From contig NC_003283.11 in the NCBI RefSeq assembly GCF_000002985.6, positions 15,563,501 to 15,627,500 on the forward strand: a stretch of DNA of 64,000 nt. The letters are read 5' to 3'. This document shows positions 1-64,000 of this stretch, in pieces. Positions within the stretch are counted from its first letter, which is position 1. Each line of letters opens with the position of its first letter. Source of the DNA: Caenorhabditis elegans. Taxonomy: Eukaryota > Nematoda > Chromadorea > Rhabditida > Rhabditidae. The notes under the pieces are model-generated. The model saw only the letters and a program-made list of their open reading frames with translations. It was not told the DNA's origin and ran no database searches. Made by a program: the position numbers and the translations under genes.

Positions 1-2100
1 AAAAAATGAAAAAAAAATCAAAAAGCTTCAACTACTGGTCAGCAAAAACTCGCTTGTCTAGATAAAAGTCTCGCCGAGTGATTTCAATCGAAGAACAATT
101 GAATTTGAAACAAAAAGCGGCCCGATTTTCGGAATTTTCTCTCATGCTCCACGAATACTTTTTGATGTCATTGTTGCCTGAAACGGAAATAGAACACGGA
201 AATAGACTCAGATTTTTTTTTGAAACAAAAAACGAGAAGGCAAAATTGAATTTTTAAACAGAATTGTTGAGGCTTTTGGAAAGTTGTCTACTTATTCTAC
301 GATACTTTGCTTATGGGGTTCAATACTTTGCAGAAATGTTGCGAAGATGAAGCAGGTTCTAAAAATAAAATTAAAATCTTGATTTTTCCCAAAAATCCGC
401 GTCTTCCCCATTTCGGGGGATACATAAGAATCTTGGGAAAAATGGGGGATTAGTGGAGATCAAATGTGTTGCTTCCTCCTTTGTTTACTCTTCTAGTCTA
501 TAATTCACAAATTGATGGCCGAGTTTTCTTTTAGTCCACGAAGCAAAAGACCACGGCCCCTGGTCCTGTGGTATTCGACGAAAATCGTCTTTCAAATCGT
601 TTTTTTTTCTTCCACCAAAAAAGATGATCGTTCTTTGCAGCGATACGAAATGAACACTCAGAGTGCAGTCTTGTTAAGCAATTTTTTGATCAGAGACCGA
701 TTGAGAGGAGGAGAATGCAACAAAACAGCTGTTATCAATAGTAGTGATAGGACAACCAATTGTTAGGGGTACTTTGATCTGAAGGGAAGTTGTGGCCGCG
801 GTGGGGAGAAAACTCGGCCACGATTCTTGAAAATTTTGATAGCCTGGCGTTTCAAGAAGAATGTATACTCTTGTATCCATGAAAACATTGAAATTGGCAT
901 TGAAATATGGTCTGGGGGAACTTTCGCATTGTTCATAGCTTCATTTCAGATACGCAGAAAAAGAAAACCAGAACGCCAATTTTTAAAAATAAAAGTAGCG
1001 TTTTTGGACGGAATTCTAAATATCCTCTCTCCCGTTATTTTGGGCAAGTAGCTGCTGTAAAAATTGGGAATAAGACAGCCCTGGCCGTTTTGTTTAGAGG
1101 TTCCAATCCTGATGTAGACAATTGTCAAGCTTTTTTGCATTTTATTTTTGAAAACTCTATCAAATTCTATCATGTTTAGCGGTATCATATGTCAAGTAAA
1201 GAAAAGCTCAATAAATGTTCGTTCTCTCGGGTGTTATCATTAGTGACCAAGCCGATCGTTTTGTTCTTTTTTTTTCCAATTTTCCTATATGTCCTTCAAA
1301 CAATGCCAATAACACGTGGGTACTTTGCAGGAGTTCAGATACTTTTAATGAGGTTTAGCCCATGAGAATCTATGTATCATAGATTTCCTCTAATAGTCTT
1401 GCATTAGTATTGTTTTAGAGACTTTATCTCCGCTGGTTTTGGTCCTCTCTGCCTCCCCAGTATCGTCGTTTAAGAACCACCTGAACATTTTTATTATTTA
1501 GAATTCGCATATTTGACAGTGTTCAGAATTATGGAAAACTTACAGGTTTTTAAGTTTTCTTTAGTACATCCAAATTATGTTAGTTGAATATTTAGGATCA
1601 GGCAAACCAGATGACCGGTTTGCAAAGATAATTTTCGAGTTTACTTTCACGTTTCAGATTTTACTAATTATGCAATTCTAGCTCCCTTTCATAAGTGCTG
1701 ACCAGATAAAGAAAACAAGTATTCAGTCTAAAAAAATATTCCCTTCTCTCAAATTCTTCAAATCCAGACTAAACAACCAAAAGCCACAACAATGTGGTTG
1801 CTTAGACAATTTAGCTTCATTTGCATGTCTGTGAGACCCTAGTCTTTGTCCATTATTCTCTGCAGACCATATTGAAAGAATTGGGACTAACGATTGCAGG
1901 CCTACAGATCACAGAAAAAGAAGAATATCACTGGCGATCAGGAAATGAAGATCTGTGGTGTGTGAGCAGTGATTGACGATATAAGCGGCTATAGAGTTCT
2001 CTGGAAGTTTTGCATTGAAATTAACGGAGAAAATAGGGTAGATTACCAGGGTTCCATGATTTTCAGGATTCTATAAATGCAGAACACAATTCTATTATAG
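1..2100. other. AT-rich intergenic DNA, no gene recognised
   Basis: Short overlapping open frames occur on both strands between about 500 and 1190, but none has a recognisable domain, convincing splice sites or a consistent frame. A sequence around 1385-1415 (TTTCCTCTAATAGTCTTGC) resembles the ends of the inverted-repeat element at 27237-27569, so part of this stretch may be an old copy of that family. Confidence 0.6.
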
Positions 2101-2139
2101 TTTAAAGTATCAATAAGATTTGAATCCAAACTTCAAATC

Positions 2140-2830
2140 TGTTAAATTCGGCAAATCGGCAAATTGTCGGTTTGCCGATTTGCCGGAATTTTTAATTTTT
2201 GGCATATTGCCGATTTGCCGAAGATCAATTTGTCGGAAGTGTTTAGATTGGATTTTTTATAAGAAGGTAACACTTAAAACTGGGCCTTTTTGAAAATTTT
2301 CCCCGTTAACTCTAGATATTTTCATATACTTTGCTTACTTACCAAAATAGATCTAGGAACAGTTATGGGATTCGTACAGTGTTGCCGATTTAAAGTCTGA
2401 AAATTCCAAAAAAATGTGCAAACCATAATTTGTCAAAAAATGTGGACGATTGCCATTTTTCCGGCAAACTGCCGGTTTACCGACTTGCCGGAAATGTTCA
2501 ATTCCGGCAATTGGACGATTTGCCAACTTGCCGGAAATTTAAATTCCGGCAATTTGCCGATTTGTTGATTTGCCGGTTCGCCGGAAAAAAACCGTTTGAT
2601 AAGAATCTAGTGAGTTGTTTTTGGAAACATGCATTTTTGATTTGTTGATCATGAGAGGTGGGCGGCAAACGATTTTTCCGGCAAATCAGAAATTTGCCGC
2701 AATTGAAGTTTCCGGCGAATCGGCAAATTACCGAAATTGAAGTGCCCGGCAAATCTGATATCCAGCAAACGGCAAATCGGCAATTTGCCGAAATTGAAAA
2801 TTTCCGGCATATCGGCAAACCCACCCCTGA
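2140..2830. repeat. Palindromic CGGCAAATTGCCG-type repeat field
   Basis: Variants of CGGCAAATCGGCAAATTGCC and its complement recur in two clusters, about 2140-2230 and 2455-2820, in both orientations, so the clusters can fold into many short hairpins. The translations are low-complexity shadows of the repeat (recurring FAGKLP- and ICRFAG-like peptides on the two strands). This looks like a dispersed nematode repeat rather than coding DNA. Confidence 0.8.
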
Positions 2831-3359
2831 TGAGAACTGCTGAAAGAACAAAACTACATATTATAAATTGAAACAGAAAATATTGACAACCTTCAGCTAC
2901 TCGGGAAAAGTCAATTAACATTGAATATACATAGAAACGTCGAAAAAAAAGACTCAAAGAACTCCTAAAACTATGAAACAACTGTTTCCCAATTCCATCT
3001 GGCCCAATCTACTTGGAAGCAAAAAATACTTATTTTTGTCGCTTGCAACAAACACAAACACCATATCTTTCCTATCTTTCCCATTTATTTACACTCACTA
3101 CAAAGCACACCCATTCTTTTCCATCGATTCCATCTTAACCTCTTCTACACCCATGTGACTTCATCTCCCCAGTGACCAACCAAATGGCGTTCTCTGCTCA
3201 GTTCGATCACACTCACATGGTGATCGTTCTCTGGTGGCGCCTCCACTTGTTTGTCGGCGGAGACACACCAACACACGTAAGGGAGGGGATGGGGGAAGCA
3301 TTGAACGATGAGCGAGTGGGGCGGAGCTTTGATATGGTTTTGTGCATAATGAAAACTGG

Positions 3360-3367
3360 TATAAAAG
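3360..3367 (+). promoter_or_regulatory. TATA box of the presumed acs-2 promoter
   Basis: TATAAAAG lies about 540 bases upstream of the acs-2 start codon, in a locally GC-rich, conserved-looking stretch (about 3150-3420). A transcript starting near 3390 would carry a roughly 500-base 5' leader. A leader intron is possible, with an acceptor-like site close to the ATG. Open frames overlapping this stretch have no family resemblance and are taken as chance. Confidence 0.45.
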
Positions 3368-3907
3368 CCGGCGAGGAGGATCCGGGAGACTTTCAACAGC
3401 CTTCAGATCTTCAGAAAAAGGAGGAGAAGGGATTGGGCAAAAATCTCGAGATTTCCAAGATTTTGAAGCTTTTGCAGTTATTTTCTTGTTTAGACAACCA
3501 AAATTAAGCCCTTTTTGCTCTGAAAATCACCTGCATCAGTTTGAGCATATAGTATTTGAATCGCTTTATCACTTTTTCACTTTTCTTCCCGTCTGTGTCC
3601 TCGTAACCAAACTATTCCAATTCTGTTTGAACAGGCCGCTTCCAGAGCACTATGATTTTCTGAATTTTATCAATCTTGTGAGATGTATCCGCGAGATTTT
3701 CAGCAACCTTAATATCTTCAGAATGCAGATTAAAATATATTCTCATTTATACTTTCTTCATCTAGTCATTGCATTCATGTAGGGCTTACTATCCGATTCT
3801 TAAATTCTTTGAACTTCTCCTCTGCAAACTATCCTTTTTCACCTTCTCTCTTCTTTCATAAAAAACCTCTCCAATAACCTCACATTATTCCAGATCCCAT
3901 CACAAAA

Positions 3908-6185
3908 ATGCGCTCAATCCTCGTATCCCGCCGTTTCGCCCACGTGCTCACAAGCACTCACGCAGCTCCATCCACCTCGAACATCCCAACCACAGATTCT
4001 CATCACCTGACCCATCCGTCGGTTCATCGTCAGCACACCAACAGCTACATCCACGGAACCTCGAATATTCCGCTCAGAAATGAGACTTTGGGACAGACAC
4101 TGAGAAATACTACTGAAAGAGTTCCGGATAAGGAGTTCTGTGTTTTTTCCAAATACCCAATTAGAAAGACCTATGAGGAGTTCTACCATGACGTGAGTTC
4201 CCCTTTCCTAGGCTCTTTGACAAAAGGCTGTAAACTTTCAGGTCCGTCAAATGGCAGCCTCGCTCTACACTCTCGGTCTCGAGAAGGGAGATCGTGTCGG
4301 AGTCTGGGGACCAAACTACTACGAATGGGTGGTTCTCCAGTATGCATGTGCATTTGCAGGAGTCATTCAGGTCAATGTCAATCCTCACTACCTCCACGAA
4401 GAACTTCGTTTTGTGATGAGAAAAACTGGAATGAAGGTGCTCTTTGCACCAAAGAGACACAAGCACAGCAACTATGTTCACACAATGCTTGAGGTAAGTG
4501 TAGATCATAAATTGCACGTTCTAGTCTAAAAAACTCTTCCAGGCAATGCCAGAAATGCGACGTGGCCAGCCAGGAGTTGGACACATCAAATCCCATGACA
4601 TCCCAGAGCTCCGCCACATTGTGCTCTACGGAGATGACGTCCCCGTCCACGGAGCCTGGGTCTACTCTGACTTAATCCATGCTGCTGGAAGTGCAGAACG
4701 CGCAAAGCTGGAAGACATGGATCGCAAACTTCGACCGGATGAGCCAGTAAACATGCAATTCACAAGTGGAACCACTGGTCATCCAAAAGGAGCAACTCTG
4801 ACCCATTTCGGGCTGAACAACAACGCATATTTCGCAGGAATTCGCCTTGGATGGGATAGAGAGGATCACAGAATCTGTATCCCAAACCCTCTTTACCATT
4901 GCTTCGGATGTGCGGTCGGAGTGATCAACGCGGTCAATCATGGACAAACTGTGGTCTTCCCATCAAAGTCCTACCATGTTCCGGATATCTTCGAGGCTAT
5001 TCAAAATGAGAAATGCACCACGATGTTCGGCACACCGACCATGTTTATTGACGTGCTCAAGTCTCCACTTATGAAGCAATTCGACATCTCATCCCTTCGA
5101 GGGGGTGTTATCGGAGGAGCCCCATGTCCGATGGCTTTGTGCGAGAAGATGGTGAAGGAGATGAGAATGACTGATTTTTCAGTGATCTATGGATCTACCG
5201 AGACGTAAGTTCTTCTTTGTCGAAATGCCATCTTACAGCTGAATTCAGATCCCCTCTAGTCACCATGTCGGAACTCCACGTGGATCCATTCGAGCGAATC
5301 AAGTCCGTCGGGTCAGTGATGCCACATCAAGAACTCGCCATTGTCGATGAATTTGGAGTCCCCGTGCCAACTGGAGCTAAAGGAGAGCTCTGGTCTCGTG
5401 GCTACTCGACTATGCTCGGCTACTGGGCCGACCACGACAAGACCAACTTGGCAATTACACGTGATCGCTGGTACAAATCTGGAGATACCGCCACGATGAA
5501 CGAGGATGGAACTATCAATATTGTCGGTAGAACTCGTGACATGATTGTGAAGGGTGGTGAGAACGTCTATCCGACCGAAATCGAGCAGTTCTTGCATAAG
5601 TTGGACTATGTCGCTGATGCTCATGTAAGTTTGGGAGCTTCTATCTTTGCTCTTGGGGGTCCAATCAAAAAGTTTATTAAAATATCAAAAAGTTTATTAA
5701 AATAATCTACAGAAAATTCTCTACATTTACTCAGTTGGCAACTTTTTGATACTTGTAACAACTGGCGAGTTATTCTCGTTTAAATCAAGGGCACCATGAC
5801 TACTTATGGCCTGAACTTCAAACTTATGGCCTAACTTTTCAACAAAAAAATTCCAGGTCGTCGGTGTGCCAGATGACAGGTACGGAGAGAACATCTGCGC
5901 CTGGGTGCGTCTTCGCGTTGAGGATGAAGGAAAGATCACCGCGGAGCACATTAAGAAGGCTTGTAAGAGAGGAGTAAGTTATTAATCCATTATTTTAAAA
6001 TATACAGTCGAAATTTCCAGATGGCTCACTACAAGGTTCCAAAGTACGTGCTCATCAAAAAGGAGTCCGAATTCCCTCTCACAATTTCCGGAAAAGTCAA
6101 GAAATTCGAAATCCAAAAGATTTCCAAAGAGCTGTTGGGTCTCGGAACTGTCAAGTCTCACTTCACAGAAGCTGTCGACAATTAA
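3908..6185 (+). CDS. acs-2: Mitochondrial acyl-CoA synthetase (ACSF2 family)
   Basis: ATP-dependent activation of fatty acids to acyl-CoA, feeding mitochondrial beta-oxidation. Six exons join in frame: 3908-4192, 4242-4493, 4543-5204, 5249-5624, 5857-5973 and 6021-6185, giving 618 residues. The first 20 residues are Arg/Ser-rich without acids, as in a mitochondrial targeting peptide. The AMP-binding P-loop TSGTTGHPKG lies near residue 253, the YGSTET motif near 400, and the adenylate-forming signature WYKSGD followed by GRTRDMIVKGGENV near 480-510; the C-terminal lysine of the family lies in TISGKVKK. A poly(A) signal AATAAA is at 6366. In C. elegans acs-2 is known as an NHR-49-dependent, fasting-induced gene. 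I identify it by sequence and by its neighbour lsm-5; the close paralogue acs-1 is the main alternative. Confidence 0.93.
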
Positions 6186-6879
6186 AATCGGGTTGAACAT
6201 ATTTCCTATATTTTAAGTTGCCTTTTCGCTGGGATTTCCTTGCTTTTTACGGTCTAACCGCTATAATTGTAATAGTGACATATTTAACCGGGTTTTTATG
6301 TACTCTTCCGTGTATTTGCCATGTATTTAATTGTGAGACTTGTACAGAAATTGCGATTTTCTCTGAATAAATAGCTTTAAAATTCAAAATTCCCTCCAAA
6401 AGTGTACAACGACACTCCGAAATGACGCATAGTCGCCTTGCTTACCGTAAATCGACACACATTTTTTTAAAATCGAAAACATTTTTTTGTTGGATTTTCT
6501 TCGTTTTCCCTCGATTTTCTTGGAATTTTGTGAGTTTTTATTGTTAAAATATTTTAAAATTGCATTAATGGTATTGTTTTAACTGTATTTTTCATATGAT
6601 TTTCGATTATTCCAGCAAAATTCTTGTAGAAACGACTTTTCATCAAAATTTTCTAAAATCGATTGGAAATTAACACGAATTTTACTGAAAATGAAATTTA
6701 TGTGCAAATTACCGGTGAATTCAGCGAGAAAACATCAAAAATTCTGGAAAAATAGGCTTTGAAAAAATTTTTGTGAGGAAAAATTTTAAAAAAACTTGAT
6801 AAATATCATCTTTTCCCCTCATTTTTCCTGTTTTTCAGCAATTCCTCTCAAATTTTACCCGATTTTCTTTCCAGAAACC
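6186..6879. other. Intergenic region between acs-2 and lsm-5
   Basis: This holds the acs-2 3' UTR (poly(A) signal at 6366) and then AT-rich DNA that must contain the lsm-5 promoter. The TTTCTTTCCAG ending at 6874, six bases before the lsm-5 ATG, is a good splice acceptor and probably a trans-splice (SL) site. No other gene is visible. Confidence 0.6.
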
Positions 6880-7155
6880 ATGGCAACCTCAACATCCACC
6901 AACCCAAACACACTTCTCCCACTGGAGCTCATTGACAAGTGCATCGGCTCGAAAATCTGGGTGATAATGAAGAACGACAAGGAGATCGTCGGCACTCTGA
7001 CAGGCTTCGATGACTACGTGAACATGGTTCTGGAGGACGTCGTCGAATACGAGAACACCGCCGACGGCAAGCGAATGACCAAGTTGGACACGATTCTTCT
7101 CAACGGAAATCACATCACGATGCTCGTGCCGGGAGGAGAAGGACCAGAGATTTAA
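6880..7155 (+). CDS. lsm-5: U6 snRNA-associated Sm-like protein LSm5
   Basis: A single exon encodes 91 residues, the usual length of LSm5. The protein belongs to the LSm2-8 ring that binds the U6 snRNA 3' end in the nucleus and the LSm1-7 ring in cytoplasmic mRNA decay. Sm motif 1 spans roughly residues 23-55 ([19 protein letters not shown], then [12 protein letters not shown]) and Sm motif 2 is [15 protein letters not shown] near residues 71-85. I chose the ATG at 6880 because it follows an acceptor-like site and starts a protein of family length; an upstream in-frame ATG at 6796 would add about 28 unrelated residues. A poly(A) signal lies near 7221. Confidence 0.95.
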
Positions 7156-7354
7156 TTGATATCTGTGAATATTGTGATTTTCTAATACTTTCTATTTTGC
7201 CACGAATCTCTCCGATTTTGAAATAAAAATTGAAGGAAATTTTGGAAAATTTTATAACAGGAACAAAACAGAATGAAGAAGCAAAAAGAAAACAATTTTT
7301 TTTAAATCTGTTTTTTCAGCATTTTTCTCTTTTTTTTCTTATCACTTAACAAGT

Positions 7355-7491
7355 ACTTGTACATCTTGCAGGTCTTGTAGGATCATATTCAGCACGTGTT
7401 GAGAATAGATAGCAGCTTTCTGATGCTCTAAAAAGGCTTAATTGTTCAGATCGTCCCTGGAAATAATTTTTCGAATTCTGCTCGAGCTGAA
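7355..7491 (-). pseudogene. Decayed partial copy of atx-3 exon 1
   Basis: On the minus strand this stretch aligns with atx-3 exon 1 (13270-13410), including the bases just 5' of the start codon. The matching peptide runs EHQKAAIYSQHVLNMILQD, against EHQEAALCAQHALNMLLQD in atx-3. The catalytic cysteine codon has become tyrosine, the start codon is gone, and there are stops and indels. No other atx-3 exon follows, so it is a truncated duplicate about 6 kb from its source. Confidence 0.8.
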
Positions 7492-7844
7492 AATACAAAA
7501 ATAATCGCAGAATCGCCCAAAATACGTGAAAAAGTGAAAATACTTATCGTGTTTGATAGCAACCTTAATTTGTCCTGTTAAATGACAAAATTCTTAAGTT
7601 GAACTGTATTTATTTTAAGTTTTCTGCCAATTTTTTCCAAAAAATCAAAAAAGTTTCCCGATAGTACTGTATTTCCCAGAATACGTAAATGCGTATAATG
7701 TATCATAACTGACGCGCAACCAAATTTGTTTTTTTTTTCGAAATGTTTTTAAAGCGCCTTTCGCCGTTTTGGGATATAATTTATCATTAAACTTGTTATT
7801 TTGTTGAGGAAAAATCATTAATTAATTATTTATTGCCTGGTTTC

Positions 7845-7918
7845 TCGCAAATTTCAAAAAGTGGGCGTGTCCAGCCAATCAAACCTAAAATTTTTAAGCT
7901 GAGCAATAAAACAACGAT
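7845..7918 (+). repeat. Shared GTGGGCGTGTCC / AAGCTGAGCAAT upstream module (copy 1)
   Basis: The order is TTCTCGCAAATTTCAAAAAG, then GTGGGCGTGTCC, CCAAT and TTTTAAGCTGAGCAAT, about 70 bases upstream of the first F-box gene. The same order recurs upstream of its paralogue (9282-9352) and, without an adjacent gene, near 18105-18190. It may be promoter sequence copied with the gene, or part of a dispersed repeat. Confidence 0.6.
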
Positions 7919-7988
7919 GTGTTTTTTTACCGTTCCGCTGTTTTTTTCCGCAATTTCTCATTGAATTTTGTAATTTCAGAAGAAAGTA

Positions 7989-9169
7989 ATGTCTCAAATA
8001 GCTCTCCGCGACTCTTATTCCCTATCCGTGACATCAAATGAAGCGACTGTCGTCGAAATCGTTGAAGATTTGGATTCGATGAAGCTGTAAGCGGAATAAA
8101 AGATGAAAATCAAGGATTCGAGCTCATTTTCTTTTTTTTTTATAGGTCGGGGAAGAAGCCACCATCATTTTCCGATATGCCACTCGCCGTTCTTCACAAT
8201 ATCTTGGATCACGTGAAGCCAATTGATCGGTAACTAGAACTGTATAAATTTTTCTATAAAAAATATGAATATTTCCAGGCTTATCGTTCGCAAAGTTTCC
8301 CGTCGCTTCCGTGACACCGTCGACGATCATGATCCTGGTTTCAAGGCAATGGTCGTTCTCACCGGTGCGCGCGAAGATGTCATCCTGAAATTCGACGACT
8401 TGTGCGTTTTTTATTGTCGAAATGGCGCCGGATGCTCCATCAAGTTCAATAAGCATGGAGCACTTCGCGAAAAAAAAATCAAGAACGGAAGCTATTTGAA
8501 GCTGGCTTCTGCCGACTTAAAAATGATTATCAATAATCCGAAACTTCGTCTGGAGTCTTTTGAGCTCGATTTTGTCAAGATTCCGTATACCGCCGACCAA
8601 AAAGCAAACATGGAAGTCGTTCAAATGTTGCTGAAGTCACCTAAAAAATTAGACGTCGAAAAGCTCAAAATCGTTGGATTCCATCAGGAACAAATCCCGA
8701 TGGTTCTTCAATATTTTGAAAGAGATCACATTCAAGAGCTGAACTTCGGAGGTGCCGTTTGCCTCGGACATCCTGGAAGATATGCCGAGTTGAAACAATT
8801 GAGCCATATTCAGATCCAGAGCATGAAAAAGGTTGCGGAACAAGATGCGGCGCATATCCTTGAGGCAAGTTGTGTTGGGGACAAATTTTAAATTTTGAAA
8901 AAATATATCTATTAACTTCTTGAACTAAAAAACCAAAAAATACAAAAAAATCTTATTATACCGCTTTTCAGCTTCTCAAACGCTCTGCCACCATCAAATC
9001 GATCAACATCACGTCATGTTTCGGACAGGACTTCAGTGAGGCCGTCAAAATCCTTCAGCCGAATTTCGCCAGAAGACCTAGTGGCGGCACCGACTTCTCC
9101 ATCAACGGCAAGGAATTCCATGTCGAGTTTAATGTTCAAAACATTAAAATCGAAAAGAAAGTTCGCTAA
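7989..9169 (+). CDS. F-box/FTH (DUF38) protein, F-box A type
   Basis: Predicted substrate adaptor of an SCF ubiquitin ligase: the F-box binds a Skp1-related protein and the FTH (FOG-2 homology) region is thought to bind targets. Exons 7989-8086, 8146-8229, 8279-8864 and 8972-9169 join in frame to 321 residues. The F-box is PLAVLHNILDHVKPIDR (about residues 45-62) followed by VRKVSRRFRD; the rest is FTH-like. Intron 3 begins GAG/GCAAGT, a GC-AG intron, while the paralogue has GT at the same place. Compared with the paralogue at 9609, about 20 residues are missing before the last intron. Unlike the F-box genes at 36.9-46.9 kb it has no HTH domain. It could be the gene named fbxa-95, but I am not sure. 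Confidence 0.8.
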
Positions 9170-9281
9170 TTTTCTGATTAAATTGTTATATTATAAATAA
9201 ACCTGTTGAGTATTTAGTTATACATTTTGATTATTCAAGAAAGTTATCATTTATCTATCATTCCTTACCCCATGCCTGGCT

Positions 9282-9352
9282 TCTCGCAAATTTCAAAAAG
9301 TGGGCGTGTCCGGCCAATCACGAGTGTGATTTCTTAAGCTGAGCAATAAAAC
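9282..9352 (+). repeat. Shared GTGGGCGTGTCC / AAGCTGAGCAAT upstream module (copy 2)
   Basis: Second copy of the module at 7845, again ending about 75 bases before the (broken) first exon of an F-box gene. The conserved upstream DNA shows that the tandem duplication included the promoter region. Confidence 0.6.
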
Positions 9353-9425
9353 AACTATGTTTTTTTGGCGTTTCCCGTCTTGTTTGTGCGATTTCTTTGA
9401 ATTTTTGAAATTTCAGAAGAAAGTA

Positions 9426-9530
9426 ATGCCTCGAATAGCTCTCCGCGACTCTTATCCCGTATCCGTGTCGTCAAATGGACCGAATGTCGTTGAAATCGTT
9501 GAAAATTTGAATCGATGAAGCTGTTAGCGA
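9426..9530 (+). pseudogene. Broken first exon of the second F-box gene
   Basis: The ATG at 9426 opens a reading frame matching exon 1 of the gene at 7989 (MPRIALRDSYPVSVSS against MSQIALRDSYSLSVTS). A one-base deletion in the equivalent of the GATTCG codons shifts the frame into a TGA 9 bases later, just before the old donor site. The exon can no longer be joined in frame to the F-box exon. Confidence 0.7.
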
Positions 9531-9608
9531 AATAAAATATCAAATTCAAGAATTCGAGCTCATTTTCTTTTTTATAGGTCGGAGAAGACGCCACCTTCGC
9601 TTTTCAAC

Positions 9609-10606
9609 ATGCCACTCGCCGTCCTTCACAATATTTTGGACTACGTGAAGCCAACTGATCGGTAGAACTGAATAACATTTTCCTAGAAAAAATGAATGTT
9701 TTCAGGCTTGTTCTTCGCAAAGTTTCCCGCCGATTCCGTGACGCCGTCGACGACCGTGATCCCGGCTTTAAGAATGCGACCATTCTCATCAAAGAGCTCG
9801 GAGAAATCGTTCTGAAATTCGATGAATTGTGCATTTTCTACCGCCGAAGCAACGTCGGATGCACCTTGAAGGCCTATAACTTTTCGGAAAAGACAATCAA
9901 AAACGGACATTATTTGAAGCTGGCTTCTACCGACTTCAAGATGATTATCAATAATCCGAAACTTCATTTGGAATCTTTCGAAGTTGTTTTGGGCCCGGAT
10001 TTCGAGGGAGTCGATCGAAAGAAAACTTCAGAGATCATCCGAATTATGTTGAAATCCGTGAAAAAAGTGGACGTTGGAAAGCTCACAATCACTGGATTCA
10101 TCCATGAGGAGATCCCAATGATTCTTCAATACTTTGGAAGTGATAATATTCAAGATCTGAAGATCGACGATCACATTTGCTTCGACCATATTGGAAAAGT
10201 CGTCGAGTCGAATCACTGGAAGAAGGCAAAATCCATTCATTTCATCTGGAAAAGCTGTCTTTGCCCAGTTTTCATGCATCTCACACACTTTAGTGATATT
10301 CAGATCCACATGAAAAATGTTTCCGTGCATGATGCAAACCGTATCATTCAGGTAATCTGTGCTCGGAACAGCAATTTACCTACTTATTTTACCAATTTTC
10401 AGCTTCTCCAAATCTCTGCCAACTTCAAATCGCTTAACATCACAACATGTTGCGTACAGGATTTTCTTCTTGTCGTTAAAGTTCTCCAACCAAATTTCAT
10501 CCAAAGAGTTTTTGGCAGTGGCTCTACCGACTTTGCCATCAACGGCAAGAAATTCCATGTCGAGTTTGATCTGAACAACATCAAGATCGAAAAGAAAATT
10601 CGCTAA
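9609..10606 (+). CDS. F-box/FTH (DUF38) protein, paralogue of the gene at 7989
   Basis: Exons 9609-9661, 9706-10351 and 10403-10606 join in frame to 300 residues. The F-box begins at the first residues (PLAVLHNILDYVKPTDR, then VLRKVSRRFRD) and an FTH-like region fills the rest; the last 65 residues are very close to those of the first paralogue. The start at 9609 is chosen because the ancestral upstream exon (9426) is frameshifted. It removes only the 40 or so residues before the F-box, so an SCF adaptor role is still possible, and the normal GT-AG intron and full-length FTH argue that the gene is alive. Whether it is expressed from this ATG cannot be told from sequence. Confidence 0.72.
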
Positions 10607-10720
10607 TTTTCCGGTTATATTATTATATTGTTGGTTATAAACTTGTTGAGTTATACATTTAGATTTAGATTCGAGAAAAAAGTAGCAAAAATATACAAAA
10701 ATAGCAAGGTAAAAAATAAA

Positions 10721-11896
10721 TTAAGTGGTAAAATGTTTCCCAGCATTTGGATGTGCCTCATTGTAGATCTGAATCCGAGAGTTCAACATTTCTCTGGCGG
10801 CTGCGATGATAGTCTCCTGCCGTTCGATAGCTTCATCCAGGTTCTCCTCTTCAATCGCATATTGTGAATATGGTTGTTCCATTTCCCATTGAACACCGAG
10901 ACGCGTGAACTCGTTATTCACATCGACAGAGGCATCGCGGAACTGAAACAATTAAGGATTTAAGTTTTTTTTTTGAAAATTGGAAATTGGAATTTTTTTT
11001 TGAAAATTACTAAAATGAGCTCCAAATTTCAAATTTTTGAATGAGAATCCTCCAAATTTCTCTAACATTTTGAATGGTAGACTCGAAAAGTAAATAGAAA
11101 ATTCAAGTATTTTTATTTTTTATTTCAAAAATCAAAAATGGAAAAAAATGTTTAGAGAATTACCAATAAAACTTTGATAAATTGGTTTTTTTTAGGTAAA
11201 AAAGCTTCGAATTTTTCAGATTTTTTCCAGAATCCCACCACGTACATGTTTACTGCAGACTTCTGCGACTTCCTTAACATGATTAAGTGTTGATGGTGGT
11301 GGAACGGGCGCTTTAACCGATACATTCGTCAGCAGCTGACACCAATGCATCATAAGCGAATCGATTGCGTCGCCCAGATAAGTTGGCTCGATCGGCTCTT
11401 CGTCATCCTCGTTCGTTGAGCCGGCTCCATCATTTCTCATTCGTCTTTCGTCGTTTTCAATGGATCCATCAGCGGCTCCTTGTGGAACACTATTCGAGTA
11501 TTCGTCGTCTGGAAGATCCGGAGCATCGCCGAGAATATCGTCAATGTCCTCACCGCCGCCGCCGAATTCTGGAACTATTAGATTTTGTAAAATATTTTTA
11601 TTATTTCGGCTCAAGGGTGCCATCAAATAATTTTTTAAAGTTTTTTTTTTCAGAGAAAATCGGGAAAAAATGATCAGAAAATTAACAAAAAAATTCAATT
11701 TTTATCAAATTTTGTATTAAAATAGCTTAAGATATTGCCATTTTCTTCTTTTGAGTAAAAAAACTGGGAAATCCTACTCCTCGTGGAGCACTAGCTTAAG
11801 CTCGAATTCGAAAAATTTCTTGAATTTTCAAAAATCACCATTCATTGGCATTTCCTGTTCTTCTCCGCCGTCCTCTGCATCCAATTCCTCGAACAT
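10721..11896 (-). CDS. mdt-28: Mediator complex subunit 28 homologue
   Basis: Exons 11839-11896, 11246-11568 and 10721-10942 join in frame to 200 residues. The N-terminal 70 residues are acidic and glycine-rich (EFGGGGEDIDDILGD); the C-terminal half is helical, with the MED28-like core SLMMHWCQLLTNVSVKAP and a terminal coiled region that includes AIERQETIIAAAREMLNSR. It corresponds to F28F8.5, described as nematode MED28; the Mediator head bridges activators and RNA polymerase II, and MED28 also has cytoskeletal roles in mammals. The ATG at 11896 follows a TTTTTTTTAG acceptor by seven bases. It lies 285 bases downstream of atx-3 on the same strand. The identification combines weak domain similarity with remembered gene order. 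Confidence 0.85.
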
Positions 11897-12181
11897 TTTC
11901 AATCTAAAAAAAATGATTATTTTTTCCAAAAACTCTAAAATTGAAGGTAGTAATACTCATGGAATGCCAGAATAACTTTGAAAAGGGCAACAAAATTCAG
12001 AAAAAAAGGAGATTTCATCTAATTCTAAATAATATATCACATAGTCTGAAAGCGGTTCATACATAAGCACCAAGTATTTGGGGATACAAGTATCGGGAGA
12101 AATGAATAATCGAATTATACAGGAAAAGCCGAGAATATATTCACATAATAGAATTCAAATAATAAATTTACGATTAAATCG

Positions 12182-13378
12182 TTATTTTTCATCGTTCCTC
12201 TCTTCTTTCTTCTTTTCGAATCGCTCCAAAAACTTTTGTCGATCTCTGCGCTGTTGTTCGGCATTTGAAAAAGGTTCTGAAGCTCCTGGCGGCGTCGAAG
12301 ATCGAGAACGAGTCAATAGCGGTATCTCAGCCGGTTCTGATGGTCCTGGAGCCTGGCTCAGCTCAATCGCCTTTCTGAGATTTTCTTCATCGATTTCAGC
12401 GGAACTTCGAGACACTTCAGAGCCATCCTTTGTTTCCATAGACATTGCAAAAGCTATCGCCAAATCTTTTTCTTCTTGAGAATCCGGAGGAGCACCGCTT
12501 CCACCGCCAAGTCGTTTTCCGACGGTATTGAAGAATTTTGTCATGACTTTCTCCAGCTTCTGCTCCTTTTTCGGTGTAACTTTTGGCGGTACAACTGGGC
12601 ATAGCGAGATGAGATCGTCTGCATCGGATCTTGGCAAAACTCCCTGCACCACGAAGATTGAATAACCTGAAAATTGATAAATTAAAATAATTTTCGATTT
12701 TTGGAACTTTTTTTCAGAAAAAAAAATCAACGCTACAGCTTGTAGTTTAGGGATAAATAAAAATCTGGCTCTAATTATCAAAATTTAGCTTCAAAATTCA
12801 TGAATTTATACCTTCCGACGACACTTGATGCAAGAACATGCTAACATAAGTGTCAGAGAGCAATTTGGGCCCACGGTTCACCGAATTCAGCTCGAACCAT
12901 TGATTTCCGAATTTTCGGAGCACAAACCAGTGCTCTCTGAGGTTGCATATGTAAGCACGGGCGGTTCTGAATTGGAAATTATGAAATTTTTTTGTAAATT
13001 ATATGGTAACTCGTACAAGGGATTATTTTTATAGTCCACCATCGCAGGATTTTCGATATTTGTGAGCTTGAGGCTAAATGTTTCAAGTGCTTTCTCCAAA
13101 ACTTGAATTGAAAAGTAGCCGCTTTCGTTCATGTTCTCACTTCGTCCCGGAGTTGGGTTTGCCTGAAAAATCAAGAATTTCAATTAAAATTTTTTCGTAT
13201 TTTCCATTACATTTCCCAGAATTTGTTGTTCCATTTTATCCATCTGAATGGCCAAGTCTCGGAGATCTTGCCACTTGTACAGAGCATCTTGTAGGAGCAT
13301 ATTCAGCGCGTGTTGAGCACAAAGAGCAGCTTCCTGGTGCTCGAAGAAGATGGAGTTGATCGGATCGTCTTTTGACAT
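12182..13378 (-). CDS. atx-3: Ataxin-3 homologue, Josephin-domain deubiquitinase
   Basis: Exons 13211-13378, 13017-13162, 12812-12966 and 12182-12666 join in frame to 317 residues. The Josephin cysteine protease domain spans about residues 1-180, with the catalytic Cys20 (AALCAQHALN), His117 (REHWFV) and Asn132 (WFELNSV) in place. Two ubiquitin-interacting motifs follow near 215-260 (EEKDLAIAFAMSME and EENLRKAIELSQ), then a basic stretch RRDRQKFLERFEKKK that resembles the p97/CDC-48 binding motif. There is no polyglutamine tract, unlike human ATXN3. Known roles are trimming of ubiquitin chains and cooperation with CDC-48. A TTTTTCCAG acceptor lies ten bases before the ATG. A dead copy of exon 1 lies at 7355-7491. 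Confidence 0.95.
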
Positions 13379-14152
13379 TTTTTGGAGCTGGAAAAATTTG
13401 GATTAGGGAAACGAATGGAGAAAATAAATAAAACACCTCAAATTTTGGAGAAGAAAACTTGGAAATAGTTTTATTTTTTCGATTTCACAATAATATTCCT
13501 CATGCTGAATGCCAAAATCGATATTTTTTGTAAGACGGATAGGTTTAAAAAAAAAATTGAGATTTTATAGGAAAATTCGCGAAGAATTGTTAACAAGCTG
13601 TTATTTTTCGAAAAAAACAACACGACTTCTAATGTTTTCCATGGAACTCCAGCACAAAACTGCAAAACCATCGGATATATTGTTAGAATTTTTACAGGAT
13701 AAACTTATTTTAATAAAATTACGTCAATTTATAACTTGTTTTTCAACAAAAATAACCAATTTCGTTTGACAACCTACGAAAAATGTGAAATTTGATGAAA
13801 TCGAAAAAAAAACGAAATTAAAAAACCTCAACGATGCTCCGAAATAACGACACCGCGTGTTGTTTATTCTACGTTTTATTGACTTTATTCAAAAGGTTTT
13901 CGAGAATTTCAGCTTGAAATAAGAATTTCGGTATGTTTTGGAGCTGAAAAAAGTCAAAGTATTCTGCAGAATATTGTTCTGAAATTGAAAAAGTCATAAA
14001 AATCGTATCGTAAATATAATAAGGCTTAAACACAACCTCGAAAAAATATACGACATTTTACAATGAAATCGAGAGAAATTGGCTAGTTTTATGCAAAATT
14101 CACAGAAGAAAATCAATAAATAAGTTAATAAATATGTCACATGAAATTAGAA
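13379..14152. other. Spacer upstream of atx-3
   Basis: No gene seen. The DNA is AT-rich with A/T runs. A TTTTGGAGCTGAAAAAAGTC at about 13935 resembles the sequence just 5' of atx-3 (TTTTTGGAGCTGGAAAAA), so a small local duplication is possible. Confidence 0.5.
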
Positions 14153-14896
14153 TTAGTTCTGGTTTTTCGGCGACTTCAAGTCTCCGTTTTCGTCGATTAA
14201 TTGCATCTTCAATGCGCGAAATCTCGTCCAATACGTGACGTCATACCATTCTTTGATGTCGAGAACTTTTTGAACGCCTTGTAGCTTCAACGTCCATTCC
14301 ACGGGGCTCTGTAACGATTTTTGATATAATTTTTGGTAAAAAATTGAGAAATAATTTATACAACGTGTCATTTTTTGTAGAAAATCTTCAATTTTAAATT
14401 TTTATATTACTTTAAAAGGAATTTCGAAGCCATCTTTCCGTCTCCGCTGAGCAATCGCCATCTGTCTTGCTGATGTGATTATTCGAAGTTTTGCCAAATC
14501 TGTGAGCCTTTCCAGCGCTTTTTCGTCGATTTCTAAGCCAAATAAATATGGAAATGAATGAAAAATTCAATTTTCTACCTTCAAATCCTGCAAATAGTGT
14601 CATTAATCGGATGCCAGCCTGCAAATCATTTTCGAACTTCTCCTTCTCGACTCGGCACTGCAAATTGACTGAAAAATATGTAAAAAATAGAAAAAAACTG
14701 TTGAAAAATAAATTCTTACTCTCTTTCTGCATGGCTCATCAAATTCCTCGGCTTTTCGTTTCTCAATCTTCGGAATTTTGAAGCTTTTCACATTTTTGAA
14801 GTATTTTTTCACATTTTCTGTTTCTTCTAAACTCCAATCGTCTCTTCGAAGCACGTCTTCCACGTACATTGTGGCGCCGAGAAGGTAGCGGGCCAT
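14153..14896 (-). CDS. Conserved-looking protein of unknown function, 177 residues
   Basis: Exons 14720-14896, 14579-14657, 14411-14532 and 14153-14308 join in frame. For exon 2 I used the downstream acceptor (TTTGCAG before TGCCGAG), because the stronger TTTTCAG eleven bases earlier breaks the frame. The protein is highly charged: Lys-rich near residues 35-60 (FKIPKIEKRKAEEF), a helical part VEKEKFENDLQAGIRLMTLF, then ARQMAIAQRRRKDGFEIPFK and a C-terminal part rich in Trp (VEWTLKL, IKEWYDVTYWTRF). No family is recognised. It lies between atx-3 and the ELM2 gene on the same strand, with a TTATTTCAG acceptor before its ATG. A nuclear role would be a guess from charge and context only. Confidence 0.75.
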
Positions 14897-15592
14897 TTTT
14901 TTTAGCTGAAATAAGTCATTTAAAGCGTAAAGAAGGAAATCTGGGGCAAAACGAACAAGTTGACAAGAAAATTCATCTATTTCCATTAAAAAAAATTTCG
15001 CTGAAGAAATTTGCCGACGTCACTCCAATGTTGCGCCGGAGCCTTGTTTAGCGTAAATCTACACAAGCAAATTTTAGCGGTTAATTCGAATATTAAACCT
15101 GAAATCTCTCGATTTGGGTAAAGAAAACAATATTTTCAACTGAAAACTGAAGTATAAGTTGAGTTTTTGGATAATTCAACCAGCATTATGAAACGAGAAA
15201 CAAGAATATCAACAGAATATCACTTTTGTAAGTGAGAACCGGGGGAATGTTTAAATTTAAAAAAGGGAAAGCAATTAAAAATGTCGAAATAACTTCGGGA
15301 ATTGAGAAATGTGCAAAGTAAGAAAACAACAAAAATTTATAGTCAAAGTACAGGGATTTGGAATTAAAAAAAATAAGGGAAACATACAGTTACTTCAAAG
15401 GCGCAAGCGTCATTGCAATTCGATGGGTCTCGTAGCGAATGGTTTATTTTTGCATCATTATTTTTTGCTGAATTTCGAAAATATTTTTATTTTATTTATT
15501 TTTAAAATTTTTTCATAAAATCTTCGTCTTTTGATAACGTTTGCGCCTTCAAAGTAACTTTAAACCGAAAAAAATGCAATAGGATATGTGAT
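14897..15592. other. Spacer between minus-strand genes
   Basis: No gene seen. GCGTAAATCTACAC near 15050 and the paired GCGCAAGCGTCATTG / AACGTTTGCGCC sequences (15400 and 15540) are the only non-AT-rich parts. It may hold promoter elements for the gene at 14153, unless that gene is part of an operon. Confidence 0.5.
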
Positions 15593-17346
15593 TTATGGTC
15601 TTTGAACTCGTTCGAAATTTTTCGAATTTTTCACCGAAACAATCATCGTCTTGAGCTTTTCCGCTACTCCTGGGCAAACTTCAACGATCATGTGATGTCC
15701 ATTTTGATAACCGCATTTTTGGAAAAGCGGGATAGAATATGGCTTCAGCTTTTCAGACGTTGACATTGCAGAAATACGCTTCTCCACAGCCAAATGACGA
15801 TTGATATTGTCGTTGTGTCCGAGAATTTCGATCTCTTCCTTTGTGAGCTCAGATCTCTTCAATGCGTAGATCTTCTCAAACTCTTCCCGTGACAGTGAGC
15901 CCGACGATGTTCGCATCAGCGTATTCCAAGAAATAACCTTGTTGGCTTCTTCCTTGCTGAACACAGTGGCTTTCGATGGACGGGTGTTTCCAGTAATTCC
16001 TTGATAAGTAGAGCAGATCAGACAGAGCTTAGTATCGTCGGGAATTGGATCGTAATACTTCAACGCTTTGTTGCAATTCTGACAAGCCCATCGAGGTTGA
16101 AACTCCAAGTCCTCACAGAGCGGCTCGTTGCAGTGGCAGGATTTGCTGGTTTTTTCCATGATGTGATGTTGGAATGCGTGGCAGAAGTGATGGATCTCGT
16201 CGAGGTTGTAGTTGGGCATCTGGAAGCATTTTATTTGAGAAAATTCAGACTATCCTCACAAAAATCGAAAATTTTTTGAAAAATAACGTTTAATTTTTGG
16301 TCATTTTCTTTTTATTTTAAAAAGAAAATTTTTATGTTTTCCTATGTTTTCGCTTATGAACTAAACAAAATATTATGAAAATTAATCTTTATTGTTAATT
16401 TTCTTTAAAAATTTTTTTTTTCGACTTTTCGAGTTTCCGGAAAATCACATTTTCCGGCAAAAATCTCGAAAATATATGGCTTAAAATTGAATTTTTCTTT
16501 AATTTTCTCTCTCTATTAGCTTCAACTTACACAATTCTTCTGAATTTCTCGCAAAATTGGCCCTTTTTTCATCTTCTTGAGAGCATCTTTGAACCGCTCA
16601 ATTTGCACAACACGAAGTGGCTGGAAAGCACGTGGAAGATCTGGAAGTACTTGATCAATGGAATCAAGGCTCTTCTCAATTGAATAGTCGTTGATCATCA
16701 ACCATTGAAGTGCAACCTCCATCGGAATATGATTTTCGAATTGGCGCCAAATTGCTCTCCAGTACGCGTTTTTGAGCAGGTCGTAGTCCAAGTTTTGATC
16801 ATCATCAGGCGGACACCACATTCTCTCATCTCGATCCTCCTCCTCATCGCGTCCTCGGAGTTTTTTGAATGGTCCGACATGGGCTTGGTGTTCACGTCCT
16901 ACTGCATTCTCGAGATATAGAAAATTTTCCGAATTTTTCGGAGAACGGCTTTTCGTACACAGAGCTCGTTGCAGGAGCGGCGGAACCTGGTCCACTGAAG
17001 CTGAAAATAATTTATTTGATTGAAACGTTAAGAACCTAGTCTTCTTACCCTGTTTTCCGCTCTTTTTACTCGAGCAAACGGAATCCGAGGAATTCTTCCT
17101 GACTTTTTTCACATTTTTGATGTTCAAAGGCTGCAAGGGATTCTTCTTTTTCTCGAATGATCGAGCCGGTGTGATTTTCCGAATGGATTTTTTTGCGATG
17201 AGTGGATTGTCTACATTTTCCTCGCCACTCGATTCGCCTTCGGTTTCGAGAATATTCGGTGCAATGCTCTCCTCATCGCCGTGTTCCAACCAGATGATCG
17301 CTTTTTTGGCAAACTGAGGCTTCGAAATATGTAGGCGTCGGAGCAT
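15593..17346 (-). CDS. ELM2-domain, cysteine-motif protein (chromatin corepressor-like)
   Basis: Exons 17049-17346, 16531-17000 and 15593-16219 join in frame to 464 residues. Residues 1-100 are basic and Ser-rich. An ELM2-like module follows (about 125-215: AVGREHQAHVGPFKK, MWCPPDDD, AYWRAIWRQFENHIPMEVAL, NDYSIEKSLDSI). The third exon has paired cysteines, CHCNEPLC and then WACQNC and LCLIC, suggesting zinc binding, in a position where MTA- and RCOR-type proteins carry SANT or GATA fingers. ELM2 domains recruit histone deacetylases, so a transcriptional corepressor role is inferred. A clear SANT domain is not seen. An intron of 311 bases separates the ELM2 exon from the cysteine exon; the latter starts with ATG, so two separate genes are an alternative, but the frames match. 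Confidence 0.72.
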
Positions 17347-18230
17347 TTCTGAAATTGGGACTTGTTCACGGCGGTAAAATGGTTTTTTTTAAAGTTGACA
17401 TATTGAAATTACCATTTCTGCCTAGTTTAGGTGCCCCGTGTTTTTGGAATTCTCTGCTGGGAAATGAAGTGAATTAGGTTACTGTACTTCTTATAGGCGC
17501 ATAGTTCACGATGGTTCGGCTGCTAGATTGTACGGGCTCCTGGCTTCCCTGATTAGTGAAAATAGAAAGTGACAGTGAAGTAGTGTGAACCTCCGGTGCT
17601 GTATTTTGTATTACTGAGCGGAGTGTCGTTGCAAAACTACGCGGTACGGTAGAATTTCTATTGCATTTATTCGCTTTCAATTGATTCTCTATCAAACAAA
17701 AATTATTTCAAAACAATTCGAGCGGAATAGAAATATTGAAAAGTTTGAAATACAAATAATTTCATAATTTTACTCTCGAAGCTTAAGGTTGCCCACAGAG
17801 CGCGTTTACTTGCAAAGACAAAACCGAAAGCCCGAACAGATAGAACATCTTAGGTTGCAATGTTTTCAACAAAAAAAAGAAGTACCACAGATATAGAGCG
17901 TATTGCTGCAAGAGACGCAGAGAAAGAACGATAACCGGGTGTCTAGCTTTGTACTGTTGAGTATGGGGTTTTCGAGAAGAATTCAAACGAAAATATCATG
18001 CCGTACAAGAAACATGATTTTGTTCATGGTGCGTCCATAGTCTGCGGAAAACGGGAATTTCCCGCGTGCGGAAACGTCCATAGTTCGCAGAAAAAGCGAG
18101 CGAGTTTCTCGCTTCGTTATTGGTCAATTTCAACAAGTGGGCGTGTCCAACCAATTAGAGGCTGTAAAATTTTAAGCTGAGCAATGAGAAAGCGAAAAAA
18201 TTACAGGCCACGCCTACTTTTTTGAATTTT
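17347..18230. other. Intergenic region with a third copy of the GTGGGCGTGTCC module
   Basis: No coding gene seen. At about 18040-18090 two related sequences (GTCCATAGTCTGCGGAAAACG and GTCCATAGTTCGCAGAAAA) are repeated, and 18105-18190 matches the module upstream of the two F-box genes (GTGGGCGTGTCC, CCAAT, TTTTAAGCTGAGCAAT). Confidence 0.55.
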
Positions 18231-18335
18231 GAGGGAAAAAAAGAGAGGAAGTCGCCTTTTGAAGGGATATTGGTTTGAGGTTAGTGATGGGATGTGGTCG
18301 GGGTACTGTACAGTGCGTACAAGTTTTATACGCCA

Positions 18336-18349
18336 CCCCCCCCCCCCCC
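18336..18349 (+). repeat. Poly(C) tract, 14 bases
   Basis: Fourteen C in a row next to the first, partial copy of the 122-base repeat. It is one of three such tracts in the window (also 49131-49140 and 59325-59347). Confidence 0.95.
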
Positions 18350-18889
18350 AAAATATGCCCTGTGGCCACGTGTGTCAGTTTTGGTAAAAATCTGCTAATG
18401 CCATTCGATTCCAAATCTCAAAAAACCTACTGACATTTTTTTTACAGAGTGATAGCTTCAAAATTGAAGTTACTAGGTCAAAAAAACGCAAAAAAGGCCG
18501 TACAACTTCTATACGCCACCCTGAGATTTTTGTTGAAAATCAGTGATATTGCCAAATTATCAACCTTTTCAGGACCAACTTTTTTAATTGTTCTCCAATT
18601 TTCGAGTACCCGTGTATATTTCAACTATTCTCATAAGATTTTCACGTCACAGAATTTTTATAATTTTTTTTGGTCCTGTAAGCCAACTTTGGGAGCCGAC
18701 CACTGATGGCGCCCTTATCTCACGTTCCAGCCCTCCAAAAATTCTGAAATTTTTTTCAGTGCTAAAGGAGAATGCTTACATTTCATACTATAACTGCCAA
18801 AGTTGTAGGTTCTGTTTAAATAATTCTGTAATTTGTTTTGTGTTAGGTTTGAAAATACGGTAACAGTTATTTTGGAGAACTTGGACTAG

Positions 18890-19270
18890 TTACTGTAGTT
18901 TGGGAAAAATTGACTTTTCGCCTTTTGAAGTGATATTGGTTTGAGGTTAGTGATGGGATATGGTCGGGGTACTGTAGTAGTACTGTAGAGGTACTGTAGG
19001 AGTACTGTAGGATTACTGTAGTTTGGGAAAAATTGACTTTGCGCCTTTTGAAGGGATATTGGTTTGAGGTTAGTGATGGGATATGGTCGGGGTACTGTAG
19101 TAGTACTGCAGAGGTACTGTAGGAGTACTGTAGGATTACTGTAGTTTGGGAAAAATTGACTTTGCGCCTTTTGAAGGGATATTGGTTTGAGGTTAGTGAT
19201 GGGATATGGTCGGGGTACTGTAGTAGTACTGCAGAGGTACTGTAGGAGTACTGTAGGATTACTGTAGTTT
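18890..19270 (+). repeat. Tandem repeat, about 122-base unit rich in TACTGTAG
   Basis: Three nearly identical units begin near 18899, 19021 and 19144, each with GGGATATTGGTTTGAGGTTAG and then a run of GTACTGTAGTAGTACTGTAG-like octamers. A fourth partial and diverged unit lies at 18235-18320. The minus strand is open through the array and encodes a repeated peptide; this follows from the near-3n unit length and is not evidence of a gene. Confidence 0.9.
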
Positions 19271-19279
19271 GGGAAAAAA

Positions 19280-19372
19280 AGACCCATCGTGGTGAGACCC
19301 ATCGTAGTGAGACCCATCGTGGTGAGACCCGTCGTGGTGAGACCCATCGTGGTGAGACCCATCGTGGTGACC
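19280..19372 (+). repeat. 15-base minisatellite GACCCATCGTGGTGA
   Basis: Six near-perfect head-to-tail copies. Single copies also lie inside the next array at about 20072 and 20588, each in the same context (AACTAGCGAGACCCATCGTG), which shows that a larger block has been duplicated. Confidence 0.92.
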
Positions 19373-20815
19373 CAAATTTTTGGCGGGAAATTCAAATTTT
19401 CAGTGAAAAAAATTTTTGGCGGGAAATTCAAATTTTCTGTGAGAAAAATTTTGGGGGGAAATTCAAATTTTCAGTGAAAAAAATTTTGGCGGGAAATTCA
19501 AATTTTCAGTGAAAAAAATTTTGGCGGGAAATTCAAATTTTCTGTGAGAAAAATTTTGGGGGGAAATTCAAATTTTCTGTGAGAAAAATTTTGGGGGGAA
19601 ATTCAAATTTTCAGTGAGAAAAATTTTGGGGGGAAATTCAAATTTTCAGTGAAAAAAATTTTAGCGGGAAATTCAAATTTTCTGTGAGAAAAATTTTGGG
19701 GGGAAATTCAAATTTTCTGTGAGAAAAATTTTGGGGGGAAATTCAAATTTTCAGTGAGAAAAATTTTGGGGGGAAATTCAAATTTTCAGTGAAAAAAATT
19801 TTAGCGGGAAATTCAAATTTTCAGTGAAAAATTTTTGGCGGGAAATTCAAATTTTCAGTGAAAAACATTTTGGTGGGAATTTCAAATTTTCAGTGAGAAA
19901 AATTTTGGCGGGAAATTCAAATTTTCAGTAAAAAACATTTTGGCGGGAATTTCAAATTTTCAGTGAAAAACGTTTTGCCGGGAAATTCAAATTTTCTGAG
20001 AAAAATTTTTTGGCGGGAAATTCAAATTTTCTGAGAAACTTTTTGTTAGCTTAAGTACCACCTGGAACTAGCGAGACCCATCGTGGTGAGACCCTTAAAA
20101 ATATGGGCGGGAACTTCAAAATTTATGAGAAAAGAAATTTTGGCGGGAATTCAAATTTTCTGTGAGAAAAATTTTGGCGGGAAATTCAAATTTTCAGTAA
20201 AAAACATTTTGGCGGGAATTTCAAATTTTCAGTGAAAAACGTTTTGCCGGGAAATTCAAATTTTCTGTGAGAAAAATTTTGGGGGGAAATTCAAATTTTC
20301 AGTGAAAAAAATTTTGGCGGGAAATTCAAATTTTCAGTAAAAAACATTTTGGCGGGAATTTCAAATTTTCAGTGAAAAACGTTTTGCCGGGAAATTCAAA
20401 TTTTCTGTGAGAAAAATTTTGGGGGGAAATTCAAATTTTCAGTGAAAAAAATTTTGGCGGGAAATTCAAATTTTCAGTAAAAAACATTTTGGCGGGAATT
20501 TCAAATTTTCAGTGAAAAACGTTTTGCCGGGAAATTCAAATTTTCTGAGAAACTTTTTGTTAGCTTAAGTACCACCTGGAACTAGCGAGACCCATCGTGG
20601 TGAGACCCTTAAAAATATGGGCGGGAACTTCAAAATTTATGAGAAAAGAAATTTTGGCGGGAATTCAAATTTTCTGAGATAAATTTTGGCGGGAATTCAA
20701 ATTTTCTGGGAAAAAAATTTTTGCGGGAAATTCAGATTTTCTGAGAAAAAAGATTTTGGCGGGAAATTCAAATTTTCTGAGGAAAACATTTGGCGGGAAA
20801 TCCAAATTTTTGTTC
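19373..20815 (+). repeat. 36-base minisatellite carrying TTTGGCGGGAAA
   Basis: About forty tandem, diverging copies of a unit built on AATTTTGGCGGGAAATTC plus AAATTTTCAGTGAAAA. Blocks of several units are themselves duplicated: 20030-20160 reappears at 20543-20680, and a three-unit block recurs at 20160, 20300 and 20430. The core TTTGGCGGGAAA matches the E2F/DP consensus. Confidence 0.92.
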
Positions 20816-21253
20816 TGGAATCAATTTTTTTGTTTCAGCACCTTCTGGAAGTTTCAAGAAAATTCTAGACTGTTCTAGAATCATCTGGAAAATTCAAAAA
20901 AGTTCTGAAATGCTCTACAACCTCCTATAACTGTAGGAGTTTTTATTTGTTTCGTTACATCTATATTCAAAGAACTTACTATTAGTAGTTAATTATTCAG
21001 ACTTCTCCAGTTAAGGAAAGTTATTAACTTATTAATAAAACTGTAACTCTGTGGAATTTTTTCGAAAGCCTGATAATGACAATGTGTTAGTAGAAAAATC
21101 AGAACATTCTAACTGTCTCTTTGAATTTTCTGAATCGTATACCATGGAAGGAGAAAATGCGATTTAATCGATGAAGTTTCAACTTTTTTTAATGAGGCAT
21201 TTTTGAATGATTAAAAGGACATTTGTTATACATTTTCAACTCCGCCAGTCGTT

Positions 21254-21274
21254 GGCCGCGCCGGAGGCGCGGTC
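21254..21274. repeat. GC-rich hairpin with GGA triloop
   Basis: CCGCGCC-GGA-GGCGCGG, extendable by one wobble pair and one G-C pair, stands out in AT-rich DNA between the minisatellite cluster and an unassigned region. It is the same design as the hairpins at 45196-46470. Confidence 0.7.
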
Positions 21275-21299
21275 ATCGGCTGGTATACAATAAATTGAA

Positions 21300-22465
21300 A
21301 TGCTCAAGGAGCTGGAGTCTTGCCCGAAAGAAGTTCATCATGAAAATGTATCACTAATGCGCGTTTACATCGTCAATCCCGCACAAAGAAATTGGCTAAC
21401 GCTAAGCCACGAAGTCTATCGCTTTTTAAGCATTGTGGGACAGGACGCACGTATTAATCATTTCCGCGTGTATTTCACCCAGTAAGCAACTCTTCACAAA
21501 AAGCTTTACACAAAAAAAGTTTATAGAAGTTGTTGCTTCCAAGAAAATACGAAACATGCAGAAATCGATATTTTCAGAAGCTTGCAAAGATACCAGAAAC
21601 ATGCATCATACCTACAAGGAGTTCAATAATTCCGTCGTCCTGCACGAGTGGCAAGTGACCAACGAACTTCTCGCCGACATTTGTTGCAATTCCAAAGGCG
21701 AAGGAGGACACGGAGCAATGACCAGTGGAGATTGGCGATGAGCGGTGCAGAGGAATAACAGTACACAGTTTAGACGAATTCCATTTTAATTACATGGAAT
21801 AAAGGAGAATATAGAAATGCGGTGGAATCATATCAAAAATGAAGAACTGAATGAATGCGAATCCTAAAAAGAAAGAAAAAAGCTAAACTCGGCGAGTACG
21901 ACACTCCACAATAACGTTTCGTTATCGACGGAGCGCGAATGCAGCTCCGAATAGCATTGGCGGAAATTCAAGTGAGAATCATCATAACTTGGACAATGGA
22001 ACGACTGCCAACGAATTAATGGAATATAAGAATGGAAGGGCAATTCAATCATAAGTTAGCAAAGTTGTGACGGAGCGAATTAGCTGCCAAGGAAAAGTTA
22101 AATACTTTTGCTTCTAAATTTGTAAGATCCCTCGCCTAATTTCGTCATTTTTGAGAACAATGTATTCAATTTCAGTCATAAACAAGCTGAATATATGGGA
22201 AGAATGGACACTTATAATTATCGACGCCGTCAGTGACAATAACGGATTTCTCACTAACTTCGTAAGTTTGTGGTCCAATGCTCCGCCGGTGGTTCACCAC
22301 GTGGAATACAAAACAAATGAAAAATGGTTCAAAATCTAGAATTTCAGTCAAAGTCAGTAAAATCCTGCTCCTCGCGAAGTACACGAGCTGCTTAAATCGA
22401 CACATCACGGCACGGCGAACGGGACATGGCCTAGAAAGTTGCGAAAACTAGTCCCGCGGCTGCAA
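21300..22465. other. Unassigned region with short open frames
   Basis: Plus-strand frames at 21300-21485 (a 61-residue peptide) and 21570-21741 (ending LHEWQVTNELLADICCNSKG) have coding-like base use, with a GTAAGC donor at 21481 and a TTTTCAG acceptor near 21577. That splice does not keep the frame, and no family is recognised. Either a gene with exons I cannot place, or the remains of a gene or transposon. Confidence 0.35.
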
Positions 22466-25345
22466 TGCTTTATTTTTTTCATTTGGTTGCGGTGGGCTTT
22501 TCGATGTTTTTTCGTGTTTTTTGAAGTTTTTTCGTCGTTTTTTCTTGTTTTCTTCGTTAATAATTGAATTTAAAATAATATTTTCAGTAAAAGGCCACAA
22601 ATCGCCGCAAAAATCGACCGCGTGAGCCGCGAAACGGCGGAAAACGTCTAAAAGTGAGTTTTTTTTCTAAATATCTCAAAAATTTGACGCTTATTTTTTT
22701 CGAAAAAGCTCTCAAATATGGAGAAAAACATGTTTGTTCGGAATTAGAAAGATTTGAGACTCAAGCTCGCGTATTTCATATTTATTTTTTCGATTTTAGC
22801 GAAAAATCAACACATTTTCGATCATTTTTGAACAAAAAATTGTTTTCTCAAAAATTTGACGCTTATTTTTTTGAAACTGCACTCAAATATGAAGAAAAGC
22901 ATGATTAACCAGAAAAAGTAACATTTGAGACCCAAGCTCGCGTATTTCATATTTATTTTTTCGATTTTAGCGAAAAATCAACACATTTTCGATCATTTTT
23001 GAACAAAAAATTGTTTTCTCAAAAATTTGACGCTTATTTTTTTCGAAAAAGCTCTCAAATATGGAGAAAAACATGTTTGTTCGGAATTAGAAAGATTTGA
23101 GACTCAAGCTCGCGTATTTCAGCTTATTTTTTTCATTTGGTTGCGGTGGGCTTTTCGATGTTTTTTCGTGTTTTTTGAAGTTTTTTCGTCGTTTTTTCTT
23201 GTTTTCTTCGTTAATAATTGAATTTAAAATAATATTTTCAGTAAAAGGCCACAAATCGCCGCAAAAATCGACCGCGTGAGCCGCGAAACGGCGGAAAACG
23301 TCTAAAAGTGAGTTTTTTTTCTAAATATCTCAAAAATTTGACGCTTATTTTTTTCGAAAAAGCTCTCAAATATGGAGAAAAACATGTTTGTTCGGAATTA
23401 GAAAGATTTGAGACTCAAGCTCGCGTATTTCATATTTATTTTTTCGATTTTAGCGAAAAATCAACACATTTTCGATCATTTTTGAACAAAAAATTGTTTT
23501 CTCAAAAATTTGACGCTTATTTTTTTCGAAAAAGCTCTCAAATATGGAGAAAAACATGTTTGTTCGGAATTAGAAAGATTTGAGACTCAAGCTCGCGTAT
23601 TTCATATTTATTTTTTCGATTTTAGCGAAAAATCAACACATTTTCGATCATTTTTGAACAAAAAATTGTTTTCTCAAAAATTTGACGCTTATTTTTTTGA
23701 AACTGCACTCAAATATGAAGAAAAGCATGATTAACCAGAAAAAGTAACATTTGAGACCCAAGCTCGCGTATTTCATATTTATTTTTTCGATTTTAGCGAA
23801 AAATCAACACATTTTCGATCATTTTTGAACAAAAAATTGTTTTCTCAAAAATTTGACGCTTATTTTTTTCGAAAAAGCTCTCAAATATGGAGAAAAACAT
23901 GTTTGTTCGGAATTAGAAAGATTTGAGACTCAAGCTCGCGTATTTCATATTTATTTTTTCGATTTTAGCGAAAAATCAACACATTTTCGATCATTTTTGA
24001 ACAAAAAATTGTTTTCTCAAAAATTTGACGCTTATTTTTTTTGAAACTGCACTCAAATAAGAAGAAAAGCATGATTAACCAGAAAAAGTAACATTTGAGA
24101 CCCAAGCTCGCGTATTTCATATTTATTTTTTCGATTTTAGCGAAAAATCAACACATTTTCGATCATTTTTGAACAAAAAATTGTTTTCTCAAAAATTTGA
24201 CGCTTATTTTTTTCGAAAAAGCTCTCAAATATGGAGAAAAACATGTTTGTTCGGAATTAGAAAGATTTGAGACTCAAGCTCGCGTATTTCATATTTATTT
24301 TTTCGATTTTAGCGAAAAATCAACACATTTTCGATCATTTTTGAACAAAAAATTGTTTTCTCAAAAATTTGACGCTTATTTTTTTCGAAAAAGCTCTCAA
24401 ATATGGAGAAAAACATGTTTGTTCGGAATTAGAAAGATTTGAGACTCAAGCTCGCGTATTTCATATTTATTTTTTCGATTTTAGCGAAAAATCAACACAT
24501 TTTCGATCATTTTTGAACAAAAAATTGTTTTCTCAAAAATTTGACGCTTATTTTTTTGAAACTGCACTCAAATATGAAGAAAAGCATGATTAACCAGAAA
24601 AAGTAACATTTGAGACCCAAGCTCGCGTATTTCATATTTATTTTTTCGATTTTAGCGAAAAATCAACACATTTTCGATCATTTTTGAACAAAAAATTGTT
24701 TTCTCAAAAATTTGACGCTTATTTTTTTCGAAAAAGCTCTCAAATATGGAGAAAAACATGTTTGTTCGGAATTAGAAAGATTTGAGACTCAAGCTCGCGT
24801 ATTTCATATTTATTTTTTCGATTTTAGCGAAAAATCAACACATTTTCGATCATTTTTGAACAAAAAATTGTTTTCTCAAAAATTTGACGCTTATTTTTTT
24901 TGAAACTGCACTCAAATAAGAAGAAAAGCATGATTAACCAGAAAAAGTAACATTTGAGACCCAAGCTCGCGTATTTCATATTTATTTTTTCGATTTTAGC
25001 GAAAAATCAACACATTTTCGATCATTTTTGAACAAAAAAATTGTTTTCTCAAAAATTTGACGCTTATTTTTTTTGAAACTGCACTCAAATATGAAGAAAA
25101 GCATGATTAACCAGAAAAAGTAACAGTTGAGACCCAAGCTCGCGTATTTCATATTTTTTTTTTCGATTTTAGCGAAAAATCAACACATTTTCGATCATTT
25201 TTGAACAAAAAAATTGTTTTCTCAAAAATTTGACGCTTTTTTTTTTGAAACTGCACTCAAATATGAAGAAAAGCATGATTAACCAGAAAAAGTAACATTT
25301 GAGACTCAAGCTCGCGTATTTCATTTTTTTTTTCGATTTTAGCAC
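22466..25345 (+). repeat. 172-base satellite with AABAB higher-order structure and a duplicated exon-like block
   Basis: Fifteen units of about 172 bases start at GACGCTTA (22686, 22858, 23029, 23338, 23512, 23684, 23855, 24027, 24199, 24371, 24542, 24714, 24887, 25059, 25232). Type A has CGAAAAAGCTCTCAAATATG; type B has GAAACTGCACTCAAATA. From 23338 the order is AABAB, AABAB, BB, an 860-base higher-order period. A separate 190-base block at 22466-22657 is repeated at 23120-23309. It contains a TTTTCAG / GTGAGT-bounded stretch of about 65 bases that looks like an exon. Unit length is not a multiple of three, so the recurring 60-80 residue frames are accidental. Confidence 0.92.
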
Positions 25346-25409
25346 AAAATCAACACTCTTTTGAAAAAAATATTCGAAATATTCGCTCCTAATTTTTAAT
25401 GATTTCCAG

Positions 25410-26327
25410 ATGACAAGCTGGTTCACACCACATTCTACTGAGGAAATCGCTTCAAATAACCGAAATCATCCCGACATTGGCTCCAGCAGCTCCGCAACTA
25501 CCTACAGCTCGTCAAATTGTTTGAATATGGATGAAGGAATTCTGACGAGAGACGTTGAAATGGCTTTCAGTGATGAAATTCCGACTTTTTCTAAAACCGT
25601 AATTTTTTTAAAAATTTCAAAAATAACATTATATGATTTTGCAGAGGACCTCCAATTCCGTGTTTCCTCCTGCACCTTATCGAAATTCGTTCAGTTTCCA
25701 GCCCCGGACAGCTCAGCGGTTCCTAATTCGAATGCTCAGCAAGAAGTCCAACTTCCACAAGACATTTCTGAAGGACGTGGCTGCGGAGTTGGCCAGAAGA
25801 GCAACGTCCGTCTTTACGAGATCGGACCCCGACTGGCCCTGGAACTCGTCGAATTGAAGAAGGAATCGATAAGGACGAAGTTCTCTATCACAAGAATAAT
25901 GCGAAGACTCCAGATGAACTGATGAAACTGAGAGTTTATATGGGCAAGAAGAAGCACATAAAGAATCGTCTTGAGCAGGAAAGCGAGCAACGCTGCTGCT
26001 ACTGGACAAGTTGAAGAAAGTTGAGAATCAGAAGGAGAAGGATAGAGAGATTGTGATGAATCGAAATAGGTACACATTGCAATAATTGAATGCTCCTAAT
26101 TTGATATTTTTCAGAGATAGGACGTTCAACAGATCGTGGTGGAGGTGGAGGCTTCCGTGGAAGATCAGGAGATCGCGATGGAGGATTTTGAGGTGGATTC
26201 GATGGAGATTGAGGAGGCTTTAGAGGACGTGGAGGTTGTGATTTCCGTGGAGGCGATCGAGGAGGACTCAAAGGACGTAGCGGAGGGGCGAGGTGGAGAA
26301 CGAGGCGGTTTCCGTGGTCGTCGTTAA
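25410..26327 (+). pseudogene. Pseudogene of a Brix-domain (SSF1/Peter Pan-like) ribosome-biogenesis protein with RGG tail
   Basis: The middle encodes RLYEIGPRLALELV and, after a frameshift, IEEGIDKDEVLYHKNNAKTP, then KLRVYMGKKKHIKNRLEQ. This is the typical end of a Brix domain as in SSF1/PPAN/Imp4 proteins, which act in pre-rRNA processing in the nucleolus. A spliced intron (about 26072-26114) precedes an RGG tail (GGGGGFRGRSGDRDGG) that is cut by two TGA codons and another frameshift. At least three lesions are visible. A 5' exon starting at 25410 (MTSWFTPHSTEEIASNN) after a TTTCCAG acceptor does not look like Brix and may be unrelated. Retained introns argue for a DNA-level duplication, not a retrocopy; lpd-6 is a possible source. 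Confidence 0.62.
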
Positions 26328-26329
26328 TT

Positions 26330-27236
26330 CTGATATCAGTTCTTGTTTTTGCAATTTGTTGTTTCTCTCTGTTCTCCATTAAGATGTTTTATGTTTGTTA
26401 TTGTTATCGTTCGTTATAATCATGAATATATCGTACTGTTTACCCCGAATTCAGAACTAGGACAAAAATCTAGCAGAAAATCGCAGGAAAAGTTAGGGAC
26501 TGCGTGAAAAAATCATATTTGCGCGTAAATTGTGACGCTTGGACAGTTTGACGTCATCACGGTTCTTTACATTATTCATTCATTTTATCAACAATTCGCA
26601 CTTCTATCGCTCTAAAGTCGATCAAAAAAGCTTATCAGCAACTGCCGTCGAGTGAAATGCGATACAATTTGTCTGTGAAAAAACAAATATCGATTTTCCT
26701 TGAATATCGTGAAGAACAAATCTTCATACTTACGATTATTCACAAATTCGATGAAAATCTGATAGTTTTTTCCAATTTCAGCTCTATAATTCCAAAAAAA
26801 AACCTTCTGTTAATTTTCGCGAAATGTCGTCAATTAAAATGCGCGCTGTGCAGTACGCAACGGTGTACGAAACTTTAAACTGAGTATTCAACGTTGAGCA
26901 CGCAGTCAGCCAAATTGGAATACGGTAGAGAATTCTCGTCCATGTACCCCCCGCCGGGCCGTGCACATGGTCAAGTTAAAGGTACACTTTTCACAATTTG
27001 AAACGCAAAAAACGCTCCGCAGTAAAAGATCGACTGTTGTTTAGCGCTCAAACTCACTTTTCGAGAAATTTCAATTTCTGACGCGAATCGTCTCGAAACC
27101 ACCAATAGATGTTTAACCTGCAAAATTGAGTCTTGGCAAAAAAAATATTGCAAACATACAAGTTAAATCGCGAAAGAATGGAGGGAAAATGTAGAAAACT
27201 GAGAAATGAGAATAAATTGAACTGCGGCAAATCACT
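26330..27236. other. Intergenic, no gene recognised
   Basis: AT-rich with a few GC-richer patches (26820-26960). Short frames have no domain or splice support. Confidence 0.5.
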
Positions 27237-27569
27237 TACCGTATTTCCTCTATTAGTATTGCAGTCTCTTGCATCCCTATTTTTTCCTAGCCATCAATAC
27301 TATTAGGAAACTTCAACAATTTTGTTTTTTTTTTGGATAAATTGAACTTGAAAGTGATTAAATAGCTTATGAAATATTGGAAATGGATGAATTATTCATG
27401 GCTTAAACGGTATGAATAAGTTTTCAACAAAAGTTGGTAACTTTTCCAAAAGTTATTGGGCTTTCGAAAATTAGTCTTGCAGCCTCTAATAGTCTCTATT
27501 AGTCTTGAACTCTTACGGATCAATTGAAAATTAGTCTTGCATGCAAGACTAATAGAGGAAATATGGTAA
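27237..27569. mobile_element. Inverted-repeat element (MITE-like), 333 bases
   Basis: The ends are near-perfect inverted repeats: the left begins TTACCGTATTTCCTCTATTA and the right arm is its complement (TAATAGAGGAAATATGGTAA), with TA at both outer edges as a possible target duplication. Internal AGTCTTGC / GCAAGACT repeats give further foldback. There is no coding capacity. A related fragment lies near 1385. Confidence 0.75.
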
Positions 27570-28095
27570 ATTGCACGTAAACTGGTCACGCCCACAAAAC
27601 CGTGAAATTTGTTACAGGCCTAAAAATATTGAAAATCTCCGCACAAAATCATTTATTTTTACTACTCAATTTTTGAGTTCAAAAAGATTTTCTTCGAATA
27701 TTTTCTGATTTGAATAGATTATGTGATATATATATATATTCAATTTTCCTTTTCTCTTAACACTTTGAAGCTGTTTCCTAAAAATATAATTCAGTGTTTT
27801 TCAACGAAAGAAAAACATGCACAAAAAAACCGCGAAAAACAACGAGGTGACATATAATTTTCGAAAATAATCTTAAATCTTCTGAAAATTTCCGAAATGA
27901 GATCTCATAATATAAAAATGACGACGGAAACATACAAATTAGGCCACAATCAATAAATTCGTTAGTTTTCGAAAAGTGTGCAATACTCCGTGACAGTGTT
28001 TGCGGACTAAACACCAGAAATGACGAGCACTGACTTGAACTTAGTTTCTCTTTTTTGAAATACATTTATAAACTAACTATGTTTATTATTTTCAG
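27570..28095. other. Intergenic, no gene recognised
   Basis: AT-rich DNA with a short (TA)n run near 27727. It ends at the acceptor of the next pseudogene exon. Confidence 0.5.
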
Positions 28096-29010
28096 ATTAT
28101 ACAAAGAAAATGGGATAAGCGGGCGAATTATCGATAGAAAATTGCCTGGGAAACGATTACTTCGCTGGTTTGAGGTAAAACTGAAAGCAGTTAAGGCAAA
28201 AAATATCAAATTCTTTTAGGTAATGGAAAATGAACAGAAAGCGACATTACTTCTTCAAGATGACGATGCAACTTATAGGGAAAAAAAGTTTTCCCCGAAA
28301 AGCGAACCGGGGTAATTTATTATACTATTTTTAGCTGAAAACCCTACATATTTCTTTTATAGGAGCCAAAACGAGAAACCCATCAATCTACTGGAACTAT
28401 CGTCAATTCATATGCTCCAGCTCAAGCGGATACCCGATTCCAATGAATTTCTCCGATGAATTTGACTTTGACGAAGATCGTGTCTATGAAATGCTTTGCT
28501 CAGATGATGAGAATACGACTGATTATTCTGACGAGATCATTGCGATAATAGATGCGAATATGCGGAGCCTATGGATATTTCAATTGTGAGTGATGCTACT
28601 AACTTCTGGAGCCGCCGGAACAACCGAGCAAAATTAAAAACGAAGATTGAAGCAAAAACCCGTAAAAACTGTCGATATCACTACTTCGTATGCTCAGGAG
28701 ATCACAATTTCGAAACTCCACTGGTAAGGTTAAATTTTCTGCAGTTAATTGCCTTTTTTTTATGGGGTTATTCAAGTAATGTAGCAAAATGTATTTAAAT
28801 ACATTTGTGACGTCACAAATGTATTAAAATACATGTTTTTATGTATTTTAATACAGTTGTGACGTAATTTTTCTACACTTTTTAATTTTCCGACACTACT
28901 TGAATAACCCCATTAATTTCAGATCTCTGATTTTGCTCCGAAGGCGCACGTTCAAGTTCTGACACAACGGCGGATTTTTAATTCCCCAAACTATAAAACC
29001 GAGACAGAAT
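28096..29010 (+). pseudogene. Multi-exon gene remnant of unknown family
   Basis: Exon-like open stretches with matching splice sites: 28096-28172 (ending KRLLRWFE), a 28220-28312 exon (VMENEQKATLLLQDDDATYR), a 28362-28588 exon open in the frame PIPMNFSDEFDFDEDRVYEM, a 28570-28722 stretch (DISIVSDATNFWSRRNNRAK) and a last exon about 28922-29010 ending YKTETE-stop. The last splice keeps phase, but the second-to-third join and the switch near 28565 need frameshifts. No start codon is placed. The coding strand is acidic then basic, and no family is recognised. The last intron holds an inverted-repeat element (28762-28913). It could be a live gene with exons I have misplaced. Confidence 0.45.
28762..28913. 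mobile_element. Small inverted-repeat element inside an intron
   Basis: The arms GGGGTTATTCAAGTAATGTA and its complement CACTACTTGAATAACCCC are about 150 bases apart. The interior has nested palindromes: ATGTATTTAAATACAT, and 28802-28821, a perfect 20-base palindrome around TGACGTCA. It is non-coding, with the form of a MITE. Confidence 0.75.
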
Positions 29011-29961
29011 AAAAAACAAATTTGGACTGGAGTTGGAAAGCGAACGAACAAGTCTTTGGATGAATAAAGGTTTTTGTATGAACTGCCACTCACACACACT
29101 GATCGATCTTATAAGGGTTTATTATGTGATAAAAACAGGGTAGGAATTCTTACGAATGCAAGGTAATTTATAATTCAATCGAAAAAAAGTAACAAGTTAT
29201 TTTTTACAGAAACTCTCAAAGATGATTAGCGGACATGCATGCGGACAAACAACTTCGACGAGATGTGCCTTCCTTTAAACTCAGAAGTGGAAAATAAAAT
29301 ACAAAGTACGAATATTCTCAAAAAAACTCTATGTATTCAACTTTTTTTCAGATCTTGGCCTAAAAAATCGATTTTTCTGGAAATTCTTCGAACTTGTCAA
29401 CGCCGCTCCGTTTTGTGCCACTCGCCGAGCCCCGTACACACATATTTTTGAGAAGAATCCTGCCATATCTGGGAACGAAATTATTTTACAAAAAATAAAG
29501 AAAAAAGACCCAAAAGCAAAAAAAACAAATTTGCGAAAACAGAACAAAGTGTTTTTCGCCAAAAATCCGAAAAAGAATGGAATTGAGTTTGAAATGTTTT
29601 TTTCCGAAAAAATTAATATTTTGAGCATACTTGTAATCCGGTTACATTTTTTAGCGTTATTTTTTGAAAAAAAAACTTACATGTAACTGAATTTCAAATT
29701 TTTTGTGAATTTTTACGATGATTTTTTGCTCCGGTGAAAACAAAAAAATGATTTTTTCAGCAAAAACACAAAAAATCCCCATTCCTGAATCTCACTATCA
29801 AATATAATCTCCCCTCTTTCCAGATTCATGCCAATTCTGTCTCGAAAATTTGACCTGTTGTTCTGTTAAGAAACAGTTGTATTGTAAATAAATTTTTATA
29901 GATAACAGTTTTGAAATAAAACACAAAATGCACGAAAAGTCCCATTATTATAAAATATTAG
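29011..29961. other. Intergenic, no gene recognised
   Basis: AT-rich with long A runs. Short frames at 29239-29451 (+) and 29329-29628 (-) overlap each other and show no domain. A poly(A) signal-like AATAAA near 29889 is on the plus strand. Confidence 0.45.
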
Positions 29962-30315
29962 TTAGTTTTGAGATACTTTCTCAATCTTGAACTCTTCTTC
30001 CTCAAAACTGATGAGAAAATCGGCAGTGGAATTTCGGTAACGGATTGATCCTTCTGAACCACCTTCGTAGTCTGGCTGGAAGACTCTCGCGACCTCTTCA
30101 GGGAAGAAAAAATCGATGGCCGGGAAATATCCAAATTCGAATGTTGGAGATTTGCAGATAACCTGGAACATCTTAGTTGTATAAAACTTCAGATTTGTCA
30201 GTCTGAACTTACATCTCTAACCTTAATTGCATCTTCCGGATTAAATCTGATTAGATGAAGCTCAAATCGATCGAAGTTGTAGAGATACTCCATTGGCATC
30301 AACGTATGACTTCTC
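29962..30315 (-). pseudogene. 3' half of a split F-box/FTH gene
   Basis: Two exons: about 30211-30310 (MEYLYNFDRFELHLIRFNPE, then DAIKVRD) and 29962-30163 (VICKSPTFEFGYFPAIDFFF, then PEEVARVFQPDYEGGSEGSI, ending at a TAA). They match the two C-terminal FTH exons of the genes at 36900 and 42230 (for example IEIARVFDPDHEGDAVNILEY). The protein part expected upstream is missing: the DNA changes at 30316 into the 15-base inverted end of the 5.4 kb segment. The other half is at 35739-36231. Confidence 0.65.
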
Positions 30316-30612
30316 CACAGGTGATTCGCGGTTTGCGTGCGGCAGCCCTGAAACTGTTCGCGCACACACCCGCCACACGCGAGTCGCGAACGTTCGCAAA
30401 CTGCACATGTCTCACTCCTCTGCTGCACACACTTCGCGAACAATACATGGGTGTGCACGAAGCGTAGCGAATGGAGAGTGCGCTCCACTCGCCCGTGGCG
30501 AACCTTTATAAGCTGTAATTCGGGTTTGTAAAAAATAGAAATAGCTTCAAAAATTATTGAATATTGAACTTTTATTGCTGAATAGATAAAACAATCAGAA
30601 AATTAATATCCT

Positions 30613-32469
30613 CCTCTGTTCGCATCACGACTCGCTCCGATCCGTCTGATGTTGCCAGGATTGATGAATTTCGGGAAACCTGAAAAAGAAATTGAAGAAA
30701 TATGTATTCCTTACAATTTTCTTCTTGTTTTTTAAATTGATTTGTATTTTTTTGATAGTATAAAAGCACGCATCACCATTTGACGACGTTGGCGAGCTTT
30801 GACTCCCGAAACTCCCGAAGAAGTTAAGCAGAGTGCACTTGTTCTTTTATTTTTCAATGGAATTTTCATCTAATTTCAAGTGTTCAATCGTGCAAACTTT
30901 TTTTTTGTTTTTTTAGAAGAAAGTTTGAAAAAAAACTCGGAAATGGAAAAAATTAGTTTTTTCAAGAAACTTGTTCCGCAATGTTTGAAGGTGGAGTAGC
31001 ACTAGTGGGGATTTTGTCTAAATACACTTAATATTACAATCCAAAACGGCCAAATATCATAATAAAACAGTCCAAAAAGATTTTTTTTTTTCATAATTTT
31101 CGGTAAAAGTTTTGGAAAATTGCCAAAATGTTGAAAAATATGAGCTTTTGAAGAAATCTAAAGCATTGTCGCATGTTTCTACCGTTACAATTTTCGATAA
31201 GAATAATTCGAACAAAATTGCAGTATCAAAATGTAGGAAAACATTGTTTTTGGTCGACTTCCAAACTTATGAGTGACAAAAACTGAGTAATTGTCACATT
31301 TTGACAGTAAAAACAACTTTAAAATTTTTTCGAAATTTTTTCATGATATTTGGTCATTTTGGGACCAAAGGAGTAGTTTTCAACACTTCCCCCCACTATT
31401 TTTCCAAGAACTGTTTAATTTATACTCTCGAAACTTATCAATCGATCCTTGGATTTTGTTTAGAAAACAATTTTTTTTTAACTTTTTAAATTTTGATTTG
31501 CCAAATTTTTTGCCCATAGGATTTTTTAGTGTAAATTTTTTGTTCTAAAAAGTATCACATTTGTATCAAATATGATAGTCTCATGTTTACTTAGTTGTTT
31601 TGCGCAAATTTCTGGTCAAATTCGGTGCTTTCATTTTTTTTTCCGATTTTCCGATGTTTTTCAATGAAAATAGAGAAATAGAAAAACGAAATTTGATGGG
31701 TGGTGGGAGAGGACTCCGAACGCATGCGGCAATCCGTGAATACTTTCTTCGATTTTTCCATACACGATCGAATGTATATGTATACTGCAAATATGAAGTA
31801 TAGAATGAACAAGGTTTCTAATAACTTACCTGACAGATCCAATCTTTGTGCCAAATAATGATCCGCCTCAACCGGATCATTTGTCAACACGGGAGTTAAG
31901 ATAGATAGCGATCCTTTTGATGCATATCCAATTCCACATCTCCTTGCCCGGGCCTTCAGCCAAACTCCGAGAGTCGGTAATTTTTCGGGATCCCACTTGA
32001 AGCATTGTTGTAAAATCTGAGTACTGTTGAGAGCCAAATCATTCTTGTAACTGATGCTGAAAAAATTTCAAATTTTGAGTGGAATTTCAATTTCTGCTAC
32101 GATTTATGAAAACTTACTCTGCTTCCATATCCATGTCGCGGTCAGTCTGGTGTTGACCTATCCCTCGTCGACATCATCCGGAAAATCGACAAGTGCTTTC
32201 GCAGGAGTTCTCATTACTCGATCCGAGTTTTTTCCCAAGAAGGTAGACTCGGTGAGTAAGAAAGTGGCATCACAGAACCGGGTACCGAATCCGTTTCTGG
32301 TTGAACCGCAGATATCCAGGACAGCGCGACTTCCAAAAAATGCACTGAAATGTGCTTGCATTTCCAGTGCGAATCGATGAAATAAATCGGATTGTTCAGT
32401 TTCCAAACAATTTCTCATGCAATATACGTTCATTGCAGCGCTTATATCCATTATGTAGGTGCACGGCAT
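30613..32469 (-). pseudogene. GLD-2/TUT-type nucleotidyltransferase (non-canonical poly(A) polymerase) remnant, copy 1
   Basis: The exon 32158-32469 encodes LFHRFALEMQAHFSAFFGSR, then CGSTRNGFGTRFCDATF: the GS-x-x-NGFG motif of poly(A)/poly(U) polymerases, with the usual DxD altered (DAT). An in-frame TAG follows at about 32158. A second exon, about 31800-32062, has the central-domain pattern LPTLGVWLKARARRCGIGYA. A third, about 30613-30680, could supply a C-terminal GFPKFINPGNIRR...RGGY end after a TTTCAG acceptor. Such enzymes add nucleotides to RNA 3' ends. The lost metal-binding Asp and the stop point to a dead copy. Confidence 0.6.
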
Positions 32470-32689
32470 GGCAACGTACGGATGTAGTGCATCGAATACT
32501 TATCTGAAAAAATTGTTTTAATTTGCATTATTTTTTAGAAAGGATATCAAATTTTCTTTGTGATATGGAAAAAAAACATACAGAGAGCTGCCGGAGGTCT
32601 CAAATAGGCAGGTCTTCTTGTGACATCCAGATTACCAAAGCACTCAATGAACGTTGCTTCTGGCATCGTTCAGAGAGCACCATCATCCA

Positions 32690-33080
32690 GTAACTCATCT
32701 CCTTCATAGTAACCATTGCTCCCGTTTTGAATCCAATCGACAAGTGCTTTCGCAAAAGTTCTCATTACTCAATGCGAGTTTGTTGCCTGAGAAGGTGGGC
32801 TCGGTGAGAAAGAAAGTGGCATATCAACATCGAAGAATCTGGTACCGAATCCGTTTCTCGTTGATCCATAGATATCCAGGACCACACGACATTCAAAATA
32901 TGGATTCAAAATTTTTTGAATTTCCAGAGCGAATCGATGGAATAAACTTGATCGTTCTGCTTCCAGATTGTCAACGGCGTCCAGTGAATGTGCGTGTGTT
33001 GTACCGCGTGTTTGAGCTTTTCCAGCTGTCCTTGCTCACAGCGCCTCAAATCGGGAGAGTTGAGAAAATCGAGAATTGAA
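32690..33080 (-). pseudogene. GLD-2/TUT-type nucleotidyltransferase remnant, copy 2
   Basis: A diverged tandem duplicate of the first exon of copy 1: ERSSLFHRFALEIQ, then YGSTRNGFGTRF and DVD, so this copy keeps the DxD pair that copy 1 has lost. A stop codon and a shift follow (near the sequence complementary to 32770), and no downstream exons other than those of copy 1 are visible. Upstream sequence (complement of 33000-33080) may be a leader exon. Confidence 0.58.
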
Positions 33081-33599
33081 AAGTCCAACGGAGCGCGCTT
33101 GCACACTTTTACGGTATTAAATGAATTTCACGCGAATTTTCGCGATTATTCGAGTTTTCAAGATGAAATTTCGAAAAAATAATTAAATATTGGGATTATT
33201 ATTGCTTTAAAAAAGTTTTAAAAAACATTTTATTGAACAAATTCAATATTTGGTTGATTTATCATTGATTTTCGAACCGATTAGAACAAGTTAACTCTAT
33301 GACAAAATTTCTACGCGAAACCAAATTTTTCAAGCATCAATACGCGTGATTCCAATTTTTAAACGTCAGCTTGATAGAAATAACACGGTTTCATGTCTTG
33401 AAATTGCTCAAAAATACCCAAATCAACGGAAACTGTTTAGTTGGCAGTTGATCTTCACTAAACCAACACTAAATGTTCAGATGAAATCAAAACTTGTTTT
33501 ATCATTTGAAAAAACATTTTTGAATCATTGTTCCTTACAAAAATCAGATGATAAGTAGTTTTGCATGATGAGAATCCAAATGATTCTTCATATGCGCAT

Positions 33600-33946
33600 A
33601 GCTATAGATACTGTAACTTCGACAACTCCTATCTCCTCAGAAAGGCAAGATATCAAAAAGTGATTAACTAAGAAATTGTAGAACATATTAAAAACTATAA
33701 TAATTAATTAAGATCATGTGTTTATCTTTCAAGATGAGGGAGTTAGAGCAGCCAGTAGAATAACAAAAAGTATGCAATACAAATGTAAGTCTAACTCCCC
33801 CATCTTGAAAGATAAAAACGTAGGTTAAATTGAATATCATAGTTTTTGATGTGCTCTACAAGTTTTCAGTTGATCACTTTTTCATATCTCGCCTCTCCGA
33901 GTAGATAGGAGTTATCGAAGTTGATGTATCTAGAGCCGTAGAGGGT
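33600..33946. repeat. Foldback element with 150-base inverted arms
   Basis: The left arm (from ATAGATACTGTAACTTCGAC through TTTATCTTTCAAGATGAGGG) pairs with the complement of 33785-33946 at roughly 80 percent identity, with a loop of about 30 bases. It is non-coding and AT-rich. It probably represents a MITE or a transposon terminal pair, nested within the 5.4 kb segment. Confidence 0.8.
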
Positions 33947-33949
33947 AGG

Positions 33950-35570
33950 AAGAACCTGATGATTCCTTATTAAGGAAAAGAAAATATAACACGAAACTTG
34001 TAAAAAATGTTAATTTGATCATTTATGTAAGTATTTGAGCCATTTTTAAGGAAAATTGGAGAGCAACACTTACATAAGAAACTTGGCGTGTCATAGATCA
34101 CTTGGTAGATTGGAACATTGAAATTTGATCAGAACTATTTGTATTTTTAGTGATTTTGATTGATTTATAGCTTTATTCTACTGAAATCTTTGATTTCATA
34201 AAAGTTTTTAAACCAATTTTGCAAGATTTCCCTTGATAATTGTTGCTTTACTTTTTTATCGATTTCGTTGTAAAGAAAAATCATTTTTCGGTGTTATCAG
34301 TCAAATTAATGACTAAAACTCTTTAAAAAGATTCAAACTAATAATAAAAATTCTAAAATTAAACATTTATGCAAAAAATTGCTCTAAAATCAATTTTTAT
34401 TTGCAAAATTCTGTTTTTGGTCAAAAAAAATTTTCAGATTCGCCGAAATTCAGAGCTCATTTCGAGCTTATTTGGGGAAAAATTTATGTTAAAATGAAAT
34501 AAATCGCATCGCGAACAGTCTCTGGGCGGTCCCGCTTGTTGAAAATTGCTTTAAAATCCCTAAAATCCAGCAGAAACGCGATATTTTACTGTTTTTCTAT
34601 ACATTAATTCCAATTCGTGCGACGTCTGCAGCAAACGCGCTCCCGCGCCAAAACCACTTTTTTCGCTCTTCTCTCCCTATTTGAGGCGCTGTGTTGCTGA
34701 AATATTATATATTTATGTTAAGTAAAAATCAAAAAAAAAATGCAATTACGAGAAAGCGCAAAGTAGAAAAAAAATAAATGTTCAAAATCATGATGAAAGT
34801 TTTCACAAAAGATATACCGTATTTAATTTCGCAACATTTTGAAATTTCAGTTTAAAAGGGCACTCGGTTTCTCTCGACAATATATTAAACAGGATGACGC
34901 GTAATTTCCTACCAAAATTTGTAAAATAAAAACATTATTTAACTTTTTTATCAGTGAAATAACAGAAAAAATGAACAAAATACAGTACTTTAGAACTAAT
35001 TCATCGGAAAAACTGAATTTTCGACTATTTTTAGATGTTACAGTCAGTAAACCAATGGAAAATACCTTTACAGACGTCGAAATATCTGTTTTAAAACAAA
35101 AATTCTAAAAAATCTAGCAAAATCACTTAAAAAATGGAGAAAATTCAAAATCGAAATGTTGATTAATTAATTGTCCGAGAGGATTACACAGGTTGTCCGA
35201 GAGAAGTACACGACCGAGAATGAAAATCTTTCCGCGCGAAATTTAAATTAGAATTTTATACAATAAATTAATTAATTTTCAAGCGAAAAACTTTCGAATT
35301 ATCTAGTCACAAAAACTTTGAAAATTTTCCAAAGATAGAGAAGGCGGAAACCTCAATTTCTTCAGTATCAATTATAAACAGAACATTGAACTGAATTTGC
35401 AATGAATTAACGTTTTTTTCAACAAAAATTCGTTTTTAGGTTCATTCCAGATAAATATTATTACTTTTCAAAACGAAAAAATAATGAAAAACAGTGGAGT
35501 TACAAAATAAACTGCGAAAAAATAAATAAATGTCCCAAAAATATTTGTATCGATTATTGTTCCTTCCTTT
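33950..35570. other. AT-rich interior of the 5.4 kb segment, nothing recognised
   Basis: No long open frames and no recognisable domains. A GC-richer patch at 34500-34690 (GGGCGGTCCCGC, CAAACGCGCTCCCGCG) and two TTGTCCGAGAG words at 35170-35205 are the only distinct features. Confidence 0.45.
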
Positions 35571-35738
35571 TATCGAATCGTGTGCTACGCGTGCTCTACA
35601 CGCGTGTGGCGAAAAGGTATACTACTTTCGCCAACCGCGCGCTACGCGCCTCTGACACAGCTTTTTGAGTCTAGGTGTTCGCGAAACGAGGTGTACACCC
35701 GCCTCGGAGTGTGACACATAAAACGCGAATCACCTGTG

Positions 35739-36231
35739 CATCCAACAAAAGGCTGACAACAAGAGAACTAAGTTGAAGATTCGGAAGCTTCATAATCCAG
35801 GAGAAGTCATTCAATGCAAGTTCGTTTTGATATCGCCCATTAGCTAATGCCTTGGTATTTGTTCCAGAATGTATGGAGCATCCACTTCTTGTTTGTTCAT
35901 AAGTAACTTTATTACCAAAGTGACAAAGATGTGAAGATAATTCACCAATAACCACACCCATGCCAAACTTTTCCGAAGTTTTATCGAGCGCCTTGCGGAA
36001 ATATTCAACTCCTTTGTCTAGTTTTTCTCTGAAAAATTAATAATATCAAAAACGTCACGTTAAATTGGAATACATTGTACTTTATTGAAATAGGGCTTTC
36101 AAAATACTACGGTAGTTTAACTCAATAAGGATTGTAGTACTTCGTGATTACATAGTATCCTACAGTTCAAAAACTTACCGCTTGATGAAACTAACATTGC
36201 TAGCAACTTCTCGAATAATATCGGCTGGCAT
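35739..36231 (-). pseudogene. 5' half of a split F-box/FTH gene
   Basis: The exon 36180-36231 encodes an F-box start (MPADIIREVASNVSFIKR) with a GTAAG donor. The next exon, about 35739-36029, continues EKLDKGVEYFRKALDKTSEK and NELALNDFSWIMKLPNLQLS, matching the FTH part of the genes at 36900 and 42230, then runs into the inverted end at 35738. The HTH exon seen in its neighbours is not found upstream. Together with 29962-30315 this makes one gene broken by the 5.4 kb segment. Confidence 0.65.
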
Positions 36232-36899
36232 GTTCAGTTTGATTCCGGCTGAGAAATTGTGCACAACAGTTATTCAGTAGAAATTAGCGACAACTGTTTG
36301 TCAATTATGAATTGAGGGGACTAAAAATAGCAAGTATTCAAGAAAACGCTCACTAAAAACGTATAGTATGTATGTTGCACGTCCAGTTGGTCGTTTTATA
36401 GCCGGTTTTTATAGGCAAGTAGGCGGACTGTCAGGAACCAAAAATGTACATGTTTATTGCCCAACTTGTTACATGCAGGTGCGGCAGGTGTATTGCAATG
36501 AGCATGAGCGGCAAATATCAACAAAGAGATGCGCAAGAAAGATGAACATGCTTTGTTTCCAACGATCTTGATATAAAAACATCATGAGTTTATTATGTAA
36601 CATATGTATACATGTGGTTATCTTGAGCATCAATCTTTGTTTTTCGTAAAGGTTATCATGATACTGCAACGTGGCTTTCTTGAGGATGAGCTGCCTTTGA
36701 GCCGTTCATAATAGAACAAAACAGATCTTTCGAAGTTTTTCAAAGAAAAGCAAGGTTTTTCTGCAGTTAAGATTGAACATTTTCACCTGCCGCAAATAAG
36801 ATACAGTTATAAATTTCAATTTAGTTTATACAAAACATAATTTAATTGATATAAAACATGACAATTTATTATACAACCTAAAGAATAATTGCAAACTAT
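36232..36899. other. Intergenic, no gene recognised
   Basis: The frame at 36368-36571 contains the near-repeats GTTGCACGTCCAGTTGG and GCAGGTGCGGCAGGTGTATTG, but no domain. The stretch ends at the stop codon of the next F-box gene. Confidence 0.45.
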
Positions 36900-38845
36900 T
36901 TAAAGTGTTGGCTGATCTTCTACACTATCATCTCTTTTCTCAACTGCAAACTTATAAGCCTCGCACTGGATAACGAATCGTGAACTAGTCGTATTGTATT
37001 CCAGAATGTTGACTGCATCACCTTCATGATCTGGGTCGAAGACCCTTGCGATTTCAATGGGGTCCGTGATTAAGCTTCGGAAAATCGCCTTTTGCAAGTT
37101 GGTAGGGAAATTGTCGAGATGCTGAAAAAAGGCGCTAGAAAGTTTGTCGTAAGTTTTCCAAACTGTGTTAATTTTGTGAAAGTTTTTCAATAGTAAGAAG
37201 TTGGTCAAAAGGCAGCTTTACTTCATTTTATCAGAAATATTATTGCAGTAAAAATTTTCGCCTTGGCTATAACTTTTTAACAACCACATTTCACAACTCA
37301 CTTAACAAGAGCCGAGAGAGGGCGCCATTCCAAAATCTTTGCAACCAAAACTTGGACTAGTTATCAAAACTTACTTGTTTTATTTCTAATGCATATTCTT
37401 TTGTAAACGACTGAAGCGGAATCTCGAATGCCACCAAATGAGCCAAGTTTGCAAAAGGAATTAAAAGTTCGCAATCCCCGCAAATCTGAATAATTTTGGC
37501 ATGTTTCCATTGCGCCGACTCATAGACATCTGCATTCAACTCAAAATCACTTGAATCTCGAGAAACGTCTAGAATAATGTGCTCGATTGTTTCTGAATTG
37601 AAACAAGCAATCATGGGCTTGATTTCAGATTGATGGATTCCATTGAAAAATACAGTTTTTAAATTCGGCCATTTCAAAGTTCCAACCGTCTCGATCACCT
37701 TCTGACGGGCTTCTTCCCCAACAGCACTTGAAAATGTGACGCCGAAAATTTTAAGATGAAGCTTTGGACATTTTAGAAAGTTGGAAAAGTCGTTCAATGC
37801 CAATTCCAACTGGTTTCCTCCTATGACAGATTTTGCATAATCCTCATACTTCACAATGCAACCGCCTTCGAATTCTCGATATACAATTTCATGTTTAGAA
37901 AATTCGAGAAATGCCCAATCTCTGCACATTCGAAAACTCACTGCACTGTGAGCTACCGCATCAATTTCCGGGACAACTTTTCGCAAGATTCGGCAAACTT
38001 TTTGAAGGACCATCCTGGAAATTTCAGAGTTATTTTTTAGCATTGCAGAATATGTCCTAATATATTTTTAAGGAATTATGTTAAAAGAGGATAAATTTTA
38101 AAAATTGCAGAACGGCCAAGAAATGGGCGGAGCTTAATTTCTGTTTTTATTAACATGCTGAAATTCCAAGGTTTTTGCGTAAGCTTGATGCATATTTCCA
38201 ATTTTTTTCTAATGGGAAACGGTTTTTTAAGTTTGAAACGTTTTCGTAAAGTTGCGAACATGTGCTCAGTGAGCCCCAGGAGAAGTAGGCATGTCAGTTA
38301 AGTCCAGCTCTTTTTTGGGTCTCGCAGCGAAGATCCGTACCCATTCGCTGTGAGACCCAATAAAAGGGTGACCCTTTTTCTGTGATTCTCTAAAAATTGA
38401 CTCCGCCCACAAATTGACTTTTCCTTAGTAATCTCATAAAATTGGCAGGAACAAGCCAACTTTCTAACATTTTTGTGGGAAAGGCTATCAGGAACTTTTT
38501 GAAGTGTTTAAGACTTACTTGTCACGAAAACACAGTTCATTCAAAATCCGCTGAAGTATTTTAATTGGCATATCCGACAAGTTTTTGGGCTCCAGTCTGG
38601 AATTCATTTTTTACTTTAAACATAAATATTTTCCGATATTTAACCTACTTCTGATCATAATTCAAATCATGATTTCCTTCATAAAATCGATAAAACCAGA
38701 ACTCAAAATCTATGTAATCCATGACGTCATCGCCTAGTTTTTCGCAGAAATTCTTATAGCTTTCACGTATTGGCTTGCGGTGAAGAACTTCGTAGAGAAT
38801 GCATGATCGAATGAAAATTGGATTTTCCAGTACTGATTCGGCCAT
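36900..38845 (-). CDS. HTH/F-box/FTH protein (F-box A family)
   Basis: Exons 38649-38845, 38519-38596, 37375-38014 and 36900-37121 join in frame to 378 residues. Residues 1-65 are the mariner-type helix-turn-helix (SCILYEVLHRKP, FEFWFYRFYEGNHDL), residues 66-91 the F-box (LSDMPIKILQRILNEL), and the remainder the FTH/DUF38 region (QLELALNDFSNFLKCPKLHL, EIARVFDPDHEGDA). Predicted SCF ubiquitin ligase adaptor; the HTH role in these proteins is unknown. The start is fixed by a TTCGTTTAG acceptor two bases before the ATG. The gene at 42230-46880 has exactly the same four exon lengths (197, 78, 640, 222), so the two are recent duplicates. Confidence 0.85.
38315..38360. repeat. Hairpin TTGGGTCTCGCAGCGAA
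   Basis: The arms 38315-38331 and 38344-38360 pair with one mismatch around a 12-base loop, inside the second intron of the F-box gene (38015-38518). The GGTCTCGC/GAGACCC words also appear in the minisatellite at 19280. Confidence 0.75.
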
Positions 38846-39414
38846 TTCTAAACGAATAAAAACAAAATATGAGTCTGCCTAAAAAAAAAAAACGAAGACA
38901 ACAAAAAAGTGCAACAGCACTCTCGAAGAAAAAAGAATACGCAAATACGCAGTGGCTATTCTTGTTGGGAGGTCTTATGGAGAAGCACGAGGGAATGAGA
39001 GAAGTGCTCCAGTGACATAGAGAAAAGAGATACGAATCTGAAAAGAGGGCATGGAAAATGAGAATGCGGAGTCGTCGCGAGCACGTGAGAGGAAGGGTTA
39101 CAGGGTGAAAAAAGTCTAAGTATAGCTTGAAGGTACTATATCGTTAGTGGGAACAATGTATGAATAATCTAATAGTCCAACTCCAAAAATTTTCAAAATT
39201 TTCAGTCAAATCTTTTGGACTTTTTTTCCAGAAATGCTTAAGTTAGTCGTTGCCCATATTTGACAGTAAATATGAAAATTTCAAAGATTTTTCCAATACA
39301 TTTTACTATGATATTTGGCAACTTTAAAGTATACCGTATGACGTGTTGATTACCACCATATTTTGTTAAGAAATTACTTTTATTGCGAACAAGGAGATTA
39401 GACAACAACTGAAA
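38846..39414. other. Intergenic between two F-box genes
   Basis: No gene seen. It should contain the promoter of the gene at 36900 and the 3' end of the gene at 39415. Confidence 0.45.
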
Positions 39415-40692
39415 TCATGCAGTAAAGTTAGGAAAAATGAGAATTTCACTGTGATAAGCAAAATTAATCACAAAAACACGGTGCCTAGTGCGGTAATTAA
39501 TACGGCAGTCGAGTGGAAGCCTGTCCAAGTTTGGGTCAAACATCTGCTCAAGACCTCTGATTGTGATTGGAGAGAACTTGAATCTGCCGTATCGAAAGTG
39601 TGGAGATTCTATGAGAATCTGAAAACAAAATTACATTTTGTCATTTCTATGTGTTTGGCTTTCAAAACTATTGTGAAACGGGAACGTAGTAATGAATACA
39701 TACATATGTACATTGGTACCAATTGATATATTTCTTGGAATTTAGAATATTTGCTTCTTTAGTTGTTGTAAACAAATTTGAAATGAGTTTAGCTAATTGA
39801 AAATTAATAACAGGCCTAGACGAGGCTTAGGCTTAGACTTGGGCTTTGGCTTAGACTTAGACTTAGACTTAGTTAGACTTAGGCTTAGGCTCATACTTCT
39901 TATTTTAATTTTTCACAATTAAGCGAAATATGAGCAGCCAAAATACCTCGTTGAGATGTTACCCTTTCAAAACAAACATCTTACGTTTCGAATATCAATA
40001 ACATTTCTTCTTGAACCGTTCCAAATTTCCAGATTGACACTCGTAAAGTGAAGAAAATGCTCAAGAGGGATCCGCCCATCGACCTTCCAATACATTTTAA
40101 TGTTTTTAACCTGTAACCATTGTTCCAAACGGACAGCTTTTTCGAACCCGGGAATATCCGACTCGCGATGGAACCCCAAGATCATATGTTCAAGCGTTCC
40201 AGGTTTGAAATGAGAAAGCACTGACGCAAGTTCGTAATTGTTTTCCTTATCCCTCAAGAAGTTGCTATCAAGTTTCAACTTCTTCACATCCAACAAATGA
40301 GGCAACAATTTCAGAACCTTCTTGAGTCTTGTGCCATACTCGACGCGATATTCCTCACTCTTAATATCACATCTCATATTCATATTAAACATTCTCAATT
40401 TGAGCTTCGGATTTTGGAGAATTGCTTTTAAATCTGCCATGACAAGTTCCAAACAGTCACCACTACCAATGAGTATTCCATTCATTCTACAATCTTTCCT
40501 TATCTTGCATCCCTCTGGAGAATTGTAGTATTCCACCAAATCACCATCAATGACCAGTTTGCATTCGGATTCATCGTGAAGCGAATGGGCAGCAACACTC
40601 TTGATACTGTGGTGATTTTTATCAACAAGAGCTTCAAGCTTGCGGGAGACTCTTCGGACTATCATTCTGTAACTTATGAGGTAGAAATAGGT

Positions 40693-40727
<35 letters not shown>

Positions 40728-41602
40728 ATGCTCACCGATCCAGTACAGTTAACCCATCCAAAATATCGCTGACGATCTGTATCGGTAAGTCGACAAAAGA
40801 AGTTTGCGGTGGCTCCTCACTGAAATTCGAGCACTTTTTTGAAAGTTTTCAAAATAATTTCCCAACCTTTGAACATAATGCAATTCCTTATTTCCATGGT
40901 AGAACAGGTAGTACCAAAACTCGTAATCGCGGTATTCCATGGAGTTGGAAACAAGTCTACAGAATTTACGATACGATTCGAATATTGGTATCTCGTTTAG
41001 GGCGTCAAAAAGTATGCAAGCTCGCATTGCGACCTGGCTGTCGGAGATGTGGATTACTTTACGGGGTCTGGAAAGTATTTAGTAATATTTCGCAACCTCC
41101 CCGGTTTCGAGAGCAAAATTTTTTTAGGGATTGAGATAATTCGAGCAAAATTTCAAGCAAAAGTATAAAAACTACCATCTTCTTAGAGCAGATCTAAAAT
41201 GGTCCCGGAAATCGCCGAGACCAAAAACTAACCGAAAAACATTGCGTAGCCGTAGTGCAGTTTTTCGAAGAATCTGTATAGGAGAGCAAATTGCAGATAG
41301 CGGTTCCAATCTGAGAGAATAACAACTACAACTCACTATAGTTGGCGTTACCTCTTATCATAATTCAAATCGTGGTTTCCGCTCTCGAATCGCGAAATCC
41401 AGAACTCTGCGTCTGAAAATCTGACAATTTCATTTCCAGGAGAATGATGCTTAAGTTCCGAGAAAGTTTCTAATACGCCCTTCTTGTCGAGCACCTGGTA
41501 GAGAAGAACGGCGCGACTTGCTATTTTCATGTTATGAAGAGGAGTGGCAACCATGTTTGAGCCGTAAGTGATTGGGTTAGAGCTGTAAGAAGTGTATTCC
41601 AA
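39415..41602 (-). CDS. F-box/FTH protein with duplicated HTH-F-box module
   Basis: Six exons (41352-41602, 41233-41310, 40867-41067, 40736-40819, 39985-40666, 39415-39618) keep phase throughout and give 499 residues. Order: HTH-1 (about 28-83; ending FWISRFESGNHDLNYDKR), weak F-box-1 (84-110; SPIQILRKTALRLRNVF), HTH-2 (about 122-176; CILFDALNEIPIFESYRKFC), F-box-2 (178-204; DLPIQIVSDILDGLTVLDR), then FTH (205-499) with the C-terminal exon QMFDPNLDRLPLDCRINY. The join of exon 2 to 3 uses a strong CTTTCCAG acceptor at 41068 and is open and in phase. Alternatively the first two exons are a truncated upstream gene and the rest starts at the ATG at 41027. The last intron holds TTAGGC-like repeats, and another has a (TA)n run. 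Confidence 0.72.
39822..39892 (+). repeat. Interstitial telomere-like tract (TTAGGC/TTAGAC)n
   Basis: About ten degenerate copies of the nematode telomere hexamer TTAGGC and its variant TTAGAC, in the last intron of the F-box gene at 39415-41602. Confidence 0.88.
40694..40724. repeat. (TA)n microsatellite
   Basis: About 15 TA dinucleotides in an intron of the duplicated-module F-box gene. Confidence 0.95.
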
Positions 41603-42229
41603 AAGTGGAGCAAAATGACGGAGCTATTGGATGAAGCATGTGAGATGGTGAATACATCTGTTAACCGTGCTGGGTAGTGAGGTCCAAAAGCTCAGCTGTT
41701 ACAAAAAATAGTTGTTTGAACAGCTGTGGAAAATTTTACACATTTAAAAAATAGTTGTTTTCGGCTTCCTCATAATATTTATGGCAAACTTTCCAAACAA
41801 CTTGGGCAGCTTCTGTCTTGAAAATCGTCAGGCTTGAAAAACGAGAAAGGCGGCTAGATTAGAAAGGAGAATATGTGTGATTGTGAGACTTACATCTGTT
41901 GAAAGGAACTCGTGATACCAAGAGCGGAGGGGGTGGGCACCGAAACGTACAATTATACATCTGGCAAAAATGTCTATGTTTCATCAAATATGACCATCTG
42001 AATATACAACTTTTTATTGGAACCAGCCTTGGGTTTTTTAGAGTGATTGTTTTGTGCAGGAAAAATACAGGATAGGCTACGCCCTAAACATTACCGGGCC
42101 CCGAAAAACCCAGTCTCGAAAAAAGCTTTACCAAAAAGCCTTATTTCAATTTTTTGAAAACTCGCAAAAGTTGAGATCAAATAATTTATTCACTAAAACT
42201 ACGGTTCAAGTATTTACAGAATATTCAAT
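41603..42229. other. Intergenic between two F-box genes
   Basis: No gene seen. Sequences near 41680-41760 (AATAGTTGTTT repeated twice) are the only notable internal similarity. Confidence 0.45.
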
Positions 42230-45200
42230 TTACATAACTACAGGAATCGACTGTTTATCAGCTTTTCTCAAAATTCGAAAACTGTAAGGACCGCATTGGA
42301 TAGTATAACAGAAATTTGATGTATTGTAATCCAGTGAGTTTTCGGAGCCAAGTGCATAATCTGGGTTGAAGACCTTCCCGATTTCGATGGGGTCCGTGAT
42401 GATGCTTCGAAAAGTTCCCGATTGTATTTTGTTTGGAAAGTTGTCGAGATACTGAAAGAATTAAGCTGATTGTAAATTATTGTAATGCTCACATGATGCT
42501 CAAATTACCAAATATTATTAAAAGCTTTTCGAAAAGTTTTGGAAAATTGTTTTCATTTACATTACAATGTGGAAAAATTGTACTTTTAAACACAACATGA
42601 AAGGATAAAAAACTTATTTTTAGGTCGACGAATACCAAAAAAAAAATGAGTGAAAACTGAGTTTTCACCAATTCCGGCTCGAAATAAAAATAATTTCCAA
42701 AAACTAGCTTCAAAACACCGAATTTCATAACGAGACACTTCTAAAAAATCAGTAAAATTTGTTTATGGCGGGTCAAAAACTTGAAACTATGGCCTAATTT
42801 CAACTAAAATCCCCAATTTTCTTTTTTTTTTGTGCCACAGCCGTCGGAAAAGTTAGCACACTGCCAAGAAAAATTTGTGGGTCATTCAAAGTAAAATAAA
42901 AGAAAACATTTCAACACCTTGTTCTCTTTCGATATAATGTTAAAAACTCACATTCTTAATTTCCACTGCATATTCTCTTGTGAAGGACTTTAGTGATATC
43001 TCGAATCCCGCCAAATGAGCCAAATTTGCAAAAGGAATCGAAAGTTTGCAGTCACCACAAATTGAAATCGATTTTGCCCTTTTCCATTGTTCCAAACTAT
43101 AGACACCTGTATTCATCACAAAATCTTCTGAAACTCGAGAAACATCTAGTGAAATCGTCTGGATTGCTTCCGAATTGAGGCAACCTAAAGTGGTCTTAAT
43201 TTCCGATTGGTGAATTCCGTTAAACGTGAAGTTTCTGATTCTCGGCCATTTCCAAGAATGAAAAGTCTCGATCACCTTCTTCCGGGCGTCTTGCTCAAGG
43301 GCACTTGAAAATGTGATCGCGAAACTGTTGAGTTGAAGTTTCGGATGCTTCATCGAATTTGATAAATCATGCAGTGCCAATTCCAGCTGATCTCCTAACG
43401 GAACACCTTTGTCGACATCTTCATACTTCACCATACAACCACCATCACATCGTTGGTATTTGACGTTGTGATGAGAAAAATTCAGAATCGACCAATCTCT
43501 GCACAGTCTGAGACTTACTTCCTTATGACATATGACTTCAAAATCCCCGACAACTGATCGCAGGGTTTGGGAAACTTTATGAAGGATCATTCTGAAAAAT
43601 GTTACAGTTAGCCAATAGGTAGCCAATTTTTGGGACTCTCATTTCCGGAGATGTTTTGTGTTGTTTTTTAGTGAGAGAATTACTTTTTTCCAAAAATATG
43701 AGCCGAACAAATTAGTAAAGCGCCACCCCTTTCTTGGTATTGCAGCGCAGTATTCAAATTTTCCGGGACTTTGTGAGTTCACTTTTTGAAACAATTGTGT
43801 AGTAAAACTTTCCAGAATATGTATAGGAAATCCCCAAATAAGATCCGCTTGGATCATGCCTAATTTGGGGGGATTTGCCAAGATGTGGGAGGAGCTCATG
43901 TTTCAGAAATGTATTTAATTTGGCTTTATTTTCTGCCTCCTTCCTAAAACCCCCATCTTGCCACACACACGCGTTTTCGGTGTTCAAAAAATGTTCAAAA
44001 AATGTCCGAAAAAATGGAACAACAACTTTGAACGTTTATATCTCGGCTCTCACTGAACCGATTTTTGAAATTCTTTTTTCTCCACGTTCACAAAATATAG
44101 CGACGTGTGTTTATCTAAAAGGGGGTTGATTTTGGATCATCCTGTCGGCTCCACAAGCGGAAAACCACACCCTTCTTGTTTTTGCGCACACCGAAGTACT
44201 GGCCGAAAACCACTTTAAATTGAAGGAAAATTCGAGTTTATGTTCAAAACGTTTGAGACTCGAAACTTACGTTCTCCTTTTCAATACCTATCCACTGTAT
44301 CTAAGTTCATTGTGATATCTCTATTCGTTATTTTTAAAACGATAATTAAAGTTTTGCTAAAATTTCTGCACCTCCCCCCTTTTCTCACACACACACACCC
44401 ACCTCCCCTTTTCATATTTGGTGTGTTTTCATCCACATTTTCACCATTGTTTCGGTCATATCTCCGTTAGTCTTGCTTCTTTTTCAAAATTTTTTTTGGA
44501 AAAATGTTCATCACATCGAGAGGAAGCGGAAAATATAACTTTTTGTTTCAAAAAAGGTAAATAATAGTCTCAAAAATAGAAAAAATGAACACTTCTTTCA
44601 AACAATTTACATTTTTCCATAAAATTCACAAACTTTCCACTATCGTTCCGGTTTTTATGTTAAATTTGGAATTAATAGAATGATTTAAAATGGGATCTCA
44701 AATCACAGCTCGATCCGATCATTTTTCGCGGAGATAGGTTATTTAATTTTTGCATGTGGAAATCCAGTTTTCCTTTGTTCCTGGACAAGTTTTCAAATAT
44801 CCTTTTCATTTTATGTTTTAATTTTGATAATTTTCACTAAAGCAAGGTAGACAAACTAAATTTGGTCGGTCTTGACAACTTTCAGCACATTTGTGGAAGT
44901 TTTGAGCTTCCAGGCCTTCCCAGAAGGTGATATGTTTCAATTTTTGTTATTTTTAAAATAATAACCGCTGTGTTATTCTACTTTTTACGCCAATTTCAAA
45001 TATTATTTTATTTTTTTCAAACTTCTACTATGAGCAAAGTTATGACGAATTGAAGTCTTAGTGCATAACTCCTTACCTCTCCTCACTGCTGCATGCGTGC
45101 GGGTGGCTGGAAAATGTTTTCTTCCCAAAAAAACATAGAAAGGCACTTTAACTCTAAGAATATTCAGTTCACTTTGAACATCTATTTCAGGCATTGCAGG

Positions 45201-46880
45201 CCGAAGGCCTGCTGTGCAATTACAACTGTTTCAAGCCCAGATTGTCTGGATTAAGTGCCGCAGGCACTCTTACTCTTAGAAGACGCAGTCAACCTTAAAT
45301 CATTATACCAAGCCAGGCCGGAGGCCTGATATGCGATTACTCTTAGATAAGTTTGATTTAGCAAGCTTTTATTATTTTCAGTTTTCTAAAACAATCCCCA
45401 TTCCCGAAGGGCTGGGGGCCCACAGGCGTTCACGATTTTCCAAAAAAGTGAAATGTTTATTTTTTGGTTATTTTTCGAATTTGAAAACACCATACGATTT
45501 TGGTTTAAACACTAAATTGAAATAGAAATTTCGCTCTCTTACGATCTACGCCCTACCCACTGCTAAGCCTGGCAAGTCGCAGATTTGCTATCAACAATAT
45601 TGGAAACTGTGGGCTGGCTTTGATCCTATTCTAAGCAGAGCAGGCTGTAGGCCTGCGACGCGGTTGTTATTTACTCAAACCTAACAACCAGGTTCGAGGG
45701 CCGCAGGCCCGAACACTCTTGGAAACTATGGGCTGGCTTTGATCCTATTCTAAGCAGATATGTTATTCACTCAACCCTAATAACCAGGTTTGAGGGCCGC
45801 AGGCCCGAATACTCTTGAAAACTGTGGGCTGGCTTTAATCCTATTCCAAGCAGAGCAGGCTGTAGGCCTGCGACGTGGTTGTTATTTACTCAAACCTAAC
45901 AACCAGGTTCGAGGGCCGCAGGCCCGAACACTCTTGGAAACTATGGGCTGGCTTTGATCATATTCTAAGCAGATATGATATTCACTCAAGCCTAATAACC
46001 AGGTTTGAGGGCCGCAGGCCCGAATACTCTTGAAAACTGTGGGCTGGCTTTAATCCTATTCCAAGCAGAGCAGGCCGTATTCATGAGTTTTCCTTTTCCT
46101 TCACCGTTTTTTGTAGTTCACAGTGATGATTGAAAACACGCTTATTTTATTGAATACATTCAAATTATTCTTGAACAAAATCTCAGCCTAAGTTATTCGT
46201 ACAGTGTCGGTCCTGGAGCAATGAATCAAAGTTTAAAGAGATTTCACTTTACACAGTAAGAGCTTCGAGGAGAAGCCTCAAACTTGAATAGTCAAGTTTT
46301 CTAAACATATACCCCACTCCTGAAACAATTTCAAAGAGATTTCGAATAACCCGTTAACAGGTTCGAGGCGAAGCCGAGAACCTGCGCCAGCTACCTTGCT
46401 AATAACTTAGAGCGAATTAACCCTATCCCCATTCCCGAAGGGCTGGCGGGCCCATAGGCCCGCTAGTCCTTTAACAAAGAGGATATTCTGATTTCGATAA
46501 CTAAAAATTTTGGATCAAAATTTGAAATAGAAAATAATTTTGAAAAACTCGAAATTTACCTATCGCGAAAATCCAGTTCATTTAAAATCCTATGAAATAT
46601 TTCGATGGGCAAGTCTGACAAACTTTTGAATTCCAACCTGAAATTCATTAATTAATAAAAAAGTTTTAAAATATTAAACTTACATTCGATCATCATTCAA
46701 ATCATGATTTCCTCCATAAAATCGATAGAACCAAAACTCGAAATCCACATAGTCCATGACGTCATCGCCTAGTTTTTCGCAAAAATTCTTGTAGCTCTCG
46801 TCGATCGGCTTTCGGTGAAGAGCTTCGTAGAGAATACAGGATCGAACGAAAATTGGATTGTCCAGTACTGATTCAGTCAT
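42230..46880 (-). CDS. HTH/F-box/FTH protein (F-box A family), with a 3 kb intron
   Basis: Exons 46684-46880, 46560-46637, 42952-43591 and 42230-42451 join in frame to 378 residues. HTH: residues 1-65 (SCILYEALHRKPIDESYKNF); F-box: 66-91 (LSDLPIEIFHRILNEL then DFRDR); FTH: the remainder (QLELALHDLSNSMKHPKLQL, SISICGDCKLSIPFANLAHL, IEIGKVFNPDYALGSENSLDY). The exon lengths are identical to the gene at 36900. The intron between F-box and FTH exons has grown to 2,968 bases (43592-46559) and holds hairpin arrays, while its counterpart in the other gene is 504 bases. Splice sites are intact, so the gene is likely functional as an SCF adaptor. The start follows a CTTTTTTAG acceptor. Confidence 0.82.
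45196..46470. repeat. Array of GNA-triloop hairpins in tandem repeats
   Basis: Short GC stems closed by GAA, GCA, GGA or GTA triloops are spaced through AT-rich DNA: GCAGGCC-GAA-GGCCTGC (45196), AGTGCC-GCA-GGCACT (45254), CAGGCC-GGA-GGCCTG (45314), GCAGGCT-GTA-GGCCTGC (45640, 45855), GGGCC-GCA-GGCCC (45698, 45794, 45913, 46009), and GGC-GAA-GCC (46367). A unit of about 215 bases (CAAGCAGAGCAGGC, AACCAGGTTCGAGGGCCG, CTCTTGGAAACTATGGGCTG) is tandemly repeated between 45590 and 46080. CCCGAAGGGCTGG occurs at both 45404 and 46434. The array lies in the long intron of the F-box gene. Confidence 0.85.
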
Positions 46881-47193
46881 TTCTAAAAAAGACGGCTTTA
46901 AAATTTCAAAATTGCAAATTACAAAGAACAGAAAAAAAACAACCAAAAAAAGTGCAATAGCAATCTCGAGAAATTATGCAAATGTATATGCAATTGCTGG
47001 GGTGCCTGATGATGAAATAGTAAATAAGAGATGGGGAAACCCTTGAGAGACTCAGGGAAACGGTAGTAGACACTGGAGAGGAGGGGGAGAGGAGCGGTCA
47101 AATGAGTCCCCCTGTGGGGACACATATTTCCTTTTACATAGGTCCAACATCGAAAGAGCAAGTGGAAGTGGGCGATAAATTGCTTCTAAAGTT

Positions 47194-47658
47194 TCAGTAG
47201 ATCGACGACTTCATCAAAAAATATTGATTACACTGAACACAAGGCTCGGAGTTTGAGCAGAAATTGTCATTGAGTTTCGAAAGTTTAACGAGAGAGCACG
47301 TGGCGTTTCCATAAGCCGAACGAAGTTTGATCATTGTGTAGTGCTGAAAAATTGAATTGATGCCCTGAAATCTCATGATTTCAGACATTTTTCTGACGTC
47401 ATTTTTGGTGGAAATTGGATCATACAATATATTGTTATTGATATTGACTGTCTGAATTCCGATGCCATGATCTTCGGAATGAAAGTTTGGGAACGAGGGT
47501 ACTAACAAATCTATTTTAAAAAAATCAATACCTATCTTGATAGATGGCGCTTTTCAAAAGTTAGTTGTATTTTCAGGTATGTGTCATCTAGTTTGAATTT
47601 CCTGCAACAAAATTTCATGAACATATTTCCGTTTTCGTGGCAAGACATGATTTGGTTC
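47194..47658 (-). other. Possible small gene or gene fragment, unknown
   Basis: A minus-strand frame ending at 47194 (encoding SFPNFHSEDHGIGIQTVNIN through NSEPCVQCNQYFLMK) is preceded by another, starting at the ATG near 47656 (MSCHENGNMFMKF...RHLSR), which ends in TAG at about 47547. The two could be exons if the join were shifted, but the only candidate intron is too short. No family recognised. Confidence 0.3.
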
Positions 47659-47803
47659 TTGGGATCAATTAGAATTCAGACGGCAACAACAATATTTTGT
47701 AGTCACATTTACAGCAGATATACGGATGGAATACAATACAATCAGTATATATACCACTGAATAAGACGTATTGTGATTTATCAACTGTCAAAGATTCTTC
47801 AAA

Positions 47804-49091
47804 ATGTCTGAATCATACGTTTTCTGGATACACGTGACCCATTTTATTCCAAAACTTGGATTCGTTACAACATTTATGTCTGGCCTGTGCCTACTGTTCT
47901 TGAACTATTTCGGTGCTCAGAAAAATTTCGGATCTTACAAGTACCTGATCAGTGCGTTCACAATGCTGGGAATGATTTTTGCAACTGTAGAGATAATTGT
48001 GTACCCGGTAATAATACGCTTTGTGGCAAAATCTGAAAATGTTATTAATTCAGAATGTTCACAACTATAAAGCTAGCTTTCTATTCTACAGTTTTGAAGA
48101 ATCTTTTGGTTTAAGTGGATCATGGTCGAGAAATATTCCACTGGGTTAGCATTGATATACCCTTTTAAACATTAAAAAAAAATATTTAGCCGGTTACACA
48201 TTTTTCCACTCGGCAACCATGTCTCTATTATCAGTGCATTTCATATATCGATATTGGGCAGTTTTTGAGTAAGAAATTTCACATTTCAGAAATGCGCTTT
48301 CAAGCTTGAAACAATTCTAAAAAATTTCAGTACGAACAAACTTGCCTACTTCAACGGATGCTATTCTCTTATTTGGTTCTTCTATTGCGCGTTTTTCGGC
48401 TTTCAATATTCTCTTGGAACCTACTTTTTTTTGGCAAGAGACGAAATAACTGATGAATATCTTCGTGAAGATATGCTTCTCAGATATAATGCGAATATCA
48501 GTGAGCTTCCAGCTATGGCCATAGTTGCCTACGATCCTGTGGATGGATCAGTAAGATGGAGAAATGTTATGGGAATATTTAATATTTGTTCAATTGTCAA
48601 CTTTCAATATGCTATCATGTTCTACTGTGGATGGTCAATGCATACAAAAATGGAGGATAAAATTAAGAATTTTTCCGAGACTCTTCGAAAACATCACAAA
48701 CAGTTTTTCAAAACTCTCGTGCTTCAGGTTAGAATGTATTAAAAAAAACGTCCAAGTTCACATGAAATTCAGATAACCACTCCTACAATCATATTATTCA
48801 TTCCCATCACAATTATAATATTTCTTCCTCTGTTTCACCTAGACGTCAGCCTCCCATCTGGTGTCATGTTATGCAGCTTCACATTGTATCCTGCTGCAGA
48901 TTCATTTATTGTCATGTTCGTTGTGTCGGAGTACAAGAATACTGTCAAAAGTAAGAATTGTGAAATTGAAAAAGTACCTGATCATACAATTTTTTTTAGG
49001 AACTCGAGCGGCCTTTTCTAAGGGTTTGAAGGAAACCATACAGTTTAGAGTACAACCATCTGGAATTACAAGTTCTCGTCAAATTACTTAA
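47804..49091 (+). CDS. Seven-transmembrane chemoreceptor, Str superfamily (str/srj type)
   Basis: Exons 47804-48007, 48054-48144, 48190-48268, 48331-48727, 48773-48950 and 49000-49091 join in frame to 346 residues, the usual length of the family. Seven hydrophobic segments are seen: TM1 FVTTFMSGLCLLFLNYF, TM2 YLISAFTMLGMIFATVEII, TM3 exon ending SVHFIYRYWAVF, and so on to TM7 YPAADSFIVMFVVSEYKN. TM7 differs from its neighbours, which have the consensus YPxIDPLPT, so this is a more distant member. Such receptors act in sensory cilia of chemosensory neurons. It is the first of seven receptor loci in a row and lies 13 kb from the last. Confidence 0.85.
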
Positions 49092-49685
49092 TAGCTTACT
49101 AAAATTTCATGAAAAATATTTTCTCTATTGCCCCCCCCCCGTGACCTCACGAAATATCTTGCAATTTGTTTAATAATTTAGTTCGTTCCCTTCTCCGTTT
49201 ATATTCTGTCCCCAACTAAAAAAATATCCTTAATAAATGTTTTATCTGAAAACACTGCAAGATTCAAATAAAAAAATTTGGAGAATGAAAAATAATTGCC
49301 TAATTACATTTAAAAATGAGAAGGATCATTATAAATTTGGTGTTTTGGGTCATTTCGAGTCTGAATCAAATATTCGGTACCGTTACAAAACAGTGATCAA
49401 AATGGTAGACACTTTGTGTTACTCTTCGATCACTTCCAATTTCCTGTCCACCAAAAATGCTTTCTGTGTGTTCTTCGGAATCCGTCCCTGCATTTTTTGC
49501 TGGAAAAATCTATATTGACTCAAAACTATTGAATCCTAACAGAAATTTCCAAATAATATTCTCAAATAACACGCAGCTACAAAACATGTGATATTTTTTG
49601 GTAGACAGGAAATCATTTCGTAGCCATCTGACAGATACAAATGTTGTCGATCTAGAGTCGTTAACAAAACAGAAAAAAGCGTTCC
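49092..49685. other. Intergenic with poly(C) tract
   Basis: Ten C at 49131-49140 follow the first receptor gene. A plus-strand frame at 49237-49518 has no recognisable domain; its end (TTTCTGTCCACCAAAAATGC) is near-complementary to DNA at 49598, a small inverted repeat. Confidence 0.45.
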
Positions 49686-51372
49686 ATGCCGGCACGTGTG
49701 ATTTTTCAGCGATTTTTGGCCTCCTTAGGATTGCTGAACAACGCCATCCTTATTATTTTAATTTGGAAAAAATCGCCAAAGAAATTAGGGAACTACAAAA
49801 TTCTCATGATATACATTGCAGTTTTTGAGATTCTTTATTCTTTACTGGACTTATTGACCACTCCAGAATGTTTTAGTAAAGATTCTGTGTTCTTGATTAT
49901 TATCAATTTGAATTCTACTTTTGTTCCCGAATTTGTCGCTACTTGTGCAACTGGTAGGTTCATATACAATAATGTTTTCAGGACGTTTTTATTTTCAGCC
50001 GATGGGTGCACAAATATGAATTTATTTAAAAAGCTAATAAACGTTTTACAAACATTGGAGGATAATAATTAATAAAGGATAATAAAATCAGTTCCGTCCG
50101 CTGCGACACTGACAATAGGGAAAAATTGAGATTTTAGCTGAAAATAGGAATATTCTAAAATTTTGAACCATCATAACTCTTTAACAATAATTTCAGAATG
50201 TCTCATTACGAAATTAGGTAGTTTTGGGTCATTTGGGTCTAAAAAAGCAAAGCTCAGATTTTGCTACTCCACTTTTAAAATGTCTAATTTTCAATGAAAA
50301 AATGTCATATTTCCATTTTTTTAAAGTTTTCTTCACACGATCCAGATATTTCTCACTAAAAACTCCTAAAAATATCCTATTTTCAGTTGCATATTGCTCT
50401 TTATTCGGTATGTCGTTGGCAATTTTCGCAATCCATTTTGTCTACAGACATCTAGTTGTGGAAAAGTAGGAATTTCTTCTTGCACTTTTTCATTCTCAAA
50501 ATTTTGTAAAATTTTAGAAGTCCTTTAATTTTTCAAAACCACGTGAGAAAGATACTATTATTGATATTATTTACAATACTAATTGGATGCTCTTGGACAA
50601 CTTCAACTGCATATTTATGTGGTTCGAACATTTATGCAGATGAATATTTGACACGTCAATATTTGCCACTCAAAAATTTGAATCTACCTGATATCAAATA
50701 TATAGGCTCTTTTTTTCGTTTTCCTGATGAAAATGGAGGATTTCATTATAATTGGAATTCATTTATTGCTCTGTCATTTATGTTAATACTCATTGTAAGT
50801 TGGTTTATGCCTAGATTCAGGCTTAGGCCTAAGCTTAGGATTAAGCTTAGGCTTAGGTTTAGACTTAAGTTTAGGCTTAGGCTTAGGTTAAGCCTTAGGC
50901 TCAGGCTTAGGCTTAGGCTTGGGCTAAGGATCAAGCTCTCATGTTACTTCATTTAGAATCTCAGTTTCTTGACGGTATTCTACTGTGGCTACCGTATCTA
51001 CAAAACAATTAACACCCTGTCATCAATCTCTTCTTCTGCCGAATCGTCACTCAACTCCCAGCTGTTTTGGGCTTTAGTATTCCAGACAATAATTCCAGTA
51101 ATCCTGATGCATATTCCTGCCTGCGCTGCATTTTCTTTCTCAATTTTTGACTATTCCTTCGAGTTGCTTGGAGAAATACCTACAGTGACTATTTTATTGT
51201 ATCCGGTTTTGGATCCACTCCCCAACTTTTGTATTATTAAAAACTACAGGCAGGCAATTTTGGGTAGGTGCGAACAACTTTTGACTTGCCAATAAAAAAA
51301 CGCTTTTCAGGATTTTTCCGATGCTTCAAACCGCGAGCCGGTTCGGTACAACCACATACTCGGACAGTTTAA
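49686..51372 (+). CDS. Seven-transmembrane chemoreceptor, Str superfamily (str type)
   Basis: Exons 49686-49953, 50387-50465, 50518-50794, 50957-51263 and 51311-51372 join in frame to 330 residues. Typical motifs are KSPKKLGNYKILM after TM1, GMSLAIFAIHFVYRHL in TM3, an extracellular loop with FPDENGGFHYNWNSF, and TM7 YPVLDPLPNFCIIKNYRQA followed by a short basic tail. For exon 4 the acceptor at 50956 (TTTAG) is used; the next AG, eight bases later, breaks the frame. The intron before exon 4 is filled by telomere-like TTAGGC repeats. The N-terminus may start upstream, since family members usually have about ten more residues. Confidence 0.8.
50808..50934 (+). repeat. Interstitial telomere-like tract (TTAGGC)n, second copy
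   Basis: About twenty TTAGGC, TTAAGC and TTAGAC-like hexamers in a chemoreceptor intron (50795-50956), occupying most of it. Confidence 0.92.
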
Positions 51373-51436
51373 ATCCTCCTGCTTGTGGTACAATTTATTG
51401 AACCTGACGGATAGGAAGAATAACATTATACGTAAA

Positions 51437-54111
51437 CTAGAAAGTTACGAATATATTTTTGTTAGAACTAGCCGTGATTTGATTCTTCTTGCGACACCTC
51501 ATTAGATCAATCAAACCGTTTCTATAGCTCTTAATCATCAAAATGGTTGGAAGTGGGTCAATTGCTGGGTAGATTGCAATGGTGTAGGAAATAAACGAAA
51601 ATTTCACATCATAACCCAGATTAAGAATAGGAAAAAGAATAGGAATTGAAAACACAATACCAGCAGGCAAATACATTAAGAAAGAAGGAATCACGGATTG
51701 AATGATTAGAGAGTAGAAAAGTTGAACTTGCATAGTCTTGGTTGCCTGTGACTGTGCGGATACATTTCCAAGTTGCTGTGATATATACTGATAGCATTTG
51801 ATTCCAAAATAAACAACCGCAACAAATGAAGAACCCTGAAGAAAATTTTTCCTAGACTTAGGCTTAGGCTTAGGCTTAAACTAGTCTTAGACTTAGGCTT
51901 AGGCTTAGGCTTAAGCTTAAACGTAGGCTTAGGCTTAGACTTAAGCTAAAGCTTAGGCTTGGGCATTCAAAGCCATGAAAAGCACTTACGACAATCAGAA
52001 ACATTATGGCAACACCCATAAAGGACATGGCATCGGGATAGGAAACCCTGTCCTCATCAACAGGCCAGAAATAATACGCAACGTAAGCGCATTCTTCGAT
52101 TTTTAAGCCAAACTCTTCTTGAAAATGTTTCCTAATTGTAAAATAAAAATTAATTAAAACTCAAATTAATCACCTCAAAAATGCAGTTTTTGTTGAAGAT
52201 TCGCCCATAATCAACCAACAGAACAACCCCCAAACTATTCCAGTAAATATTGGAGCAATGAAAAGGATACTCTGCTTTGTTCCAGAAATGTATTTCAGCT
52301 TGAAATCTCTTTAAAGCCAACAATTTATTCTGAGCCAACTCCATAAAGCTTACGTGTTAACTGCACCATATCGGTAAATGAAATGACTCGCGAAAATCGA
52401 CATTGCAGACCCGTAGAATGAACAGTAAGTCACTGTAAAAGTGAGATTTTAGCTAAAATCTGCATCAGTAGCCTTTTCTGAGATTTAATTGCACAAAAAC
52501 AAGACCACAGATTATTTAATAGAAAAAGCGCGGAAATAGTCTTACTAACATATGAATATATTAGGTTGAACCGGAAGTCTTTGTGACTGGGTTTGTTTCT
52601 CCACCGCTCGCCGCAGTTGCACTTTGGTGTTCCTATGTTGCTAGGGTATAACAACGAGTAAAGGAACTTCATTTTAAAAAACACCCCAATTCCTTCCCTC
52701 TGACCTGAGTTTAGTTAGCCAACGATGTATGTAAATAGTGCCATCCATATCCGACATAGTCTGCTGTACTTCTACCTCTTTCATACCACCATGAAGGATT
52801 TAGATAGTCTCCTTGAGAATGTTTATCATACACATGCCCATCACTATAATATCATGCACAATTGGTTCCACCGCTTCGACAAGGACGACTTTTCTCTCGA
52901 AGACTATAAGACCCCATTAATTGGATTTGGATGCATTGAAAAAAGCCGTGGCAACGGATCCTTTTCAAACCACCCGTGAGCTGTCAACCGCACTTGGGTC
53001 TCGTCAAACCAACATCGTACAGGGCTTGGAAGCTCCCGGAATAAAAAAAATTAGGGGTGGATTCATACCTCACACCTTGACACAAGCCAACCTAGATTTT
53101 TGAGTGGATGGTTCCCTTTCCCTCCTCATTCTCCACAAGGGCGATTGATGGTTGGACCCACTCATCACTGGAGACGAGAAGTGGGCCCTCTACAATAACA
53201 ACCACAGGCCTGCCCATTGGATTGGAGAAAGAGAGACCCCACAGGATGCCGCCAAACCCGACTTTCACCCCAAAAAAGGCATGCTCACAGTGTGGTGGGC
53301 AGTGTACGGACCCATCTGCTGGGAACTGCTACCTGATAGCAAAATAATTACTGGGGGCCTCTACATTGTCTAACCACGGAACCTGAAGAAAGTCTTCAAT
53401 CGTTCACCTCTGATGGACAAGCAACTCTATTTTCAACAAAACAACGTTTGTCTCTACGGCTTGAAACAAGTATTGCAAGAACTGGTCAAGCGTGGATGGA
53501 TGGTTCTCCGTTACCCACCGTATTCTCCAGACATTGCCCCATCTGAAAACTGGTAGATTTCAGATGTGACTCGTAACCTCTGGGAAAGAACCTTCAATTC
53601 CCATGGAAGTGTCGAATTGGCACTCAAGCATTATTTGGACTCGCGCCCGGAAGGGTTCTTTAAGCAGGGCATTCATAAGTTGCGCACACGTTGTCAGTAT
53701 ATTGTTGATAATGATAGCAAATAAAATTTATCCTGTCGTTTCTCATGCTTCGAGAAATAAATGTTTGAAAAAGTCACAAAGACTTCCGGTTCAACCTAAT
53801 ACATGTTGCCTCGTGTCCAAAAGTGGAAATGCTCAAATCTTGAAACAGGTAGCATGACGAATTATATGTTCGGACAGTCTGAAAACTTCCTCATAATTCT
53901 TACACGATTCCGAAAAACCTACTGGCTCAACAAAAATATCTAAGGAAGTGTAAACTAGCTCAAAGAGGCATGTGTACAACATGAGCCACTTGTACGTTCC
54001 AAGTTGTGGCGGCGACTTGGTGAGAATCAGGAACATCAATAGGAGATATGTGAGTACGGAAAAAATTGAGCATGCCTGCTGAAATGAAGGTTCATAGTGT
54101 TCGGATAGCAT
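51437..54111 (-). CDS. Seven-transmembrane chemoreceptor, Str superfamily, with a mariner in intron 1
   Basis: Exons 53847-54111, 52354-52432, 52171-52308, 51990-52131 and 51437-51835 join in frame to 340 residues. Motifs: KSPPQLGTYKWLMLY, SAMSIFASHFIYRYGAV, FCWLIMGESSTKTAF, DRVSYPDAMSFMGV, YPAIDPLPTILMIKSYRNG. Intron 1 (52433-53846) contains a complete but dead mariner element (52561-53799), and intron 4 holds TTAGGC-like repeats. Its first donor is a weak GTTTCA and the exon 3 acceptor is atypical (TTTAAAG), so splicing may be inefficient. The gene is otherwise intact. Confidence 0.78.
51851..51966 (+). repeat. Interstitial telomere-like tract (TTAGGC)n, third copy
   Basis: About seventeen TTAGGC/TTAGAC-like hexamers in intron 4 of the minus-strand receptor gene. 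On the coding strand of the host gene it reads GCCTAA, whereas in the gene at 49686 the coding strand reads TTAGGC. Confidence 0.9.
52561..53799 (+). mobile_element. Mariner element, degenerate
   Basis: The inverted terminal repeats are identical over 28 bases at both ends (from TTAGGTTGAACCGGAAGTCT), flanked by TA on both sides; length 1,239 bases. The plus strand encodes a broken mariner transposase: N-terminal HTH (IRHSLLYFYLFH, HNWFHRFDKDDFSLEDY), second HTH region (LDLDALKKAVATDPFQTTRE), the first catalytic Asp in ITGDEKWALY, and YPPYSPDIAPSENW near the end. The second catalytic region reads QQNNVCLY where mariners have QQDNA, and the third Asp position is Glu. Several stops and frameshifts separate the parts, so it is inactive. 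It lies in intron 1 of a chemoreceptor gene. Confidence 0.92.
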
Positions 54112-54554
54112 GAAGACTCGTCAATTGAGTGCCAGACTGAGGGCGTGCTCACGTCGCTGTATAGGAAATCCATAGAGCCCGTTAGTATAATCCCAAAAGA
54201 TAATGGGCATCAATGAAACGGTGAAAACAAATGCGACGTTTACGGGCGAATTATCTAGTATCACCTTATTAAGTAAGACCTTAATAAAGTAGTTACTGAA
54301 TCTGTAAGGGTGCCGCCAAATTTTTTTTAGAATTTTCGGTTTTTTTCTGGTTGTTTTTTTCAGCAACCCTAAAAAATCGATAAACCGAAAAGTTGGAAAA
54401 CCGAAAAACAAAAGTTGTAATGGTAGAAACATTTATAGGTTTTTTTTTTATTTTCGCAGTTGTTCGCAATTTCCAACAAACTTGCAAAACCACAGTTTGC
54501 CGAAAATGTTCAAATAAAAAAAAACAGCCGTGTGAAAACAATTAAGCACACTAG
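54112..54554. other. Unassigned stretch upstream of the mariner-bearing receptor
   Basis: A minus-strand frame (about 54121-54432) ends with a hydrophobic part (VAFVFTVSLMPIIFW) that could be a remnant of another receptor, but no consensus motif is found. Confidence 0.35.
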
Positions 54555-55892
54555 TTAAAAGCAAGTTTCTCTTGCATTTGTTGTAATTGTGTGAACAGCT
54601 TCAACGGTTTCAGGTTCTCGTCGCCGACAGCATTTGAAAGAAGGAAGAAAAAACTCTAAAAACAACATGTTTTTTTTTAAACTTTTACATGATATTTAAT
54701 ACCAATGATTGCTGATCGATAGCTCTTGACAATAAACATTGTTGGAAGTGGATCCAGAACAGGGAATAATGCAATCGTCGAGGCGACTGATATCGGATTT
54801 TACACAACTTTCAAGAGGCATAGCGTGTAAAGAATGCAAAATGGAATGTGCATCAGGATGAGTGGGACCAGAGCCTGGAAATTTGATCGGAGGTGCTTGT
54901 GAGATCTTCCAGGTACCTGGAGAACTAAAGCAGCAAACAACTGCTGCTGTAACCTTTTCACCTTGTTTGATTTTGTTGTGGCGATTTGAGAGATTTTTGA
55001 TATGTAAGAGTAACACTGGATACCGAAATATACGATAAGGATAAAGGATATTGTCTGGAAAATATTATGGATAGTGAAAAAAGAGCAAGGATGAACTAAA
55101 ATTTGTACGAATTTAGAGACATTGAAGAATGCTTTTTTTTTAACTTGCGCTTCCTGATCCTATTAAGTCTCAGACTTCACGTAATCCGACTCTCCCACAT
55201 ACCGTAAGCACGCACAAGACAGATGCAGCTGCAAGAGATTTGTGAATCAACGATCCGTCAACTGGTGAGTAAAATAAGGGCCCTGTGTAGGAAAACTCGT
55301 CCAACGACAAATTCTTCTCATTACGCATGAATTCTCTGAAATACTTGTTACATGCAAATTTTAATGCTAGGCATTACCCAGCAAGAACATCCATTTCTGG
55401 AGAATTGGGATACAGAAAATAAGTACCCAGTGCATAGGCTACTCCGTAGGCAAAGGGCAATGCAAACCAGGTCACGATTTCGAAGTTTTTGAATTTTTTG
55501 AGAATCTTGTTTCCGGTTGCGACGAAGGATCGGTAGGCAAAGACAATGACAAACATTCCCATGGAAAATCCAAAGAATCCGCAGTACGTGCCTGAAATTT
55601 GTTAGTTTTGGTGGTGATCAAATCTCAAAGCAAGAACTTACAGTTAAAGATCATTGAAACGTTTTTCCCGAAAAATCGATCTTTATGAGGAACAACTACT
55701 ATAAATGATGGCCCAATGTTAAATATTGTCTGGAAAATTAGAAAATTCAAATAGTGAAACTCCTATCAGCAAGTACTTATAGTTGCCCATTTGGGGTGGA
55801 GATCGGAGAATGATAAGAAGGATCAAAATGGAGTTGAAGAAAATTGAAGTGGGTGCCGTATAGTACGGCAGAGCATTCTGAATGGCGTCCAT
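54555..55892 (-). pseudogene. Str-superfamily chemoreceptor pseudogene
   Basis: Exon-like parts collinear with the intact gene at 56416: start MDAIQNALPYYTAPTSIFFN at 55892, KSYRSAIIG near 54720, and a C-terminal exon CCRRREPETVEAVHTI ending at 54555. Two lesions: exon 1 runs directly towards exon 2 with about 12 codons plus the donor site deleted (near 55741, leaving a 31-base gap too short for an intron), and an in-frame TAA interrupts the last transmembrane exon at 54800-54802, where the intact gene reads through. Other exons and splice sites look sound (YCGFFGFSMGMFVIVFAYRS), so inactivation is recent. Confidence 0.78.
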
Positions 55893-56415
55893 TGTGAAGA
55901 ATGTGAAGATTTCCGTCTGATTTTATAAGATCTCAAGTCTCAAGTGTTTTTGCAGACATATGGCAGACAGGAAAACAATAACAAAAAAGTCTCATACAGC
56001 TCCGTGACGGTGATCACAAATTACTGTTTAACGATTAATTTATAGCTATTGTCTATTGTCATAACAAAAACTGTCTGATAAAAATGCTATTTCAGTTTAA
56101 GTCAGAAGAAAATCTATATAATTTCATAAAGATCCTTCAAACTTAGTTAGGTTAGTACTCAAATTATCAGCAGAAGAACACTTTGAACAAGAAAAAAGCC
56201 GATCTGAGAATTTTCAATAAATTTTTTCTCTACTTTGGAGGCCCGTCAACTATTTATGACTTTTAAGGTTTTTAGAGATAAACATTTTATTTTCTGAAAC
56301 AAAAACCTGATCGAGTTGGGTGAAATTGATAAATGGGTAATATAAAGAAACGAGTCGAGAAGAGCCTCACAATGAAGTCATGGCTTGCGTGCCCAGTAAG
56401 TAAATATTTCGTGAT
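55893..56415. other. Intergenic between two receptor loci
   Basis: No gene seen. It must include the promoter of the pseudogene at 54555-55892 and the 3' end of the next gene. Confidence 0.5.
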
Positions 56416-57729
56416 TCAAATTTTTGTCGTCATTGTATTCCCACTATCCACGTTCTCGGGACGCCTTCGTCGACAACAATTGAGCAACGGCATTATAAAT
56501 TCTGAAATTATCAACTGATTAACTCACTGATAAATATAAACTCAAATCAATTATCGCTGATCGATAGCTTTTGACAATCATAATGGTGGGAAGTGGATCC
56601 AGAACAGGAAATAATGCGATAGTTGTTGCAACTGAGAATTGATTGAACTTGATGTTCAGTGCGGAACAGGTGTATAAAATACATACAGGTATATGCATTA
56701 GGACAAGTGGAACCACGGCCTGAAACGGGAAAAGAAAATACGTCCCGAATCAAAGAGGCCGTGAAACTTTTAAGATCCAAAAGAAAAACTCACTTGAAGC
56801 ACAAGTGCGATGAACAGTTGATGCTGTAGTTTCTTTATTTTGGCTGACCTCTCATTAGTGATCTTCGTGATTTGAGAGATGTGACTGTAACACTGAACGC
56901 CGAAGAAAATAATCAAAAACAGGGAGATTGTCTGAAAATCTTTCAGGAATACATATAATCAGTTACGAGCTACTCACAGTTAGTACAACTAGCAGCATAG
57001 CTACCCCAATTGTGCTGTATCGAATTGAATTGTCAATTTGCGAATAGAACAAAGGCCCTGTATAGGTATACTCGTCAATAGTCATATTCATTTCTTCGAG
57101 TACAGATTTTCTGAAATTCTGGTTTTATTTAAGATGCACTATTCTTAACTCACTCCACAATTGCAGTCATCTCTGGAAAGTTGGGATACAAATAATAAGT
57201 CATTATTCCATATGCAAGTCCATAAAGAAGTGGCAAGAGAAACCAGGAGACAATTTTAATTCCTTTGAACTGTTTAAGGACTTGGTTTCCAGTAGCAACA
57301 AATGCACGGTAGGCAAAGATAATGACAAACATTCCCATAGAGAAGCCGAAGAATCCACAGTAAGAACCTGAATGTGTGTTGAATCTGTTGGTTTTCGAGT
57401 GCTACCTACAGTTGAAGAACATTGAAACCTCTCTTCCGAAGAATCGATTTTTATATGGAACAACCACTACAAACGATGGACCAATGTTTAGCACAGTCTG
57501 GAAAGAACTCAACAATCAACTGTCACTCTCAGCTCAGCTAGCATACCGTCTGTGTAACCATATCAAACACTCCATAGGACATTTCAAATATGCAAGCTCC
57601 TATCAAAAGATACTTGTAGTTTCCCATCTGGGGTGGAGATCGAAATATAATCAGTAGAATTAGGATGGAATTGAAAAAGATCGAGGTGGGAGCCGTGTAC
57701 AGAAGAAGGGACTTCTGAATAGATCCCAT
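56416..57729 (-). CDS. Seven-transmembrane chemoreceptor, Str superfamily (str type)
   Basis: Exons 57547-57729, 57410-57497, 57154-57367, 56978-57110, 56794-56931, 56542-56719 and 56416-56501 join in frame to 339 residues. Motifs: APTSIFFNSILILLII, RSPPQMGNYKYLLIGACIFE, YCGFFGFSMGMFVIIFAYRA, DEYTYTGPLFYS, YPNFPEM, FPVLDPLPTIMIVKSYRSA, and a basic C-terminal tail NCCRRRRPENVDS. At the end of exon 6 the donor conserved in its paralogue (ATTG/GTATT) is lost (ATTGATTT), and the frame is kept only by a GTTTAT donor seven bases downstream. Without that last splice the protein would end at 56519. It belongs to the same subfamily as the pseudogenes on both sides. Confidence 0.8.
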
Positions 57730-58194
57730 TGAAGCTTGAGCGAATTACTTTGAGAAAGGTTTTGTTAAGTTTTATTATCGATATAAGCTATCGCAATGCC
57801 TTATGAACGTTCAACCTGCCACTACGTAGGTCGTACCCAGACTTGTTGTGCTCCTCAGTAACTATAGTGCCCCTGGGATAGCAAAACTTTATGAAGGAAA
57901 ATAAAAGTTGAGTAGGTAAAAAACATAATATCAAAACATCATCTAGAGTCTCGAGCCATTTCTCATGATAACCGAAATACGTATAGAGCAAGGAATGTAA
58001 ACCGTTCATCACGAGATCAAAGCTTCGAAAATCGTAATTCAGAACTCAATCTCCACTGGGACGTTGCTTAAGCTCCTTGTGACAGTCTAGACAACTTGTA
58101 CGATTTCTTGTTATTTCTGCGTCATATGATTGTTATAGAATCAGGAGTTTTTCAGACATAACTATTATTTTGGTTTTACATCAAAACACTGAAA
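57730..58194. other. Divergent spacer between two receptor loci
   Basis: No gene seen. The intact minus-strand gene and the plus-strand pseudogene are transcribed away from here, so both promoters should lie in this stretch. Confidence 0.5.
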
Positions 58195-59731
58195 ATACTC
58201 GGCAACTACTCAAAAAATGCTCTTTTCCCAAAATTGCTCTCCTATATTTCTGCTCCATTCTCCATACTAGCAAACTTCATTCTCATTTTACTGATTACCT
58301 TCAAGTCCCCACCAGAAATGGGTAACTATAAGCATTTGCTGATAGGAGTTTCAGTTTTTGAGATGTCCTATGCAGTGCTGGATATTGTTTCAGAGACTGT
58401 AGGGGTTCGTTGATTGACTTGGAAATTGCGAAAATTTTCAGACGGTACTATCGATTAAAGAATCATTTGTGGTAGTTGTTCCGTATAAGGATCGATTCTT
58501 CGGAAGAAATACTGCAATGGTTCTTAACTGTAAGAATATCTTCCAGAGTAAAAAACGTACATTATGTAGCTAAGATTTAGGCATCTACTATGCATTTTTC
58601 GGCTTCTCCATGGGCATGTTTGTTATCATCTTTGCCTACCGATCATTTGTATCCACAGGAAACACAATTCTCAAAAAATTTAAAGGATTAAAAATGCTCA
58701 CCTGGTTTGCATTTCCCATATTCTACGCACTTGTATGGCTTTTAGTGGCATGGATACCGCTTGCTCCGTTTCCAGAGATGGACAACGTCGTGCGGTGAGA
58801 ACAACATGTTTAATATGTACTTCATAGTTTTTAACTGCAGAGACTTTTTGTTTGATGCGGTGAATATGACGGTGGACGAGGTCGCTTATACTGGACCACT
58901 GTTCTATTCAACAATTGATAATTCATTACGATTTTCTGCAATTTTACCAGCTGCTCTGCAATGGGTACTAACGGTCAGATAAATCAATTGGTTTTCTTTT
59001 TCGAAAATCAGAGTAACTTCAGGCCTCCTCTCTTTTTCTGGTAATCTTTTTTGGAGTACGTTGTTATTTATACATTGGGAAATTGGTGGATCTCACGGAT
59101 CTTCGATCAATACGGTTGAGACATCTTCAAAAGCAACTGTTCGTCGCCTTGGTGTTTCAGGTAACTCACTGCGCGGGTTTTGGATGAAAGGGCAATTTGT
59201 TACTCAAGCTTTATGTTCTGCGGATCTGGGAGTAAGGCACACTGTCTGATGGTGAATCCACTGGGCTGTAGTTTAAGCCACTTCCGAACAGGGGGCTGTT
59301 GCCGATAACCCAGTAGTAGATCCAGGGGGGGGGGGGGGGGGGGGGGGCAGGATTTGAAATGAAATATCTTGATTGCTAGGGGCCCAAAAAACCGTTCAGT
59401 GACACACCAAACATCTTTCAGGCAACCGTTCCACTCATTCTAATGCATATCCCAGTCACTGTGCTATACACATGCTGCGTGTTCAACATTGTGTTCGATA
59501 CGTTCTCAGTTGCCACGACAATTGCATTATTTCCAGCGATCGACCCGCTTCCAACAATTTTCATTGTCAAAAGCTAACGATCAGCAATATTCGGTATTGT
59601 AAAAAAATGGAAATTGAAAGCATGACATTGTAAATATTTCAGAATATCTTTGGCCATTCTGTCTTCTAACATATGTATGCAGTTGTGCTAATAAAACCAA
59701 ATCATCTATATACATACATACATATTCTTAA
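58195..59731 (+). pseudogene. Str-superfamily chemoreceptor pseudogene with poly(G) intron
   Basis: Exons near 58195-58397, 58441-58529, 58581-58794, 58841-58974, 59024-59160, 59423-59597 and 59643-59731 follow those of the gene at 56416 (SYISAPFSILANFILILLI, FFGFSMGMFVIIFAYRSFV, VDEVAYTGPLFYS, FPAIDPLPTIFIVKS). No in-frame start codon is found where the family starts (only one in another frame at 58218), and the conserved KSYRSA has become KS-stop-RSA through TAA at 59575-59577. The remaining C-terminal exon has lost its usual Cys/Arg tail. The sixth intron holds 23 G in a row. Confidence 0.72.
59325..59347 (+). repeat. Poly(G) tract, 23 bases
   Basis: Twenty-three G in a row in the sixth intron of the receptor pseudogene, preceded by GGGGGC and other G-rich words 30 bases before. 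Confidence 0.95.
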
Positions 59732-60854
59732 CGGCAGTAACCACACTATGTAGAATTCCAAACTTTCATGTTATTGAACATCACGTTTGGGTTTTCTGTT
59801 GGTGACGAAAATCAAAAAACCGAAACGAAATTGTAATGTCGTTAGCACTTGTTCTAATTCTCTTTGATTGTTTATTAAAAATAAAGTTTAGTTGAACGTT
59901 ATTTTCCGGCCAACTCATTATTATGTCTTGGAGAATAGGATAAAACTTGGGCAGATATTGGTCAAACTTCGATACTTACCAGCGACTTGTAGCACAGCAT
60001 TCTAAGCCCGTTCTAGTTTCCGCTTATTGATCAAGGTTCGCCTGCTAGGAAGCAGATTCTGAATCTGTGCCAAAATTTTCCCAAGGGTACATACCATTCT
60101 GCTGCACAAGGGGCCTCTTCACTTCTTCTCCATCGGTCTGAAGCACCCCGACTCCACCTACCCATTTAGCACTCAACTAATAAGTCATTCAAAACTCCAT
60201 TTTAACGAGTCTTCGCTCTCTTCATTCATATTTTTTTCTTCTATCAGTGTGTGTGTATGTCTCGACTCTGCTCGCTAAGCTTGCTTCAAATAAACTTTGT
60301 TCTAGAGCTGAATAACTTTTATTTCTCTCATTTGCTATTTTGCGACTAATTAGAAAACTATTGATATATTTTGAGAAGCCCACATGAATTAACAATAGAT
60401 TACTCAAATCTGGAAAATATTTTTTAAATCACTCCAAATTTGCCCCTCATTCAGAATATCTATGTGGACAAATTCTCAAAAATTTCCCAGATTTTATATT
60501 TCAGCTTGAATTGTGATTGCATTTGTGCGACAAAGGAATTTTCAAACGCCGATTTTTTGAGACGCCATGTGTCGATTTACGAAATTTTCAAGTTTTCAAG
60601 TGCTGAAATATAAAATTAGGGAAAATTGTTTGAATTTTTTTCACATAGATTTTCGGAATCAGGAGCCTATTTACAGTCATTTAAAAATAGATCCCAGATA
60701 TTGGTACTCCATTTTTATTTCAGGTATATCACTGATGTTTTATATTGACGTCGAAATACTGATTGTATTGAATATTTATTCGAGTGAACACATTACAAAA
60801 CTATAAAACCTTAAAAACGATTCACCTACTTAGTTCTTCTGATTCTGCGGAAAA
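59732..60854. other. Intergenic, no gene recognised
   Basis: The stretch contains a GC-richer part around 59990-60170 (TTCGCCTGCTAGGAAGCAG), with no domain in the short frames. A microsatellite-like ACATACATACAT lies near 59723, and GTGTGTGTATG is at 60248. Confidence 0.5.
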
Positions 60855-62015
60855 ATGGATCTCACGAACAATTGGAAGTTCATACGACCCGTAACCTTTC
60901 ACACTGTCTTATGGACCACCTATACATGGGTTACTGTAGCTGTGGCAAAGAATCTCAACTCACTGAGCAGCGCTTTCTACAGACTTTTCATTGTGGGGTA
61001 CTTCATGGTAAGCAGTTGTTTAAAATAAAGCACAACTAAAGTCTTCAGAACCTTGCCACGTATTCCAACTCGTTCCTCACTCTTCGAATACCGCAGATAA
61101 CATGCATCAATGGCTCTCAGGCACAGTTTTTTCTTTCTCGTAATAGAGCCACGGCGGACACTTTTCTATCGACTAGTATTATTCATGCATTATCACTTCA
61201 TTTTGCTTATACTCAGTACATTTATGGAATGCTCGTATGTTTGAACAGGTTCACATTGGTCAACCGCACAATAGTGAAAAAATTTGGAGAAAATACCTCT
61301 GGGCAATTGCAAGTGCAATGTTTGGGATTCCAGTTGTTTTTACTTCATGGATTGCGGTAAATGATTCATTTTTCATTTACAATAAGCCCACTGACAGTTT
61401 CCTTATTGCTTCTACTCTGGTAAATGATGCATAGGTGTGTATGTAGATAAATTCAGTTTTATAGGGTAGGAGAATAATATGGGGATGTCTTGCAGCAACA
61501 ATAACGATCATAACCTTCCTGAATGCATTTTTAAACATTTGGTCGTATCGGATAGTGAAAAATATGAAAAGGTATTAACTAGAGGTCACATTTTTTATTC
61601 ATAATCTCTTCCAGAAATAAAGTGAAAATCCCCGAAAGCCAACTAATGAAAATGTCCATTTTGATATTCATCATCGACGCGTTCACAGCAGCGATATCAC
61701 TTTCAAATGTGACAATCATGACCTGGACCCCTATTGCCGAAATTGATAAAGAGTCCTGGGCATACATTGCTTACGAGTTGACTCCACTTGGTAGTGACAT
61801 TCTAACATTTTCACCTCCAACTCTATTGTTGATGTATAGCCGAACGGTAAGAACTTTGGTTGATGTGGTTTGAATTTGAAAATAAAGTTTTTTAGACTCG
61901 TTATTACTCATTGGAAATGATGCTTTGTATGAAAAGCTACCTAAAACATCCAATGATCGCAAAGACCAAAAGTTTGGCTATTGTTGAGCCATTTCATCCT
62001 GAGAGTATTTACTAG
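60855..62015 (+). pseudogene. Srg-superfamily chemoreceptor (srv/srg-like) with one frameshift
   Basis: Exons 60855-61007, 61049-61419, 61465-61571, 61615-61846 and 61896-62015 are all in phase if one base is added to the A run at 61275-61280: the frame reads MLVCLNRFTLVNRTIVKK up to it, and IWRKYLWAIASAMFGIPVVF after it. The corrected length would be about 327 residues, with seven hydrophobic segments (YFM-NLATYSNSFLTL, ALSLHFAYTQYIYGMLVCL, WGCLAATITIITFLNAFLN, ILIFIIDAFTAAISLS) and the late motif PLGSDILTFSPPTLLLMYS. The family differs from the Str genes before it. As every other splice site is intact, the lesion is either recent, strain-specific or an error in the homopolymer. Confidence 0.65.
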
Positions 62016-62360
62016 TTAACACCTGTTCACTTTGTTAATTATTTTAATCCAATAAAAACTTGAAATTCGTGAGTGTTTTTGTTCAATGAATAATTTTTAA
62101 ATTCATCATTGGAACGTTTTTTTCGTTATTTCAGTCATTCATCTCTTTGCATTTTTCTCTAGTTTTTGTAACAGGAAAATTATATTTCAAACAACCAAGC
62201 TGGTCAGTTAAGTTTCTACTTTTCAACGTGACCGTGCCTCCTAAAATCAACTAATGAACCAACCTCTTGGGACTCTACGTGAGCACATCTTTCCATTATG
62301 ACTGGGCTCCCATATTGATTTTTCTTCTTTTTTTGCCAGATATCTAATAATTTATTTCAG
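62016..62360. other. Intergenic, presumed promoter of the gene at 62361
   Basis: No gene seen. TTATTTCAG immediately before the ATG at 62361 is a likely trans-splice site or a leader-intron acceptor. Confidence 0.5.
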
Positions 62361-62723
62361 ATGTCTTTGAGAAAATCGATGCAGGAGCTGATGAAAGAGG
62401 CTGATGAGATTATCCATAAGCAGAATGTTATGGATGGTGTGGCAAATGGTAGCGATCCGGAACCTTCTTGTTCTTCTCTAGCAAAGTGGAGACTGCCACC
62501 AATTCCTAGTCCTCCAGCTAAGCAAGCATCGCTCTCGAAATTGACAAGCCTTTCAAGAACACACATGGACCATTCTCCAGTTAAAGAAGAGATCAAGTCA
62601 ACAAAAGGATCCGAATACTTGAATCCTGAACCACCCGCAAATTTCCAAAAGCAACTTCCATCTGCGAAAATTCAAAAGGAAGAGGAGAAGCTGCCGAAGC
62701 TAAAAGATTCCGGACTTCAATAA
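62361..62723 (+). CDS. Small Pro/Ser/Lys-rich protein, unknown function
   Basis: A single open frame of 120 residues begins directly after a TTATTTCAG acceptor. The first 25 residues look helical (SLRKSMQELMKEADEIIHKQ), followed by a disordered, proline-rich part (RLPPIPSPPAKQ) and a Lys/Glu-rich end. A perfect GTAAGTAT donor lies 49 bases after the stop, at 62772, so the transcript may continue by splicing to the exons that encode the next protein. No family recognised; it may be a nematode-specific intracellular protein. Confidence 0.55.
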   Translation: MSLRKSMQELMKEADEIIHKQNVMDGVANGSDPEPSCSSLAKWRLPPIPSPPAKQASLSKLTSLSRTHMDHSPVKEEIKSTKGSEYLNPEPPANFQKQLPSAKIQKEEEKLPKLKDSGLQ

Positions 62724-63165
62724 AGAAGACAGACTAAGTTCTATTCTAGCTATTATAAACTCAGTATTCGGGTAAGTATAATTAACGGTAGAAATTGTGG
62801 AAGCATTGGTCTTAACGTCGATTGTGTGGCAAGATAGGATTGGGTCAATCAAATAGTTAATCGTGCTCTCCGTACCTGAAAGACGTGCTATCGGTATATC
62901 GCTTTATTTTAATTTCAGCTCTTTACATTCTACAACAGCCCCTTTAGTGATATGCATACCTACTCTATTTTTATTCTACCCTTCCCTATACCCTTTCCAT
63001 GCTCACTCCCATCTCCTATGGCAACAAAACCAACGAAGACTAACGAAGGAATCCTATGGGACTTCAGGTGCTCCCTTTTCTAACTTTCATTCTTTCACTC
63101 TTTTTTTGTTGAAAATTACATTTTCCTCTCTTTTTCTAACAATCTAATTTTTCAGACCAACCTAG

Positions 63166-63826
63166 ATGTTTATTAGAGGATCAATCGTATACGAGCCTTT
63201 AAATCCTCTTCCTAACTATATTCCACCTCGAGCGTCACCACCATCGCCGCCAAAAATGAATGGGAAATATAGCCTTCCACCTCTCACAATGTCACCTCTC
63301 GTGGAGCCAAGTGTCACTGGTAGCTTTGACCACGGAACTACTGGATTGAAAAAAAGCGCGTCAATTGATGGAATTTTCAAGCGAAAACCTGTTGACCCAG
63401 CCGAATATTTTGCCCAATTCAAAGTGCCCAGCTATCTCAAGACATATGAACCCCCAGTTCCCTTGTTCACAATTGTTCGCCGTTCCGAGTCTCTAAATGC
63501 GCGAAGAACAGAATCTCGGAGAAACGAGGATATCCCGAAGCTCGCAAATAACTTATGGAGTAACGATACAGCGGATGACGTTGTTTATAGAATCCTAACA
63601 GGCGGAGGTTGGGGTCGCGATGAGCTGCCTCCACCGGCTCCGAGGGTTCAACGACCGAAGAATGGACAGAATCGTCACCTGTGGCACAAAGAGGAGTCTT
63701 CTCAAGGAGTGATCAGAGGAGTTCGGAAGGTTGGTTAGATGGTGATGCCTAAATGTGAAAAGTTTCCAATGTTTTCAGTTCGCCGAGCCTATGGGCTATG
63801 ATCATCAGTCACGTCGTTTGGATTGA
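63166..63826 (+). CDS. Proline-rich protein, unknown function, 203 residues
   Basis: Exons 63166-63729 and 63779-63826 join in frame. The N-terminal third is proline-rich (NPLPNYIPPRASPPSPP), the middle is basic with IDGIFKRKPVDPAEYFAQFK and VPSYLKTYEPPVPLFTIVRR, and the end is polar (PPPAPRVQRPKNGQNRHLWH). No domain recognised; the arrangement suggests an intrinsically disordered adaptor or cytoskeletal protein, but that is a guess. The ATG follows a TTTTTCAG acceptor by ten bases, and an in-frame TAG directly before it means the frame cannot be entered from an upstream exon through that acceptor. Its 5' neighbour at 62361 may share a transcript. Confidence 0.65.
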
Positions 63827-64000
63827 AGAATCACCACGTTACAATATTCACCATACACCTCTTTATCATTACTCTTTCCTCTCTTAGATTCTATTAACCT
63901 TTCGAACATTAAAAAAAAACTATGTAGTGATACCAAAATTAATAAATTTTACTCCAATTATCGGGATTCAAAATATCACAAATAACTGTAAACGGTAGTA

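Follow-up and report, generated by a model that had tools for sequence, protein, structure and literature searches.

The gene and its surroundings

The window analysed here is a stretch of 64,000 nucleotides from Caenorhabditis elegans (NC_003283.11, positions 15,563,501 to 15,627,500), part of what is called C5 below, which we take to be chromosome V; C6 is presumably the X chromosome. On the minus strand of this window, six exons form a single open reading frame of 483 codons that starts with an ATG at 41554 and encodes, in order, an HTH, an exon at the position of an F-box, a second HTH, an F-box and an FTH domain (Table 1). All five introns have GT..AG borders, and the end of exon 1 as well as both borders of exons 2, 3 and 4 are in phase 2, so the gain or loss of either HTH-F-box exon pair would be neutral with respect to the reading frame; the frame also stays intact if exon 2 is skipped. 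A preliminary description of this gene gave it six exons in phase over 499 codons. The frame and its phases were reproduced, including the 499-codon reading, but the proposed start at 41602 is a TTG, so that the protein begun at the first in-frame ATG after it (41554) has 483 amino acids.

Table 1. Location and content of the six-exon gene, its neighbours and other two-HTH loci (window coordinates unless a chromosome or a fetched locus is named)
Feature	Location	Strand	Content
Exon 1	41352-41554	-	ATG 41554; first HTH_48 module, matched by the family profile at 41366-41527
Exon 2	41233-41310	-	place of first F-box half; 78 bases, phase 2-2; probable decayed remnant
Intron 2	41068-41232	-	165 bases; no recognisable second F-box half-exon
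Exon 3	40867-41067	-	second HTH_48 module, matched by the profile at 40881-41039; acceptor in phase 2
Exon 4	40736-40819	-	F-box first half (profile match 40750-40812)
Exon 5	39985-40666	-	F-box second half and the larger part of FTH (profile match 39991-40659)
Exon 6	39415-39618	-	FTH end and stop codon; FTH is residues 303-446 of 483 (Pfam)
3' neighbour	37381-38824	-	one HTH (38663-38824), F-box half (38518-38592), FTH (37381-38007)
5' neighbour	42958-46859	-	one HTH (46698-46859), F-box half (46559-46627), FTH (42958-43584)
17.3-Mb group, five loci	C5:17332154-17347464 and C5:17559832-17561367	+	HTH_A, F', linker, HTH_B, F-box, FTH
17.3-Mb group in fetched loci	L010:3154-9132, L011:1086-8464, L012:2832-4367	+	
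L020 two-HTH locus	L020:3736-4236 (C5:15184736-15185236)	+	two HTH exons 163 bases apart

A profile scan of the window bore out the earlier statement that the two neighbouring genes are of the single-module kind, since each contains one HTH, one F-box half-exon and one FTH. Several other pieces related to F-box genes were seen in the window. For example, an incomplete match to FTH at 35740-36000 and, at 36193-36237, a low-scoring F-box half (10.3 bits), both on the minus strand, together look like a decayed F-box gene spanning 35740-36237; at 30219-30323 (minus strand) the final part of the FTH profile is matched over a short stretch (E 0.001), which is perhaps a remnant. On the plus strand, two F-box/FTH genes lie at 8153-10345, with no HTH match nearby. 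Within the 366 bases of intron 5 (39619-39984, minus strand) there are eight CTAAG and three GCCTAA runs, which we take to resemble the nematode telomere repeat.

The F-box A2 family of Caenorhabditis is defined by an HTH, an F-box and an FTH domain (Thomas 2006, cited in Almeida et al. 2025, PMC12062965). According to the latter article, the family arose through F-box genes that recently captured a transposase HTH of mariner origin; 44 genes of C. elegans are counted as having the HTH, and the same overall architecture is reported across the family, with the HTH lying within one exon (PMC12062965). The six-exon gene shares with this family a single-exon mariner-type HTH, a weakly matched F-box split over two exons, an FTH and the same exon phases, and its mariner-type HTH (PF17906) sits upstream of the F-box, the arrangement that A2 membership requires. 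It differs in that the HTH is present twice and the F-box of the first copy is unrecognisable.

A duplicate on C6

A stretch of C6 is matched at 95-98% by two parts of the window, 36089-41552 together with 42463-42876, and the C6 copy of the gene keeps both modules, every splice site and the reading frame. The intervening sequence (window 41553-42462) is absent from C6, a loss that reaches from the exon 1 ATG upstream into an intron of the 5' neighbour and has removed both that ATG and the neighbour's last exon.

The C5 and C6 copies differ at 1 of 201 positions in exon 1, 3 of 78 in exon 2, 1 of 201 in exon 3, 1 of 84 in exon 4, 18 of 682 in exon 5, none of 204 in exon 6 and 16 of 682 in the introns; in exon 2, two of the three changed codons alter the residue. 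These counts lean towards constrained HTH exons and an unconstrained exon 2, with none of three tests significant (exon 2 versus exon 1, p 0.068; exon 2 versus introns, p 0.43; exon 1 versus introns, p 0.14). A case for selection on module 1 from these two copies was set aside, as the changes are too few to prove constraint. Identities of 89-91% for module 1 were disregarded, because those alignments extend into an intron.

Two HTH modules in one frame

In a Pfam search of the 483-residue model, HTH_48 was matched in two stretches with 62.4 bits in all (cut-off 24.1), and module 1 taken on its own scored 28.9 bits against the same cut-off. Each HTH is confined to one exon (exons 1 and 3). Chance does not explain two in-phase HTH_48 matches that both exceed a curated cut-off. 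The earlier claim of two HTH modules in a single phase-consistent frame holds.

AlphaFold was run on exon 1 and three other HTH exons from the window, and module 1 was modelled as three helices, with a mean pLDDT of 76.0 for the top model out of five and 47-61 for the remaining four. The six best PDB matches to the module 1 model were chains of Mos1 or SETMAR, the best with a probability of 0.97 and an E of 0.18 and all six with E values from 0.18 to 0.58, so that the modelled resemblance to the HTH of these proteins is suggestive only. The likeness of the gene to the Mos1 mariner transposase and SETMAR thus consists of these fold matches and the Pfam HTH_48 matches, whereas a transposase domain was not found in the gene.

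The trees and tallies reported here use 52 HTHs from the window and 20 loci; as these loci were selected for their HTH matches, the set lacks other A2 genes. An in-frame ATG lies 6-10 codons before the HTH in 26 of 44 first or only modules and in none of 8 second modules (Fisher p 0.004, a value that is too small because the 8 second modules stem from about three lineages and are not independent). Module 1 has an ATG 8 codons before its HTH, like the single-module genes. Module 2 has no such ATG: exon 3 contains no in-frame ATG upstream of its HTH, the first ATG (41027) lies inside the HTH, and the phase of the acceptor is that of internal HTH exons. Together, the ATG pattern and the phase-2 acceptor favour exon 3 as a putative internal exon.

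One credible F-box

The FTH domain (PF01827) at the C-terminus was matched with 89.2 bits against a cut-off of 22. Pfam matched the F-box once in the 483-residue model, at residues 171-206 (exons 4-5) and with 17.1 bits, below the cut-off of 20.5; the first half encoded by exon 4 scored 16.3 bits on the family profile with this gene left out. For the half-exon profile, 40 F-box half-exons that precede FTH exons were taken from the window and the 20 loci; removal of the window gene and its C6 copy left 38.

No F-box was found by Pfam in a fragment containing exon 2, which scored 0.6 bits on the half-exon profile, a value reached by 112 of 2000 shuffles of the same exon, so its F-box label could be due to chance. 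When every frame of the window was scanned with this profile, exon 2 was not matched as an F-box half at E values up to 2; the same scan recovered the F-box halves of exon 4, both neighbours and two plus-strand genes. The scan also recognised no second F-box half between exon 2 and exon 3. At best, exon 2 would be a remnant known from its place, phase and length. A protein with two recognisable F-box domains was consequently rejected as a candidate, and the protein is better described, as far as domain matches go, as one with two predicted HTHs and one credible F-box. The preliminary description had read the domain order as HTH, F-box, HTH, F-box, FTH; both HTHs, the position of the second F-box and the FTH are retained, and the first F-box is not.

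This bears on the earlier proposal that both modules are fully working, so that two F-boxes bind two Skp1-like partners or allow dimerisation. Exon 2 has the position, phase and length expected of an F-box half, and a few of its residues (LEP..LS....PI.IL) resemble, by eye, the F-box half of the 3' neighbour. Set against these similarities are the absence of a Pfam match to exon 2, its score and that of its shuffles, the absence of a second half-exon before exon 3, and the change of residue in two of the three exon 2 codons that differ between the C5 and C6 duplicates. The claim of two Skp1-binding modules thus finds no backing in these searches, and we consider two working F-boxes highly improbable.

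Origin of the two modules

Modules 1 and 2 are 35% identical, and each is nearer to HTHs of other genes: the closest to module 1 is II_1607421 on C2 (45%) and the closest to module 2 is II_13641583 on C2 (51%). Among 51 possible partners, module 2 ranks 33rd for module 1, and module 1 ranks last for module 2. The tree places module 1 together with II_1607421 (support 98/89), albeit on a branch of 1.21 compared with a median end branch of 0.13. These pairwise ranks and the tree make a recent internal duplication of the gene unlikely, so that the duplication of exons 1-2 suggested earlier as the simplest origin is not borne out as a recent event; a fusion of two A2 modules or an old internal duplication remain as candidate origins.

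An origin by tandem duplication of exons 1-2 within this gene would have been made easy by the phase-2 symmetry of both exon pairs, and a single clade of modules 1 and 2 was not rejected by an AU test (p 0.319, 54 columns). The low identity of the modules, their greater closeness to HTHs of other genes and the placement of module 1 with II_1607421, long branch notwithstanding, speak against such a duplication, which we judge unlikely, and which would be compatible with the explanation preferred below.

If module 1 were dead, transcripts would begin at about 41067, perhaps by trans-splicing at the acceptor there, and translation from 41027 would yield an ordinary A2 protein of 376 amino acids with a slightly shortened HTH. 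The corresponding 376-residue model matches HTH_48 with 34.9 bits (profile positions 5-50), the F-box with 18.2 and the FTH with 89.7, and both the lost F-box identity of exon 2 and the lost exon 1 ATG of the C6 copy are in line with a module that has ceased to function. On the other hand, a start at 41027 would fall inside the HTH, at odds with the upstream ATG found in most first or only HTH exons, and exon 1 is open over 67 codons although its branch is long: when exon 1 was simulated at 0.55 changes per base, with indels uncounted, 4.4% of runs remained free of stops. Only the runs from exon 1 are used here, since two other starting stretches already contained a stop. On balance, a dead module 1 seems rather unlikely.

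Other two-HTH loci in the genome

Closely spaced HTHs are found at other places in the C. elegans genome. Among 77 HTH-like places, which comprise matches to the module 1 and module 2 queries without four pieces matching exons 2 or 4 (two per query), at least seven same-strand pairs lie less than 600 bases apart, the next nearest pair being separated by 1389 bases. The seven are the window pair, its C6 counterpart, four at C5:17.33-17.56 Mb and one at C5:15184739/15185063. A separate HTH search, rich in transposases, was not merged into the 77 places (150 of its 262 candidates were scored), and 150 of 440 candidates were scored in a genome search for FTH. Two modules had been thought new for this family, a claim that the recurrence of such pairs weakens.

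The five loci of the 17.3-Mb group include, besides the four close pairs, one (17332154/17334288) whose modules are 1976 bases apart. Like the window gene, they carry HTH_A, an F-box-like half, HTH_B, an F-box and an FTH in phase-2 exons; they differ in having an extra linker exon, a degenerate first F-box half that still scores, and an HTH_A exon without an ATG, for which the upstream first exons are candidates only. All of these elements, the linker included, are conserved across the group. In the one locus of the group for which six exons were read, each has GT..AG borders and a length that is a multiple of three. The first F-box half of the group scores 11.6-13.2 bits on the half-exon profile, and 2 of 2000 shuffles of one such half reach its score. 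Pfam matched one model of the group with HTH_48 twice (118.5 bits), the F-box once (25.3) and FTH (88.5), so here too only the second F-box is canonical.

The group is under purifying selection in six of six stretches, first-module exons included: pooled over 5-6 copies, whose pairwise values are not independent, omega is 0.17 for HTH_A, 0.21 for F1, 0.27 for the linker, 0.28 for HTH_B (0.25 without intronic codons), 0.20 for F2 and 0.25 for the start of the FTH exon. In AU tests on 54 columns, p was 0.303 for a clade of HTH_A and HTH_B, 0.252 for module 1 with HTH_A and 0.126 for module 2 with HTH_B; shared descent of the window gene and the 17.3-Mb group is neither supported nor rejected by the latter two values.

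The L020 locus (C5:15184736/15185084) also has two HTH exons and differs from the window gene in that its HTHs are sisters in the tree (100/96), so that a genuine internal duplication took place there, and in that the rest of the 9-kb locus downstream of them yielded neither an FTH nor an F-box half. At this locus the HTH was doubled on its own.

A probable tandem-HTH variant of the A2 family

Taking these results together, the window gene most likely belongs to the known F-box A2 family and represents a tandem-HTH variant of it. With moderate confidence, we favour an A2 gene that would encode two tandem mariner-type HTHs, one F-box and one FTH, with exons 1-2 spliced to exon 3. This explanation is preferred because of the frame and phases, the double HTH_48 match, the three modelled helices of module 1 and the ATG pattern, and because the C6 copy keeps both modules and the splice sites and a comparable layout in the 17.3-Mb group is under purifying selection. 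The long branch of module 1, the deletion in C6 and the score of the only credible F-box below the Pfam cut-off count against it.

A history of the following kind would account for such a gene. An upstream HTH-F-box exon pair, symmetric in phase 2, may have been placed before the gene, either donated by a different A2 gene or copied within this one long ago, after which the upstream F-box would have decayed and the HTH been retained. In the mRNA, exons 1-2 would be joined to exon 3. The single F-box of the protein is predicted to bind SKR/Skp1, and the two unlike HTHs may form a two-part protein-binding platform for substrates beside the FTH. This role is suggested because the A2 HTH has been proposed to act as a protein-binding platform (PMC12062965). 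The same article reports that DNA binding was undetected in the A2 members tested.

A word search of the main text of that article gave no mention of doubled HTHs or two F-boxes, the searched text of PMC8665587 makes no mention of the HTH, and literature searches returned no paper on nematode tandem-HTH or two-F-box proteins. Given the loci described above, the tandem HTH seems to be a form that recurs within a known gene family and not a one-off.

A broader and more tentative possibility, which we hold to be short of probable, is that selection has favoured tandem HTHs in A2 proteins more than once: two unlike transposon-derived HTHs would have been placed one after the other in the window pair and in the 17.3-Mb group, with the HTH alone doubled at a third locus. 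One F-box would then be canonical, the first F-box would decay as a by-product, and selection would act on the HTHs, which would give a single SCF ligase a substrate platform with two sites. The best support for selected HTH doubling comes from the 17.3-Mb group, the window gene being the weaker instance.

Proteins that naturally combine two different HTHs with a single F-box would lend themselves to testing the proposal that the HTH is a platform. The five-copy group at 17.3 Mb is the better subject for this purpose, because its first module shows selection in the form of low omega; the window gene is a weaker case and is possibly decaying. Should substrates be chosen by the HTH, a protein with tandem HTHs would be expected to bind a joint or larger set of them.
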